DNA from: Enterobacter cloacae subsp. cloacae ATCC 13047
GTDB taxonomy: Bacteria; Pseudomonadota; Gammaproteobacteria; Enterobacterales; Enterobacteriaceae
Length of the DNA: 64,000 nucleotides
Assembly (NCBI RefSeq): GCF_000025565.1
Contig: NC_014121.1
Coordinates: forward strand, 2,480,001-2,544,000
Direction of reading: 5' to 3'
Shown: piece after piece, positions 1 to 64,000 of the stretch
How the letters are laid out: each line of letters starts with the position of its first letter
Position numbering within the stretch: the stretch's first letter is position 1
The notes under the pieces: model-generated
Told to the model about the DNA's origin: nothing
What the model saw: the letters and a program-made list of their open reading frames with translations, nothing else
Database searches by the model: none
Program-made: the position numbers and the translations under genes

Positions 1-249
1 AGCTCCGCAGGCGTTGCGGGCGTGGGCGGCGGTGCTACCTTCGCCGCGCTGATTGTTCTGCCTGCGCTGGGCCTGCCGGTGACGCTGGTGGCCCTGCTGA
101 TCTCCGTTGAACCGCTGATCGACATGGGGCGTACCGCCCTGAACGTGAGCGGCTCAATGACGGCCGGTACGCTGACCAGCCAGTGGCTGAAGCAGACCGA
201 CAAAGCCATCCTGGATAGTGAAGAGGACGCCGAGCTGGCGCACCGTTAA
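1..249 (+). CDS. tcyP: L-cystine/cation symporter TcyP, C-terminal end (partial)
   Basis: The frame is open from the first base and ends in TAA, giving the last 82 residues of a sodium/dicarboxylate-type (SDF family) symporter. The glycine-rich stretch followed by [13 protein letters not shown] and the helix ending [11 protein letters not shown] match the substrate-binding C-terminal part of TcyP (YdjN), the inner-membrane high-affinity cystine importer. Its place just before cedA and katE is the E. coli order. The start lies outside the window. The family assignment is firm; cystine specificity is inferred from the match and synteny. Confidence 0.88.
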
Positions 250-264
250 TCATTGAAAATAAAA

Positions 265-287
265 AGCCGCCGTCAGGCGGTTTTTTT
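265..287 (+). terminator. Rho-independent terminator of tcyP
   Basis: A CCGCC/GGCGG stem with a GTCA loop is followed by seven T residues, 18 bp after the tcyP stop. An A-run on the other side makes it usable for the converging cedA transcript too. Confidence 0.85.
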
Positions 288-301
288 ATACGTGTTATTT
301 T

Positions 302-535
302 TCAAACTTCTTCATCCTGTCGAATTTGTACCGCCCACCGCTGGGCCGCTTCCGGCACGGTAAACACCGGAGAACGACGGAAATGCTCGCCAATCAGCAC
401 AAAGGCCACATATTTGCCACGTAACTGCCAGACATCGCGATAGCCATCCACCTTCAGCGCATGTTCAGGGGGAGCGGGTTCGACACGGGGCACGTAGCTA
501 ATAACCTGGCGATTTTGTTGACGAAGAGGTTTCAT
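302..535 (-). CDS. cedA: Cell division activator CedA
   Basis: The 77-residue product reads MKPLRQQNRQVISYVPRVEP and continues like E. coli CedA, a small DNA-binding protein (also reported to contact RNA polymerase) first found as a suppressor of the dnaAcos over-replication block on division. I start at the internal ATG at 535 because the E. coli protein begins at the equivalent MKKPLRQQ. A longer reading from 550 adds only MNQSL. It is divergent from katE, as in E. coli. There is no visible domain apart from the compact beta fold known for the family. Confidence 0.9.
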   Translation of the reverse strand: MKPLRQQNRQVISYVPRVEPAPPEHALKVDGYRDVWQLRGKYVAFVLIGEHFRRSPVFTVPEAAQRWAVQIRQDEEV

Positions 536-691
536 AAGCGACTGGTTCATTAAAGCACATTCTGAAAGCAGGAAATTTCTATGATAGCCGATCCTGCCCC
601 CACGCGTCGCGCCTTGCGTGTGGTGGACCGCCTCTTTTACTAAGGCGGTGTCTGAAAAAGCTGAGTTCGCCTGCCCTTTCCGTACATTGTT

Positions 692-698
692 CTATAGT
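692..698 (+). promoter_or_regulatory. Putative sigma-S type -10 of katE
   Basis: CTATAGT lies about 40 bp before the katE start and resembles the sigma-S preferred CTATACT. katE is a classical RpoS-dependent gene in E. coli. No good -35 was required or seen. This is inferred from position and motif only. Confidence 0.4.
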
Positions 699-738
699 TA
701 ACAGGGTTTTTTAGGAATGAATAAAGGAGAAGCGTGCA

Positions 739-2988
739 ATGTCGAACAAAGATAACACACATCAATCACCCATTCATGGCACTGAAGAATCACAGCCGGG
801 TATGGACTCCCTTGCACCTGAAGATGGCTCTCATCGCCCTTCACCGGGCCCCTCAGCCCCTGGCGAGCAGCCCACCGCGCCCGGTAGCATGAAATCGCCG
901 GACACCGGCAATGAGAAGCTAAAATCACTCGAGCCACACCGCAAAGGCGGAGAAGGCTATGCATTGACCACCAATCAGGGGGTGCGCATCGCTGACGATC
1001 AGAATTCCCTGCGCGCGGGATCCCGCGGACCGACTCTGCTGGAAGACTTCATCCTGCGGGAAAAAATTACCCACTTTGACCATGAGCGTATCCCGGAGCG
1101 TATCGTGCACGCGCGCGGTTCCGCCGCTCACGGCTATTTCCAGCCCTACAAGAGCCTGAAGGAAATCACCAAAGCTGACTTCCTTTCAGACCCGGATAAG
1201 ATCACCCCCGTGTTTGTGCGCTTTTCCACCGTGCAGGGTGGCGCAGGTTCGGCTGATACCGTGCGAGATATTCGCGGCTTTGCCACCAAGTTTTATACCG
1301 AAGAGGGTATCTTCGACCTGGTCGGCAATAACACCCCGGTCTTTTTCATTCAGGATGCGCATAAATTTCCTGACTTTGTCCATGCGGTAAAACCGGAGCC
1401 CCACTGGGCGATACCGCAGGGACAAAGTGCGCATGACACCTTCTGGGACTATGTCTCCCTGCAACCCGAGACGTTACACAACGTGATGTGGGCGATGTCT
1501 GACCGCGGGATCCCGCGCAGCTATCGCACCATGGAAGGGTTTGGCATTCATACCTTCCGGATGATCAACGCCGAGGGCAAAGCGACGTTTGTCCGTTTCC
1601 ACTGGAAACCGGTCGCCGGGAAAGCCTCGCTGGTGTGGGATGAAGCCCAGAAGCTGACCGGGCGCGATCCGGACTTCCATCGCCGCGAGCTGTGGGAATC
1701 CATTGAAGCGGGCGACTTCCCGGAATATGAGCTGGGGTTACAGCTGATCCCGGAAGAGGACGAATTCAAATTCGATTTTGACCTGCTGGATCCGACCAAA
1801 CTGATCCCCGAGGAGCTGGTACCGGTTCAGCTGGTGGGCAAAATGGTGCTTAACCGCAACCCGGATAACTTCTTTGCCGAGAACGAACAGGCGGCCTTCC
1901 ACCCCGGGCATATCGTCCCGGGCCTGAATTTCACCAACGATCCGCTGCTGCAGGGGCGACTGTTCTCCTACACCGATACGCAGATCAGCCGACTCGGCGG
2001 GCCGAACTTCCATGAAATTCCGATTAACCGCCCCACCTGTCCGTACCACAATTTCCAGCGCGACGGGATGCATCGTCAGGATATTGATACCAACCCGGCC
2101 AACTATGAGCCGAACTCCATCAACGATAACTGGCCGCGCGAAACGCCTCCTGGCCCGAAACGGGGTGGATTTGAGTCGTATCAGGAACGTGTGGACGGCA
2201 ACAAAATCCGCGAGCGCAGCCCGTCATTTGGAGAGTATTACGCCCACCCTCGCCTGTTCTGGAACAGCCAGACACCGATTGAGCAGCAGCATATTATCGG
2301 CGGCTTCAGCTTCGAACTGAGCAAGGTTGTGCGGACCTACATCCGCGAGCGCGTGGTCGATCAGCTGGCACACATTGATATTCAACTCGCCCAGAGCGTG
2401 GCCGATAACCTCGGCATTACGCTGACGGATGAGCAACGCAATCTTGCCCCGCCAAAAGAGGTCAACGGGGTGAAAAAAGATCCGGCGCTCAGCCTGTACG
2501 CGGTGCCGGGAGGCTCGATTAAAGGCCGGGTGGTGGCGATCCTGCTTAACGACAAAACTCGCGCCAGCGACGTGCTGGGGATCATGCAGGCGCTGAAAAC
2601 CAAAGGCGTACACGCCAAACTGCTCTACTCCCGAATGGGTGAAGTGACTGCCGATGACGGGTCAGTGCTGCCGGTTGCCGCCACCTTTGCCGGTGCGCCA
2701 TCCCTGACAGTGGACGCGGTGATTGTGCCGTGCGGCGATATTGCCAGCCTGCTGAGCAACGGTGACGCGGTCTATTATCTGCTTGAAGCCTATAAGCATC
2801 TGAAACCGATCGCCCTTTCCGGTGATGCGCGACAGTTTAAAGCACGCCTGAACGTGGCCGATCAGGGTGAAGACGGGATTGTGGAAGGCGATAACGTCGA
2901 CGACGCGTTTATGACCAGGTTGTTTGATCTGCTAGCCGCGCACCGCGTCTGGTCGCGTAGCAGCAAGATTGACCAGATACCGGCGTAA
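739..2988 (+). CDS. katE: Catalase HPII (monofunctional large-subunit haem catalase)
   Basis: The product has 749 residues against 753 in E. coli HPII, the cytoplasmic tetrameric catalase that turns hydrogen peroxide into water and oxygen in stationary phase. The catalase core starts near residue 75. The distal haem histidine is in RIVHARG (His124) and the catalytic Asn in FDLVGNNTP (Asn197). The proximal Tyr lies in the RLFSYTDTQ segment, and the flavodoxin-like C-terminal domain of large catalases is present from about residue 590. A purine-rich SD (AAAGGAG) precedes the ATG. The hydrophilic, proline-rich N-terminal arm (1-70) is the least conserved part. Confidence 0.97.
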
Positions 2989-2993
2989 AAAAA

Positions 2994-3071
2994 GCCGGGT
3001 GGCGCTTGCGCTTACCCGGCCTACATTTCGACTGGTTTTGTAGGCCCGGTAAGGCGAAGCCGCCACCGGGC
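2994..3071. repeat. Pair of inverted REP elements (BIME) after katE
   Basis: GCCGGGTGGCGCTTGCGC...CCCGGCCTACA at 2994-3025 is followed 14 bp later by an inverted copy TGTAGGCCCGGTAAGGCG... at 3040-3071. Both have the palindrome and TACA tail typical of enterobacterial REP sequences. The pair lies between the converging katE and chbG genes and can fold into a long hairpin that may stop transcription or protect mRNA ends. Confidence 0.85.
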
Positions 3072-3077
3072 TTTGTC

Positions 3078-3827
3078 TTAAAGATCCCCGAAAGTCCCCA
3101 ACCGATACCCGCGCTCGGCAATCGCGTATTTCAGCGACGGCGACGTCAGCACCTCCAGCTCCGCCAAGCGCGGCCAGCAGTAGGCGCTCTTACGGACGGT
3201 GTTATCGACAAACGCAGGATGCGCCATCACCTCCAGCGACCGTTCCCCCCGGGCTGCGGAATCATCCAGCACCTTCAGGAACAGCGCTTCGTCGATCTCC
3301 TCACCGTAAAATGCGCTGCTGAACCCCTCCGATGTGGTCACGGCAAAGCCCGGCAACCCGCGCACGTCACGATCCACACGCATCGCCACGCCTTTACGTT
3401 GAGCAAAATCCGCAACGAGCGGAAAAATCGCCGGGATCATATGCACATGATGATGGCTGTCGATATGGGTTGGTTCGCGACCAAAGAGGTCAACAAAACG
3501 GTTGTACTGACAGTCCAGCTCGCGGGCAATCTCTTCGAGCGGCAGCGCGTCCTGCTCCGCCAGTTCCCAAATCCATTTCCCGAGTTGCCCGTCACGCGTC
3601 AGGCACGGCATCGCTGAAAGCGGCCTCCCCAGCGTCAACACAAAGTGCATGCCCACGCCCAGCTCAGGCGCTTCACGGCTCAACTGCGCCGCGTGTTCTA
3701 TCGCCTCTCCATTCACCAGCGCGGTGGTCGAGGTCACCACACCCCGTCGGCAGGCTTCAACAATGCCGTAGTTTTGCCCCTTAGACAGGCCAAAATCATC
3801 AGCATTGACGATCAGCAGGTTTTCCAT
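3078..3827 (-). CDS. chbG: Chito-oligosaccharide mono-deacetylase ChbG
   Basis: The 249-residue protein has the same length as E. coli ChbG (YdjC family). It removes one N-acetyl group from phosphorylated chitobiose or chitotriose, a step needed both for induction through ChbR and for hydrolysis by ChbF. The metal-binding NADDFG motif is at residues 8-13, and [10 protein letters not shown] supplies the histidine ligands. It is the last gene of the chb operon and starts 11 bp after chbF stops, so it is translated from the same mRNA. Confidence 0.96.
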
Positions 3828-3838
3828 CGCACGTCCTC

Positions 3839-5194
3839 TTAACGGTGTTGATGCTTGAGCTTCTCAACCGTGGCGGCAAAGTTTGGCAGCCATTTTTCAT
3901 GCGCCAGTATCATCTCGCTGGCCAGCCCTTCCGCATCGCGGTCGGAATGCACCAGCGGGCTGAGGTTCAACGCCAGCAGCACATCATTCAACTCACCGCT
4001 CAGCGCAGCGTTGCTGGCCGCCACTTCAAACCCTTTGATGGTATGGATGAGCCCCATCACTTTGTCATCAAAGTGGGTAATACGCGGATGCGGTTTTGCC
4101 CCCTCACGGCCCAGGATACAGGTCATCTCTACGGCCCAGTCGGTCGGGATATTGTCGATATGGCCGTGGTGCGGCACATTGACGTAGTGCTCAGCCTGCT
4201 TGTCATTGTAAATGGCGTTGATCACTTCGCACGCCGCGTCGGAATAGTACGCCCCACCGCGCTGTTCAAGCTCTTTCGGCTTCACGTTCAGGTTCGGATC
4301 TTTATACAAATCAAACAGCTGCTTTTCAACTTTCTGCACAACCTGAGCGCGGGCACCGCCTTTATAGTACTCGCCCATTTCGATGGCCAGCATCTCTTTC
4401 TGCTTGAAGTAGTAAAGCAGATACGAGCATGGCAGCAGATTCAGGGAACGGATGAGCCCTTCGCTGAACGGCAGGTCGAAGATATTTTTCACCGATGCAG
4501 CGGTCAGGCGGCCGGAAGCCACGCCGTCCAGCAGTTCAGCAAAGCGAGACTGGCCGTTTACTATCACATCTCTGATGAACACCATGTGGTTGAGACCGAA
4601 CAGATCAATAGAGAGATCGTCGTTGTCGGTCAGCTCCAGCACGTCGCGGATGAACATCTTCATGCCAATCGGGATATTGCAGACGCCGATAAAACGCTTG
4701 AAGCTGGTATGGCGATAGACCGCCTCGGTGACCATCCCGGCCGGGTTGGTAAAGTTAATCACCCATGCGTTCGGGCAGATCTCCTGCACATCTTTGATGA
4801 TGTCGAAAATGACCGGGATGGTGCGCAAACCTTTAAACAGGCCGCCCGCGCCGTTGGTTTCCTGTCCCAGATAGCCGTGGCTCAGCGGAATGCGTTCGTC
4901 CAGTTCACGCGCTTTCAGCTGGCCCACGCGCAGCTGAGTGGTAACGAAGTCAGCGTCCTGCAACGCCAGGCGACGATCGAGGGTTTTATGCACGGTTAAG
5001 GGCACACCGGCTTTTTCTACCATCCGCTGGCACAGGTCAAAAATAATATTCAGCTTTTCCTGCCCTTCTTCAACATCCACCAGCCATAATTCACTGACCG
5101 GTAATTCATGATAACGTTTCAGGAAACCTTCCAGTAATTCCGGGGTATAGCTGCTGCCGCCGCCAATGGTCACGACTTTTAATTTCTTTTGCAT
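3839..5194 (-). CDS. chbF: 6-phospho-beta-glucosidase ChbF (GH4)
   Basis: This is a 451-residue member of glycoside hydrolase family 4, which uses NAD+ and Mn2+ in a redox elimination mechanism. The N-terminal nucleotide-binding motif [12 protein letters not shown] is present at residues 9-20. CNIPIG and the NHM segment correspond to metal and substrate contacts. It cleaves mono-deacetylated diacetylchitobiose-6-phosphate in the cytoplasm. It lies between chbR and chbG in the operon. Confidence 0.96.
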
Positions 5195-5304
5195 AACATC
5201 TCCCTTAGCGTATCAGGTTAATCGCCTGCAAGGTATAGCGGACTCTTCCCGCTATTTGGGCAAGCAATCAAGTCAATATTCGTGGCGAATAAACTCGCCA
5301 GGCA

Positions 5305-6123
5305 CTAATTAATTACCGTCAAATTCTTCCGGTAACTGTTTGGTGTGAATGAGGTAAATTTCTTAAAGGTTTTAATAAACAGGCTGGGGCTACTGTAACC
5401 GGACTCATAAGCAATATCGGTGACAGAGTAGTTGGTAATTTCCAGCTGTTTTTTGGCAAAATTAATGCGGATTTCATTAATAATTTGCACGGGCGTTTTA
5501 CGATAATAACGCTGTGTCGCCCGGGTCAGGTATTCCTGGGATTTTCCGGACAGTGACACCATATTTTCCAGAGCATTCTCGCTGAACTGCCCTTTGTCGT
5601 GCATCAACTCGACGGTACTGCGCAGCCATTGCGGAATGTCGTCGCTCACCTGCTGCTCTTCACGGTGGTGGCGAAGGCGGTTCATCACATAGAACGTCAC
5701 GGTTTCAATAAATTCATCGAACTCATTGTCGCGGAAGTTGAGCGAGGCGATCACCGTTTCGATCCAGGTCATAAATTCGTTTTTCACGCGATAGACCTGT
5801 GACGCCACAAAGCAGAACGGCACCAGCGGCAGATAGTGTTTCTCAAAGAAACGTCTGCTGACGCCAACATTCAGAATACGGGTGGCACCAAATTCGTAAA
5901 AGCTCTGGTGATAAGATCCCATCGGCAGGAAAACAAAGTCACCGCGCTCCAGCAGGACACGCTTGCCGTTAATCTCCTGATAGTAGCGGCCGGTCAGAAC
6001 AATCGTGAACTCGTAGTAGTCATGCTGGTGCAGACCACTGGCGCTCTCCGTCTTGTTGTAAATAACCACGTGAAAATTCTTGCCATTAAACAGTTGCTGT
6101 TCAAGTGCGGTTTTAATTTCCAT
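5305..6123 (-). CDS. chbR: AraC-family regulator of the chb operon, ChbR
   Basis: This 272-residue AraC/XylS protein has an N-terminal cupin ([15 protein letters not shown] around residues 31-45) and two C-terminal helix-turn-helix motifs ([23 protein letters not shown] near 235-257). In E. coli ChbR represses or activates chb depending on phosphorylated, deacetylated chitobiose. The start is supported by a strong SD (AGGAGG) 8 bp upstream. It is embedded in the operon it controls, between chbA and chbF, as in E. coli. Confidence 0.95.
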
Positions 6124-6152
6124 CGTGCTGACCTCCTGCTACTCAGTCTGAC

Positions 6153-6500
6153 TTACTGCAGCTTCTCGTGAAGCTCAATTAACTCTGCCACCAGCTCGCG
6201 TGCCAGCATCGAGGTCATCAGGTGATCCTGTGCATGCACCAGCACCAGGCTGACTTTCATCTTCCCTTCCCCCTGGTCGCCTTCGATAAGCTTAGTCTGC
6301 ACCAGGTGCGCTTCATTCAGCGCGATACGGGATTGATCCATCATGGTCTTAGCGGCGGCAAAATCGCCCTGCTTGGCCTGCTTCAGGGCAGCATACGCCA
6401 GGCTACGTGCTTGCCCGGAGTTGATGATAAGCCCCATCACCACTTCTTCCAGATCGTTCTCTACGGCGTCTTCGGCTACGATACTATCCAAATCTAACAT
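6153..6500 (-). CDS. chbA: PTS chitobiose-specific EIIA component ChbA
   Basis: The product is a 115-residue lactose/chitobiose-type IIA protein, an all-helical trimer. His89 in LVLVHAQDHLM is at the position of the phospho-histidine of E. coli ChbA (His89). It takes phosphate from HPr and passes it to ChbB. The acidic N-terminal segment (residues 1-20) is also conserved. The gene lies 48 bp downstream of chbC and 29 bp upstream of chbR. Confidence 0.96.
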   Translation of the reverse strand: MLDLDSIVAEDAVENDLEEVVMGLIINSGQARSLAYAALKQAKQGDFAAAKTMMDQSRIALNEAHLVQTKLIEGDQGEGKMKVSLVLVHAQDHLMTSMLARELVAELIELHEKLQ

Positions 6501-6548
6501 CTCTAAGCTCCTTTTCGCTGGCGCGGGTTACCCCGCGCCGGGCAATAT

Positions 6549-7907
6549 TTAGAATTTCAGTGCGAGGGCGATATCCTCTTCGCTCTCTTCTTCATCAATC
6601 ACGGTCGCGGCTTTGTTGGCTATCGCCACGAATGGCATGTAGAGCAGTGTTGCAATCCCGAGGTTGAATATCGCCAGCAGGAAGGCCGCGACGCTACCGT
6701 TGGTGTTGAAGAACGCCCCCAGCCCCGCCGGCATGGTCCACGGCGCAATGTTGGTAACAGGCGGGATAATGCCCAGGTAATAGGCCGTCAGGGTGATCCC
6801 CGCCAGCAGCGGCTGAATCAGGACGAATGGAATGAACATCACCGGGTTCATGATGATAGGCAGACCAAACAGAATCGGCTCGTTAATCTGGAAGATGCCT
6901 GACGGCAGCGCCAGCTTCGCAACCTGACGATGGTCAGCGCGACGAGAGACAATAAAGACCGCGATGATCAGACCCAGCGTCGCCCCGGTACCCCCCAGGA
7001 AGATATAAGAGTCCAGCATCGGCTTCGCCCACACATGGAAGGTTTTACCGGCTGCCAGCGCCGCATCAACGGAGCCGTACTGCTGATAAAGTGCAACGTT
7101 TTCCAGTGCCCATGGGGTCATGATACCGCTGTCCAGCGCGGCCAGTGCCAGTGAACCATGTACGCCGAAGAACCACAGCAGGGAGGTGAAAATCACGTAC
7201 GCCCAACCGACCACGCCCCCCATCGACGCCAGCGGCGTTGAGATAGAGTCCATGATGATCTGGTGGAAGTTTGTGCCCCAGTGAGAGAGCGCCCAGGCAA
7301 TAATCCCCATGATGGAGAGAATAATGAAGCCTGGAATCAACGCGGAAAATGAACGGGAAACGGAGCCCGGTACGCTATCCGGCAGGCGAATTACCCAGTT
7401 GCGACGGATAATAAAGGTGAACATCTCGGCAACCACCAGACCGATAACGATACCGGAAATAATGTTTGCCCCACCCAGCCAGTTGGCACCCACAGCATAA
7501 GCTTCACCCACGCTGTATGGGGTGACGGTCATAAAGGCGGCAACGGACAATAACCCCGCGGCCAGCGGATCCACCTTACGTTCTTCGGCTAATGCCATCC
7601 CAATAAAGAAAGGCGCCATCAGCGACATAATACCCAACGTACCGTTATATACGTTGCCGCCGATGGCTTTAAAACCGTTAAGGGTTTCAATGGTTGAAGC
7701 GTCTAACCGAATTCCTAATGAATAAAAAAAGGAACCTTCACCAAAGCTCAGAAAAACGTTGTTAATTAAAACGAACATTGCCCCGGCCAGCGTCAACGGC
7801 ATTAATTTAATAAAGCCGTTTTTGATGGCGTTAACGTGAGGCTGCTTTCCTATTTTAACAGCAAAAGGAAGGAGTACCTTTTCAAGTGAAGCGATGACTT
7901 TACTCAT
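6549..7907 (-). CDS. chbC: PTS N,N'-diacetylchitobiose EIIC permease ChbC
   Basis: This 452-residue inner-membrane protein matches the length of E. coli ChbC. Its many hydrophobic helices and the IIC signature around [16 protein letters not shown] identify the lactose/cellobiose-type IIC family. It moves diacetylchitobiose across the membrane while ChbB phosphorylates it. The 79-bp gap to chbB holds a ChiX pairing site (separate entry), which in E. coli lets the gene be silenced by that sRNA until the operon is induced. Confidence 0.96.
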
Positions 7908-7963
7908 AGGAAAATACCCTTAAATGCCGCAACGTATGTCGCGGCGTATTGTGTGTGAAATAA

Positions 7964-7975
7964 CTCTTTGACGGG
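7964..7975 (-). promoter_or_regulatory. ChiX sRNA pairing site (decoy) between chbB and chbC
   Basis: On the minus strand the spacer reads CCCGTCAAAGAG, an exact complement of the ChiX seed region CUCUUUGACGGG as I remember the E. coli/Salmonella sRNA. In those species the chbBC spacer traps ChiX and leads to its loss, which frees the chitoporin mRNA chiP. The chiX gene is not in this window. A GCCGC/GCGGC hairpin (7926-7945) lies between this site and the chbC start. Confidence 0.8.
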
Positions 7976-7986
7976 AAAAATAAAAA

Positions 7987-8304
7987 TTAATTAGCAGCTT
8001 TTTTAATTGCTGCCACAGCAGCTTTCAGTACACCTAAACCATCAATCTTACCGTACAGCCCTGAGTCGATAACCTCGACCGGTTTATTCGGTAACAGACG
8101 TTGAATTTCTGGCAACATGTAAGCGATCTGCGGACCCAGTAAAATAACATCTGCGGTCTGGCCTTTTTCACCCGCCAGCGTTTCCGGGAACGCTTCGATC
8201 ACCACCGGCACTTCATACTTTTCGGCCTGTGCACGCATCTTCGACACCAGCAGTGACGTTGACATGCCTGCAGAGCAGAACAGGTAGATATGTTTCTTTT
8301 CCAT
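7987..8304 (-). CDS. chbB: PTS chitobiose-specific EIIB component ChbB
   Basis: The 105-residue product is almost identical to E. coli ChbB. The phosphocysteine is Cys10 in [11 protein letters not shown], the P-loop-like motif of lactose-family IIB domains. ChbB accepts phosphate from ChbA and phosphorylates the sugar during transport. Two ATGs stand in tandem (8307 and 8304) after a GAGGG SD. I take the second because it places the active cysteine at residue 10 as in E. coli. It is the first gene of the operon. I could not assign NagC operators with certainty in the 280 bp upstream. Confidence 0.95.
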
Positions 8305-8473
8305 CATGATTTCCCTCTTTTATGACTACCTGCCGTCTCGCTATCACTCGACTCGCTCTCCTGGCTGACAGGTAATGTGCTGACTGTTGTTTATCGTTGG
8401 AGTGAGTATACGTAATGGTACAGAGGGGGGATAATTCTGCACAGGCCTAAATTGTCTCTCATTGACCTGGCTT

Positions 8474-8489
8474 GTTGACTACCTTCACA
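8474..8489 (-). promoter_or_regulatory. Candidate CRP-cAMP site of the chb operon
   Basis: On the minus strand TGTGA-AGGTAG-TCAAC keeps the first half-site perfectly, the 6-bp spacer, and TCA of the second half. It lies about 175 bp upstream of chbB. chb is CRP-activated in E. coli. The role is inferred from motif and position. Confidence 0.6.
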
Positions 8490-8534
8490 TTTCAGGCAAA
8501 TAATTCGCGCAAAAAAATAAGATTTACGTATGCA

Positions 8535-8561
8535 TAAAAAAACCGGCCCAAAGGCCGGCTT
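8535..8561 (-). terminator. Rho-independent terminator of osmE
   Basis: Read on the minus strand, a GCCGGCC/GGCCGGT stem with a short loop is followed by seven T residues. It lies 25 bp past the osmE stop and upstream of the chb promoter region. Confidence 0.85.
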
Positions 8562-8585
8562 GTTAACATCCTCAGGCAAGCAGGG

Positions 8586-8930
8586 TTACTGCGCCTTAGG
8601 TGCTTGCGGATCGGTATCGTATTCAGCACAGGTCTGGTAACCGGAATTGATGACGTGACCGGTGTCATCCAGAGCAACAAAGTAGGTTTCTGCCTTACCA
8701 TCACGTTGACCCAGGATATAGGTCTGGCAGGTACCACGCGCATGGATCATGGTCACTTCTGACGAAGGCTTACCGGCAATCGCAGCCACCTGCGAACGGG
8801 TCATGCCTTTTTTGACATCTTTTACTACCGGCTGTGTAAACTGATCTTTGGTGCGATCGTAAGCCGTACACCCTGCCAGCATAGTCAGTACCGCCGCTGC
8901 GCTAAGAATTCCTGCTACGTTCTTGTTCAT
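8586..8930 (-). CDS. osmE: Osmotically inducible lipoprotein OsmE
   Basis: This 114-residue SmpA/OmlA-fold (BamE-like) small lipoprotein has a signal peptide ending in the lipobox LAGC, with Cys21 as the expected lipidated residue. [20 protein letters not shown] is the BamE-type motif. OsmE is induced by high osmolarity and entry into stationary phase in E. coli; its exact function is not settled. It is transcribed away from nadE. The 220 bp between them hold both promoters, where I see no other gene. Confidence 0.94.
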
Positions 8931-9162
8931 ATTCCGTCCTCTTGTTTATCAGCGTGTTATCTAAGCATGGGATAAAAAGTACTATTGTTCAACTTTGCGA
9001 GTTACGCCAGACGAATTTCGGAAAATTCTAATAAAACAACGATAAGCTGCTAAAACGCCGCAAAATAGCGCACTCGAAACTGTGATCCTTGTCGTTTTAC
9101 GCCTGAAGGGTTAGTTTTAACAGTTAACACATTCTGTTTATGGTCTGCATATGGAGGGCGTG

Positions 9163-9990
9163 ATGGCTCTGCAACACGAGATTATTCAGGCGCTGGGCGC
9201 GAAGCCTGCGGTAGATGCAAATGAAGAGATCCGCCGAAGCGTAGATTTTTTAAAATCCTATTTAAAAACGAACTCGTTTCTGAAAACGCTGGTACTGGGC
9301 ATCAGCGGCGGGCAGGACTCGACGCTGACCGGCAAACTCTGCCAGATGGCAATTTCAGAGCTGCGCGAAGAGACGGGAGATGAAGCGCTGCAGTTTATCG
9401 CCGTGCGTCTTCCGTATGGCGTGCAGGCAGACGAACAGGATTGTCAGGATGCCATCGCCTTTATCCAGCCAGACCGCGTACTGACGGTCAATATCAAAGG
9501 ATCGGTGCTGGCGAGTGAACAGGCGCTGCGTGAAGCGGGCATTGAGCTGAGCGATTTTGTGCGCGGCAATGAAAAAGCGCGCGAACGTATGAAAGCGCAG
9601 TACAGCATTGCAGGCATGACCAAAGGCGTGGTTGTCGGGACCGATCACGCGGCAGAAGCCATCACCGGTTTCTTCACCAAATATGGCGACGGGGGCACCG
9701 ACATTAACCCTATCTTCCGTTTGAACAAGCGTCAGGGTAAACAACTGCTGGCTGCGCTGGGCTGCCCGGAGCATTTATACAAGAAAGCGCCAACGGCGGA
9801 TCTGGAAGACGATCGCCCTTCCCTGCCGGATGAAGCGGCGCTCGGTGTGACCTATGACAACATCGATGATTATCTGGAAGGCAAGAAACTGGACGAGAGT
9901 ATCGCGAAGATTATCGAAGGCTGGTATCTGAAAACCGAGCACAAACGCCGCCCACCCATTACCGTGTTTGACGATTTCTGGAAGAAATAA
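9163..9990 (+). CDS. nadE: NH3-dependent NAD+ synthetase NadE
   Basis: The 275-residue product has the E. coli NadE length. It amidates nicotinate adenine dinucleotide to NAD+ with ammonia and ATP, the last step of NAD synthesis. The ATP-pyrophosphatase P-loop SGGQDST is near residues 46-52, and the [20 protein letters not shown] segment forms the active site. I start at 9163, preceded by GGAGGG. An in-frame ATG at 9151 would put the SD inside the gene. pncA of the NAD salvage route lies 26 kb downstream. Confidence 0.96.
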
Positions 9991-9994
9991 AAGC

Positions 9995-10021
9995 AAAACG
10001 GTAACCCAGGTTACCGTTTTT
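9995..10021 (+). terminator. Rho-independent terminator of nadE
   Basis: AACGGTAACC pairs with GGTTACCGTT around a two-base CA, followed by T residues, directly after the nadE stop. Confidence 0.88.
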
Positions 10022-10031
10022 AGTGTTTGCG

Positions 10032-10069
10032 CCCTCTCCCGAGGGAGAGGGTTGGGGTGAGAGCATCAG
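10032..10069. repeat. Short palindromic intergenic repeat (CCCTCTCCC family), copy 1
   Basis: CCCTCTCCC-GA-GGGAGAGGG followed by TTGGGGTGAGAGCATCAGG. The same palindrome recurs after gdhA (28797-28817) and after the chitinase gene (37653-37673), always between genes. It is a familiar small dispersed repeat of enteric genomes and may act as a transcript end. Confidence 0.75.
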
Positions 10070-10106
10070 GCGACCCGGCTCTTTTTTAACCACCCCACTC
10101 CTGCTA

Positions 10107-10126
10107 CACTGTATACCTGAACAGTA
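10107..10126. promoter_or_regulatory. LexA (SOS) box upstream of cho
   Basis: CACTGTATACCTGAACAGTA contains the invariant CTGT-N8-ACAG of the LexA operator. It ends 14 bp before the chosen cho start, so LexA would block the promoter. cho is an SOS gene in E. coli, which agrees. Confidence 0.92.
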
Positions 10127-10139
10127 TATGGAGTCGTAT

Positions 10140-11018
10140 GTGAGCAGGCGTCAATCTGCCCCGCGTCTGGAGTTTGAAGCGGCGGCTATCTATGAATATC
10201 CCGAACATCTCCGCCCCTGGCTTGAGGAATTACCTAAACAGCCGGGCGTGTACATCTTTCATGGCGAAAGCGACACCCTGCCGCTCTATATCGGCAAAAG
10301 TGTGAATATTCGCAGCCGGGTGCTGTCCCATCTGCGCACGCCGGACGAAGCCGCCATGCTCCGCCAGTCGCGACGCATCAGCTGGTATCCGACGGCAGGG
10401 GAAATGGGAGCGCTCTTACTGGAAGCCCGGCTGATCAAAGAGCAACAGCCGTTGTTTAATAAGCGTCTGCGCCGCAATCGTCAGCTCTGCTCGCTGCAGA
10501 TAACCGCGGGCAAACCGCAGGTTGTCTATGCGCGCGACGTCGATTTTTCGCACGCACCGAATCTGTACGGCCTGTTCGCCAACAAACGTGCTGCGCTACA
10601 GGCGCTGCAAACGCTGGCGGACGAGCAGCAGCTTTGCTACAGCCTGCTGGGGCTGGAGGCCACCACCCGTGGACGCGCCTGTTTCCGCTCTGCGCTCAAA
10701 CGCTGTGCGGGTGCCTGCTGCGGCAAAGAGAGCGTCGAGGATCATCACGCCCGGCTTCTTGGCGGGCTGGCGGCCATCAGCGTGAAGTGCTGGCCATGGG
10801 AAGGGGCCGTTGCGCTAAAAGAGGTGGGAGAGACGATGACGCAGTACCACATCGTTCATAACTGGTTCTGGCTGGGGGCGGTCGATAATCTGCAGGAGGC
10901 CGCCACCCTGTTACGCACACCCGCCGGCTTCGACCATGATGGCTACAAAATTCTCTGTAAGCCCGTGCTGACCGGCGAGTTTGACGTTATTGTGCTTAAT
11001 GACCAGGCAGCCAGTTGA
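10140..11018 (+). CDS. cho: Excinuclease Cho (UvrC-like endonuclease)
   Basis: The 292-residue SOS-induced nuclease makes the 3' incision at DNA lesions that UvrC handles poorly. It has an N-terminal GIY-YIG domain (GVYIFHG at about 30, LYIGKS at about 46-51, with the conserved Arg and the Glu of [10 protein letters not shown]) and a cysteine-rich segment ([19 protein letters not shown]) like the UvrC middle region. It lacks the UvrC C-terminal half. I start at the GTG at 10140, 6 bp after GGAG. An in-frame ATG at 10128 lies inside the SD and would add four residues. The 3' end overlaps ves. Confidence 0.93.
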
Positions 11019-11553
11019 TTTCGCTGAATAATAACCTGCCGTGCGATTCCAGCAAACGCAGGGTGTGGGTTCCCTCCTCCCAGCTCGCGCCCTGATCGGC
11101 TGTCAGCAATTTATCCCCCAACTGCCACGCACCGCTTAAGACGAAGACTACACCCCCGCGTGAGCCAAAGGTAGTGAAGGTGCGGTCCGCCACCCGCACT
11201 TTCGCCTGGCAGCAATCCCGCCGGGTCATGATGTTGAAGTCCATCGACATCTGCCCGTCGCTTAGCAGCGCTTTTACCGGCTGGTCGCCGGAAAAACAAA
11301 AGGGCTGATGGTGCTTCAGGGTATGGCAAAACGCCTGACCGGCATCCAGCGTCACTTCCCCCCCTTCCAGCAGGGTGATAACCCGGTCAACACCGGGAAA
11401 GGAGGAGAATTCGCCATTGCTGGCGATGGTCGCAATGCTGGCACGCCAGAAAAAATCGCGCGTCGCGGGAGGAAAACAACAAATTTCGCGCGTCTCACCA
11501 GCACCATTGCGCCAGAGACTGACCGGCATTTTACGGATATCAAAGAACTCCAT
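10996..11553 (-). CDS. ves: Ves, HutD-family cupin protein
   Basis: This 185-residue HutD/Ves family protein has a double-cupin fold. Sequence landmarks are [13 protein letters not shown] near residue 11 and [12 protein letters not shown] in the middle. In E. coli ves is reported as a cold- and stress-inducible gene of unknown biochemical role; HutD relatives are linked to histidine use. I start at 11553, where AGGAG sits 5 bp upstream. A reading from 11589 has no SD. The stop lies inside the end of cho, giving a 23-bp tail-to-tail overlap. Confidence 0.9.
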
Positions 11554-11765
11554 CACCACTCCTGAATGGCGCAACGAGCGCCAGGGCAAGGATATCGCTA
11601 TCGTTGCTGTCTTGTTTGTTATGATTGAATAGTTACAGACGTAGTATCGGCAGCAGAGCGGGCAAGCCTTAGCGGGACGCTGATAAAAAATCTAACGTCA
11701 TGAATTCTCTGAAGCGATGACAGGAGAATACCGCGCCTGTTGCGGCAGACAAGAGGGTAAGAAAG

Positions 11766-11826
11766 AAAAAACCGCCGGTCCTGTCCACAGCATTTGCGCT
11801 TTTGTAGACAGGATCCCGGCGGTCTT
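11766..11826 (-). terminator. Long-stem terminator of spy
   Basis: On the minus strand ACCGCCGGGATCCTGTC pairs with GACAGGACCGGCGGT (one bulge) around a 21-base loop and runs into TTTTTT. It lies 16 bp past spy. The rest of the ves-spy gap (11554-11765) shows no gene. Confidence 0.85.
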
Positions 11827-11841
11827 AAGAGAGTGAACCGA

Positions 11842-12333
11842 TTATTCGGTTGGTGCTGGCATTTTACCTTCCATTGCCGTACGTTCTGTCAGACGCTTCT
11901 CAAAATTGGCATTAAATTGTTTTTTCTGTTCCGGCGTCAGAATGTTGTAGATCTTGTTCTGGGTTTCCATATGAGCCAGCATGCGGGCTTTATGCTGCTC
12001 AGCCATTTTGTCGATCTGCGCTTCGGCTTTTGCCTTATCGAAGCTGTCGCTGGCGATAATGTCATGCATCGCGCGGCGCTCTTCCAGCGGAGGACGTTTC
12101 ATCTGGTCACGCTGGCTTTTCATGATGTCGCGGATCTGCTGTTTCTGCGCATCCGTCAGGTTCAGATCTTTGAACATCATCATCTCGTGCATACCCGGCT
12201 TGCCTTTGTGATGCATCATCATTTTGCCTTCAGCAGGCGCGGCAGTGGTGGTTGCGGTATCTGCGGCGAACGCCATGCTGGTAGCGCCCAGAGCCAGGGT
12301 AGAAGCAACAAACAGTGCAGTAAACTTACGCAT
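11842..12333 (-). CDS. spy: Periplasmic ATP-independent chaperone Spy
   Basis: The 163-residue precursor has a clear Sec signal peptide (MRKFTALFVASTLALGATSMAFA). The mature part is highly helical and rich in Met, Lys and Gln, with the two LTxxQ motifs of the CpxP/Spy family (LTDAQKQQI and LTPEQKKQF). Spy forms a cradle-shaped dimer that suppresses aggregation of periplasmic proteins during envelope stress. In E. coli it is induced by CpxAR and BaeSR. Confidence 0.95.
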   Translation of the reverse strand: MRKFTALFVASTLALGATSMAFAADTATTTAAPAEGKMMMHHKGKPGMHEMMMFKDLNLTDAQKQQIRDIMKSQRDQMKRPPLEERRAMHDIIASDSFDKAKAEAQIDKMAEQHKARMLAHMETQNKIYNILTPEQKKQFNANFEKRLTERTAMEGKMPAPTE

Positions 12334-12391
12334 AATTTATTTCCTTACTTTCAGTTATTCTTCGGCGCTATGCCGTGTTGACGAGATTAAC

Positions 12392-12441
12392 TTTACGGGG
12401 TTTATCGTCAATTAGTCAGAGCAACGGTAAAACAATGAAAG
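12392..12441 (-). promoter_or_regulatory. Candidate CpxR-type boxes upstream of spy
   Basis: Two motifs resemble the CpxR consensus GTAAA-N5-GTAAA: on the minus strand ATAAA-CCCC-GTAAA (12392-12405), and on the plus strand GTAAA-ACAAT-GAAAG (12427-12441). They lie 60-110 bp upstream of spy. The assignment rests on spy being a Cpx target in E. coli. The 337-bp gap 12334-12670 otherwise holds only AT-rich sequence. Confidence 0.4.
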
Positions 12442-12642
12442 TGTAAAAAACAAATTTTCGCCAAATATGGAGGAAATAAGGATAAAGCGTGGAGAGTTGC
12501 AACTAAAATATGCAATAAGCTGATTATTAAGAGATTGTGCAGAAGTATAACCAACTGCCGTTTAATAATAAAGCAATTATCCAGGAATATTCTGCAAAGA
12601 AAATGCGATCGCCTTAATCGCTAAGAATATAGTTTTAATATT

Positions 12643-12664
12643 CCCCTCCCGCAGACAGGAGGGG
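12643..12664 (-). terminator. Hairpin after astE, possible end of the ast operon
   Basis: CCCCTCC and GGAGGGG form a 7-bp GC stem directly after the astE stop. The following minus-strand bases are AT-rich (AATATT) rather than a T-run, so it may be an mRNA-stabilising hairpin. Confidence 0.45.
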
Positions 12665-12670
12665 AAACGA

Positions 12671-13636
12671 TCAGGACACTTTTTCCAGCATCAGCCCGGC
12701 CCGCAGACCAAAGGCCACAGACGGGTTGGGGAACAGCACATATTCGGTTGTTTTCTGTACCTCATAGCGCTCGCCGCCGTCCTCCGCCAGTAATGCCCCC
12801 TTGCGAAACGGCGTAAAATTGAGCGTGTGGGCCGCCATATGTAGCTGGAAAGCCTCGCTACGGCGGGTGATCTGCTGCACAACCCGATAACGCTCGACGG
12901 GCTGGCTGGTGTGCTCCGGCTCCTTCCCGCCCAGCAGCGCCCGCAGCGCAAGATGCGTCGGGGCAAAGCGCGTAAGATCGTTTTGCCCAAACGGCAGCGC
13001 TTTTCCCAGCTCCAGCGTGCAGGCCAGCGCGCCGAAGCGTTCGCAGGTAAAGTGCGTAAAGGTTCCCCCCGGCGACTGATGGAAGACCAGCGCTTCCAGT
13101 CCCGCATCCCCCAGCCAGCGCAGAAAATCTTCCTCCCAGGGCTGATTACGCTGCGGCAGTACGCCAAAACGCACGTGATACGAGGCGCGGATCGCCGTAT
13201 GCAGATCGAGATGCCAGCGCGATGGCCCCGCGTCGGTGAAAAAGGAGGTGACGATCTGCTCCAGCCACTGCGCCCGTGCCGTTTCATCACTTTGTGGGAA
13301 TTGCGACCAGCGGCCACCGAACATGCGGTTGATGTCGCTCACCAGATAGCGTTTATTTTGCGCCAGCGCAGGCGGGTTTCCCAGAACCACCAGCAGACGG
13401 CAGTGCAGCGCGATCTCCCCGCGATACAACGCGCGCAGCAGCAGGTCGACAATCTCGACGGGCGCCGTTTCATTGCCGTGAATGCCGGTTGAGAGCAGAA
13501 GCGACAGTTCACTCCTGGCGGTCGGTGTCAGTTCAAGCACGCCGCGCCCCAGCCACCGCCAGTGGAATGAGGGGCCCTCCCCCTCACGTTGTGAGGGCGT
13601 TTCGTCGGACAGCGTCAGCGCCAGTAAATTTTCCAT
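12671..13636 (-). CDS. astE: Succinylglutamate desuccinylase AstE
   Basis: The 321-residue zinc hydrolase of the AstE/AspA family carries out step 5 of the arginine succinyltransferase (AST) pathway, splitting N-succinylglutamate to glutamate and succinate. The zinc site is visible as GIHGNETAP (His and Glu) and LDLHTAIR (His). The Glu of the catalytic site is in the ACTLELGKA segment. It is the last gene of astCADBE, 10 bp after astB. Confidence 0.96.
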
Positions 13637-13646
13637 AGCGCCTCCT

Positions 13647-18832
<5,186 letters not shown>

Positions 18833-18847
18833 TTACAATATGGAGTT

Positions 18848-18875
18848 ATTCACTTTTAGTGCATAAAAAGTGAAT
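18848..18875. promoter_or_regulatory. Inverted repeat, candidate ArgR site, between astC and xthA
   Basis: ATTCACTTTT and AAAAGTGAAT form a perfect 10-bp inverted repeat around 8 bp. Each outer arm continues into AT-rich sequence resembling half of an ARG box (TGAAT...ATTCA type). It is 65-110 bp upstream of the sigma-54 promoter, where E. coli ArgR assists NtrC. Assignment to ArgR is inferred. Confidence 0.45.
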
Positions 18876-19011
18876 ATTTTTACGACAAGCGGCGCTTTGC
18901 CGCATGAAAATCAGAAAGAGTATGCAGAGGCCAAATATAATTCTGGAATTGTGATCGCTCGCGAAATTTATTGGCCATTTACGCCCCTTTTAAGGGCGAA
19001 GCGCGTCAGAA

Positions 19012-19030
19012 TGGTGCAAATATTGCACCG
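19012..19030. promoter_or_regulatory. Candidate NtrC enhancer half-sites upstream of ast
   Basis: TGGTGCA and TGCACCG flank a 5-bp AT core, giving arms GGTGCAA/TTGCACC around ATA. These are good NtrC half-sites, though in the outward order that would fit two abutting sites. The distance of roughly 230-260 bp to the sigma-54 promoter agrees with the known E. coli arrangement. Sequence between here and xthA (19031-19127) shows no gene. Confidence 0.42.
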
Positions 19031-19127
19031 TTGGCATTATCTGTCGCAGTTATTGGTCAATCCCCGTAACAGACGACGCAAATTCTGCTACCATCCATGC
19101 ACTATTCACCTTGCACTGGCAGCGACT

Positions 19128-19934
19128 ATGAAATTTGTCTCTTTTAATATCAACGGCCTGCGTGCCCGCCCTCACCAGCTTGAAGCGATTGTTGAACAAC
19201 ATCAGCCTGATGTGATCGGCCTGCAGGAGACAAAAGTTCACGACGATATGTTCCCCCTCGAAGAGGTGGTGAAACTGGGTTACAACGTCTTTTATCACGG
19301 ACAGAAAGGGCATTACGGCGTTGCCCTGCTGACCAAAGAGACGCCGGTTTCCGTCCGCCGCGGCTTCCCGGGTGATGGCGAAGAAGCGCAGCGCCGGATC
19401 ATCATGGCGGAAATTCCTTCAGCGCTCGGCAATATCACCGTGATCAACGGCTATTTCCCGCAGGGAGAGAGCCGTGACCATGAGACCAAATTCCCGGCGA
19501 AAGCGAAGTTTTATCAGGATCTGCAGGATTACCTGACCACCGAACTGAAAAAAGAGAATCCGGTGCTGATCATGGGCGACATGAATATTAGCCCGACCGA
19601 TCTGGATATCGGCATTGGTGAAGAGAACCGCAAACGCTGGTTGCGCACCGGCAAGTGTTCATTCCTGCCGGAAGAGCGCGAGTGGATGGATCGTCTGCTG
19701 AGCTGGGGTCTGGTGGATACCTTCCGCACGGCTAACCCGGACACCCAGGATCGCTTCTCATGGTTCGATTACCGCTCAAAAGGCTTTGATGACAACCGCG
19801 GGCTACGCATAGACCTGCTGCTGGCAAGCTCCCCGCTGGCGGAACGCTGCATTGAAACCGGAATCGACTACGATATCCGCAGCATGGAAAAACCGTCGGA
19901 CCACGCGCCGGTGTGGGCGAAATTCAAGCTGTAA
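19128..19934 (+). CDS. xthA: Exodeoxyribonuclease III XthA
   Basis: The 268-residue product equals E. coli exonuclease III, the main AP endonuclease of base-excision repair, which also has 3'-5' exonuclease and 3'-phosphatase activity. The EEP-family catalytic residues are visible: LQETK (Glu34), GDMNISPTD (Asp and Asn) and KPSDHAPVW (Asp and His near the end). The frame is open 258 bp upstream, but that stretch is not protein-like and overlaps the ast control region, so I start at [10 protein letters not shown]. Confidence 0.97.
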
Positions 19935-19940
19935 CCCCGT

Positions 19941-20624
19941 GTGAACATTCGAAAAATTGTCGTACTGTGCGCCCTGCTGGGCGCCTTTATGCTGACGTGG
20001 CTCACTCTTCCTCCGGGCACGCTCTCTCTTGAAACCGTCAAAACGCATCAGCAAACCTTGCTCGCCTGCGTCGAACACGCCCCGCAGCAAAGTGCGCTGA
20101 TCTTTTTTGCGCTCTATGTGGTGGTTTCCGCCCTCTCTATCCCCGGTGCCGCGATACTGACCCTGCTGGGCGGCGCGCTATTTACGCTGTGGAAGGGGAC
20201 GCTGCTGGTGTCGTTTGCCTCCACGCTCGGCGCCACGCTCGCGATGCTCGCCAGCCGTTATCTGCTGCGCGACTGGGTTCAGCGACGGTTTGCCCAACAG
20301 ATGAAAACGGTGAACGCCGGGATGGCGCGTGACGGCGCAGGGTATCTATTCGCCCTGCGCATGATGCCGTTATTCCCCTTTTTTCTGGTCAATCTGCTGA
20401 TGGGGCTGACCCGCATTGGGGTGCGTCGGTACTGGTGGGTCAGCCAGCTCGCCATGCTGCCCGCAACGGTTATCTTCCTCAACGCCGGCCGCGAGCTGGG
20501 AAAAATCACCTCGCTGCGCGATATTCTGTCGCCGGGCATGCTGTTAGCCTTTACACTACTGGGGTTATTACCGCTGATGAGCCGATGGCTGTTTTCCCGA
20601 CTCCCCTCTTCGTTTAAAAAGTGA
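19941..20624 (+). CDS. TVP38/TMEM64-family (DedA-like) membrane protein
   Basis: This 227-residue integral membrane protein starts at GTG 6 bp after xthA. It has the SNARE-associated/VTT domain layout: an N-terminal helix, re-entrant segments around ALSIPGAAILTLLGGALFTLWKG (residues about 66-88), RMMPLFPFFLVNLLMGLTRIG with the conserved Arg and Pro, and terminal helices. E. coli has two relatives at this site, ydjX and ydjZ. It resembles YdjZ more but I cannot fix the orthologue. DedA/VTT proteins are linked to lipid flipping. It probably forms a unit with ynjBCD. Confidence 0.8.
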   Translation: MNIRKIVVLCALLGAFMLTWLTLPPGTLSLETVKTHQQTLLACVEHAPQQSALIFFALYVVVSALSIPGAAILTLLGGALFTLWKGTLLVSFASTLGATLAMLASRYLLRDWVQRRFAQQMKTVNAGMARDGAGYLFALRMMPLFPFFLVNLLMGLTRIGVRRYWWVSQLAMLPATVIFLNAGRELGKITSLRDILSPGMLLAFTLLGLLPLMSRWLFSRLPSSFKK

Positions 20625-20630
20625 GGCATT

Positions 20631-21800
20631 ATGCGCCGTGTGCGTTTTTGCGCGTTTCTGACCGGTCTGCTGCTGACCGCCCCTCTGTGTGCCGCCGACA
20701 GCTGGCACATTATCCAAGAACAAGCCAAAGGCCAGACCGTCTGGTTTAACGCCTGGGGAGGCGATCAGGCGGTTAACCGCTATCTCGACTGGGTCAGCGG
20801 CGAGATGAAAACGCACTACGCGATCAACCTCAACATTGTCCACCTGGCCGATGCCGCGGATGCGGTAAAACGGATCCAGACAGAAGCTGCCGCCGGGCGT
20901 AAGACTCATGGCTCGGTGGATCTTTTGTGGGTTAACGGTGAGAATTTCCGCACGCTGAAAGAGGCTAACCTGCTGCAAACCGGATGGGCACAGACGCTGC
21001 CTAACTGGCGTTATGTCGACACGGGCAAACCGGTCACGGAAGATTTCGCCCTGCCAACCGAGGGCGCAGAATCTCCGTGGGGTGGCGCGCAGCTCACCTT
21101 TATCGCCCGCAAAGCGAGCATGCCCACTCCACCGTCAGACCCGCAGGGATTACTGGCCTGGGCCAAGCAGCATCCGGGTAAAATCAGCTATCCTCGTCCG
21201 CCTGATTTTACCGGCACCGCGTTTCTGGAACAGTTGCTTCTCACGCTCACCTCCCGGCCCGATGCGCTGAAACGCGCGCCCGATGACACCTTTGCACAGG
21301 TTACCGCGCCGCTCTGGGACTACCTCGACAAACTCCACCCGCTGCTGTGGCGAGAAGGAAAAGATTTCCCGCCTTCACCTGCGCGGATGGATACCCTGCT
21401 CGCCCGCGGCAGTCTGAGCCTGTCGCTGACCTTTAACCCGGCACATGCGCTGCAAAAAGTGGCCAGCGGTGAACTGCCTGCCGACAGCTACAGCTTTGGT
21501 TTTCACAACGGGATGATCGGTAACGTTCATTTTGTTGCCATCCCGGCGAACGCCAGCGCCAGTGCGGGGGCCAGGGTGGTTGCCAATTTCCTGCTTTCAC
21601 CTCAGGCGCAAATCCGCAAAGCCGACCCGGCTATCTGGGGCGATCCGAGCGTACTGCAGGCGAACACGCTGCCCGCAGATGAAGCAAAACAGCTTCAGGC
21701 CCACACGCCACAAGGGCTTCCGCAGATGCTTGCGGAGCCACACGCAGCCTGGGTTAACGCGCTGGAGCAGGAATGGCTGCGTCGTTACGGCACCCGCTGA
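20631..21800 (+). CDS. ynjB: ABC transporter substrate-binding protein YnjB
   Basis: The 389-residue precursor has a Sec signal (MRRVRFCAFLTGLLLTAPLCAA) and reads as a type-2 periplasmic binding protein, as in E. coli YnjB. Motifs WFNAWGGDQAVNRYLDW and DLLWVNGENFRTLKE resemble thiamine/polyamine-type binding proteins. The ligand is unknown. It starts 6 bp after the upstream membrane protein and overlaps ynjC by 28 bp. Confidence 0.9.
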   Translation: MRRVRFCAFLTGLLLTAPLCAADSWHIIQEQAKGQTVWFNAWGGDQAVNRYLDWVSGEMKTHYAINLNIVHLADAADAVKRIQTEAAAGRKTHGSVDLLWVNGENFRTLKEANLLQTGWAQTLPNWRYVDTGKPVTEDFALPTEGAESPWGGAQLTFIARKASMPTPPSDPQGLLAWAKQHPGKISYPRPPDFTGTAFLEQLLLTLTSRPDALKRAPDDTFAQVTAPLWDYLDKLHPLLWREGKDFPPSPARMDTLLARGSLSLSLTFNPAHALQKVASGELPADSYSFGFHNGMIGNVHFVAIPANASASAGARVVANFLLSPQAQIRKADPAIWGDPSVLQANTLPADEAKQLQAHTPQGLPQMLAEPHAAWVNALEQEWLRRYGTR

Positions 21801-23302
21801 GCGCACTCATCTGGCTGGCGATGGCGGCAGTGTATCTGCCGCTTGTTCCCGCCGCCGCCATGCTGTTGACTCCGGCGCTGTCGGCAGGAAACTGGCAACG
21901 CCTGTTTGACGACCCGCAGATCCCGCAGGCGCTCGCTGCCACCCTGGTATCCACGCTGATTGCCACTCTCGGCGCCCTGTTTATCGCCCTGATTTTCGTC
22001 AGCACGCTCTGGCCCGGTGAGCGCTGGCGTCGTCTGTGCACCCGTTTGCCGTGGCTGCTGGCCGTTCCCCACGTTGCTTTCGCCACCAGCGTGTTGCTGA
22101 CTTTTGCCGAAGGCGGTCTGTTTTATCAGCTCTGTACACGCTGCTCCCCGATGTTGGATCGCTACGGGATTGGGCTGGGGCTAACTCTCGCCGTCAAGGA
22201 GAGCGCCTTCGTGCTGTGGGCGATATACGCAGTGTTACCTGACACCCGACTGGCCCGCCAGAATGTCGTGTTACAAACCCTGGGATACGGGCGGTTCCAG
22301 CGACTGTGCTGGCTGGTGATCCCGGAGATCGCGCCGGCGCTGGGTGCCACAATGCTGGCGGTGCTCGCCTGGTCCCTCTCTGTTGTGGATGTCGCCATCA
22401 TCCTGGGGCCGGGGAATCCGCCTACCCTGGCGGTACTGGCCTGGCAGTGGCTGACCCAGGGCGACGTGCAGCAGCAAACGAAAGGAATGCTGCTCTGCCT
22501 GCTGATGCTCGCACTCTTGGCCGTGCTTTCGGCGCTGGGGTTCGGTATCTGGAAAGCGTGGCGTCGCACGCTGCCCGCGCTGACAGGGGTGCGACGCACG
22601 TTCCCCCTCGCGCCGCCCGCCCGTATGCTCAGCGGAATCCTCCCCGCATGCGGCATGCTTTGCGCCGGAGTGCTGCTGATGCTGGCCCAGTGGGATGATG
22701 TTAGCGCCGTGCGTGCCAGCTTATCGTTCGGCCTGCTCGCCAGCCTGATAGGCCTGATCACGATACTGCTCTGGCTGGAATGGGGGCCGCGGCGTGGTGC
22801 ACTGTGGGTCTGGCTCCCTCTCGCCCTTCCTGCGCTGCCGTTGGTTTCCGGGCAATACAGGGTGGCGTTATGGCTGGGTATCGACGGGCAGTACGCCGCC
22901 GTGCTCTGGAGTCATCTGCTGTGGGTGTTGCCGTGGATGCTGCTGATACTGCAACCCGCCTGGCGGCGCATCGATCCGCGGCTTCTCCTCACGGCCAGAA
23001 CGCTTGGCTGGCGGCGGACAAAAGTCTTCTGCCTGATCAAATGTCCCCTGCTGTTGCGCCCCGCGCTGCTGGCGTTTGCAACCGGATTTTCGGTCAGCAT
23101 GGCGCAATACATGCCAACACTCTGGCTCGGCGCGGGGCGTTTCAGCACCCTTACCACCGAAACCGTGGCGCTCAGCAGCGGCGGTAGCATCCCGATTCTG
23201 GCTAACCGGGCGCTGTGGCTTCTGCTGGTGACAGGGGCCGTCTTCGGCGTTGCCGCACTGTTATCCCGTCTCGCAGGCCATTATCGACGAGGATTACGTT
23301 AA
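21773..23302 (+). CDS. ynjC: ABC transporter permease YnjC (two fused permease domains)
   Basis: The 509-residue inner-membrane protein has two tandem BPD_transp_1 permease halves, each with an EAA-like loop (GYGRFQRLCWLVIPEIAPALG near 165 and TLGWRRTKVFCLIKCPLLLRPAL near 410). One polypeptide therefore forms the whole channel, as in FbpB/ThiP-type importers. It partners with YnjB and YnjD. The substrate is unknown. Confidence 0.9.
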   Translation: MAASLRHPLSALIWLAMAAVYLPLVPAAAMLLTPALSAGNWQRLFDDPQIPQALAATLVSTLIATLGALFIALIFVSTLWPGERWRRLCTRLPWLLAVPHVAFATSVLLTFAEGGLFYQLCTRCSPMLDRYGIGLGLTLAVKESAFVLWAIYAVLPDTRLARQNVVLQTLGYGRFQRLCWLVIPEIAPALGATMLAVLAWSLSVVDVAIILGPGNPPTLAVLAWQWLTQGDVQQQTKGMLLCLLMLALLAVLSALGFGIWKAWRRTLPALTGVRRTFPLAPPARMLSGILPACGMLCAGVLLMLAQWDDVSAVRASLSFGLLASLIGLITILLWLEWGPRRGALWVWLPLALPALPLVSGQYRVALWLGIDGQYAAVLWSHLLWVLPWMLLILQPAWRRIDPRLLLTARTLGWRRTKVFCLIKCPLLLRPALLAFATGFSVSMAQYMPTLWLGAGRFSTLTTETVALSSGGSIPILANRALWLLLVTGAVFGVAALLSRLAGHYRRGLR

Positions 23303-23922
23303 TGCTGAAGGTCAACAATCTCACCATTGCGCCGCTGTTCCGTGAAGTTAACTTTTATGTCCCTCGCGGTGAAATTGTCACCCTGATGGGGCCGTCCGGC
23401 AGCGGGAAATCGACCCTGTTCTCATGGATGGTTGGGGCACTGTCTGACGACTTTCAGGCGCAGGGCGAACTGTGGCTTGACGATCGCCGCTGTGACGGGC
23501 TGCCTGTCGAGCAACGCGGGATCGGTATTCTCTTTCAGGACGCACTGCTGTTTGACCAGTACAGCGTCGGGCAAAATCTGCTGCTGGCGTTACCGGCGCG
23601 AATAACCGGACGCGCACGCCGGGAAAAGGTGCAACAGGCTCTGGATTCAGCCGGGCTAAATCGCCACTATGCCAGCGATCCGGCCACGCTATCCGGCGGG
23701 GAGCGTGCCAGGGTGAGCCTGCTGCGGGCTCTGCTTGCCGAGCCACAGGCGTTGTTGCTGGACGAACCGTTTAGCCGCCTTGATAAATCACTGCGGTCGT
23801 CCTTTCGGACATGGGTGTTTGATGCCCTGCGCGCACGCAATATCCCGGTAGTGCTGGTCACGCATGACGATGAAGATATTCCGCCGGGTGGCGAGGTGAT
23901 TGAGATTTCTCGCTGGCAATAA
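23302..23922 (+). CDS. ynjD: ABC transporter ATP-binding protein YnjD
   Basis: The 206-residue ATPase has Walker A GPSGSGKST (about 33-41), a Q-loop in LFQDALLFDQ, signature LSGGERARVSLLRALL, Walker B ALLLDEPFSRLD and the H-switch VLVTHDDED. The start codon overlaps the ynjC stop (TAATG), so the two are translationally coupled. A longer in-frame reading from 23215 runs inside ynjC and is unlikely. The short length is typical for YnjD. Confidence 0.92.
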   Translation: MLKVNNLTIAPLFREVNFYVPRGEIVTLMGPSGSGKSTLFSWMVGALSDDFQAQGELWLDDRRCDGLPVEQRGIGILFQDALLFDQYSVGQNLLLALPARITGRARREKVQQALDSAGLNRHYASDPATLSGGERARVSLLRALLAEPQALLLDEPFSRLDKSLRSSFRTWVFDALRARNIPVVLVTHDDEDIPPGGEVIEISRWQ

Positions 23923-23995
23923 TGTGCTAACGCAATGTTTTACCTTTCAGGAGAGACGACAATGCCCCCCTCTTTTACTGACGTCAGGTTATTCG

Positions 23996-25303
23996 ATGAA
24001 ACGTGTTTCTCAACTGACCGCGCTGGCCCTGCTTTGCGGCCTCGCCTCACTCTCTTGCATGGCCGCTGATATGCCCCATTCGCTCACACTGGCTCAGCTT
24101 CAGGAACAGCACGGCGCGGCGATCGATACCCGTGCCAGTGCGTTTTATAACGGCTGGCCGCAAACGCTGAGCGCCCCCTCCGGGCACGAGCCCGCTGCGC
24201 TTAACCTCTCTGCCACCTGGCTGAGCGCGCTGAGCGACGACCAGATTGGCCGCTGGGCAAAACAGCATCAGCTTACCCCCACAACGACTATCGCCCTCTA
24301 CGGCAGTGACGCTGACAACCAGGCGGTGAGCGCCCGCCTGAAGAAAGCCGGTTATCCCCGGGTTTCCGTTCTCAGCGATGCCCTGCAGTCCCCTGAGCGT
24401 CTGCAGCGCCTGCCGCACTTTGAACAGCTCGTTTACCCGCAGTGGATTTATCAGCTTTCTCAGGGCAAACCGGTGGCAGCCGCCCCGGCCGGTGACTGGA
24501 AAGTGATTGAAGCCGCCTGGGGTGCGCCGAAGTTCTATCTGCTGAACCACATTCCCGGCGCGGATTATATTGATACCAACGAAGTGGAAAGCGAGCCGCT
24601 GTGGAATAAGGTTTCTGACGACAAACTGAAAGCGATGCTGGCAAAACATGGGATCCGTCACGATACCACCGTCATTCTGTATGGTCGCGATGTCTATGCC
24701 GCCGCCCGCGTGGCGCAAATTATGCTCTACGCGGGCGTAAAGGACGTGCGTATTCTTGATGGTGGCTGGAAAGCGTGGTCAGAGGCCAACCTGCCGGTGG
24801 AAAGAGGGATGCCTGCTGATGTCAAACCCGCTCCCGATTTCGGCGCCCCGATCCCCGGTCAGCCACAGCTGATGATCGATATGGCGCAGGCGCGCGGGAT
24901 GCTGCATCGTCAGGATGCTTCGCTGGTCAGCATTCGCTCGTGGCCGGAGTTTACTGGCGAAACCAGCGGCTACAGCTACATCAAACCCAAAGGTGAAATT
25001 GCCGGTGCCCGCTGGGGTCATGCCGGAAGCGATGCCACCCATATGGAAGATTTCCATAACCCGGACGGCACCATGCGCAGTGCCGATGACATCGCCGCCA
25101 TGTGGAAAAGCTGGAACATCCTGCCGGAACAGCACGTGGCCTTTTATTGCGGTACCGGCTGGCGAGCCTCTGAGGGCTTTATGTATGCCCGGGCGATGGG
25201 CTGGAAAAACATCTCCGTCTATGACGGTGGCTGGTACGAATGGAGCAGCCACCCGCAAAACCCGGTGTCGTCTGGCGAGCGCGGACCCGACAGTTCGCGC
25301 TAG
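23996..25303 (+). CDS. ynjE: Multidomain thiosulfate sulfurtransferase YnjE
   Basis: The 435-residue length equals E. coli YnjE. It has a signal peptide (MKRVSQLTALALLCGLASLSCMA) followed by three rhodanese domains. The active-site loop CGTGWR with the catalytic Cys is in the last one. E. coli YnjE has been linked to sulfur supply for molybdopterin synthesis despite its signal-like N-terminus. The SD of this start is weak, and a second ATG at 23962 in another frame has a far better SD (see findings). The stop interlocks with the ynjF stop on the other strand. Confidence 0.93.
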   Translation: MKRVSQLTALALLCGLASLSCMAADMPHSLTLAQLQEQHGAAIDTRASAFYNGWPQTLSAPSGHEPAALNLSATWLSALSDDQIGRWAKQHQLTPTTTIALYGSDADNQAVSARLKKAGYPRVSVLSDALQSPERLQRLPHFEQLVYPQWIYQLSQGKPVAAAPAGDWKVIEAAWGAPKFYLLNHIPGADYIDTNEVESEPLWNKVSDDKLKAMLAKHGIRHDTTVILYGRDVYAAARVAQIMLYAGVKDVRILDGGWKAWSEANLPVERGMPADVKPAPDFGAPIPGQPQLMIDMAQARGMLHRQDASLVSIRSWPEFTGETSGYSYIKPKGEIAGARWGHAGSDATHMEDFHNPDGTMRSADDIAAMWKSWNILPEQHVAFYCGTGWRASEGFMYARAMGWKNISVYDGGWYEWSSHPQNPVSSGERGPDSSR

Positions 25304-25917
25304 GGCGTGAGTGAACGGAGCGTCAGATACCCGCTCCAGATGCGCGTTGTGGTGGTCAGCCAGCACAACGCGCCAAATACCCACGCGAGAAGCGTGAAGT
25401 GCGCCGGAAACAGGCAGCACAACACAAACAGCACGATGGTCTCCGTCCCTTCCGTTAATCCGCCGATATAGTAAAACGACTTGTGTGCATAGCCGGGGTT
25501 ATCGATATTGTGTTTCGCCGCCAGAGCGGCAAAGGCCAGAAAGCTGCTGCCGGTTCCGATAAAGGCGAACAGTAGCCAGGCCGCGGCCAGCGCATTCTCA
25601 GTGGGAGCCGCGAGGGCAAAACCAAACGGCACCAGCGCGTAGAACAGAAAATCGAGCGCGATATCCAGAAACCCGCCCGCATCCGTCAGCCCTCTGCGGC
25701 GTGCCAGTGCGCCGTCCAGGCCATCCAGCAGGCGATTAGCCACAATGGCGACCAGGGCCGCCGGATACCAGCCAAGCGCCAGTAACGGTAGCGTCAGCAC
25801 GCCTGCGGCAAATCCGGTTAACGTTAAGCCATCGGGCGTGATGCCGGGTTTATCCAGCCAGGAGGCCAGCCGGTTAAGGGCGGGCTTTACCCGGGGATGA
25901 AGATGTCGATCAAGCAT
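25300..25917 (-). CDS. ynjF: CDP-alcohol phosphatidyltransferase-family membrane protein YnjF
   Basis: The 205-residue product has the family signature D-x2-DG-x2-AR (NRLLDGLDGALARR, followed by GGFLDIALD), the metal-binding active site of phosphatidyltransferases, plus several hydrophobic helices. The acceptor alcohol is unknown. I start at MLDRHLHPR, which matches E. coli YnjF and has AAGGA 7 bp upstream. The longer reading is not protein-like. Confidence 0.9.
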   Translation of the reverse strand: MLDRHLHPRVKPALNRLASWLDKPGITPDGLTLTGFAAGVLTLPLLALGWYPAALVAIVANRLLDGLDGALARRRGLTDAGGFLDIALDFLFYALVPFGFALAAPTENALAAAWLLFAFIGTGSSFLAFAALAAKHNIDNPGYAHKSFYYIGGLTEGTETIVLFVLCCLFPAHFTLLAWVFGALCWLTTTTRIWSGYLTLRSLTP

Positions 25918-26479
25918 GCGGCTTTCCTTTAAACGTGTCGCACAGTCCCTGCGCCGGGATATCCATGGCGGCATTAAAGCGGGCCGAAAGGTTTTGAAAC
26001 GCAATCAGCGCCGTCATTTCGCTAATCGTCTCATCGGTAAAAAGGCGTTTGAGCTCGCTTTTGAGCGCCTCATCCACCTGCGGCGGCGTGGCGGTGACGG
26101 CCTCCGCGTAGGCCAGCGCCGCGCGCTCCTGCTCATTGAAAAGCGCGGCGTCACGCCACTGACTCACGGCCTGCACTTTATCCAGCGCGCCCGCGCGTTC
26201 GGCAAGACGCAGGCTATTGGCATCAATACAAAATGCACAATGACAGAGCTGGGATACCCGCGTCATCAGCAGCGAGCGCAGCACCGGCGTCAGGCGGGCG
26301 TTGCGTCGCTCCAGAAACCCGACAAACAGCGCCACCAGCCAGAACAGGCGCGGCAAACGTCCCCACCAGCGCGTGGGGTTAAGCACTGCGCCAAAGTGTT
26401 TTTTCTGCAGGGCGGCAATGGGTTTGAGGCTGGCAGGAAGGGATTCAACCGGGGCAACCCAAGTGGATGTCTCTTTCAC
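25910..26479 (-). CDS. ynjA: Carboxymuconolactone decarboxylase/AhpD-like protein YnjA
   Basis: This 189-residue alkylhydroperoxidase-D-like protein has the redox motif CAFC in LCHCAFCIDANSLRLAERAG and the end motif QNLSARFNAAMDIPAQGLC, as in E. coli YnjA. It is probably a thiol-dependent peroxidase or reductase; the substrate is unknown. The GTG at 26479 is chosen because AGGAG lies 6 bp upstream. An ATG at 26542 has no SD. It overlaps ynjF by 8 bp. In E. coli ynjA sits before ynjB, so its place here after ynjF is a local rearrangement. Confidence 0.85.
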   Translation of the reverse strand: MKETSTWVAPVESLPASLKPIAALQKKHFGAVLNPTRWWGRLPRLFWLVALFVGFLERRNARLTPVLRSLLMTRVSQLCHCAFCIDANSLRLAERAGALDKVQAVSQWRDAALFNEQERAALAYAEAVTATPPQVDEALKSELKRLFTDETISEMTALIAFQNLSARFNAAMDIPAQGLCDTFKGKPHA

Positions 26480-26554
26480 GTGATTCTCCTGATGACTGGA
26501 CTCCTGGAAAGGGCACGATAATATGGTGTTTTTCGCTATCAAGTATTGACGACC

Positions 26555-26971
26555 ATGCTGAAAACACTCGATGTCGTTGCGGCAATCATCGAAAAAGACA
26601 ATAAAATTTTACTGGCGCAGCGCCCCATGCATGCCGATCAGCCGGGCCTGTGGGAGTTTGCCGGTGGAAAGGTGGAAGCCGGAGAAACGCAGCCCGAAGC
26701 GCTGATCCGCGAGCTGCAGGAGGAGTTGGGGATCCACGCGCGACCGTCGTACTACGTGGCAAGCCACCAGCGGGAAGTGTCACAGCGGTTAATCCATTTA
26801 CACGCCTGGCACGTGCCCCACTTCAGCGGTGAGCTAACGGCGCACTACCACAGCGCCTTGGTGTGGTGTACGCCTGAAGAGGCGTTTGACTACCCCTTAG
26901 CCCCGGCGGATATTCCGCTGCTGGAAGCCTTTATTCTTTTACGCGACGCCAGACCAGCGGGTTCGTGCTGA
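26555..26971 (+). CDS. nudG: CTP/oxidised-pyrimidine pyrophosphohydrolase NudG
   Basis: The 138-residue Nudix hydrolase has the complete Nudix box GGKVEAGETQPEALIRELQEELGI. E. coli NudG hydrolyses CTP, dCTP, 5-methyl-dCTP and oxidised nucleotides such as 2-OH-dATP. Neither the ATG at 26555 nor a TTG at 26546 has a convincing SD; the ATG gives the usual N-terminus (LDVVAAIIEKD). The end overlaps ynjH by 41 bp on the opposite strand. Confidence 0.93.
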   Translation: MLKTLDVVAAIIEKDNKILLAQRPMHADQPGLWEFAGGKVEAGETQPEALIRELQEELGIHARPSYYVASHQREVSQRLIHLHAWHVPHFSGELTAHYHSALVWCTPEEAFDYPLAPADIPLLEAFILLRDARPAGSC

Positions 26972-27203
26972 TGGTGCGTTCATCGCGCTGGCACTGCAGC
27001 AGGATGCCGTCCGCTTTCACTACCGCCCCTTCTGAGTAGTTCTGATCCTGATAGATGCAGCACTGGTTACAGGGCTGCGCTCTCTGGCCGCTGGAGCTAA
27101 AGACCTCCGGCGGTACGTTCACTTCCACATCCGGGCGAATGCGGTCAGCCTGCGCGCCAGCGCTCAGCATCAAACATAACGCGGTCATCACGTAACGGTT
27201 CAT
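26931..27203 (-). CDS. ynjH: Exported DUF1496 protein YnjH
   Basis: The 90-residue protein has a cleavable signal peptide (MNRYVMTALCLMLSAGAQA). The small mature domain contains the conserved cysteines of CNQCCIYQDQNYSEGA and LLQCQRDE, likely disulfides in the periplasm. Function is unknown. The size and sequence match E. coli YnjH, including the tail-to-tail overlap with nudG. Confidence 0.9.
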   Translation of the reverse strand: MNRYVMTALCLMLSAGAQADRIRPDVEVNVPPEVFSSSGQRAQPCNQCCIYQDQNYSEGAVVKADGILLQCQRDERTISTNPLVWRRVKE

Positions 27204-27431
27204 AGACTTCTCTTCCTGTTGTGTCCTGATAATGACTATAACGGTTAATCATCGCGGAACCTTTAATTTATCTCGTCATCGCTTTTGGTTATGACGCCGC
27301 ACAGGTCATTAATTTCCCTTTCGACATAAATTTCTGCTTGCTTCGCAAAGCGGTACGGGTGGTATAGTCAAAAAAACAACACAAATCGTATAAGACACAT
27401 ACGGAAATTATCATAAGAGGTTCTTATATCT

Positions 27432-28775
27432 ATGGATCAGACATGCACTCTGGAAAGTTTTCTCACCCATGTTCAGCAGCGCGACCCGCATCAGAGCGAG
27501 TTTGCGCAGGCCGTACGTGAAGTAATGACCACCCTGTGGCCCTTCCTGGAACAAAACCCACGTTATCGTCAGATGTCTTTGCTTGAGCGCCTCGTCGAAC
27601 CTGAGCGCGTGATCCAGTTCCGCGTGGCGTGGGTGGACGACCGCAATCAGGTGCAGGTCAACCGCGCGTGGCGCGTGCAGTTTAACTCGGCCATCGGGCC
27701 GTTTAAGGGCGGGATGCGCTTCCACCCTTCAGTGAACCTGTCGATTTTGAAATTCCTTGGCTTTGAGCAGACCTTTAAAAACGCGCTCACTACCCTGCCG
27801 ATGGGCGGCGGTAAAGGCGGCAGTGATTTTGATCCGAAAGGCAAAAGCGAAGGCGAAGTGATGCGCTTCTGCCAGGCGCTGATCACCGAGCTTTATCGCC
27901 ACCTTGGCCCGGACACCGACGTCCCTGCCGGTGATATCGGCGTGGGCGGGCGTGAAGTGGGCTTTATGGCCGGAATGATGAAAAAGCTCTCAAACAACAG
28001 CGCCTGCGTCTTTACCGGCAAAGGACTCTCCTTCGGCGGCAGCCTGATCCGCCCGGAAGCGACCGGCTACGGTCTGGTCTATTTCACCGAAGCGATGCTG
28101 AAACGCCACGGCTTAGGCTTTGAAGGCATGCGCGTGGCGGTCTCCGGCTCCGGCAACGTGGCGCAATATGCCATCGAAAAAGCAATGCAGTTTGGTGCCC
28201 GCGTGGTCACCGCGTCTGATTCCAGCGGTACCGTCGTGGATGAAGCCGGCTTCACGGCTGAGAAACTGGCGCGTCTGTGTGAAATTAAAGCCAGCCGCGA
28301 TGGCCGCGTGGCCGATTATGCCCGCGAGTTTGGTCTGACCTATCTTGAGGGTAAACAACCGTGGGGCGTGCCGGTGGATATCGCCCTGCCGTGTGCAACC
28401 CAGAACGAACTGGACGTTGAAGCCGCCCGCACCTTAATCAGCAATGGCGTAAAAGCGGTAGCCGAAGGGGCGAATATGCCAACCACCATCGAGGCGACCG
28501 ATCTGTTCCTGGAAGCAGGCGTACTGTTTGCACCGGGCAAAGCCGCCAACGCCGGCGGCGTGGCAACGTCCGGTCTGGAGATGGCGCAAAACGCCGCGCG
28601 TCTGGGCTGGAAAGCGGAGAAAGTGGATGCCCGTCTGCACCACATCATGCTGGATATTCACCACGCCTGCGTAGAGTACGGCGGTGAGGCCTCGCAAACC
28701 AACTACGTGCGTGGTGCGAATATCGCCGGGTTCGTGAAGGTGGCGGACGCGATGATTGGGCAGGGTGTGATTTAA
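27432..28775 (+). CDS. gdhA: NADP-specific glutamate dehydrogenase GdhA
   Basis: The 447-residue length equals E. coli GdhA, a hexameric enzyme that makes glutamate from 2-oxoglutarate, ammonia and NADPH. The active-site segment TLPMGGGKGGSDFDPKGKS includes the catalytic lysines, and VAVSGSGNVAQYAIEKA is the dinucleotide-binding fold. AAGAGG lies upstream of the ATG at a longish distance. The 228-bp upstream gap contains the promoter; I cannot place its boxes with confidence. Confidence 0.97.
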   Translation: MDQTCTLESFLTHVQQRDPHQSEFAQAVREVMTTLWPFLEQNPRYRQMSLLERLVEPERVIQFRVAWVDDRNQVQVNRAWRVQFNSAIGPFKGGMRFHPSVNLSILKFLGFEQTFKNALTTLPMGGGKGGSDFDPKGKSEGEVMRFCQALITELYRHLGPDTDVPAGDIGVGGREVGFMAGMMKKLSNNSACVFTGKGLSFGGSLIRPEATGYGLVYFTEAMLKRHGLGFEGMRVAVSGSGNVAQYAIEKAMQFGARVVTASDSSGTVVDEAGFTAEKLARLCEIKASRDGRVADYAREFGLTYLEGKQPWGVPVDIALPCATQNELDVEAARTLISNGVKAVAEGANMPTTIEATDLFLEAGVLFAPGKAANAGGVATSGLEMAQNAARLGWKAEKVDARLHHIMLDIHHACVEYGGEASQTNYVRGANIAGFVKVADAMIGQGVI

Positions 28776-28796
28776 AGTTTATCGTGCGGCCGGGTG

Positions 28797-28817
28797 CCCT
28801 CTCCCACAGGGAGAGGG
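28797..28817. repeat. Short palindromic intergenic repeat (CCCTCTCCC family), copy 2
   Basis: CCCTCTCCC-ACA-GGGAGAGGG lies in the 57-bp gap between the converging gdhA and topB and is the only candidate transcript end there. It has the same palindrome as 10032 and 37653. Confidence 0.75.
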
Positions 28818-28832
28818 AGAAAAACGAGGGTA

Positions 28833-30740
28833 TCAGGCCGCGCTCTTTTTCTTTTTAAACGGTTTCTTCGCACCACCACCCGGTGCCACCATTCCTCTGA
28901 ACCGCTTCACCGGCGTGCTGCGCGCCTGATCGATCAGCTGGTACAGCGTCCCCACCAGCGGCTGCATAAAGTCCTGATAACGGCACTGTTTCTCGCTTAT
29001 TTGCGTCAGCACCGATTCCCAGTGCGCCGTCATATCCGGCCTGGCGGCCAGCTCCGGCAGGGAGTGGATTAATGCCCTGCCCGGCTCGGTGGAGTGAATA
29101 TAGCGCCCTTTTTTCTCCAGGAAGCCGCGCTTGAACAGCAGTTCGATGATCCCCGCGCGGGTCGCTTCGGTTCCCAGCCCGTCAGTGGCGCGCAGGATCT
29201 TTTTCAGCTCTTTGTCCTGCACAAAACGGGCAATCCCGGTCATGGCGGAGAGCAGCGTCGCATCGGTGAAATGGCGTGGTGGCTGTGTCTGGCGCTCTAC
29301 CACTTCCCCTTTCTCACACAGCAGCTCGTCGTCTTTAGTCACCACCGGCAGCGGAGTACCGTCATTCTCTTCGTCACGCTCTTTGTTGCCAAGCAGCGTA
29401 CGCCAGCCCGCTTCCGCCAGAAAACGCGCTTTGGCAATAAATTTGCCTTTGGCGATCTCCAGCTCAATGACGCACTTGCGGAACACCGCGTCCGGGCAGA
29501 ACTGCATCAGATACTGACGCGCGATCAGGTTATAGACCTTCGCTTCGTTCTCCGTCAGGTTGACGTTGCTGGCCCGCGCCGTCGGGATGATCGCATGGTG
29601 GGCATCGACTTTTTTATCGTCCCAGCAGCGGTTATGGGTATCCGGATTGACGACCGGCTGCGGCAGCAGATCCGGCGCATGCACGCTGATGGCGTTCATC
29701 ACCGCGTGGCGTCCGGCAAAGTGCTCTTCAGGCAGGTAGCGGCTGTCTGAACGCGGATAGGTGATGAGCTTGTGGGTTTCGTAGAGCTTCTGGCAGATAT
29801 CCAGCACGTTCTGCGCGCTCAGGCCAAAGCGCTTCGCGGCCTCAATCTGCAGGGCAGAAAGTGAAAACGGCAGCGGTGCGGGTTCGGATTCCCGTTTATC
29901 GTTATAGCTGGTGACGATGGCAGGTTGACCGGTGATCCGGTTGACCACGTGCTCCGCCAGCGGACGGTGCAGCAGACGGCCTTCTTCATCCTGATACGAT
30001 TCGCAGGCATCGCTCGGCTGCCAGACGGCGGTAAAACGCTCCTCTTTCGGGGTGACGATGTGCGCTTTCACTTCGAAAAAATCTTTGGCGACGAAGTTTT
30101 CAATTTCTTCATCACGGCGCACCACCAGCCCCAGCACCGGCGTTTGCACGCGGCCTACGGAGAGTACCCCCTGATAGCCGGCATTCCGCCCAAGGATCGT
30201 GTAGGCGCGGGTCATGTTGATCCCGTACAGCCAGTCTGCGCGCGCACGGGCCAGCGCGGACACGCACAGCGGGATAAACTCGCTGTTGGCGCGAAGGCGC
30301 GAAATCGCCCGCTCCACCGCCTGCGGGTTGAGGTCGTTAATCAGGCAGCGCTGCACCTGCTGGCGTTTTTCCGGCGCCAGCTCCAGATAGTCCAGCACTT
30401 CATCCACCAGCAGTTGTCCTTCCCTGTCCGGGTCACCGGCGTGGACAACTTCAGACGCTTCATGCAAAAAGCGCTTAATGACGTTGAGCTGTTTGGTGAC
30501 GGAGGGGCGCGGTTGCAGGCGCCATTTTTCCGGCACGATAGGCAGATCGTTGAGGTTCCAGCGGGCATAGCGGCTGTCGTAGACGTCTGGCTGTGCCTGC
30601 TCAAGCAGGTGACCAATGCACCAGGTGACCACCTGCCCGTTACCGCATTCAATAAAGCCGTCGCCTTTGCGATGCGGCTTCGGCAGCACATCGGCGATGG
30701 CACGAGCCAGACTCGGCTTTTCGGCAATAAACAACCGCAT
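28833..30740 (-). CDS. topB: DNA topoisomerase III TopB
   Basis: The 635-residue type IA topoisomerase decatenates DNA with RecQ partners. It has the Toprim domain at the N-terminus ([15 protein letters not shown], then [15 protein letters not shown] with DxD), and the active-site Tyr in [20 protein letters not shown]. The C-terminal tail ends in a short lysine-rich stretch ([11 protein letters not shown]) and is about 18 residues shorter than in E. coli. I start at MRLF, the E. coli start. It lies 4 bp downstream of selD. Confidence 0.95.
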
Positions 30741-30744
30741 CGAA

Positions 30745-31788
30745 TTAACGGATCTCAATCATCGGTCGGCCACCGCGCGCGGTCACCAGCTCGCCGATCG
30801 CCGTCAGGGTAATACCAAACTTGGCGGCCGTTGCCTGCACCTCGGCTTCTGACTCCGGCGTGACCGCCAGCAGCAGGCCACCCGAGGTTTGCGGATCGCA
30901 CAGCAGGTTACGCCACTCTTCAGGCATTTCGCCCATCAGATGACCATAGCTGGCAAAGTTACGCTGAGTACCGCCCGGCACGGCGCCCTGGGCAATGTAC
31001 GCTTCCACGCCCGGCAGCTTCGGCACGTCCTGATACCAGACCTGCGCCTGCACGCCCGCGCCCTGGCACACCTCAGAGAGATGCCCCAACAGGCCAAAAC
31101 CGGTGACGTCGGTCATCGCCTTCACGCCGTCGATATTGGCGAAAGCGGCACCGGCCAGGTTCATCTGGCACATCACTTCCGTTGCCAGACCTTTATGCTC
31201 GGGTTTCAGCAGGGATTTTTTTTCGGCGGTGGTCAGCACGCCAATGCCCAGCGGCTTGGTGAGGAACAGCTTGCAACCCGCCTGCGCGGTGCTGTTGCGT
31301 TTGACGCGCTCGGTAGGCACCACGCCCGTGACCGCCAGACCGAAGATCGGCTCCGGCGCATCAATAGAGTGACCACCGGCCAGGGCAATCCCCGCCTGCT
31401 GGCAGGCAAAGCGTCCGCCCTCAATCACCTGGCGGGCTATTTCTGGCGCAAGGGTGTTGATCGGCCAGCCCAGAATCGCAATCGCCATAATCGGTTTACC
31501 GCCCATCGCGAAGATATCGCTGATGGCGTTGGTCGCCGCGATGCGCCCGAAATCGAACGGGTTATCGACAATCGGCATAAAGAAGTCAGTGGTACTGATA
31601 ATGCTGGTGCCGTTACCCAAGTCATAAACCGCTGCATCGTCACGCGTTTCGTTGCCAACAAGCAGGTTCGGGTCGACAAACTTCGCCTGTTCACTGTGCA
31701 GGATGGTTTCCAGCACTTTGGGGGAAATTTTACAACCGCAACCGGCTCCGTGGCTGTATTGCGTTAAACGAATGGTTTGCTCGCTCAT
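30745..31788 (-). CDS. selD: Selenide, water dikinase SelD
   Basis: The 347-residue product equals the E. coli length. It makes selenophosphate from selenide and ATP for selenocysteine tRNA and 2-selenouridine. The catalytic Cys17 and Lys20 are in HGAGCGCK, and the glycine-rich ATP site and Asp ligands are in [12 protein letters not shown]. Of two near-adjacent ATGs the second is chosen because AGGAG sits 6 bp before it. Here the position-17 residue is Cys, not Sec. Confidence 0.96.
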
Positions 31789-31850
31789 GGACATCTCCTG
31801 TCAATGCAATCGCGCTATGGTAGCGCTCATTCCTTAAAGAGGTAAGTATG

Positions 31851-31891
31851 ACTGTCTGAATTCTGCGGCAGATGCTCAGAATCCAGACAGT
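31851..31891 (-). terminator. Long hairpin between ydjA and selD
   Basis: ACTGTCTG-ATTCTG pairs with CAGAAT-CAGACAGT around an 11-base loop directly after the ydjA stop. There is only a weak T-run on either strand, so it could be a terminator of ydjA or a processing hairpin in a ydjA-selD transcript. Confidence 0.5.
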
Positions 31892-31904
31892 TTAGCGCGC
31901 GTTA

Positions 31905-32456
31905 TCAGAAACGGCTGACGAAAGGCGTAGTGTCCGGCACGCTAATGGTGCTGGAGGCTTTAAGCTGAGGGGTGCCGAGATAGAGGAAACCGACGATTTT
32001 GTCATGCTCGCCGCAGTTGAGTCCGTCGCGCACCGCCGGGCTTTCAGTCAGTGGCCCGGTACGCCAGATACCGTTGAAGCCTTGTGCAACAGCGGCCATC
32101 TGCATCGCCATCACCGCGCATCCCGCCGACATCTCCTGCTCCCAGACCGGCACTTTATGCTCCGCCTGACATTTCGCCACGACGGCGATAATCATCGGTG
32201 CACGGAACGGCGCATTACGGGCTTTATCGATCCCTTTCTCATCCTGACCGGCGGCAACCGCCCCCTGCTCCAGCAACTGACTGAAGCGCTCGCGGCCTTC
32301 ACCTTCAATAATAAAGAAGTGCCACGGCTGAAGTGTGCCGTGATCCGGCGCACGCATACCGGCACGCAGAATGTTCTCCAGCTGCTCACCCGCTGGCGCA
32401 GGTTCCGCCAGACGTGACGCGCTACGGCGGTTAACAAGCAGTTCAAGTGCGTCCAT
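31905..32456 (-). CDS. ydjA: FMN-dependent nitroreductase-family protein YdjA
   Basis: The 183-residue protein is of the same length as E. coli YdjA, one of the smallest nitroreductases. The family N-terminus [16 protein letters not shown] binds FMN phosphate with its arginines, and [20 protein letters not shown] follows. The physiological substrate is not known. It is divergent from sppA. The 167-bp gap has a TTGGGT/AACCCAA hairpin (about 32549-32570) and no gene. Confidence 0.92.
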
Positions 32457-32623
32457 TGGTTAACTCCTTTCTTGAAATTTACTCACAAAATTAACACGAC
32501 GGCAGATTTTGTTACAGCCTGGCAGGCGATTCCTGCTGACAAGTGGCGGTTGGGTCATTACGATAACCCAACATTACCGTCCAGTGGCGACGGAAACAGT
32601 CATTTTCTGGTTAGGGAGAATAC

Positions 32624-34480
32624 ATGCGAACCCTTTGGCGAATCTTTGCCGGTTTCTTTAAATGGACGTGGCGACTGCTCAATTTCGTCCGCAACCTGGT
32701 GATGAACCTCGTGTTCATCCTCCTGGTGCTGGTTTGCGCGGGCATCTGGATGCACATCAGTAACGCAAACCAGTCACAGCATTCGACGCGCGGCGCGTTG
32801 CTGCTCGACATCACCGGCGTGATTGTCGATAAGCCTTCCACCAGCAATCGTCTGGGAGTGATTGGTCGTCAGCTGTTCGGCGCTACCTCGGACCGTCTGC
32901 AGGAAAACTCCCTGTTCGATATTGTCGATACCATTCGTCAGGCAAAAGATGATCGCAACATTACGGGTATCGTGCTGGATCTGAAAGATTTTGCCGGGGC
33001 CGACCAGCCTTCCATGCAGTACATCGGCAAAGCCCTGCGTGAATTCCGTGACAGCGGTAAACCGGTGATCGCAATAGGCGACAGCTACAGCCAGGGGCAA
33101 TATTATCTGGCGAGCTTTGCCAATAAAATCTGGCTTTCACCTCAGGGTACGGTCGACCTGCACGGCTTTGCCACGAACGGGCTTTACTACAAATCTCTGC
33201 TCGACAAGCTGAAGGTCACCACCCATGTGTTCCGCGTCGGTACGTATAAATCTGCCGTTGAGCCATTCATCCGTGATGACATGTCTCCTGCCGCCCGTGA
33301 AGCGGACAGCCGCTGGATTGGTGAGCTGTGGCAGAACTACCTGACCACAGTTGCCAGTAACCGCCAGATTACCCCTGCACAGGTCTTCCCTGGTGCTCAG
33401 GGCGTGCTGGACGGCTTGCGCAAGGTTGACGGCGATACCGCGAAATATGCGCTTGATAACAAGCTGGTCGATGCCCTGGGAACCAGCGCGGAGATCGAAA
33501 AGTCCCTGAGCAAACAGTTCGGCTGGAGCAAAGAGGATAAAAATTACAGCGCGATCAGCATGTACGATTACGCGGCGAAAAAGCCGGATGAGAGCGGTGA
33601 CAGCGTTGCAGTTGTCTTCGCCAATGGCGCAATCATGGACGGTCAGGAGACTCCGGGGAACGTCGGGGGTGATACCACCGCGTCGCAGATCCGTGACGCG
33701 CGTCTTGACCCGAAAGTGAAAGCGATTGTGCTGCGTGTGAACAGCCCGGGGGGCAGCGTCAGCGCCTCTGAAGTGATCCGCGCCGAGCTGGCCGCTGCGC
33801 GTGCAGCAGGTAAACCGGTGGTGGTTTCCATGGGCGGCATGGCGGCTTCCGGCGGTTACTGGATCTCAACCCCAGCTAACTACATCGTCGCTAACCCAAG
33901 CACCCTGACCGGATCAATTGGCATCTTCGGGGTGATCAACACGGTAGAGAACAGCCTGGATTACCTGGGTGTGCATACGGATGGTGTGGCCACTTCACCG
34001 CTGGCGGATGTGTCGGTAACCAAATCCCTGCCACCTGAAGTGTCCGAGATGATGCAGCTCAGCATTGAGAATGGCTACAAGCGCTTTATCACGCTGGTCG
34101 CTGACTCGCGTAAAAAGACGCCGCAGCAGATCGACGAAATTGCTCAGGGCCACGTCTGGACAGGACAGGATGCGAAGAGCAACGGCCTGGTCGACAGCCT
34201 GGGTGACTTTGATGACGCGGTGAAGAAAGCCGCCGAACTGGCGAAGCTCAAACAGTGGCATGTTGAATACTATCAGGATGAGCCGTCGTTCTTCGATATG
34301 GTGATGGACAGCATGTCCGTCTCCGTGCGCGCCATGTTGCCGGAAGCGCTGCAGGCTTATCTGCCAGCGCCTGTCGCCACGGCCGCGAAAGCGATGAAAG
34401 CGGAAAGCGATAAGCTCGCGGCGTTTAATGATCCACAAAGTCGTTACGCGTTTTGCCTGACCTGCTCAAACGTACGTTAA
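32624..34480 (+). CDS. sppA: Signal peptide peptidase SppA (protease IV)
   Basis: The 618-residue length equals E. coli SppA, a membrane-anchored tetramer that degrades cleaved signal peptides. A transmembrane segment is at residues about 22-45. It is a tandem duplication: the N-terminal half supplies Lys209 ([10 protein letters not shown]) and the C-terminal half the catalytic Ser in [14 protein letters not shown]. The SD is AGGGAGA. Confidence 0.96.
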
Positions 34481-34484
34481 ACCC

Positions 34485-34518
34485 CGTCCCCTCTTCCGGT
34501 GAAGAGGGGATTTTTTTC
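34485..34518 (+). terminator. Rho-independent terminator of sppA
   Basis: CCCCTCTTC-CGGT-GAAGAGGGG is followed by a seven-T run, placed between the sppA stop and ansA. Confidence 0.9.
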
Positions 34519-34543
34519 TTTTGAAGAACAAGAAATCACTACC

Positions 34544-35560
34544 ATGCAGAAGAAATCGATTTATGTAGCCTACACTGGCGGTACCATCGGGATGCAGCGC
34601 TCTGAAAACGGCTATATTCCTGTGTCCGGTCATCTTCAACGTCAGCTTGCCCTGATGCCGGAATTCCACCGCCCGGAAATGCCTGACTTTACCATCCACG
34701 AGTACGAGCCGCTGATGGACTCCTCCGACATGACGCCGGAAGACTGGCAGCATATCGCGGATGACATCAAAGCCCATTACGACCAGTACGACGGCTTTGT
34801 GATCCTGCATGGTACCGACACCATGGCCTTTACCGCCTCGGCGCTCTCCTTCATGCTGGAAAACCTGAGCAAACCGGTGATTGTCACCGGCTCGCAAATT
34901 CCGCTGGCGGAACTGCGCTCGGATGGACAGATTAACCTGCTTAACTCCCTCTACGTGGCGGCAAACTACCCGATTAACGAGGTCTCGCTGTTCTTCAACA
35001 ACCGTCTGTATCGTGGCAACCGTACCACCAAAGCGCACGCCGATGGGTTTGACGCCTTCGCCTCTCCAAACCTGCAACCGCTGCTGGAAGCGGGTATTCA
35101 TATTCGTCGTCTGGGCACGCCGCCTGCGCCGACCACCTCAGGCGAGCTGATCGTTCACCCGATCACCCCGCAGCCGATCGGTGTGGTAACCATTTATCCG
35201 GGCATCTCTGCTGATGTGGTGCGTAACTTCCTGCGCCAGCCGGTAAAAGCGCTGATTTTGCGCTCCTACGGTGTGGGTAACGCGCCGCAGAACAGTGAAT
35301 TCCTGAAAGAGCTGCAGGAAGCGAGCGAGCGCGGGATTGTGGTGGTTAACCTGACGCAATGTATGTCCGGCAAGGTCAATATGGGCGGCTATGCCACCGG
35401 TAACGCCCTGGCGCATGCGGGGGTGATCAGCGGATTCGATATGACCGTCGAGGCCACACTGACTAAACTTCATTATTTACTGAGTCAGGATCTGGACATC
35501 CAGTCCATTCGCAGCGCCATGATGCAAAACCTGCGCGGCGAACTAACCCCGGACGAATAA
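34544..35560 (+). CDS. ansA: Cytoplasmic L-asparaginase I AnsA
   Basis: The 338-residue product equals E. coli AnsA and splits asparagine to aspartate and ammonia in the cytosol. The two catalytic Thr motifs are present: YTGGTIGM near residue 10 and the HGTDTMAFTAS segment near 90. I start at MQKKSIYVAYTGG, not at an in-frame upstream reading that runs through the sppA terminator. pncA follows after 9 bp, so the pair is co-transcribed as in E. coli. Confidence 0.96.
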   Translation: MQKKSIYVAYTGGTIGMQRSENGYIPVSGHLQRQLALMPEFHRPEMPDFTIHEYEPLMDSSDMTPEDWQHIADDIKAHYDQYDGFVILHGTDTMAFTASALSFMLENLSKPVIVTGSQIPLAELRSDGQINLLNSLYVAANYPINEVSLFFNNRLYRGNRTTKAHADGFDAFASPNLQPLLEAGIHIRRLGTPPAPTTSGELIVHPITPQPIGVVTIYPGISADVVRNFLRQPVKALILRSYGVGNAPQNSEFLKELQEASERGIVVVNLTQCMSGKVNMGGYATGNALAHAGVISGFDMTVEATLTKLHYLLSQDLDIQSIRSAMMQNLRGELTPDE

Positions 35561-35569
35561 GGAGGCCTC

Positions 35570-36211
35570 ATGAAGCAACGCGCCCTGTTACTGGTCGATT
35601 TGCAAAATGATTTCTGCGCGGGCGGCGCACTGGCCGTCGCAGAAGGTGACAGCACGGTCGACGTGGCCAATACCCTGATTGACTGGTGTAAATCGCGCGG
35701 TGAAGCCGTTGTCGCAAGCCAGGACTGGCATCCGGCCAACCATGGCAGTTTTGCCAGCCAGCACGGCGTTGAACCCTTCAGCCAGGGTGAGCTCGACGGT
35801 CTGGCGCAAACCTTCTGGCCCGATCACTGCGTGCAGCAAACGGAAGGCGCCGCGCTACATCCGCTGCTGAATCAGAAAGCCATCGACGCGGTGTTTCATA
35901 AAGGCGAAAACCCGGCTATTGACAGCTACAGCGCCTTTTTCGATAACGGACATCGTCAGAAAACGGCGCTGGACGCGTGGTTACGTCACCACGAAATCAC
36001 CGAGCTGATTGTGCTGGGTCTGGCAACCGATTACTGCGTGAAGTTTACCGTGCTGGACGCGCTCCAGTTGGGTTATACGGTCAGCGTCATCACCGACGGC
36101 TGTCGCGGGGTGAACATTCAACCGCAGGACAGCGCGCAGGCGTTTATGGATATGGCCGCTGAAGGCGCGACGCTGTATACGCTGGCAGACTGGCTGGAGA
36201 CGCAGGCGTAG
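35570..36211 (+). CDS. pncA: Nicotinamidase PncA
   Basis: The 213-residue isochorismatase-fold amidase converts nicotinamide to nicotinate for NAD salvage. The catalytic triad is Asp10, Lys111 and Cys156 (ATDYCVKF), and the metal-site residues Asp52, His54 and His86 are all present. The SD AAGGAGG is strong. It is coupled to ansA. Confidence 0.96.
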   Translation: MKQRALLLVDLQNDFCAGGALAVAEGDSTVDVANTLIDWCKSRGEAVVASQDWHPANHGSFASQHGVEPFSQGELDGLAQTFWPDHCVQQTEGAALHPLLNQKAIDAVFHKGENPAIDSYSAFFDNGHRQKTALDAWLRHHEITELIVLGLATDYCVKFTVLDALQLGYTVSVITDGCRGVNIQPQDSAQAFMDMAAEGATLYTLADWLETQA

Positions 36212-36219
36212 TCTTTTAT

Positions 36220-36248
36220 GCCGGGGGGCGGCTTCGCCTTTCCCGGTA
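36220..36248. repeat. Single REP-like element after pncA
   Basis: GCCGGGGGGCGGCTTCGCC...TTTCCCGG has the REP palindrome shape. A separate CGCCAC/GTGGCG hairpin with a T-rich tail follows at 36329-36358, just before the chitinase gene. Confidence 0.65.
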
Positions 36249-36382
36249 TTTCCACTCCGATCCCCATAAAGTGAACTCCCTCGCATCACCAGCGAAGCGG
36301 CAATGCTATGCTTTTCAGGCTGTTTTTTCGCCACGCTTTTTCTGTGGCGTGGTTATTTTTATTATGTCAAAGAGGAACACCT

Positions 36383-37639
36383 ATGAAACGTTTGCCATTG
36401 CTGGCAGCTTTACCCTTGCTTTGCGCGTCAGTTGCTTACGCCGCTCCCCTGATGTCCGTGGGCTACTTCAACGGCGGTGGTGATGTCACTGCCGGACCCG
36501 GCGGCGATATCAATACGCTTGATGTCCGCCAGATCACCCACCTGAACTATTCGTTTGGCCTTATCTACAATAACGAAAAAGACGAAACCAACGCCGCACT
36601 GAAAGATCCGGCGAAGCTGCATCAGATCTGGTTATCTCCGAAAGTGGCGTCCGACCTGGCGCTTATCCCACAGCTTCGTAAACAAAACCCGAACTTAAAC
36701 GTTCTGCTTTCCGTCGGCGGCTGGGGTGCCCGTGGTTTCTCGGGCGCAGCAGCCACCAAAGAGAGCCGCGCGGTGTTTATCCGCTCGGCGCAGGAGATTG
36801 TTGAGAAATACGGTCTGGACGGGATCGACCTTGACTGGGAGTACCCGGTAAACGGCGCATGGGGGCTGGTCGCAAGCACGCCTGCAGACCGGGATAACTT
36901 CACCTTCCTGCTGAAAGAGCTGCGTGCCGCCTTCGGGCAGAAAAAACTGGTCACGATTGCGGTTGGGGCCAATGCGGAAAGTCCGAAAAGCTGGGTCGAT
37001 GTGAAAGCCATTGCTCCCCTTCTCGACTATATCAACCTGATGACCTACGACATGGCGTACGGCACTCAGTATTTTAACGCGAACCTGTATGACTCCAGCG
37101 CCTGGCCGACCGTGGCGGCAGCAGATAAATACAGCGTTGATTTTGTGGTGAACAATTATCTGGCCGCGGGGCTGAAGCCACAGCAGATGAACCTTGGGAT
37201 TGGTTTCTATGGGCGCGTGCCAAAACGCGCTGTGGAACCGGGCATTGACTGGAGCAAGCCCGATGCGCAAAACAATCCGGTGACACAGCCTTACTTCGGC
37301 CCACAGGAGATCGGGTTGTTCAGATCACTCGGTTATGACCTGACCAAAGATACCTACGTGAAGTACAACGATATCGTGAAGAAACTGCTAAACGACCCGC
37401 AAAAGCGCTTTACCGAACACTGGGACGACCAGGCGAAAGTGCCGTGGCTTTCCGTGAAGGGCGCCGACGGAAAGGATCTGTTTGCCCTCTCGTATGAGAA
37501 TCCACGTTCCGTCGCCATCAAAGCGGACTATATCAAAGAGAAAGGTCTGGCAGGCGCAATGTTCTGGGAGTATGGGGCGGATGATAATAACCAGTTAGCG
37601 AAGCAGCTGGCGGAGTCGCTCGGGATCTCGCACAAGTAG
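36383..37639 (+). CDS. Secreted GH18 chitinase
   Basis: The 418-residue precursor has a Sec signal peptide (MKRLPLLAALPLLCASVAYA) and one GH18 barrel. The catalytic motif DGIDLDWEYP is intact, with Glu153 as the acid. Family landmarks SVGGWG (strand 3), LMTYDMAYG and the final MFWEYGADD are also present. No chitin-binding domain is seen, so soluble chito-oligomers may be its substrate. ATG at 36383 has SD AGAGGA. E. coli K-12 has no such gene between pncA and yeaC. The products would feed the chb system encoded 28 kb upstream. Confidence 0.9.
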   Translation: MKRLPLLAALPLLCASVAYAAPLMSVGYFNGGGDVTAGPGGDINTLDVRQITHLNYSFGLIYNNEKDETNAALKDPAKLHQIWLSPKVASDLALIPQLRKQNPNLNVLLSVGGWGARGFSGAAATKESRAVFIRSAQEIVEKYGLDGIDLDWEYPVNGAWGLVASTPADRDNFTFLLKELRAAFGQKKLVTIAVGANAESPKSWVDVKAIAPLLDYINLMTYDMAYGTQYFNANLYDSSAWPTVAAADKYSVDFVVNNYLAAGLKPQQMNLGIGFYGRVPKRAVEPGIDWSKPDAQNNPVTQPYFGPQEIGLFRSLGYDLTKDTYVKYNDIVKKLLNDPQKRFTEHWDDQAKVPWLSVKGADGKDLFALSYENPRSVAIKADYIKEKGLAGAMFWEYGADDNNQLAKQLAESLGISHK

Positions 37640-37652
37640 TGAGGCAATCAAA

Positions 37653-37673
37653 CCCTCTCCCACAAGGAGAGGG
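37653..37673. repeat. Short palindromic intergenic repeat (CCCTCTCCC family), copy 3
   Basis: CCCTCTCCC-ACA-AGGAGAGGG is followed by TTGAGTGAGGACATCA, the same family as 10032 and 28797. It lies between the converging chitinase and yeaC genes. Confidence 0.75.
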
Positions 37674-37699
37674 TTGAGTGAGGACATCAACCTACACCG

Positions 37700-37978
37700 T
37701 TATTGTATTTTCATCGTCGCAATCGGCTTTGGCGTGATACCAAACTCTTCCTTCAGTTCACGCTTGCTCTTCATCACCATCTGGCCGTTGGTATCGATTG
37801 TCATGTGTTGCGCATCGGTGTTGTTGCGCGCCTGCCACAGCATGACCAGCTGCAGACTGTTCTCTTTTTGCTCCGGGGTTAAGGCAACGCCATCAGGCCA
37901 TTTCCCCAGCTCAACGGCGGTGACCAGACGCTGATAAACTTCCGGCGTCATACCGTTAATCATGTCATCAATATTCAC
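37700..37978 (-). CDS. yeaC: DUF1315 protein YeaC
   Basis: This 92-residue soluble protein begins MNIDDMINGMTPEVYQRL, like E. coli YeaC. Function is unknown. It lies 41 bp downstream of msrB and is likely co-transcribed with it. No signal peptide or membrane segment is seen. Confidence 0.9.
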   Translation of the reverse strand: MNIDDMINGMTPEVYQRLVTAVELGKWPDGVALTPEQKENSLQLVMLWQARNNTDAQHMTIDTNGQMVMKSKRELKEEFGITPKPIATMKIQ

Positions 37979-38019
37979 GATCTCTCCCTTTCAAAGGAAT
38001 AATTTGCTGAATCGTTTTT

Positions 38020-38433
38020 TCAACCTTTAATCTGGTCGCCGTTTTCATCGTCGCTAAAGCTCAGAGAAGCTGAGTTAACGCAGAAACGCTCGCCCGTTGG
38101 CTGAGGGCCATCCGGGAAGACATGCCCCAGGTGCGCATCGCAGTTGCCGCAGCGAATTTCGGTACGCACCATCCCGTGCGACGAGTCAGTTAAGTAGCGG
38201 ATCGCGTCATCGCTCACCGGCTCGTAAAAGCTCGGCCAGCCGCAGCCAGAATCGTATTTCGTTTGTGAATTGAACAGGGGGGCGTCACAGACCAGGCAAT
38301 GGTATACGCCATCGCGTTTGTTATGCAGTAAACGCCCGGTAAATGGCGGCTCCGTGCCGTGATTCTGCGTCACGTAAAACTGCATTTCTGTGAGGTTTTT
38401 TTTCAAATCGTCAGGGTTACGTTGGTTCGACAT
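38020..38433 (-). CDS. msrB: Peptide-methionine (R)-S-oxide reductase MsrB
   Basis: The 137-residue product equals the E. coli length. It reduces the R-epimer of methionine sulfoxide in proteins. The zinc site is formed by two CxxC pairs (CLVCDAP and CGNCDAH), and the catalytic Cys is in RFCVNSAS. I start at [12 protein letters not shown], the E. coli-equivalent start. A longer in-frame reading from 38463 has no SD. Confidence 0.95.
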
Positions 38434-38703
38434 ATGCTTACATCTCGCTGTAGAAACAGACACCTTTTAACCCGGATTCTAACAAAACATTAACACCCTT
38501 GCGTGCACTTTTGATCTAAACTTATGTGTCGCGAAAAGGCGGTCAGGCAATTGTGATCATGCTCACATATTTATCCTGCGAGGCCTTTAAAATTCCGGGC
38601 GCAGCCCCCATGTGGTTGCTAGCTCAAAGGGAAAGTGAGGCGAGTCAGTCGCACAAACGTTAGTCACAGGATTGATTTGTCGCAATGATTGACACGATTC
38701 CGC

Positions 38704-38731
38704 TTGACGCTGCGTAAGGTTTTTGTAATTT
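38704..38731 (+). promoter_or_regulatory. Putative main sigma-70 promoter of gapA
   Basis: TTGACG, a 16-bp spacer and TAATTT lie about 45 bp upstream of gapA. E. coli gapA has several promoters with different sigma factors; only this one is clear to me. The 341-bp msrB-gapA gap holds no gene. Confidence 0.5.
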
Positions 38732-38762
38732 TACAGGCAACCTTTTATTCACTAACAAATAG

Positions 38763-39770
<1,008 letters not shown>

Positions 39771-39790
39771 ACTGGAATGAATGCTTGATC

Positions 39791-39821
39791 CAAAAAGGCG
39801 ACTTCGGTCGCCTTTTTTATT
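39791..39821 (+). terminator. Rho-independent terminator of gapA
   Basis: AAGGCGAC-TTCG-GTCGCCTT is followed by a T-run. The UUCG tetraloop stem is typical of strong terminators. Confidence 0.93.
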
Positions 39822-39842
39822 TATAAGACAGAGGATTGCTTA

Positions 39843-40727
39843 ATGATTAATAAAATTTTTGCACTTCCGGTAGTCGAACAACTTACCCCTGTGCTCTCCC
39901 GTCGCCAGATTGATGGCGCTGATGTTATCGTCGTTGACCACCCGCGTGTGAAAGCCTCCGTTGCGCTGAACGGCGCCCACCTGCTCTCCTGGAAACCGGA
40001 AGGTGAAACGGAAGTGCTGTGGCTGAGCGATGCGACCTCTTTCAAAAAAGGAGCGGCGATCCGCGGCGGCGTGCCTGTCTGCTGGCCATGGTTTGGCCCG
40101 TCAGCGCAGCAGGGACTGCCTTCTCATGGTTTTGCCCGCAACCAGCAGTGGACCCTGAAAGCGCATAACGAAGATGATAACGGTGCCGTGCTGACCTTTG
40201 AGCTTCAGGCCAATGACGAGACCCGTGCGCTGTGGCCGCACGAGTTTACCCTGTACGCCCGCTTCAAGCTGGGTAAAACCTGCGAGATTGAGCTGGAAGC
40301 GCACGGCGAGTTTGAAACGACCTCTGCCCTGCACACCTACTTCAACGTGGGTGATATCAGCGCGGTAAAAGTGAGCGGCCTTGGCGATACCTATATCGAC
40401 AAAGTGGACAATGCAAAAGAAGGGAAACTCAGCGACGGCGTGCAGACCTTCCCTGACCGTACCGACCGCGTTTACCTGCATCCGGAAGCGTGCAATGTGA
40501 TCCACGACAGTGCCCTCAACCGTGGCATCGAAGTGATTCACCATCATCACAGCAACGTGGTGGGCTGGAACCCAGGTCCGGCACTCTCAGTGAGCATGGC
40601 CGACGTGCCCGATGACGGTTACAAAACGTTTGTCTGCGTCGAAACGGCCTGCGTCACTACGGCGCAAAAAGCCAGCGAAGAAAAACCGTCTCGCTTAGGG
40701 CAAACTATTCGCATTGTGAAGCGCTAA
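39843..40727 (+). CDS. yeaD: D-hexose-6-phosphate epimerase-like protein YeaD
   Basis: The 294-residue aldose-1-epimerase superfamily protein is like E. coli YeaD and yeast YMR099C, which act on glucose-6-phosphate anomers. Motifs: GGVPVCWPWFGP, GLPSHGFAR with the catalytic His, and FVCVETACV with the catalytic Glu. It lies 72 bp after gapA across the terminator, with SD GAGGA. Confidence 0.93.
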   Translation: MINKIFALPVVEQLTPVLSRRQIDGADVIVVDHPRVKASVALNGAHLLSWKPEGETEVLWLSDATSFKKGAAIRGGVPVCWPWFGPSAQQGLPSHGFARNQQWTLKAHNEDDNGAVLTFELQANDETRALWPHEFTLYARFKLGKTCEIELEAHGEFETTSALHTYFNVGDISAVKVSGLGDTYIDKVDNAKEGKLSDGVQTFPDRTDRVYLHPEACNVIHDSALNRGIEVIHHHHSNVVGWNPGPALSVSMADVPDDGYKTFVCVETACVTTAQKASEEKPSRLGQTIRIVKR

Positions 40728-40763
40728 GACGCGGTATTATTTTGACCGCACCAGCACAACGCA

Positions 40764-40785
40764 AACGGGGCGCAAGCGCCCCGTT
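40764..40785. terminator. GC-rich hairpin between yeaD and mipA
   Basis: AACGGGGCG-CAAG-CGCCCCGTT is a perfect 9-bp stem in the gap between two converging genes. T-runs are poor on both sides, but no other transcript end is visible. Confidence 0.6.
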
Positions 40786-40818
40786 AAAATGCAAAGATTG
40801 CACTGTTTTAATGCGCAA

Positions 40819-41565
40819 TCAGAACTTGTAGGTCACACCGACAGAGAAAATACCCGCCCAGGACTTGTCGACCATTGGGCTGTCTTTCACTTCGTCGCTC
40901 AGACGCTCGTAACGGCCAGTACCGTATACGTTCCAGTCACCCAGGAAGTTGTAGCTCGCGGTCAGCTCCAGGTACGGATCCCAACCATCATCTGCGCTGT
41001 AGCTCTTCAGACCGCTACGACGGGACTCATTCTTAGAGACGCCATAGTAGTAGTCGTTGTAGTTCTCACTGTTGTACTGCACACCAATACCTGGCGTCAG
41101 GGTTAACGCACCGTTCGTGTAGCGATAGAGCCAGGCCAGATCCCAGATAAAGCCGTTGCTGTTATCCAGCGTGTCTCCCGCCAGCGCGGTACGCAGGAAG
41201 CCATACTCGGTGTTATGCACATAAGAGAGACCCGCCATCATGGTGCTCTTACGCTTGTCGAGTCGACGCAGGGCGTGGCTGTCGCTGTCACCCGGTTTGA
41301 AGTGCGTCGGATCGTAGTAGGCCATAATGGAGAGCTTATCGGCCGTATCGTTCCACAGATAGTAGCCGCCGCCGAGTCCACGGAACCAGAAGTTATCGCC
41401 TTCATAGGTGACAACCGGAACGGGATAAACATCACGATCATACTGTTTATACGGGCTGTTAATGACGCCAACGCCCGCACCTACCGTCCACTGGCTTTCC
41501 GCCTGTGCGGTGCTAACTGCGGTCGCGGCGAGTACGCCCAATGCCAGAAGTTTGAGTTTGGTCAC
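40819..41565 (-). CDS. mipA: MltA-interacting outer-membrane protein MipA
   Basis: The 248-residue precursor has a signal peptide (MTKLKLLALGVLAATAVSTAQA). The mature part has alternating aromatic beta strands and the terminal Phe (VGVTYKF) of an outer-membrane barrel. In E. coli MipA bridges the murein hydrolase MltA and PBP1B. About 320 bp upstream (41566-41882) contain the mipA promoter and no gene. Confidence 0.95.
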   Translation of the reverse strand: MTKLKLLALGVLAATAVSTAQAESQWTVGAGVGVINSPYKQYDRDVYPVPVVTYEGDNFWFRGLGGGYYLWNDTADKLSIMAYYDPTHFKPGDSDSHALRRLDKRKSTMMAGLSYVHNTEYGFLRTALAGDTLDNSNGFIWDLAWLYRYTNGALTLTPGIGVQYNSENYNDYYYGVSKNESRRSGLKSYSADDGWDPYLELTASYNFLGDWNVYGTGRYERLSDEVKDSPMVDKSWAGIFSVGVTYKF

Positions 41566-41882
41566 AATCCATTCTTTCCTGTAGTCAAATAATCAGCGGG
41601 AGAAGTGTAACCGCCAGACCCGTACTTCCCCAAATTTTTTGCCTGCTAATCAGTTTGATTAACCCGTTATTTTTCATTTTTCAGATGACAGGCCGTTTTC
41701 ACTTCTGTGACCGCAGGGTGAAAAATGCCCGTATGACATATAACGGCAATGGATATTTTTGGATGAGTTATTGATATGTCATTGAAATTAGATTTTATCA
41801 GCATGCAAGTTTTGCAAATGCCATCTACGCTTTAATTTAAGAAGAGTTTTCCTGCACGCCCCGCGGTTCTTAGCGTCTGACC

Positions 41883-41898
41883 TGGCACACAGGTTGCT
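41883..41898 (+). promoter_or_regulatory. Sigma-54 promoter of yeaGH, now cut off from its genes
   Basis: TGGCACACAGGTTGCT matches the sigma-54 consensus at all key positions, with GG and GC correctly spaced. In E. coli yeaGH is part of the nitrogen-limitation (NtrC/sigma-54) and sigma-S regulons. The leader runs from about 41908 to the attL repeat at 41982. The yeaG coding region is 5.9 kb further on, beyond the integrated element. Confidence 0.82.
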
Positions 41899-41981
41899 GC
41901 TCTGGCAGTGAGGTGCGAGAGATTCTCTTCCGGGAGCCTCCACTACTCATACGAACGGCTCTTATCCTGTGCTAAAAAACG

Positions 41982-41989
41982 AAAGGACG
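41982..41989. repeat. Left attachment repeat (attL) of the serine-recombinase element
   Basis: AAAGGACG is identical to 47776-47783. Left of it lies the yeaG sigma-54 leader; right of it AT-rich element DNA begins. It includes an AGGA Shine-Dalgarno core, and an ATG follows at 41993. The exact crossover inside or near the repeat is inferred. Confidence 0.65.
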
Positions 41990-42030
41990 CATATGATCAT
42001 CAATAGGAACATTTACAAATCTCAAAAAAA

Positions 42031-42051
42031 AAGAGGCCAAAAGCCTCTTTT
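42031..42051 (-). terminator. Terminator at the left end of the element
   Basis: AAGAGGC-CAAAA-GCCTCTT is followed on the minus strand by nine T residues. It ends the DUF2188 gene transcript. On the plus strand there is a shorter T-run (TTTT), which would also reduce transcripts coming from the stranded yeaG promoter. Confidence 0.85.
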
Positions 42052-42064
42052 GTCATAATGAGCT

Positions 42065-42286
42065 TTAACCTTTCGGTGGGTATGGGTCCTTCCCATGTGA
42101 GTCGCTATCTCGTATCTGTCCGTTAGGGCGATGTATGACTAATTCGCTCCCCTGATTACGAGAAATAACTCGCCCAGCATCTATAGCTTCTTGCTGAGTA
42201 CGGTGAGTTGAAGTTACTTTTCCGTTGCCTGCACCTCTGACAGCCCATTGTCCGTTGTGAGGCACTACATGTTGGTTTTTACCCAT
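42065..42286 (-). CDS. DUF2188-family small protein
   Basis: The 73-residue protein MGKNQHVVPHNGQWAVRGAG... contains the HVVPHNGxWAVRGxGN and TQQEAIDAGRVISRNQGSELVIH pattern of DUF2188, which ends in a DPYPPKG tail. Function is unknown; members are common on plasmids, phages and islands. A longer reading to 42343 adds an unlikely N-terminus. It faces the IS and is closed by a strong terminator. Confidence 0.82.
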   Translation of the reverse strand: MGKNQHVVPHNGQWAVRGAGNGKVTSTHRTQQEAIDAGRVISRNQGSELVIHRPNGQIRDSDSHGKDPYPPKG

Positions 42287-42376
42287 AATGTCACTCGCTA
42301 CATGAAGTACACCATATGGTGTCAACCATAAGTATAGACACAATATGTAGCGTTATGCTTGCTTAAAATCATATTT

Positions 42377-43662
<1,286 letters not shown>

Positions 43663-43691
43663 GTGTTGTATCTAATCGTGGGGGCAGGTCA

Positions 43692-44362
43692 ACGGTACTG
43701 ATTACTTTACGAGCTTCAGAAGGTTTATTGATTTTGTAAACTTTATTGAATTCAATTCCTGAAAAGTCATTAGGAGTAGCAGTGCCAGACATCATAATAA
43801 CACTTTTGAAAAGTGGGAATGACGCAATAAGACGGTTTATCACATTTGCCTTATAACCATAATCTAGAAAGAATCCGTGAACCTCATCTATCACTAGAGT
43901 TTTATCCGCAAAGTATTCTTTATTGCTGTGCTTTAGGATTGTTTCGATTTGGTTCCAAGTACAAATACCGGTACTGAACACATCATTATCACCCTCAAAG
44001 GATAAACGTATAGATGTTAGCGGTACTAATACTATGTAACCTGGTTTGGCTCTCGCTTTCTGGTTAGTCTCTGGATTAGCTTCTTGTATAAACTGTGTTG
44101 TTTTACCAGTGCCTACCGATGAATTTACAAGGTTTACACCACTTGATAGATCCATCTTATTAAAGACACTGCTTATGTACTGGTTAGGTTCTAGTGTCCA
44201 TTCCCCATGATACTTTGAACCCTGGTTCATTTCTTCTCTAAGTGCGTTTGCTAGTACCCTATCAACTACAGTACCGTTTAGTACGGCTTCACGTAATTTA
44301 TTTGCTTCTTGTCTTAGTGCTTCTCTATCCACCAAACGTGGTAATAATAGTTCTTCTTCCAT
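43692..44362 (-). pseudogene. SF2-type helicase, N-terminal part, cut by the IS
   Basis: About 223 residues remain. Walker A is NSSVGTGKTT (near residue 85), Walker B is LVIDEVHGF, and motif III is MSGTATP. Then the frame runs into the IS end and stops after a few foreign residues. The motif set resembles replication-initiation helicases of phages, satellites and plasmids (SF2). The C-terminal motor domain is lost, so the protein cannot work. The N-terminal 70 residues are polar and unassigned. SD AGGA lies 10 bp upstream. Confidence 0.75.
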
Positions 44363-44449
44363 GAATAATTTTTCCTATTGTCATTTCGCGTTACGTCCTG
44401 TAATCGCGTTTCTACTCATTGTGTGGTTAGTAGACAACCATACTTTAAT

Positions 44450-44602
44450 TTATCCCTGTATCATCATTTGAGTAATCAGATACTGAATACCTGCTGATCG
44501 ATTCTTGGCCTTGCCAGTATCAACTAGCATCTTTTGAATTGCTTCAGCTTGTTCTGCTGTGATACGGATAGATACTGGAATATCTTTATTTTTCTTTTCC
44601 AT
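44450..44602 (-). CDS. Small ribbon-helix-helix-like DNA-binding protein
   Basis: The 50-residue protein MEKKNKDIPVSIRITAEQAE has the pattern of a ribbon-helix-helix (CopG/MetJ-type) domain: a short strand IPVSIRIT, helix AEQAEAIQKMLVDTG, and a turn and helix KNRSAGIQYLITQMM. Such proteins usually autoregulate and control replication or excision genes. I start at ATG 44602 because the basic strand begins there; a reading from 44683 crosses a terminator. It lies just upstream of the helicase gene. Confidence 0.65.
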   Translation of the reverse strand: MEKKNKDIPVSIRITAEQAEAIQKMLVDTGKAKNRSAGIQYLITQMMIQG

Positions 44603-44644
44603 AATGTAAACCTTATGTGTTACATAATTCACTTTTCTATGCGT

Positions 44645-44669
44645 AAAAAAGTAGCCCCTTTCAGGGCTA
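44645..44669 (-). terminator. Terminator or attenuator upstream of the RHH gene
   Basis: On the minus strand TAGCCC-TGAAAG-GGGCTA is followed by CTTTTTT. It would end a transcript that starts near a perfect extended -10 (TGGTATAAT, minus strand, -10 at 44866-44871). The RHH start is only 43 bp beyond, so it may attenuate that operon. Confidence 0.65.
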
Positions 44670-44947
44670 GCTTTAATTAGCAATAGGAGGAATTATAATG
44701 TTTTAAACTATATACTACTATTTAGTCTCTGTAGCTGGAGAGGGGAGAAATGGAATTATACTTCGCGTTTTCGGCTATGTGGATGTTTTCGACCCATACA
44801 GATAGCTATATCTATTATTATAGGACATTTTTCCCGTTTGTCCCAAATATTTTATAGATACCTATATTATACCACCGGAACCACCACTGTTTCATCTTTT
44901 TGTCTTACGTCTTATTTATCAATTTTGTAGTATTAGGTGAGATATGT

Positions 44948-45082
44948 TTATAAATGTAGTTCTTTACAAATTGTATCTTTATGGGAAGTACTAGTACTGT
45001 TAAGATCATAAACATCAGAAACAAGTACTATATAGAATGGGAATAGTAAGAGTTCAATTAAAAATTTCATAGGGTTATACAT
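44948..45082 (-). CDS. Possible 44-residue hydrophobic small protein
   Basis: An open frame in an otherwise gene-free 1.1-kb stretch encodes MYNPMKFLIELLLFPFYIVL and a polar tail. It has one hydrophobic segment (residues 6-22) that could span the membrane. A second in-frame ATG at 45070 gives 40 residues. SD signals are weak. Two AGTACT palindromes lie inside it and encode Ser-Thr-Ser-Thr. No family is recognised. It could be chance. Confidence 0.3.
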   Translation of the reverse strand: MYNPMKFLIELLLFPFYIVLVSDVYDLNSTSTSHKDTICKELHL

Positions 45083-45137
45083 CTCTTGATTGTCTTACAT
45101 TTATTTATCAGAAGAGAGTAATTTGTACTTGATATAG

Positions 45138-45273
45138 AAAAGCCCCTGAAAAGATTCAGGGGCTATGTATGACACTAATCATAAAGTAGGTAATGTACCT
45201 TTAACCGTCGGCAAACGGTAGAGGCGGCAACCTCATTTTAGTACTACCTATCGCCAGTAGGAGACTTGGCTTG
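45138..45273 (-). ncRNA. Candidate structured small RNA of the element
   Basis: A minus-strand promoter (TTGGTG at 45304-45309, 18-bp spacer, TGATATAAT extended -10 at 45280-45288) points into 135 bp that end in a perfect 10-bp stem with an AAGA/TCTT loop and TTTT (45138-45164). Between them lie successive hairpins. Two have the same six-base loop TTGCCG (GAGG-TTGCCG-CCTC and ACCGT-TTGCCG-ACGGT), and a third is AGGTA-CAT-TACCT. No protein frame is visible. The RNA and its function are inferred from sequence only. Confidence 0.45.
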
Positions 45274-45279
45274 GTTGGT

Positions 45280-45309
45280 ATTATATCAAATAGAAGGTTT
45301 TTTCACCAA
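45280..45309 (-). promoter_or_regulatory. Sigma-70 promoter with extended -10 for the candidate RNA
   Basis: On the minus strand TTGGTG - 18 bp - TATAAT, with TG one base before the -10 (TGATATAAT). The -10 is a perfect consensus. Transcription would begin near 45273. Confidence 0.55.
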
Positions 45310-45426
45310 GAAAAATCTCACATCGCCTAATATCAGTCACCCTCACGAATCACTTAACGCAAATCTTTGCTGTGACGCGTTTTGAGAGGCTCTATTACAA
45401 AACCACATCAACGCATTACCATATAC

Positions 45427-45457
45427 AAAAAAGCCTCGCATACGAGCGTACACGAGA
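45427..45457 (-). terminator. Terminator of the recombinase operon
   Basis: On the minus strand GTCTCGTGTACG and CGTATGCGAGGC pair along nearly their full length using G-U wobbles, and TTTTTT follows. It lies downstream of the recombinase and its small companion gene. Between it and 45610 I see only a 23-codon frame without SD; between it and 45310 nothing. Confidence 0.75.
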
Positions 45458-45610
45458 CCAAAATATAAATTAAAACGTAAAATACATATTTTTAAATCAA
45501 TTCCAGACTTACTGGAAAGGCAGATAGTCTACTTTTCGATTTATGATGTTCAGTACTATTCATAGTTATAGATAGTTACTAATCCCGCAAAACACCTTTC
45601 GGGGTATCTA

Positions 45611-45757
45611 TCATCTGAAGATATTCCACACTTCATAAATCGTCGCCATTATGAATACTACACTGAAGAAGTAAGGCCAAAACCTAAGGATTAACCAACC
45701 CATACCGCACACTAGGCCAATACCAAGTATCATATCTATAAGTGGGTTAATCCACAT
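45611..45757 (-). CDS. 48-residue hydrophobic protein downstream of the recombinase
   Basis: The frame encodes MWINPLIDMILGIGLVCGMG, then WLILRFWPYFFSVVFIMATIYEVWNIFR. It consists almost wholly of two hydrophobic segments (about residues 6-24 and 24-42), as in a two-helix membrane miniprotein. GAGG lies 9 bp before the ATG. It begins 20 bp after the recombinase stop and ends before a strong terminator, so the pair looks like an operon. No family is recognised. Small phage-type holins or membrane toxins look similar, but nothing proves such a role. Confidence 0.55.
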   Translation of the reverse strand: MWINPLIDMILGIGLVCGMGWLILRFWPYFFSVVFIMATIYEVWNIFR

Positions 45758-45777
45758 ATCAATAAACCTCTACAGTA

Positions 45778-47712
45778 CTAATCAATCCATTCAATATCTT
45801 TTTCGTGGATTATCATTTCAATCTTCTCTCTACTAAGCAGATCCAGATAGTTACCTACATCAATAATTTTTTTAGTTCTACTAAGTGCAAGTGACCATGC
45901 ATCAGTGCCAATCAATACTGATGCTATGAATACTGTTTTACCTTCTTCATTGACCGTATAAACACGTTCACCATTAGATTCTGAAATGACAATTTCATGT
46001 AGTACTTCACCACCACCCCGCTTATTATCTATCACAAGTACATGGGATAGGATCTCATTGAAATATTCTAACTGAACGAAAATACGTTTTCCGAAAATCC
46101 AGTACTTTACTGATTTAAGTACTAACCTTAATTCCTTTCTTAGCTTTGCACGTAGTTCAACATTCATCGGATCAAGTACTTTATTAATATCAAAGTCAAA
46201 AACAGGGATTTCTTTGATATTTTTAGCGTTTAAAATTTCGGATTCAATTTCTTCAATTCTATCTTGAACCTCGGTCAAACCAGTCATTAATGGTAAAGAG
46301 GTCTTCTTACCTGCTACCTTACGTTCATTAATTTTAATCTGATAGGTTTCCTCTTCCTTCTTCAGAGTAGACAATTCTTCTCGCAACGATGTCAGCAAAA
46401 GGTCAGAATCAGACTGTCCTTCCATCATTAAATTATTGAAATCGATGTTTTTGACAAGTTGAAGAATATTCTTCTCAATTCTTGTGTACTGGAAAGATTT
46501 GGCATCACAAATCTTCTTCTCTTCCCTGTTGCGACAAATGACGTACTTAGTTCTGACATGGTTATAGTGAATGGCGATGTTCCCTCCACAATGACCACAC
46601 TTTAATATTTTGGGGAACAGGTTTGTGATGTAATCATCCTGAGCAATTGTTATATCTTTACGAATACGATTGGCTATACCACTCCTTGATAACTTCTCAT
46701 TAACCCGTTCAAAAGTGAGATTATCGATAATCTTCATAGTAACTACTTTCTTATCGCGTAATACTCGCAGTACGTTTACAGTACTCCACCCTTTAGGCAA
46801 GCGTTTAACAATTGCCCCTGAGCCAAGTCCACTTTCATATAGTTTGAAAATTTCACGAACTACATCAGGTTCAAGTAACAGATCCTCGGCTGGCTTTTTC
46901 TTCTCCAGCATAACGCGATCCATCATCCTGTTCGCCGTTAGGAACAAGTCTTCATCAATGATTTTCGGGTAAACATTTGGTACAACCTCACCATTGTATC
47001 GCTCATGTTCACCCAACAAGCGGCGGTCACGTATCAGCCTTGACACGGTTACCATCTGCCACTTTTTACCGATACGCTTAACAATCTCTCCAGTACTAAG
47101 CCCTTCCCTATACCACTCGAAACACTTAACAATAAGTTCAGCCTGTTCAGGGATCACCTGATACTTGTTATCAACATTTTTTAACCAGTTAGGCATACGA
47201 TTGGAAATCACCTCTCCATTCTGTAATGCACGTAAAATTTTGTTATCCCAAGCTAACTTAGCACGTACCGACTTCATCAATGATTCATTGTGCGAGCGAT
47301 GTTGTATGAGTTCCATGTGGATTTTCGACATAGGATCATCTGCCCGTAACACGAGATTTGTAGAAATGTCGTGGATTTCTACACCGCTGTTCACGATGTA
47401 CTGGATAGTACTTTCAGCCCAACTTGAACGACGCGATAACCTATCAAGGCTAATGACTATAAGTGCGTCACCCTTACCGTACTTGCGGTTCCCCACATCT
47501 TGCAAAAATATCCCAAGTTGAGACTCAGGTGAAATATTGGCATTTTTAAATGCCGAAAGCCCCGCATCTGTTATGAAAACTCTATCATTCGTGAACTTAT
47601 CAGAATTTTTGTCTAAATAGGCAGTTAAAGAAGACCTTTGATCATCCAATCCATTTCCCATTTCGACTTGCTGAATGCTTGATACTCGCTCATAACAAAT
47701 AGGACGGAGCAT
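45778..47712 (-). CDS. Large serine recombinase (integrase of the element)
   Basis: The 644-residue product has an N-terminal resolvase domain with the catalytic Ser11 in YERVSSIQQ and the arginines of ISLDRLSRR (Arg91). Recombinase DNA-binding helices are at about 186-234, a second similar segment at about 281-325, a zinc ribbon (Cys372, Cys375, Cys393, Cys402), and a coiled-coil stretch from about 430 to 500. I start at MLRPICYERV; a reading from 47880 runs into yeaG on the other strand. It reads away from yeaG with 78 bp between the starts. Codon use is AT-rich, unlike the host. Confidence 0.92.
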   Translation of the reverse strand: MLRPICYERVSSIQQVEMGNGLDDQRSSLTAYLDKNSDKFTNDRVFITDAGLSAFKNANISPESQLGIFLQDVGNRKYGKGDALIVISLDRLSRRSSWAESTIQYIVNSGVEIHDISTNLVLRADDPMSKIHMELIQHRSHNESLMKSVRAKLAWDNKILRALQNGEVISNRMPNWLKNVDNKYQVIPEQAELIVKCFEWYREGLSTGEIVKRIGKKWQMVTVSRLIRDRRLLGEHERYNGEVVPNVYPKIIDEDLFLTANRMMDRVMLEKKKPAEDLLLEPDVVREIFKLYESGLGSGAIVKRLPKGWSTVNVLRVLRDKKVVTMKIIDNLTFERVNEKLSRSGIANRIRKDITIAQDDYITNLFPKILKCGHCGGNIAIHYNHVRTKYVICRNREEKKICDAKSFQYTRIEKNILQLVKNIDFNNLMMEGQSDSDLLLTSLREELSTLKKEEETYQIKINERKVAGKKTSLPLMTGLTEVQDRIEEIESEILNAKNIKEIPVFDFDINKVLDPMNVELRAKLRKELRLVLKSVKYWIFGKRIFVQLEYFNEILSHVLVIDNKRGGGEVLHEIVISESNGERVYTVNEEGKTVFIASVLIGTDAWSLALSRTKKIIDVGNYLDLLSREKIEMIIHEKDIEWID

Positions 47713-47775
47713 TTTTTTATCCCGTTGAAGAATTACGCTAAAAGTGCTGATTCGCAAATGTTCCCAGATTATACA

Positions 47776-47783
47776 AAAGGACG
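47776..47783. repeat. Right attachment repeat (attR)
   Basis: The second copy of AAAGGACG lies 8-15 bp before the yeaG ATG and supplies its AGGA ribosome-binding core. Downstream sequence is host yeaG; upstream is the AT-rich element end. Confidence 0.65.
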
Positions 47784-47790
47784 GCATGCC

Positions 47791-49725
47791 ATGAATATAT
47801 TCGATCACTATCGCCAGCGCTATGAAGCTGCCAAGGACGAAGAGTTCACACTGCAGGAGTTTCTTACCATCTGTCGGCAAGATCGCAGTGCCTATGCCAA
47901 CGCGGCAGAACGGCTATTGATGGCTATTGGTGAGCCAAACATGGTTGATACTGCCCAGGAACCACGGCTTTCCCGTCTCTTTTCGAATCGGGTGGTCGCC
48001 CGATACCCGGCGTTTGAAGAGTTCTATGGCATGGAAGATGCCATCGAGCAAATCGTCTCATACCTGAAGCATGCTGCTCAGGGTCTGGAAGAGAAGAAAC
48101 AGATCCTCTATTTACTCGGCCCGGTGGGTGGCGGTAAATCGTCGCTGGCTGAACGGCTGAAATCGCTGATGCAGCGCGTGCCTATCTATGTGCTGAGCGC
48201 CAACGGTGAACGCAGCCCGGTGAACGACCATCCGCTGTGCCTGTTTAACCCGCAGGAAGATGCGCAAATTCTGGATAAAGAGTACGGCATTCCGCGTCGT
48301 TATCTCGGCACCATCATGTCGCCGTGGGCGGCGAAACGCCTGCATGAGTTTGGTGGCGATATCACCAAATTCCGCGTCGTGAAAGTGTGGCCATCCATTC
48401 TGGAGCAGATCGCCATCGCCAAAACGGAACCGGGTGATGAGAACAACCAGGACATCTCGGCGCTGGTCGGGAAAGTCGATATCCGTAAGCTGGAAAACTA
48501 CGCCCAGAATGATCCGGATGCCTACGGTTACTCCGGCGCACTGTGCCGGGCAAACCAGGGCATTATGGAATTCGTCGAGATGTTTAAAGCACCCATTAAA
48601 GTGCTGCATCCACTGCTGACGGCCACCCAGGAGGGGAACTACAACGGGACGGAAGGTATCTCTGCCCTGCCGTTCAACGGCATCATCCTGGCGCACTCGA
48701 ACGAATCAGAGTGGGTCTCCTTCCGTAATAACAAAAACAATGAGGCGTTCCTTGACCGTGTGTACATCGTCAAAGTGCCTTATTGCCTGCGGATCTCCGA
48801 AGAGATCAAAATTTACGAAAAACTGCTTAACCACAGTGAGCTGATGCATGCGCCATGCGCACCGGGCACGCTGGAAACGCTGTCGCGCTTCTCCATCCTG
48901 TCGCGTCTGAAAGAGCCGGAAAACTCCAGCATCTACTCCAAAATGCGCGTGTATGACGGGGAAAGCCTGAAAGATACCGACCCGAAAGCGAAGTCGTATC
49001 AGGAGTACCGCGATTATGCGGGTGTTGACGAGGGCATGAACGGTCTGTCCACGCGTTTCGCGTTTAAGATCCTCTCCCGCGTGTTTAACTTCGACCATGC
49101 GGAAGTGGCGGCCAACCCGGTCCACCTGTTCTATGTGCTGGAGCAGCAGATTGAACGCGAGCAGTTCCCACAGGAGCAGGCGGAACGTTACCTTGAGTTC
49201 CTGAAAGGTTATCTGATCCCGAAATATGCCGAGTTCATTGGCAAAGAGATCCAGACGGCCTACCTGGAATCCTATTCAGAATACGGCCAGAACATCTTTG
49301 ACCGTTACGTCACTTATGCTGACTTCTGGATCCAGGATCAGGAGTACCGCGACCCGGATACCGGACAGCTGTTTGACCGTGAATCCCTGAATGCGGAGCT
49401 GGAAAAAATAGAGAAGCCTGCCGGGATCAGTAACCCGAAAGACTTCCGTAACGAAATTGTGAACTTCGTACTGCGTGCCAGAGCGCATAACAACGGTCGT
49501 AATCCGAACTGGACCAGCTACGAGAAACTGCGCACGGTCATCGAGAAGAAAATGTTCTCTAATACCGAGGAGCTGTTACCCGTCATTTCGTTTAACACCA
49601 AAACCTCAACTGACGAGCAGAAAAAACACGACGATTTTGTCGACCGTATGATGGAAAAAGGCTACACCCGCAAACAGGTTCGTTTGCTGTGCGAATGGTA
49701 TCTGCGCGTACGGAAATCGTCTTAA
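47791..49725 (+). CDS. yeaG: Ser/Thr protein kinase YeaG (PrkA family)
   Basis: The 644-residue product equals E. coli YeaG and is nearly identical at the N-terminus (MNIFDHYRQRYEAAKDEEF). It has a PrkA AAA domain with P-loop GPVGGGKSSLAERL near residue 108 and a C-terminal kinase-like region. E. coli YeaG is induced by nitrogen starvation and stationary phase and affects RpoS. The gene is intact, but the promoter and leader that normally precede it have been moved 5.8 kb away by the integrated element. The SD (AGGA) is 9 bp from the ATG. Confidence 0.95.
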   Translation: MNIFDHYRQRYEAAKDEEFTLQEFLTICRQDRSAYANAAERLLMAIGEPNMVDTAQEPRLSRLFSNRVVARYPAFEEFYGMEDAIEQIVSYLKHAAQGLEEKKQILYLLGPVGGGKSSLAERLKSLMQRVPIYVLSANGERSPVNDHPLCLFNPQEDAQILDKEYGIPRRYLGTIMSPWAAKRLHEFGGDITKFRVVKVWPSILEQIAIAKTEPGDENNQDISALVGKVDIRKLENYAQNDPDAYGYSGALCRANQGIMEFVEMFKAPIKVLHPLLTATQEGNYNGTEGISALPFNGIILAHSNESEWVSFRNNKNNEAFLDRVYIVKVPYCLRISEEIKIYEKLLNHSELMHAPCAPGTLETLSRFSILSRLKEPENSSIYSKMRVYDGESLKDTDPKAKSYQEYRDYAGVDEGMNGLSTRFAFKILSRVFNFDHAEVAANPVHLFYVLEQQIEREQFPQEQAERYLEFLKGYLIPKYAEFIGKEIQTAYLESYSEYGQNIFDRYVTYADFWIQDQEYRDPDTGQLFDRESLNAELEKIEKPAGISNPKDFRNEIVNFVLRARAHNNGRNPNWTSYEKLRTVIEKKMFSNTEELLPVISFNTKTSTDEQKKHDDFVDRMMEKGYTRKQVRLLCEWYLRVRKSS

Positions 49726-49732
49726 AACAAGT

Positions 49733-51083
<1,351 letters not shown>

Positions 51084-51197
51084 CCACACAGCCAGCGACA
51101 CGCTGGCTGTTTTCTTTCCCTTTCATCCATCCGCTTCGCAAAAAGATCTGTGCTACTGTTGGAAACTGCGTATTGGCAGATAACAGGTAAACTGACT

Positions 51198-51698
51198 ATG
51201 TCTGATGAGGTTAAGGGTACGGCTACCCACCAGCAACTCATTTCGCTATTAACGCAGCAAGGTGCGCGCTTTCGCGTGATGGAGCACGAGGCCGTAGGAA
51301 AATGCGAAGCGGTAAGCGAAATCCGCGGAACCGATCTGGGGCAAGGCGCAAAAGCGCTGGTCTGCAAAGTGAAGGGAAACGGCGTAAAAAAACACGTTCT
51401 GGCGATCCTGGCCGCTGACCAGCAGGCCGACCTGAGCCAGCTTGCCAGCCATTTCGGCGGCTTAAAAGCCTCTCTCGCAAGCCCGGCCGAAGTCGATCAT
51501 TTGACCGCCTGCGTGTTTGGTGCTATCCCACCGTTTAGCTTCCATCCGGATCTGACGCTGGTCGCCGACCCGCTCCTGTTCGAGCGTTTTGACGAAATCG
51601 CGTTCAATGCCGGTCTGCTGGAAAAATCCGTGATCATGGATACCCAGGATTATCTGCGCATTGCCCGCCCTGAACTGGTGACGTTTCGTAAAGCGTGA
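51198..51698 (+). CDS. yeaK: Mischarged aminoacyl-tRNA deacylase YeaK
   Basis: The 166-residue YbaK/ProX-domain protein is like E. coli YeaK, which hydrolyses wrongly charged tRNAs (Ser/Thr species). Motifs: VMEHEAVGKCEAVSEIRG and ALVCKVKGNGVKKHVLAILAAD. I start at ATG 51198; an in-frame reading from 51150 is not conserved. Confidence 0.9.
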   Translation: MSDEVKGTATHQQLISLLTQQGARFRVMEHEAVGKCEAVSEIRGTDLGQGAKALVCKVKGNGVKKHVLAILAADQQADLSQLASHFGGLKASLASPAEVDHLTACVFGAIPPFSFHPDLTLVADPLLFERFDEIAFNAGLLEKSVIMDTQDYLRIARPELVTFRKA

Positions 51699-51719
51699 CC
51701 GTGATGGCTGACGCCTCTG

Positions 51720-51824
51720 TCAGCCTCTCTTTTCCAGAAACAGAACTGATGCGATCAAAATCACCGCAATAGCGAAAAACGATGAGGAGATAATCAGCGT
51801 TTCAACAAACATGTGATCGTTCAT
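51720..51824 (-). CDS. yoaI: Small membrane protein YoaI
   Basis: The frame encodes 34 residues, [20 protein letters not shown] then a hydrophobic run ending LEKRG. It matches E. coli YoaI in length and sequence. One transmembrane segment is seen. In E. coli YoaI is a PhoPQ-controlled microprotein under low magnesium. It lies between and opposite to yeaK and yeaL. Confidence 0.88.
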
Positions 51825-51969
51825 CTTAGCGACCCTTTGCGATGCCTGATGCCGTTTTATCCCCTGTAAATGACACGGATATGACAATCTCCTATTTTTT
51901 TTAAAACACTGTCGTCAGCCGTTTTTCCGCGTAAAGTAAGCAGGCTTACTATTCTGGCAAGGACTCCTC

Positions 51970-52416
51970 ATGTTTGACCCTACTCTGCTTATTCTTCTGG
52001 CACTCGCTGCACTCGGCTTTATCAGCCATAACACCACCGTCGCCATCTCGATCCTGGTGTTGATCATTGTGCGCGTCACCCCGTTAAACACTTTTTTCCC
52101 GTGGATAGAAAAACAAGGCCTGACGATCGGGATAATCATTTTGACCATTGGGGTGATGGCCCCCATTGCCAGCGGCACGCTTCCGGCCTCAACGCTGCTG
52201 CACTCGTTTGTTAACTGGAAATCACTGGTGGCTATCGCGGTGGGGATTTTCGTGTCATGGCTGGGTGGTCGCGGCGTCACGTTGATGAGCAGCCAGCCCT
52301 CGCTGGTGGCTGGCCTGCTGGTGGGAACGGTGCTTGGCGTGGCGCTCTTTCGCGGCGTTCCGGTGGGCCCGCTCATTGCCGCCGGGCTGGTTTCGCTGTT
52401 TATTGGGAAGTCGTAG
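51970..52416 (+). CDS. yeaL: DUF441 membrane protein YeaL
   Basis: The 148-residue product equals E. coli YeaL and has four hydrophobic segments starting [20 protein letters not shown]. Function is unknown. SD AAGGA. Its last 17 bp overlap the end of nimR on the other strand. Confidence 0.92.
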
Positions 52417-53191
52417 TCAGGCTGGCAATATAGCGCGCAGGCGTTTGCCCCAGCCCCTTTTTAAACATCGTAATAAAGGCGGTGGTGGAGTCATAACCAA
52501 GTGACTGCGCCACCTGCTGAACTGACTTCCCGCCAATCAGCAGCTGCAACGCCACAATCAACTGCAGCTGATGACGCCAGCGGCGAAAGCTTAAGCCCGT
52601 CTCTTTGACCACCAGCCGTGCCAGGTTGCGCTCACTCATGGCAAAGTGGTTCGCCCATTGCGCCAGCGTCTGCCACGCGGCGGGCTCTTCCGCCATCTTT
52701 TCGCTCATAAACCGAATTTTTGGATGAGGGGAAACGGGCAGCTGTAAATGCTCCTGGCGCTGGAGCGGCAGTTCATCAAACAGCACATCCACCAGACGCG
52801 AGGTGGTGGCAAGCGGCAGTTGCTCACGCGTTTTTCCCGCCAGCGACAGAATCAGCTCCCGCACCAGCGGCGATATTTTCAGGGTACAGCACCGGTCCGG
52901 CAGACTGACGGCACCCGGTTCAATAAACAAAAAGCAGAGCTGCGCGCCTGGCGTGGCCCTGTTGCTGTGGGGCATCTGCCCGGGGATCCACACGGCATAC
53001 TGGGGCGGAACCATCAGCATGGCATTTTCTACCTCACAGGTGATTGCACCACCCAGCGCCAGAATCATCTGCCCTTTGCGGTGCTGATGGAGCGGAATAT
53101 ATTGCTCCTGCGCTACCACGCGGATGCGAAACGCGACCGCGGCATCGAATTGGCTATCGGGATCGTAGCCGTCGAGTCCCAGACCGTTCAT
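52400..53191 (-). CDS. nimR: AraC-family repressor NimR
   Basis: The 263-residue regulator has an N-terminal cupin ([19 protein letters not shown]) and a C-terminal AraC HTH pair ([29 protein letters not shown]). In E. coli NimR (YeaM) represses the adjacent nimT and gives control over 2-nitroimidazole resistance. It is divergent from nimT across a 99-bp gap that should carry the operator, which I cannot pinpoint. Confidence 0.9.
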
Positions 53192-53290
53192 CAGGTTGTC
53201 CGATATTAGCGATAAACTGTCATTTTAGCCTGATTTCAACCACGGCGAAAATCGGTATTGTGTGCGCTCGCCTGAACGTATGAGAAAACA

Positions 53291-54466
53291 ATGACTACTG
53301 CTACTCGCAAAGGCGCGCTGCTGATCGCCGGCATTCTGATGATTGCCACGACGCTTCGCGTCACCTTTACTGGCGCAGCGCCGCTGCTCGATACCATTCG
53401 CCTTGAATATGGATTAACCACCGCGCAAACCGGCCTGCTAACCACCCTGCCACTATTAGCGTTTGCCCTTGTCTCGCCGCTTGCCGCGGGCGTAGCACGG
53501 CGTATCGGCATGGAGCGCAGCCTGTTCCTCGCCCTGCTGCTGATCTGCGCCGGGATTGCCGTGCGCTCTCTGCCCTCCGCGGCCCTGCTGTTTACCGGCA
53601 CGGCGGTGATAGGTTGCGGGATCGCGCTCGGGAATGTGCTGTTACCGGGCTTAATCAAACGCGACTTTCCCGGCCAGGTTGCCCGCCTTACCGGGGCCTA
53701 TTCCCTGACGATGGGCGTTTCGGCGGCGCTCGGTTCGGCGCTGATTGTTCCTCTCGCTCAGGGGGCCGCAGGCTGGCATGGCGCGCTGCTGATGCTTATG
53801 ATCTTTCCCCTGCTGGCGCTGCTGCTCTGGCTGCCGCAGTGGCGCCAGAAGCAGGTCGCTACGGTGACCGGTGCAGGGGCGCTGCACAACCGCGCCATAT
53901 GGCGTTCTGCCCTCGCCTGGCAGGTGACGCTCTTTCTCGGCATTAACTCGCTGATTTACTACGTCATCATCGGCTGGTTGCCCGCGATATTACTCAGCCA
54001 CGGCTACAGCGAAGCGCAGGCAGGCTCCATGCACGGGCTCTTACAGCTGGCCACGGCCATTCCGGGCCTTGCCGTGCCGCTGATCCTGCATCGCCTGAAC
54101 GATCAACGCGGGATCGCCGGTGCCGTAGCCCTGATGTGCGCAGTGAGTGCGGCCGGTTTCTGGTTTGCACCGGATTTGGCGGTCGTGTGGACGCTGGTGT
54201 TTGGCTTTGGCACCGGAGCAACGATGATCCTCGGTCTGACGTTCATCGGCCTGCGCGCCAGCTCTGCTCATCAGGCGGCGGCACTGTCCGGTATGGCGCA
54301 GTCGATTGGTTATCTGCTGGCCGCCTGCGGGCCTCCGCTGATGGGAAAAATTCACGATACCGCCGGTGACTGGCAGATCCCCCTTCTGGCCTGCGCGCTG
54401 GCCTCGGTGGTGATGGCCATCTGCGGCATGCTTGCCGGGCGAGACCGGGAGATCACGCCACGCTAA
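53291..54466 (+). CDS. nimT: MFS exporter NimT (CynX/NimT family)
   Basis: The 391-residue inner-membrane transporter has about 12 hydrophobic helices, beginning MTTATRKGALLIAGILMIAT. It corresponds to E. coli YeaN (NimT), a 2-nitroimidazole exporter of the cyanate/nitrite-type MFS subgroup. It is divergent from its regulator nimR. Confidence 0.9.
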   Translation: MTTATRKGALLIAGILMIATTLRVTFTGAAPLLDTIRLEYGLTTAQTGLLTTLPLLAFALVSPLAAGVARRIGMERSLFLALLLICAGIAVRSLPSAALLFTGTAVIGCGIALGNVLLPGLIKRDFPGQVARLTGAYSLTMGVSAALGSALIVPLAQGAAGWHGALLMLMIFPLLALLLWLPQWRQKQVATVTGAGALHNRAIWRSALAWQVTLFLGINSLIYYVIIGWLPAILLSHGYSEAQAGSMHGLLQLATAIPGLAVPLILHRLNDQRGIAGAVALMCAVSAAGFWFAPDLAVVWTLVFGFGTGATMILGLTFIGLRASSAHQAAALSGMAQSIGYLLAACGPPLMGKIHDTAGDWQIPLLACALASVVMAICGMLAGRDREITPR

Positions 54467-54499
54467 AAACAGTGGCAGACCTGACGGTCTGCCTGTTAT

Positions 54500-55207
54500 T
54501 TATCCCCTTGCCGCACGCAGCATCGCCTGTACCAACACCACCGGACGCCCCGCCAGCGCAGCGCGCTCGTGCTGGAATAAGGTAATCACGAAGAACGGAT
54601 GGGTAACCAGCTCTGCGGCACGGATTTCCCCCTGCTCGTCCCAGCCCGTCACGCGCATATCACCGCTCTCCAGTTCCTGCGCAAGTTCCGGCGATACGCC
54701 GTAGTTGCAGTGATATCCCTCTTCAATTTCCGGCTTGCCGTAGGCTTTCGCAATAAGCGTGTTGTTACGCAGTTCAATCGCATCGGTTTTTTCCACCAGC
54801 GAGCAGGTCAGCGGCGCAATCACCATTGAGCCTTCGGTGTCCGTTTCGGCGTGCGCCGCATCGCTCCAGCCGAGCACATTACGCGCATACTCAATCAATG
54901 CATGCTGAAAACCGCCGCAGGTGCCGAGAAACGGAATGCTGTTTTCGCGCGCGTAGCGTGCAGCGATAAAGGCGGCTTCGGTATTTTTGTAGGGGCTTGC
55001 AGGAACCAGCCAGATGGCATCGTAACCCACCAGATCTTCAGGGCTGGTCAGCTCCGTCGTCGCAAGCCAGTCGTAATCAGCGGTGAGATCCAGTACTGCA
55101 GCAGCATCATCTATGGCCAGCGGGATCGCCTGGTGCGCAATCACATCGGGATTGTAATCGCCAACCAGCGCAATGCGCAGCGTCGTTTTAACCGGGAGGT
55201 GTTCCAT
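54500..55207 (-). CDS. Stand-alone class-I glutamine amidotransferase, CTP-synthase-like
   Basis: The 235-residue protein has the GATase core: nucleophile Cys in FLGTCGGFQHALIEYARNVLG and the catalytic His-x-Glu in ITLFQHERAAL. The first lines (RIALVGDYNPDVIAHQAIPLA) and the Cys region resemble the C-terminal domain of CTP synthase, but no synthetase domain is attached. The acceptor is unknown. It lies alone between nimT and yeaO; E. coli K-12 lacks it at this place. Confidence 0.8.
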   Translation of the reverse strand: MEHLPVKTTLRIALVGDYNPDVIAHQAIPLAIDDAAAVLDLTADYDWLATTELTSPEDLVGYDAIWLVPASPYKNTEAAFIAARYARENSIPFLGTCGGFQHALIEYARNVLGWSDAAHAETDTEGSMVIAPLTCSLVEKTDAIELRNNTLIAKAYGKPEIEEGYHCNYGVSPELAQELESGDMRVTGWDEQGEIRAAELVTHPFFVITLFQHERAALAGRPVVLVQAMLRAARG

Positions 55208-55305
55208 GAAAGGTTCCTTATGCCAGAGTATTATCAGATAACATAAGGAACCTCAGACTACCGATCTTCTGCAATAATCACAATACCTTAAATTGGGAGG
55301 GGGAA

Positions 55306-55653
55306 ATGATGATTCAGTGCAAGCGCGTCTATGAACAGGCAGCCCCGGAGGATGGTTATCGGGTGCTGGTGGACAGACTGTGGCCGCGAGGGGTGAAAAA
55401 AGCAGACCTTGTGCATGATGAATGGTGCAAAGCGCTTACGCCTTCTGACGGGTTACGTAAGGCCTTTCACAGTGAAACCATTGATTTCGCTGCCTTCAGC
55501 CAGGCGTATCGGGAAGAGCTGGCGCAGCATAAAGACGAAGGATTGCGTCTTGCAACCCTCGCCAGACAGCAAACCTTAACCCTTCTCTACGCCGCGAAAA
55601 ATACCGAACAGAATCACGCAATAGTCTTAGCCGACTGGCTGCGCCATTTGTGA
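55306..55653 (+). CDS. yeaO: DUF488-family protein YeaO
   Basis: The 115-residue product equals E. coli YeaO. It has the DUF488 motif VLVDRLWPRGVKKADL and the end TLLYAAKNTEQNHAIVLADWL. Function is unknown. ATG-ATG tandem start after a G-rich SD (GGGAGGGGG). Confidence 0.92.
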   Translation: MMIQCKRVYEQAAPEDGYRVLVDRLWPRGVKKADLVHDEWCKALTPSDGLRKAFHSETIDFAAFSQAYREELAQHKDEGLRLATLARQQTLTLLYAAKNTEQNHAIVLADWLRHL

Positions 55654-55959
55654 TTAACTGGCCGTCAGCGCATCGAAGGTTTGCGGTGCCTCATCCGGCG
55701 TGAGCGGCAGCAGATGTTCGGCGCGCACAAACGCAAAACCGTGCTGATTATCAAAGGCGTAGACATCGCCCGTCACCAGCCAGAGCGCGCGATCCGCTGT
55801 GGCAGGCAGCTGCGTCATCACGCCATTGACCGGGTTAACGAAGCGCTGGCCGGGCTGGCAAAGGCCAAACAACTCAACGGATTTACCCACATTGCGACGG
55901 CCTGAGGCCGTGCGGGCACCAATGATCAACGCCATGCTGCCCGGTTTAAGCTGAAACAT
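55654..55959 (-). CDS. Conserved small protein of unknown function
   Basis: The 101-residue soluble protein MFQLKPGSMALIIGARTASG has a beta-rich look. The opening (PGSMALIIGA...NVGKSVELFG) resembles a KOW/SH3-like barrel, and a later part is VNPVNGVMTQLPATADRALWLVTGDV. I recognise no named family. Base composition is host-like. It abuts the yeaO stop (tail to tail, no gap). E. coli K-12 has nothing here. Confidence 0.7.
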   Translation of the reverse strand: MFQLKPGSMALIIGARTASGRRNVGKSVELFGLCQPGQRFVNPVNGVMTQLPATADRALWLVTGDVYAFDNQHGFAFVRAEHLLPLTPDEAPQTFDALTAS

Positions 55960-56039
55960 ACTTCTCTCACGATAACGGTGGCCAGAAACTGGCTAAGAAT
56001 AATCCTAAAGAGAAGTGTATCGCAATCTTTGTCCTGCTG

Positions 56040-56294
56040 TCACCTGGCGGGTTGCGGATGATCGCGGCGGTAGAGCTCCCATTCGTCGATCACTTCGCCA
56101 CCGGGCAATTTACACTCCGTACGCACGCCCTGCGGGCTCTGGATTGGGATCTGCTCTCCCCCTTTTTCCAGACAATAGACAGAGGCAGGGTTAGCCATCC
56201 CCACCCTATGCGGCGGCGGTGGGGCAACAGGTGGAGACGTTTTTGTGGTACAGGCCGCCAGGGGTAGCGCGAGAGCCAAAAGCAGAAATCTCAT
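56040..56294 (-). CDS. yoaF: DUF333 lipoprotein YoaF
   Basis: The 84-residue product equals E. coli YoaF. The lipobox LAAC places the lipidated Cys at residue 15, followed by a Pro-rich linker and the DUF333 domain (GMANPASVYCLEKGGEQIPIQ... CKLPGGEVIDEWELYRRDHP). I start at MRFLLLALALPLAAC rather than at a 28-residue longer reading without signal features. Confidence 0.9.
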   Translation of the reverse strand: MRFLLLALALPLAACTTKTSPPVAPPPPHRVGMANPASVYCLEKGGEQIPIQSPQGVRTECKLPGGEVIDEWELYRRDHPQPAR

Positions 56295-56399
56295 CGTGTT
56301 GATCCTTTTTACATCATCAGAAGATAAGGGTAACGGGTCGCCGTCGCTTTCTCCATCATTTCTCCATTTTAACTGCACTTTTCAACACTATAGTGAGGC

Positions 56400-56476
56400 G
56401 TGTTCTCCTTATGACCAGAGAACATCATTCCGTAATCAAGATGTCTTTGCCCCGGTCTCAACAACGGGGCCTTTTT
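56400..56476 (+). ncRNA. Candidate small RNA or attenuated leader in front of dgcP
   Basis: A TATAGT -10 (56389-56394) is followed by TGTTCTC/GAGAACA (56401-56424), a single-stranded stretch of about 24 bases, and a terminator GCCCCG-10 bases-CGGGGC with CTTTTT (56449-56476). This is the build of an Hfq-type sRNA of about 75 nt. It could instead be a terminated leader of dgcP, whose ATG is 125 bp further. No name is recognised. The rest of the 307-bp yoaF-dgcP gap holds promoters only. Confidence 0.45.
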
Positions 56477-56601
56477 CTCCCCTGCCTGCTTCTGGTGGAT
56501 ATATAAAATTCTCACCATTCATGTTTTACTATGGCTGAAGTCGAAATTTTCAGCATAACATGCAGATGCAGACGTCTTGTGCATGGGAGTCAACCTACGT
56601 C

Positions 56602-57630
56602 ATGTCAGATATCATCCTGGCCCGAGTGTCAGAAACGCTCACCACGGAACAATCCCTTGAAAGTCTCGTTCGCCAGTTGCTGGAGATGCTGGAACTTGTG
56701 ACCGAAATGGAGTCGACCTACCTGACGAAGGTCGATATCAATGCCCGTCTTCAGCATATTTTGTATGCCCGAAACAGTAAGCAGATGCAGATCCCGGAGG
56801 GACTAAGCGTGCCCTGGGGCGATACATTGTGCAAACGCGCTCTGGACAGTGACACCATTTTCAGTAACGAGGTTCCTGAACGCTGGGCGGATTGCGATGC
56901 CGCGAAAGCGCTCGGTATTACCACGTACATGAGCGTGCCGGTTCACCTGGCGGATGGTTCCCTGTACGGCACACTCTGTGCGACCAGCACGGAAAAGAAG
57001 CTGCTCAGTGAACGCGGCGAACACGTGCTGAAACTCTTTGCCGGGCTGATTGCCCAGTATATTCAGAAAGAGTCGTTGCTTTCTCAACTTCGAGAAGCGA
57101 ATGCAGCGCTCATCGCCTATTCCTTTACCGACGTTCTCACCGGTTTACCCAACCGCCGCGCCATCTTTGAAGATCTCAACACCCTGTTTTCTTTAGGCCG
57201 CCACCTTAAACGCAACGTAATTATCGCTTTTATCGATCTGGATGATTTTAAACGGATTAACGACCAGTACGGGCATGAAGCAGGCGATCAATTCCTCATT
57301 GAAGTCGGCAAACGTCTGTTAGATGAAAAGACCGAAGACGAGATTATCGGCCGCCTGGGGGGCGATGAGTTCCTGGTAGCCTGCCTGAGTAAAGCGGAAA
57401 ATCAGGCTGATGAGGGTCAGATTAACCAGCTCAGGGCACGGCTTCGCGACCGCATTGCCGGCCAATACGGGTTGGGCAGTGTGAGTATTGTGTACCCGGG
57501 TGCAAGCCTGGGAGTTGTCGAAGTTGATCCTGCCGGGATGGATCCGGACAGCGCATTACGCGTCGCGGATGTTGCGATGTATCAGGATAAAAAGGGTAAA
57601 GGCAAAACGCGCTTTCACGTTTTGGATTAA
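56602..57630 (+). CDS. dgcP: Diguanylate cyclase DgcP (GAF-GGDEF)
   Basis: The 342-residue protein is like E. coli YeaP/DgcP. It has an N-terminal GAF domain (about 20-165, TYMSVPVHLADGSLYGTLCA) and a C-terminal GGDEF domain with intact active site GRLGGDEFLV. It makes cyclic di-GMP from two GTP; E. coli DgcP locates to cell poles. No RxxD inhibitory site stands at the usual place before GGDEF. I start at ATG 56602 by homology; the SD is distant (GGAG, 13 bp). Confidence 0.93.
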   Translation: MSDIILARVSETLTTEQSLESLVRQLLEMLELVTEMESTYLTKVDINARLQHILYARNSKQMQIPEGLSVPWGDTLCKRALDSDTIFSNEVPERWADCDAAKALGITTYMSVPVHLADGSLYGTLCATSTEKKLLSERGEHVLKLFAGLIAQYIQKESLLSQLREANAALIAYSFTDVLTGLPNRRAIFEDLNTLFSLGRHLKRNVIIAFIDLDDFKRINDQYGHEAGDQFLIEVGKRLLDEKTEDEIIGRLGGDEFLVACLSKAENQADEGQINQLRARLRDRIAGQYGLGSVSIVYPGASLGVVEVDPAGMDPDSALRVADVAMYQDKKGKGKTRFHVLD

Positions 57631-57675
57631 CCCCGTACACTCTACGGCATTCTGAAAACCAAAACAGGTGATGGC

Positions 57676-57774
57676 ATGAGAATAGGGATCCTCTTCCCGG
57701 TCGTTATTTTTATAACGGCGGTGGTTTTTTTAGCATGGTTTTTTGTCGGTGGTTACGCGGCTCCGGGAGCATAA
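57676..57774 (+). CDS. yoaK: Small membrane protein YoaK
   Basis: The frame encodes 32 residues, MRIGILFPVVIFITAVVFLA, then a tail ending GGYAAPGA. It is nearly identical to E. coli YoaK. One transmembrane helix; function unknown. The yoaJ ATG directly follows its stop, so the pair is translated together. Confidence 0.9.
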   Translation: MRIGILFPVVIFITAVVFLAWFFVGGYAAPGA

Positions 57775-57849
57775 ATGAGAAAAACCACCCTCATTATGCT
57801 GCTCGTCGCCATCGTCGCCGTTGCTGGCACGCAATTTGGCTGGTGGTAA
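57775..57849 (+). CDS. yoaJ: Small membrane protein YoaJ
   Basis: The frame encodes 24 residues, MRKTTLIMLLVAIVAVAGTQ then FGWW. It corresponds to E. coli YoaJ (24 residues). It is one hydrophobic helix with a basic start and an aromatic end. It begins at the base after the yoaK stop. Confidence 0.9.
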   Translation: MRKTTLIMLLVAIVAVAGTQFGWW

Positions 57850-57860
57850 CACCGCAACGT

Positions 57861-57890
57861 AAAAAGGCCGCCATCTGGCAGCCTTTTTTA
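57861..57890. terminator. Bidirectional terminator between yoaJ and yeaQ
   Basis: AAAAAGGC and GCCTTTTTT pair around an inner CCA/TGG, with T-runs on both strands. It serves both converging transcripts. Confidence 0.85.
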
Positions 57891-57903
57891 ACGCTTATCA
57901 AAC

Positions 57904-58152
57904 TTAGCTTTTGATTTTTCTGTAGATAAACAGAACAACCAGCGCGCCGATCACGGCGACAGCAAAACTGCCGAAGTTGAAACCGTCAACTTTGCCAAAC
58001 CCGAACAGCGTACTGATCCAGCCGCCGACGACCGCGCCGACAATACCCAGTATCACGGTAACGATAAATCCACCGCCATCTTTGCCCGGCATGATCCACT
58101 TCGCCAGAATACCCGCAATAAGCCCAAAGATAATCCAGGATAAAATTCCCAT
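57904..58152 (-). CDS. yeaQ: GlsB/YeaQ/YmgE-family membrane protein YeaQ
   Basis: The 82-residue protein has three hydrophobic segments and the family motif GLIAGILAKWIMPGKDGGGFIVTVILGIVGAVVGG. It equals E. coli YeaQ in length. It is a transglycosylase-associated-type stress membrane protein of unknown function. SD GAGGA 5 bp before the ATG. Confidence 0.93.
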   Translation of the reverse strand: MGILSWIIFGLIAGILAKWIMPGKDGGGFIVTVILGIVGAVVGGWISTLFGFGKVDGFNFGSFAVAVIGALVVLFIYRKIKS

Positions 58153-58296
58153 AACTTTCCTCTCTGTATGGTTTTTGTCATTAAATCAACGACACAAAAA
58201 GGATAGCACAGGATCCGGGAAAGGAAATTTGTGATTAGTATCACAGCGAGAGAGTGCGCATTTAGTATCCAAAACCGCACCACACGAAATGTGGGG

Positions 58297-58329
58297 TTGC
58301 AACTTAAGATGAGAAAGATTATCTTTCTC
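58297..58329 (+). promoter_or_regulatory. Fur-repressed promoter of the RyhB-family sRNA
   Basis: GAGAAAGATTATCTTTCTC (58311-58329) is a perfect 9-1-9 palindrome and matches 14 of 19 positions of the Fur box. It overlaps the promoter TTGCAA (58297-58302), 17-bp spacer, TATCTT (58320-58325). Iron-loaded Fur would block it. Confidence 0.85.
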
Positions 58330-58331
58330 AA

Positions 58332-58426
58332 CACTGAATAGTTGAGTTAAACACTCAGGTATTTAGTACGACATTGCTCACATTGCTTCCAGTATTTTTG
58401 CCCACGCTTTAGTGGGCATTTTTTTT
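58332..58426 (+). ncRNA. ryhB2: RyhB-family iron-responsive small RNA (RyhB-2 type)
   Basis: The core at 58368-58396 (ACGACATTGCTCACATTGCT and the next nine bases) is identical to the target-pairing core of E. coli RyhB as I recall it. A first stem TGAGT/ACTCA precedes it, and a terminator GCCCAC-GCTTTA-GTGGGC with eight T residues ends it. The size of about 95 nt fits. A Fur box covers the promoter. The place beside yeaQ is that of Salmonella RyhB-2 (RfrB/IsrE), not of ryhB itself. It would repress mRNAs of iron-using proteins with Hfq under iron starvation. Confidence 0.9.
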
Positions 58427-58432
58427 ACCCGC

Positions 58433-59905
58433 TTACACGGCGATAAAGGCATAGCGGTTGCGTCCTGCGCGTTTTGCCTGATAGAGCGCCTGGTCAGCCG
58501 CAATAATAATGTTCTGCTGGCTGCCTGCAATGTCAACGGCACGTGCGGTTGACACCCCGACGCTGACCGTTACCCGTCCAAAGGGGCTAAAGGCATGCTC
58601 AATATGCAGTGAAAATACATTGCGGATGATCGTCTGGGCCAGGCGGATGGCTTCCTGAATATCGGCGTCTGGCAGGATCAGCGCAAACTCTTCGCCGCCA
58701 TAACGTGCCACAAGCTGGTTGTTGCGGGTAAGGCTCTCTCTGAGGCTATTCCCCAGTAGGGTAAGGCATCGGTCTCCTTCTGGGTGACCGTAGTTATCAT
58801 TGTATTTTTTGAAATAATCGACATCGACAATGAGGATAGAAATTGGCGTGTCGTTATCCGCACACGCGGCGATTTCAGACAGAATTTTTTCATCAAACGT
58901 GCGGCGGTTGAAAAGCCCCGTCAGCGCATCTTCAGAGGCTATTATCTTGAGCTCTTTGTTATCTCTGGTTTTTCTGGACAGATCCGAATAGAGAAAATAA
59001 GACGCGACGATAAGCGCCACGGTAAAAATAAGAATGAGTACGGCGAGCTGAATGGCCTGCTTACGCCAGGCTGCAAGTGCTTCTTCTTTACTCACTGCAA
59101 CGGTGGTGACCAATCCGTAACGTTTGTTTTTCTCAAAAGCGAAAATGCGTTCGACTTTATCAAACCGCGAAACCGAGCTGGCAATCCCTGAATTTTGTAC
59201 CTTCAGGTATTCTCTGAACAGGGGTGAGTCTGAAACAATCGCGCCAATGTAGTTATTTTTAAACGGATAGCGAACCAGCAACACGCCGGATTGTGTCGTG
59301 AGGCCAATGACTCCAGCATGGCCAATATTAATCTGCCCGTAGAGTGCCAGAAAATTTTCGATTCCAAGCGTCACCACGACAACGCCGTTAAAGTCTCCGG
59401 TCTGCGTTTCAAGCCGTCGACTGATCGTAATCACCCATTTCCCGTTCGTTCTGCTCACGACCGGCTGGCCAATAAAAATCTGCTGACTTTTATTTTCCTT
59501 GTGATAGATAAAAAACGATCTATCAGCCCCTTTTCGCGGCCCGGAAAAACGTCCGTACAATGCCGTAAAGATGTCACCATTGACATCGTAAATAACCACA
59601 TTGTTAATCTGGCTAAGAAGATTATCCTGATTTTCTATTATCCGCTGAATATTGGTCGCCTGTTCCGGGGTCATACCATAAATGTCGATCATGTCTGAAA
59701 TGGTGGTGATCAGCATTTCGCTTTGACGCATGATCCCCTCAGTATAAACATCCAGGGTATGGCTCAGGTTAGCAACGCCGGTATTAATTTGCTGAATTGA
59801 CTGCTGTCTGGACGTGGTAATTTGGACCGCAAGCGACAACGAGATGATCAACGAGACAATGATGACAGTAATGGTTGTTGTGTAAAAAGTATTTTTCACA
59901 TGCAC
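58433..59905 (-). CDS. Membrane diguanylate cyclase with Cache sensor domain
   Basis: About 490 residues: transmembrane helix at the N-terminus (TTTITVIIVSLIISLSLAV), a periplasmic dCache-like sensor (about 35-295), a second helix (LAVLILIFTVALIVASYFLY) and a GGDEF domain with active site ARYGGEEFALI. It should make cyclic di-GMP in response to a periplasmic signal. It is not a close match to any E. coli K-12 cyclase I know. The start is uncertain: GTG 59905 has AAGGTGG upstream, while a TTG at 59947 adds 14 polar residues. Confidence 0.85.
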   Translation of the reverse strand: MHVKNTFYTTTITVIIVSLIISLSLAVQITTSRQQSIQQINTGVANLSHTLDVYTEGIMRQSEMLITTISDMIDIYGMTPEQATNIQRIIENQDNLLSQINNVVIYDVNGDIFTALYGRFSGPRKGADRSFFIYHKENKSQQIFIGQPVVSRTNGKWVITISRRLETQTGDFNGVVVVTLGIENFLALYGQINIGHAGVIGLTTQSGVLLVRYPFKNNYIGAIVSDSPLFREYLKVQNSGIASSVSRFDKVERIFAFEKNKRYGLVTTVAVSKEEALAAWRKQAIQLAVLILIFTVALIVASYFLYSDLSRKTRDNKELKIIASEDALTGLFNRRTFDEKILSEIAACADNDTPISILIVDVDYFKKYNDNYGHPEGDRCLTLLGNSLRESLTRNNQLVARYGGEEFALILPDADIQEAIRLAQTIIRNVFSLHIEHAFSPFGRVTVSVGVSTARAVDIAGSQQNIIIAADQALYQAKRAGRNRYAFIAV

Positions 59906-60165
59906 GAGCTTTTCCACCTTATCACGCCTGACATCCCTGGCTGACAACTCGTGTCACTGTAACAAAGGTCAGGATAAGAGGAAAATAAATTGCACTTAAG
60001 CGCAAAATAAGAAGCGGTTATTATTTTGCTTCACTAAAATTTGCGTCAGGGTTATTACGGAGATCCCCTGGCGCCTGCCGCTCTCTCCCGTGAGTACCAG
60101 GCTTGTACCCTGCCCCGGCTGTGTTAAGATTCACCCCATCAGGGAGCTGACAGGATAACCGGAAA

Positions 60166-61692
60166 ATGAAAAAAATCATTGCCGTTGCTATCGTATCAAC
60201 GATTCTGGTCATTCTGTCTCTGTATGCGGTGAATGCGGTTATCATCAGCCAGCAGAAGGATAAACAGCGTGAGATCGCCCAGACGCTTTTGCACTATTCC
60301 GAAGGATTATCCGAAAGCATCGCGCTGGCCCTTAAAGAGGTAACAACCCGAGGCTGCAATCAAACCAGCCTTGATCGCTACAGAAAGCTAAAACTCGACA
60401 GCCCCTATTTTTCCGATATCGGTTTTGTTGAAAATGGGCAAGTCGTCTGTACTGCCTTTTGGGATAAGCTCGCCACTCCAGTCCCTCTACCGACAGAACT
60501 CCATAAAACACCAAGAGGCTTTCTGTTAGCGCAGTTTTCGAGAAAAGATTTTTTCACTGGCAACGCGGCAATCTATAATAATGTGATTATTTTCACCTCG
60601 CGTTATGCCTACGATAAATTCACGCCGGTTACGGCAAACTATGCGCTGAGTACCACGACGAAAGATTTCGACCGAACATTTTTCTCGGTTAAGCCAGATG
60701 TCATAAAACACCACTGGCCAGATTCAGCGCTTTTTACCCTGATCCTGACGCAGTGCAGCACGCGATGGGACATATGCGTTACGGTGAAGCATTACGACGC
60801 GGGCCTGGCTTCGCTCCCCGTTGTGGTGTTTATTCTTCTGACGACTATTCTGTGTTTTATCTGGACCGCAATCTCGTTGTTTTTCATGCGCATTTACGAA
60901 GATCGCTTCTCACTGGAGCGAACGCTGGTTAAGGCGGTAAAAAACAATTCTATCAGCGTTAACTACCAGCCGATTATACGTATCCAGGATAAAAGCATTG
61001 TCGGTATAGAAGTGCTGTCGAGATGGCGCGATTATCATCGCACCGATGTTTCTCCGGAACTGTTTATTCCTTTAATTAAGAAAATTGGGCTGTACCGACA
61101 GTATTATATTAATATTATTGAAAAATCGCTGTCTGAGATCGCACCGCTTGCCATTAAACATCAGCTGATGATTTCGCTGAACGTTGGGCGAACAGAGATT
61201 GAAGATGGACAGTTTATCCAGACGTTACGTCGTGAATGTGCATTTAATCACATCCCCCTGTCTTTGATAAAAGTGGAACTTTCAGAAAAAGCGGTATCCA
61301 GTGCAGATATTCTGGAAGGGTTTTGTCTGGAGCTGAAAAAACTTGGGGTGAGAATATCGATAGACGATTTCGGTGTGAAAAACTCAAATCTGGACCGACT
61401 CTCTCTGCTGGAATATGACGAAATCAAAATCGATAAGTCGCTGGTGGACGGTATCAATGAACATTATAAGCAGAATATTTTTGCTATTTTTTGCGATGCG
61501 CTTGCCAGGCTCAACAAAACGCTCGTTTTCGAAGGGGTGGAAAGTGAAACCCAGTATCGTTTTATTGCGGACAGGTATCCTGACGCTCTGATCCAGGGGT
61601 GGTACTTTTCAAAATCACTGACACGCAGTGAACTGGCGAAGAAACTTACGATGAGAATGCCCTTGCGGGCTACTCGTTCCCCCACTGATTAA
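60166..61692 (+). CDS. CSS-motif EAL phosphodiesterase
   Basis: The 508-residue protein has a membrane helix at 5-27, a periplasmic CSS domain with conserved cysteines (about 64, 94, 196, 203), a second helix near 220-240, and a cytoplasmic EAL domain. The signature is EVL in GIEVLSRW instead of EAL, but the metal and catalytic residues are kept: SLNVG, IKVELSE, ISIDDFG, IKIDKSL, FEGVE and IQGWYFSK. It is probably an active cyclic-di-GMP phosphodiesterase controlled by periplasmic redox state, as in E. coli PdeC. It is divergent from the cyclase gene and may oppose it. Confidence 0.87.
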
Positions 61693-61915
61693 GGAAATTC
61701 GCAATATCATCGATGCGTACCGTGCGGATCCCCGCCTCACTGGCCATTTCCTGCTGGGCTTCCTCGCTGATTTCCTCGTTGTTCGTTAACCGCGTCAGCA
61801 GCAGCTGGAAATAGTACGCCAGCGCGTCATGCTCTGACTCACTGACTGGCTCAGCGGTTTCCGTCGAATACTCGTCGACGATGTCATAATATTTAAGCGG
61901 AATATCGTTGTTCAT
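61670..61915 (-). CDS. ymjA: DUF2543 protein YmjA
   Basis: The 81-residue acidic protein [20 protein letters not shown]... FLNQWGNE matches E. coli YmjA over its full length. Function is unknown. I start at the ATG at 61915 by homology. It overlaps the 3' end of the phosphodiesterase gene by 23 bp. In E. coli ymjA lies elsewhere. Confidence 0.88.
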
Positions 61916-61986
61916 AAACAGTCTCTCGTCTGTCATTTAGCGGGTGATGCACCGAGTATAGCGGACGCATTACGTTGACCAAAGTA

Positions 61987-62334
61987 TTAGATAAGCAGCG
62001 CAAGTAAGGCAGCGAGAGCCGGCATAGCCTGAACATAGAGGATTTTTCGGCTGGCAGTCGCTGCGCCAAAAATTCCGGCAAGTAGCACGCAGCTCAGGAA
62101 AAAGACGGTCACAGGGACACCGCGCTCTCCGAGCCAGAGTCCCCAGAGCAGACCCGCCGCCAGAAAACCGTTATACAGCCCCTGATTCGCAGCCAGTACG
62201 CGGGTGTCACGCGCAAAATCGGGCGTGAGATTGAAAGCCTTGTGCCCGGTTTTAGTGTTCCACAGGAACATCTCCAGCACCAGAATATAGAGATGGATTA
62301 ACGCAACAATAATGATAAGTACAGTGGCTAACAT
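61987..62334 (-). CDS. DUF1304 membrane protein
   Basis: The 115-residue protein has four hydrophobic helices. The pattern HLYILVLEMFLWNTKTGHKAFNL and ANQGLYNGFLAAGLLWG is typical of DUF1304. Function is unknown. It lies downstream of the BCCT gene but behind a terminator, so it likely has its own promoter. Confidence 0.85.
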   Translation of the reverse strand: MLATVLIIIVALIHLYILVLEMFLWNTKTGHKAFNLTPDFARDTRVLAANQGLYNGFLAAGLLWGLWLGERGVPVTVFFLSCVLLAGIFGAATASRKILYVQAMPALAALLALLI

Positions 62335-62360
62335 GAGGCTGTCTCACACAGTCAGTGGCA

Positions 62361-62392
62361 AAATAAATGCCGTCCCATCGGACGGCATTTTG
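62361..62392 (-). terminator. Terminator of the BCCT transporter gene
   Basis: AAATGCCGTCC-CATC-GGACGGCATTT is a perfect 11-bp stem. It is followed on the minus strand by a T-rich tail and lies just after the betT-like stop. Confidence 0.85.
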
Positions 62393-62395
62393 GTA

Positions 62396-64000
62396 TTAAC
62401 GAACCAGATGCAGGAAGTGCAGATGTTTTTCGTACTGGTCCAGTATGTCATTGATAAGCTGTTCCTGATTCCAGCCCATCACATCATAGTTCTGACCGCC
62501 CTCTTTCAGATACACTTCAGCGCGATAATAGCGGTGTTGCTCTGCCTGTTGCTCGTCATTATCCATAGCGGCAAGAGCAAAAGTTGGCGAATTATAGCCA
62601 CGTAGCCTCACTTCATAAATAAAGTTCAGCTCATTGCCTAAATCAACTTCAAGCCGGAGACGATCATCAGCCGCATCATTGATATGACTCAACGTCCCCT
62701 GCTTGTTCAGTTCTTCCTGAACCAACGTCATGGCAGGCTGGATGACGTCGTCCATAAACCGTTTCACCAGAGAACGTTTCGGCAGATAGGCAATATTGCG
62801 CAACCTTCTCTGCCACGGAATAGGGTTACGTGCGGCAGTCGGCGCAATCGTCGCCATGCTCAGACTTTCACGTTTGGTCAAATCCCGACGCAGGGCTTTT
62901 AACAGTCCGTATATTGAGATCAATAAGATCACGGAGAATGGTAATGCGCTCGCTATTGTCACGGTTTGCAGCGCGCTTAGCCCACCCGCAATCAGCAGTG
63001 CAATGGCCACAATCCCCATGAGCGAGGCCCAGAAAATTCGCTGCCATACAGGCGTGTTAGCGACGCCACCCGATGCCAGCGTATCAACAACCATCGCCCC
63101 GGAGTCAGCCGAGGTGACAAAGAAGACAATGACCATCGCCATTGCAATAAATGACAACACTGAGGAAAACGGGAAATGTTCAAGGAAATTAAACAGGGCC
63201 AACGCGACATCCTGCTGGACGGTATTTGCCAGGTCTGTTGCTCCCTGATTCATGATGAGATAAATGGCGCTGTTACCAAACACCGTCATCCACATGAGGG
63301 TAAAACCTGCGGGAACAAACAGCACGCCCGTAACAAACTCACGAATTGTCCTGCCACGGGATACGCGCGCGATGAACATACCGACAAACGGCGACCAGGA
63401 AAGCCACCATCCCCAGTACAACAGCGTCCAGCCACCAAGCCAGTTGCTTGATTTCGGTTCGTAGGCGTAAAGGTTAAAGGTTTTACTCACTAATTCCGAA
63501 AGATAACCGCCGGTATTTTCGACAAAAGATTTCAGTAAAAGTACGGTTGGTCCAAGACACAGCACAAGCGCCAGAAGTAAAACAGCCAGACCCAGATTGA
63601 GTTCAGAGAGGATACGTATTCCCTTGTCCAGACCGGACACCACTGAAATCGTCGCTAACCCCGTGATGACCACAATCAGAATGACCTGCACCGTTTCATT
63701 GATGGGCACCCCAAAAAGATGGTTCAGACCGGCATTAACCTGCAAAACACCGTAACCCAGCGATGTGGCAACGCCAAAGACCGTCCCTATCACCGCAAAA
63801 ATATCGACTGCATGGCCGACAGGACCGTAGATGCGATCGCCTATGATGGGATAGAGTGCGGAACGCAGCGTTAAAGGCAAACCGTGACGGTAGCTGAAGA
63901 ATGCCAGAATCAGCGCCACAATGGCATAGATGGCCCATGCATGCAGTCCCCAGTGGAAGAACGTCAGGCGCATGGTTTCTTTCGCTGCGGCTACGGTTTC
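62396..64000 (-). CDS. betT: BetT-like choline/betaine (BCCT) transporter, start outside the window
   Basis: The last 534 residues are present; the frame is open at the window edge. The BCCT core signature WTLLYWGWWLSWSPFVGMFIARVSRGRTIREF is complete, and LRLTFFHWGLHAWA-type sequence lies near the left edge. The long hydrophilic C-terminal tail (about 130 residues) is typical of BetT and confers osmotic control in E. coli. The substrate is probably choline, but other BCCT substrates are possible since no bet genes are seen here. Confidence 0.85.
   Translation of the reverse strand, partial: ETVAAAKETMRLTFFHWGLHAWAIYAIVALILAFFSYRHGLPLTLRSALYPIIGDRIYGPVGHAVDIFAVIGTVFGVATSLGYGVLQVNAGLNHLFGVPINETVQVILIVVITGLATISVVSGLDKGIRILSELNLGLAVLLLALVLCLGPTVLLLKSFVENTGGYLSELVSKTFNLYAYEPKSSNWLGGWTLLYWGWWLSWSPFVGMFIARVSRGRTIREFVTGVLFVPAGFTLMWMTVFGNSAIYLIMNQGATDLANTVQQDVALALFNFLEHFPFSSVLSFIAMAMVIVFFVTSADSGAMVVDTLASGGVANTPVWQRIFWASLMGIVAIALLIAGGLSALQTVTIASALPFSVILLISIYGLLKALRRDLTKRESLSMATIAPTAARNPIPWQRRLRNIAYLPKRSLVKRFMDDVIQPAMTLVQEELNKQGTLSHINDAADDRLRLEVDLGNELNFIYEVRLRGYNSPTFALAAMDNDEQQAEQHRYYRAEVYLKEGGQNYDVMGWNQEQLINDILDQYEKHLHFLHLVR

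What the first reader, a model, noticed from the sequence alone, without database searches (positions are those of the whole stretch)
41883..47795. A serine-recombinase element has integrated in the yeaG ribosome-binding site and separated yeaGH from its sigma-54 promoter
Seen: a near-perfect sigma-54 promoter (41883-41898) and a leader that ends AAAGGACG-CAT-ATG; then 5.8 kb of AT-rich DNA with an intact large serine recombinase at its far edge; then AAAGGACG again, 8 bp before the true yeaG ATG. Known: yeaGH is nitrogen- and stationary-phase-induced in E. coli. Inference: integration duplicates an SD-containing core, so yeaG keeps translation signals but loses its regulated promoter. The element, if it excises, would act as a reversible switch on a stress kinase operon.
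Basis: partly seen in the sequence, partly recalled or inferred. Interest (0 to 1): 0.85.

Follow-up and report, generated by a model that had tools for sequence, protein, structure and literature searches.

The report
Prophage that swaps yeaG's control region
A shrunken bacterial virus sits in the ribosome-binding site of the stress-kinase gene yeaG, cutting it off from its normal controls, and relatives suggest that viruses of this family bring a replacement control region that some bacteria have kept after losing the virus.

Summary
The insertion is at AGGAC in the yeaG Shine-Dalgarno sequence; 27 of 30 same-genus yeaG loci read show the predicted empty site with the sigma-54 promoter in place. 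The element is a 5.8-kb remnant of a ~36-kb serine-integrase prophage family found at this site; about 29-32 kb is missing beside an ISSen4 copy. yeaG is cut off from its RpoN promoter and SdsR sRNA site (and, by published account, an RpoS promoter). A reversible switch is unproven.

New: antisense inside the first recombinase codons, 18 of 18 elements and scars carry TTG..-N17-CATAAC pointing at yeaG, then a leader with GCTAAAA (mostly CGCTAAAAGT), complementary to the SdsR seed. In four other genera prophage and native promoter are gone but this ~125-nt phage-derived stretch remains. In ten species of one genus its -35, -10 and SdsR complement never vary, while yeaG fourfold sites differ 26.5%; five other species of that genus keep the native promoter.

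Best reading: the prophage replaces yeaG's control region, and the replacement has been domesticated more than once. Promoter activity and SdsR control are untested predictions.

The parts
41883..41898 (+). native yeaG sigma-54 promoter TGGCACACAGGTTGCT, now separated from yeaG
   Evidence: the corresponding Salmonella yeaG site TGGCATGAGAGTTGCTTT is listed as a sigma-54 site in PMC3844500 (passages)
41966..41975 (+). native SdsR-pairing site CCTGTGCTAA (-31 to -22 of the yeaG ATG in the empty site), left behind on the far side of the element
   Evidence: position from PMC10954441 section 26; sequence
41982..41989 (+). attL: core AAAGGACG (minimal shared AGGAC 41984-41988)
42006..42014 (+). 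phage attP arm GGAACATTT, inverted partner of AAATGTTCC at 47756-47764
   Evidence: best dyad (14-18 of 24 pairs) centred on C of AGGAC in 5 of 5 elements examined; no shuffle control run
42029..42051 (-). terminator-like hairpin AAAAGAGGCCAAAAGCCTCTTTT just inside the left end; listed as a terminator on the minus strand (end of the DUF2188 gene); on the plus strand only four T follow the G+C stem, so that it stops transcripts from the native yeaG promoters is an inference
   Evidence: hairpin present in 5 of 6 attL-bearing elements (absent in G059) and visible in 14EC007
42065..42286 (-). DUF2188 protein, the left-end gene of the prophage family
   Evidence: PF09954, E 1.4e-25; same place in G061, G106 and E. 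coli C483
42471..43691 (+). ISSen4 (IS3 family), at the edge of the large internal deletion; flanks AGT/ACG are not a target duplication
43692..44362 (-). N-terminal piece of a replication helicase gene, cut by ISSen4
   Evidence: PF00270; 48% identical to the G106 prophage protein, 29-30% to G061
44450..44605 (-). small conserved phage ORF (51 aa from ATG)
   Evidence: matches in E. coli C483, G250 and G106
45778..47712 (-). large serine recombinase (integrase), 644 aa, intact
47668..47673 (+). predicted -35 (TTGCTG here; TTGATC in all scars examined except G289, TTGTAA) of a promoter toward yeaG, antisense within recombinase codons 14-15
   Evidence: TTGATC, 0 of 6 columns vary in 10 g73 species
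47691..47696 (+). predicted -10 CATAAC, 17 bp from the -35, antisense within recombinase codons 6-8
   Evidence: 0 of 6 columns vary
47736..47745 (+). CGCTAAAAGT, exact complement of the SdsR seed ACUUUUAGCG; part of the new yeaG leader
47756..47764 (+). phage attP arm AAATGTTCC in attR
47768..47773 (-). TATAAT on the minus strand, possible -10 of the recombinase gene itself; it abuts the crossover site
   Evidence: seen directly; function inferred, not listed by the scan
47776..47783 (+). attR: core AAAGGACG, the yeaG Shine-Dalgarno in the occupied state
47791..49725 (+). yeaG, intact (644 codons plus stop; 631 of 645 positions, stop included, identical to E. coli C483)
49782..51083 (+). yeaH ORF, 433 aa

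Best explanation
The feature is the decayed remnant of a ~36-kb temperate phage whose large serine integrase recombines at AGGAC inside the yeaG Shine-Dalgarno sequence. SHOWN by sequence: both junctions, the empty site, full-length relatives at the same site, a large deletion beside ISSen4, an intact yeaG, and a conserved phage-derived stretch next to yeaG. FOLLOWS from published work on yeaG: integration removes the RpoN and RpoS promoters and the SdsR target site from the yeaG mRNA together. INFERRED: the phage end next to yeaG supplies a replacement control region, namely a sigma70/sigmaS-type promoter (TTG..-N17-CATAAC) running antisense through the first recombinase codons and a leader that carries a site complementary to SdsR; a hairpin at the other end may stop native transcripts. 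So lysogens keep making YeaG, under phage-supplied control. When the prophage decays this stretch is kept: in other genera only ~125 nt remain, under purifying selection as the yeaG control region. The window is an intermediate stage of that path.
For: Empty site: 27 of 30 loci read. Same-site relatives: prophages with both junctions G061 36.2 kb, G060 35.3 kb, G106 33.8 kb; G250 cut by its contig end; reduced E. coli C483 24.9 kb, 14EC007 15.8 kb, G059 14.8 kb, window 5.8 kb, G007 3.9-kb gap with a recombinase fragment. Scars without a recombinase gene and without the sigma-54 pattern: G255, G135, G289, G138, G258, G105; the same stretch in G307 and in 8 more g73 species. TTG-N17-CATAAC toward yeaG in 18 of 18 elements and scars examined, always 17 bp. 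In scars the match to the recombinase reading frame ends just beyond the -35. In 5 of 6 recombinase genes counted CAG is the commoner Gln codon, yet the Gln codon under the -35 is CAA (giving TTG) in 18 of 18. Selection: three g76 species differ at 1-5 of 153 positions, while 11-32% of yeaG codons with the same amino acid differ (by 100-codon block) and the neighbouring gap differs 14-21%. In ten g73 species 15 of 142 columns vary: 0 of 6 in the -35, 0 of 6 in the -10, 3 of 17 in the spacer, 0 of 10 in CGCTAAAAGT, 0 of 42 from -71 to -30, against 26.5% pairwise at yeaG fourfold sites. Those ten form one clade (100/98) in a yeaG tree beside three native lineages (five species) of the same genus; with 49 of 58 typed family genomes native, native is the likely ancestral state. 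SdsR with ACTTTTAGCG was found in 9 of 9 element-bearing genomes examined.
Against: No expression data. The window's own hexamers are weak (TTGCTG 3 of 6, CATAAC 4 of 6) and the consensus scan did not list them. The 18 elements are related, not independent, and in intact phages the hexamers overlap recombinase codons, so protein constraint explains part of their conservation. Conservation is not confined to the stretch: in the ten g73 species flank segments at -900 to -500 differ only 8-11% (others -500 to -130: 15.5-32%), and one block of yeaG fourfold sites differs only 12.5%; in the first g73 pair the scar (0.896 identity) was hardly above mipA coding DNA (0.871) and most of yeaG (0.876-0.885). 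SdsR duplex energies beat shuffles only moderately: as good or better in 38 of 300 shuffles for the window, 41-46 for G007, G061, G250, G135, G105 and G060, 126-190 for G255, G059, L085 and G106, but 15-19 for G289 and C483 and 4-7 for G138, G258 and G307; for G289 the best duplex did not use CGCTAAAAGT. An exact complement as long as the 10 nt found arises in 4-12 of 1000 shuffled leaders; for the 8 nt of G059 in 135 of 1000. The phage site lies at -55 to -46 from the ATG rather than -31 to -22, so its effect may differ. The plus-strand terminator is weak (one search lists the hairpin on the minus strand only) and G059 lacks it. Invariant leader positions beyond these motifs are unexplained.
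Confidence: 0.7

Rival explanations
1. Reversible switch (active lysogeny): the element excises and re-integrates, turning native control of yeaGH off and on.
For: Intact 644-aa recombinase and both attachment sites are present. A precedent exists: SpyCIM1/mutL (PMC4689407, start of abstract in a listing only; PMC3430984 passages).
Against: Serine integrases need a directionality factor to excise (established knowledge, recalled); I did not search for one, but most of the prophage is deleted. No excised form could be looked for. Several relatives have lost the recombinase or the left attachment site and stay put.
Confidence: 0.12
2. Passive relic: the insertion merely knocks down yeaG; the scars look conserved because the region next to yeaG evolves slowly or was exchanged recently between species.
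For: The first part of yeaG is also rather conserved, flank segments at -900 to -500 in g73 differ only 8-11%, and in the pair G255/G135 the scar is hardly more conserved than mipA.
Against: In ten g73 species yeaG fourfold sites differ 26.5% (17.8% in the first 50 codons) while -35, -10 and SdsR-complement columns differ 0%, and the flanks directly upstream (-300 to -130) differ 15.5-32%. The g76 trio agrees.
Confidence: 0.13
3. The conserved stretch is functional but not as the proposed promoter: it acts as an RNA leader or protein-binding site, with transcription starting elsewhere.
For: -71 to -30 is invariant in ten species, not only the hexamers; the phage arm TGTTCCC also persists in scars.
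Against: Hexamers invariant, spacer variable but fixed at 17 bp; sequence diverges immediately upstream of the -35 in scars.
Confidence: 0.2
4. Host origin: the stretch is an old host yeaG leader that the phage captured.
For: It sits beside yeaG in hosts without the phage.
Against: It contains recombinase codons 3-9 (RPICYER, or RSICYER) in the recombinase frame. Native species of the same genus carry an unrelated leader.
Confidence: 0.03

Closest known systems
SpyCIM5 at mutL in Streptococcus pyogenes Manfredo (PMC3430984, passages read)
   Same: An integrated prophage-like island cuts a host gene from its promoter; a promoter within the inactivated integrase gene restores transcription after decay.
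   Different: There a cryptic promoter in a deleted integrase pseudogene in one strain, mapped by primer extension. Here the predicted promoter is antisense in intact integrase genes across a phage family, kept in several genera, with a predicted sRNA site, and not yet tested.
SpyCIM1 / active lysogeny (PMC4689407 listing only; PMC3430984 passages)
   Same: Integration at the 5' end of a host gene that blocks its transcription.
   Different: Growth-phase-dependent excision is reported there and is unknown here; a Gram-positive chromosomal island, not a remnant of this phage family.
Native yeaGH regulation in E. coli and Salmonella: NtrC/RpoN and RpoS promoters, SdsR repression (PMC10954441 section 26 part 1; PMC3844500 passages)
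   Same: The same gene, and a leader complementary to the same seed of SdsR.
   Different: The phage leader shows no similarity to the native one that I could see beyond GCTAAAA and the SD; no sigma-54 site; SdsR complement further upstream.
Large serine integrases such as phiC31, Bxb1 and A118 (recalled)
   Same: Domain layout, short shared core, dyad-symmetric attP arms.
   Different: The best listed relative of this recombinase among phage records is 31% identical over 40% of its length.

Membership tests
Large serine recombinase / integrase | Resolvase N-terminal, Recombinase and zinc-ribbon domains in one protein | tested here: met
   all three above Pfam cut-off
Large serine recombinase / integrase | recombination of attP and attB in a short identical core | tested here: met
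   attL, attR and empty attB read; common core AGGAC; attP dyad. Catalysis itself not tested
Temperate phage (prophage family) | structural and packaging genes in full-length relatives at the same site | tested here: met
   terminase, portal, head, tape-measure and tail-tip genes in G061; homologues in G106 and partly in G250, C483 and G059
Temperate phage (prophage family) | the window copy itself can form virions | tested here: not met
   no match to the G061 terminase, portal, head, tape-measure or tail-tip proteins in the window
Active lysogeny / regulatory switch | regulated excision that restores the host gene | not testable with these tools
   needs reads or culture
Integrase-borne rescue promoter (SpyCIM5-like) | transcription of the host gene starts inside the integrase gene | tested here: inconclusive
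   predicted promoter and purifying selection; no transcript data
SdsR target | complementarity to the SdsR seed in the mRNA leader | tested here: met
   exact complement of 10 nt in 13 of 16 leaders, 9 nt in G061, 8 nt in G059 and L085, against the window genome's SdsR; duplex energies only moderately better than shuffles
SdsR target | SdsR-dependent change of expression | not testable with these tools
   needs a reporter assay

The most novel reading that the evidence does not exclude
A temperate phage family carries, antisense inside its own integrase gene, a ready-made substitute control region (promoter plus SdsR-target leader) for the host kinase gene that its integration disconnects, mimicking the host's sRNA control. 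Bacteria have repeatedly kept this substitute as the permanent yeaG control region after losing the phage, so that 'attR scars' record promoter replacement by phages.
Probability: 0.45. Interest if true: 0.88.

Novelty: new variant of a known kind. Interest (0 to 1): 0.75.

Why it matters
Phages that integrate at the 5' end of genes are usually thought to break them or to toggle them. Here a phage family seems to compensate for the damage by supplying promoter and sRNA-responsive leader, which would explain why integration at a conserved stress gene is tolerated, and gives a natural series (full prophage, remnant, scar, none) for following how a viral sequence becomes a host promoter. It would also mean that the yeaGH control known from E. 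coli (RpoN/RpoS, SdsR at the RBS) does not hold in lineages with the scar, and that such swaps can be found by looking for attR scars.

Tried and rejected
Whole-recombinase searches of genome contigs found none, and the phage record collection gave only distant hits or none, so the family was traced through IMG/VR, the genome search and E. coli records. A conserved leader RNA fold was looked for: the 16 leaders give no shared structure worth claiming. A repeated phage operator was considered for CGCTAAAAGT and rejected: the 9-mer GCTAAAAGT occurs once in 5 of the 6 elements searched and not at all in G059; CGCTAAAAGT itself is absent in G061 and G059. A consensus promoter scan found 13 sites against 16.3 expected in shuffles and did not list the yeaG-facing site. 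The first SdsR control read minus-strand loci in the wrong orientation and is discarded; one search replaces it. Eleven family genomes with a yeaG hit but no strict sigma-54 pattern were read: 11 of 11 have native-type leaders, some without an intact sigma-54 site or with it outside the pattern's range. Excision was not examined and no directionality factor was searched for.

Papers: PMC10954441 section 26 part 1 and passages; PMC3844500 and PMC3430984 passages; all others search listings only. Searches for yeaG with serine recombinase, for yeaG with prophage and integration site, and for prophage attachment sites with regulatory switches or integrase promoters listed no paper whose title or abstract start reports this site; the full texts of those hits were not read.
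Full report
OBSERVATION. In the same genus 59 of 60 genomes have yeaG at this sensitivity; of the 30 loci delivered and read, 27 show the empty site with the sigma-54 promoter starting 99-100 nt before the core, and 3 are occupied (window, G007, G059). The empty site joins the two flanks as predicted. The window genome is probably an Enterobacter cloacae-complex strain: 1400 bases of its contig C1 match Enterobacter plasmids at 100% (best rows of 236 records, of which 148 are Klebsiella and 54 Enterobacter); this is an inference.

WHAT THE ELEMENT IS. Four IMG/VR contigs carry 90-96% identical recombinases at their edge, three of them with the yeaG-side junction. G061 holds both junctions 36.2 kb apart, with terminase small and large subunits, portal, head, tape-measure, tail-tip and lysozyme genes by PHROGs, a conserved protein of unknown function, and DUF2188 at the far end; G060 has both junctions about 35.3 kb apart. 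G106, in another genus, holds a 33.8-kb relative. The window keeps the two ends (DUF2188 left; small ORF, truncated helicase and recombinase right), and is about 29 kb (against G106) to 32 kb (against G061) shorter when ISSen4 is not counted; the IS flanks are not a target duplication. Twelve further near-identical ISSen4 copies lie in the genome. Phage records hold no close relative: recombinase at best 31% over 40%, replication proteins none, terminase at best 35% among the rows listed. Among 5,426 E. coli genomes 2 carry a relative at that search's sensitivity, both at yeaG. A protein search lists relatives with source names Enterobacter, Klebsiella, Citrobacter, Shigella, Leclercia, Buttiauxella, Kluyvera, Kosakonia, Dryocola and Cedecea (81 proteins at E <= 1e-50; only the 7,998 best candidates were scored). 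From equal contig lengths G250 is probably Dryocola and G059 probably Leclercia sp. S52 (inference).

ATTACHMENT. Comparing junctions across elements narrows the shared core to AGGAC, the Shine-Dalgarno itself. The phage halves form a dyad, AAATGTTCC ... GGAACATTT in the window, with the best centre on the C of AGGAC in 5 of 5 elements examined (14-18 of 24 pairs, no shuffle control). Integration therefore leaves an SD for yeaG but replaces everything upstream of it.

WHAT yeaG LOSES. yeaG is transcribed from RpoN and RpoS promoters and is repressed by SdsR pairing at -31 to -22 (PMC10954441 section 26; sigma-54 site and further promoters in Salmonella, PMC3844500). The SdsR site and the sigma-54 promoter lie left of the crossover; the RpoS promoter position was not looked up but must precede a transcript that holds the SdsR site. 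A hairpin sits about 40 nt inside the left end in 5 of 6 attL-bearing elements; the scan lists it as a terminator on the minus strand only, so that it also stops native transcripts is an inference.

WHAT IT GAINS. Aligning the yeaG-proximal ends showed conserved blocks. 18 of 18 elements and scars examined have TTG[AC]T[ACG] or TTGTAA, 17 bp, CATAAC, reading toward yeaG, antisense in the first recombinase codons. All 16 leaders compared have GCTAAAA; with the window genome's SdsR the exact complement is 10 nt (CGCTAAAAGT) in 13 of 16, 9 in G061, 8 in G059 and L085. SdsR with ACTTTTAGCG was found in 9 of 9 element-bearing genomes examined. In own-genome tests the longest exact complement was 10 nt in 8 of 9 (in G105 a different 10-mer was reported, CGCTAAAAGT being present too) and 8 nt in G059; 10 nt or more arose in 4-12 per 1000 shuffled leaders and 3-15 per 1000 random windows. 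Duplex energies are less decisive (numbers under evidence against).

SCARS. G289, G138, G258 and G105 (mipA-yeaG gaps 0.5-3.4 kb) and G255 and G135 (4.9 kb) have no recombinase beyond short fragments and no sigma-54 pattern, but keep the stretch from the -35 to yeaG. 3 of 3 species of genus g76 have it. In g73, 10 of 15 species have it and 5 of 15 have the native sigma-54 arrangement. In g126, 1 of 8 has it; 2 of 8 were read as native and 5 of 8 did not match my core pattern and were not classified. g43 has a single genome; its leader resembles that of g73, so the two may share an origin. In the sample of 246 family genomes, 58 could be typed: 38 native by pattern, 11 native by reading, 9 occupied or scarred; the rest gave no yeaG hit in those two searches. 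A direct scar-pattern count did not complete.

SELECTION AND DIRECTION. In the ten g73 scar species 15 of 142 columns vary: none in the -35, -10 or CGCTAAAAGT, 3 of 17 in the spacer, none of 42 from -71 to -30. yeaG fourfold sites differ 26.5% pairwise (17.8% in the first 50 codons; blocks 12.5-35%), the flanks between -300 and -130 differ 15.5-32%, but segments at -900 to -500 only 8-11%. The g76 trio agrees: 1-5 of 153 positions in the scar window against 14-21% in the gap. The g73 pair first tested was less clear: scar 0.896, gap 0.668, mipA 0.871. The ten form one clade (100/98) in a yeaG tree beside three native lineages with five species (the tree is of the linked gene and rooted at the midpoint), so gain once and inheritance is the simplest reading. 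Because the stretch includes recombinase codons in frame, its origin is the phage.

MECHANISM. The phage cuts yeaG from its own controls and substitutes a promoter and leader; when the prophage decays the substitute is retained. Steps shown by sequence: insertion, family, decay series, scars, constraint. Steps inferred: promoter activity, SdsR pairing in vivo, termination at the far end, fitness reason. The window copy has the weakest -35 variant (TTGCTG), so its yeaG level cannot be predicted.

COMPARISON. The nearest precedent is SpyCIM5 in S. pyogenes, where a promoter in the decayed integrase gene rescues mutL (PMC3430984 passages). This case differs in strand, in presence in intact phages, in spread, and in the sRNA site. 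I rate it a new variant of a known kind.

Noticed in passing
phage family genomes; 41989-47790 in the window: The palindrome AGTACT is strongly over-represented across this phage family: 109 copies in 36.2 kb of G061 against means of 23.7 in second-order and 49.5 in third-order simulations, and also frequent in G060, G059 and E. coli C483; 14 copies in the window element without the IS. One paper search (listing only) showed no evident account of it. Its role is unknown (methylation, packaging or a binding site?).
   Followed up: partly
L042, L048, L049 (G061): A ~36-kb temperate phage lineage of Enterobacteriaceae with a 1000-aa replication helicase-like protein has no close relative among 50,697 phage records by recombinase, replication protein or terminase.
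   Followed up: partly
47768-47773: The minus strand has TATAAT abutting the crossover site, so the likely recombinase promoter may get its -35 from host DNA in the lysogen and from the other phage end in the circle: integration could reset integrase expression.
   Followed up: no
G000 genome-wide: Twelve further near-identical ISSen4 copies (11 on contig C3, 1 on contig C1) besides the one in the element.
   Followed up: no
L044 and L141 (E. coli AREA_C483 and 14EC007): Both E. coli relatives are also decaying: IS3-family, IS5 and a group II intron in C483, IS3-family elements in 14EC007, where the recombinase is shortened.
   Followed up: partly
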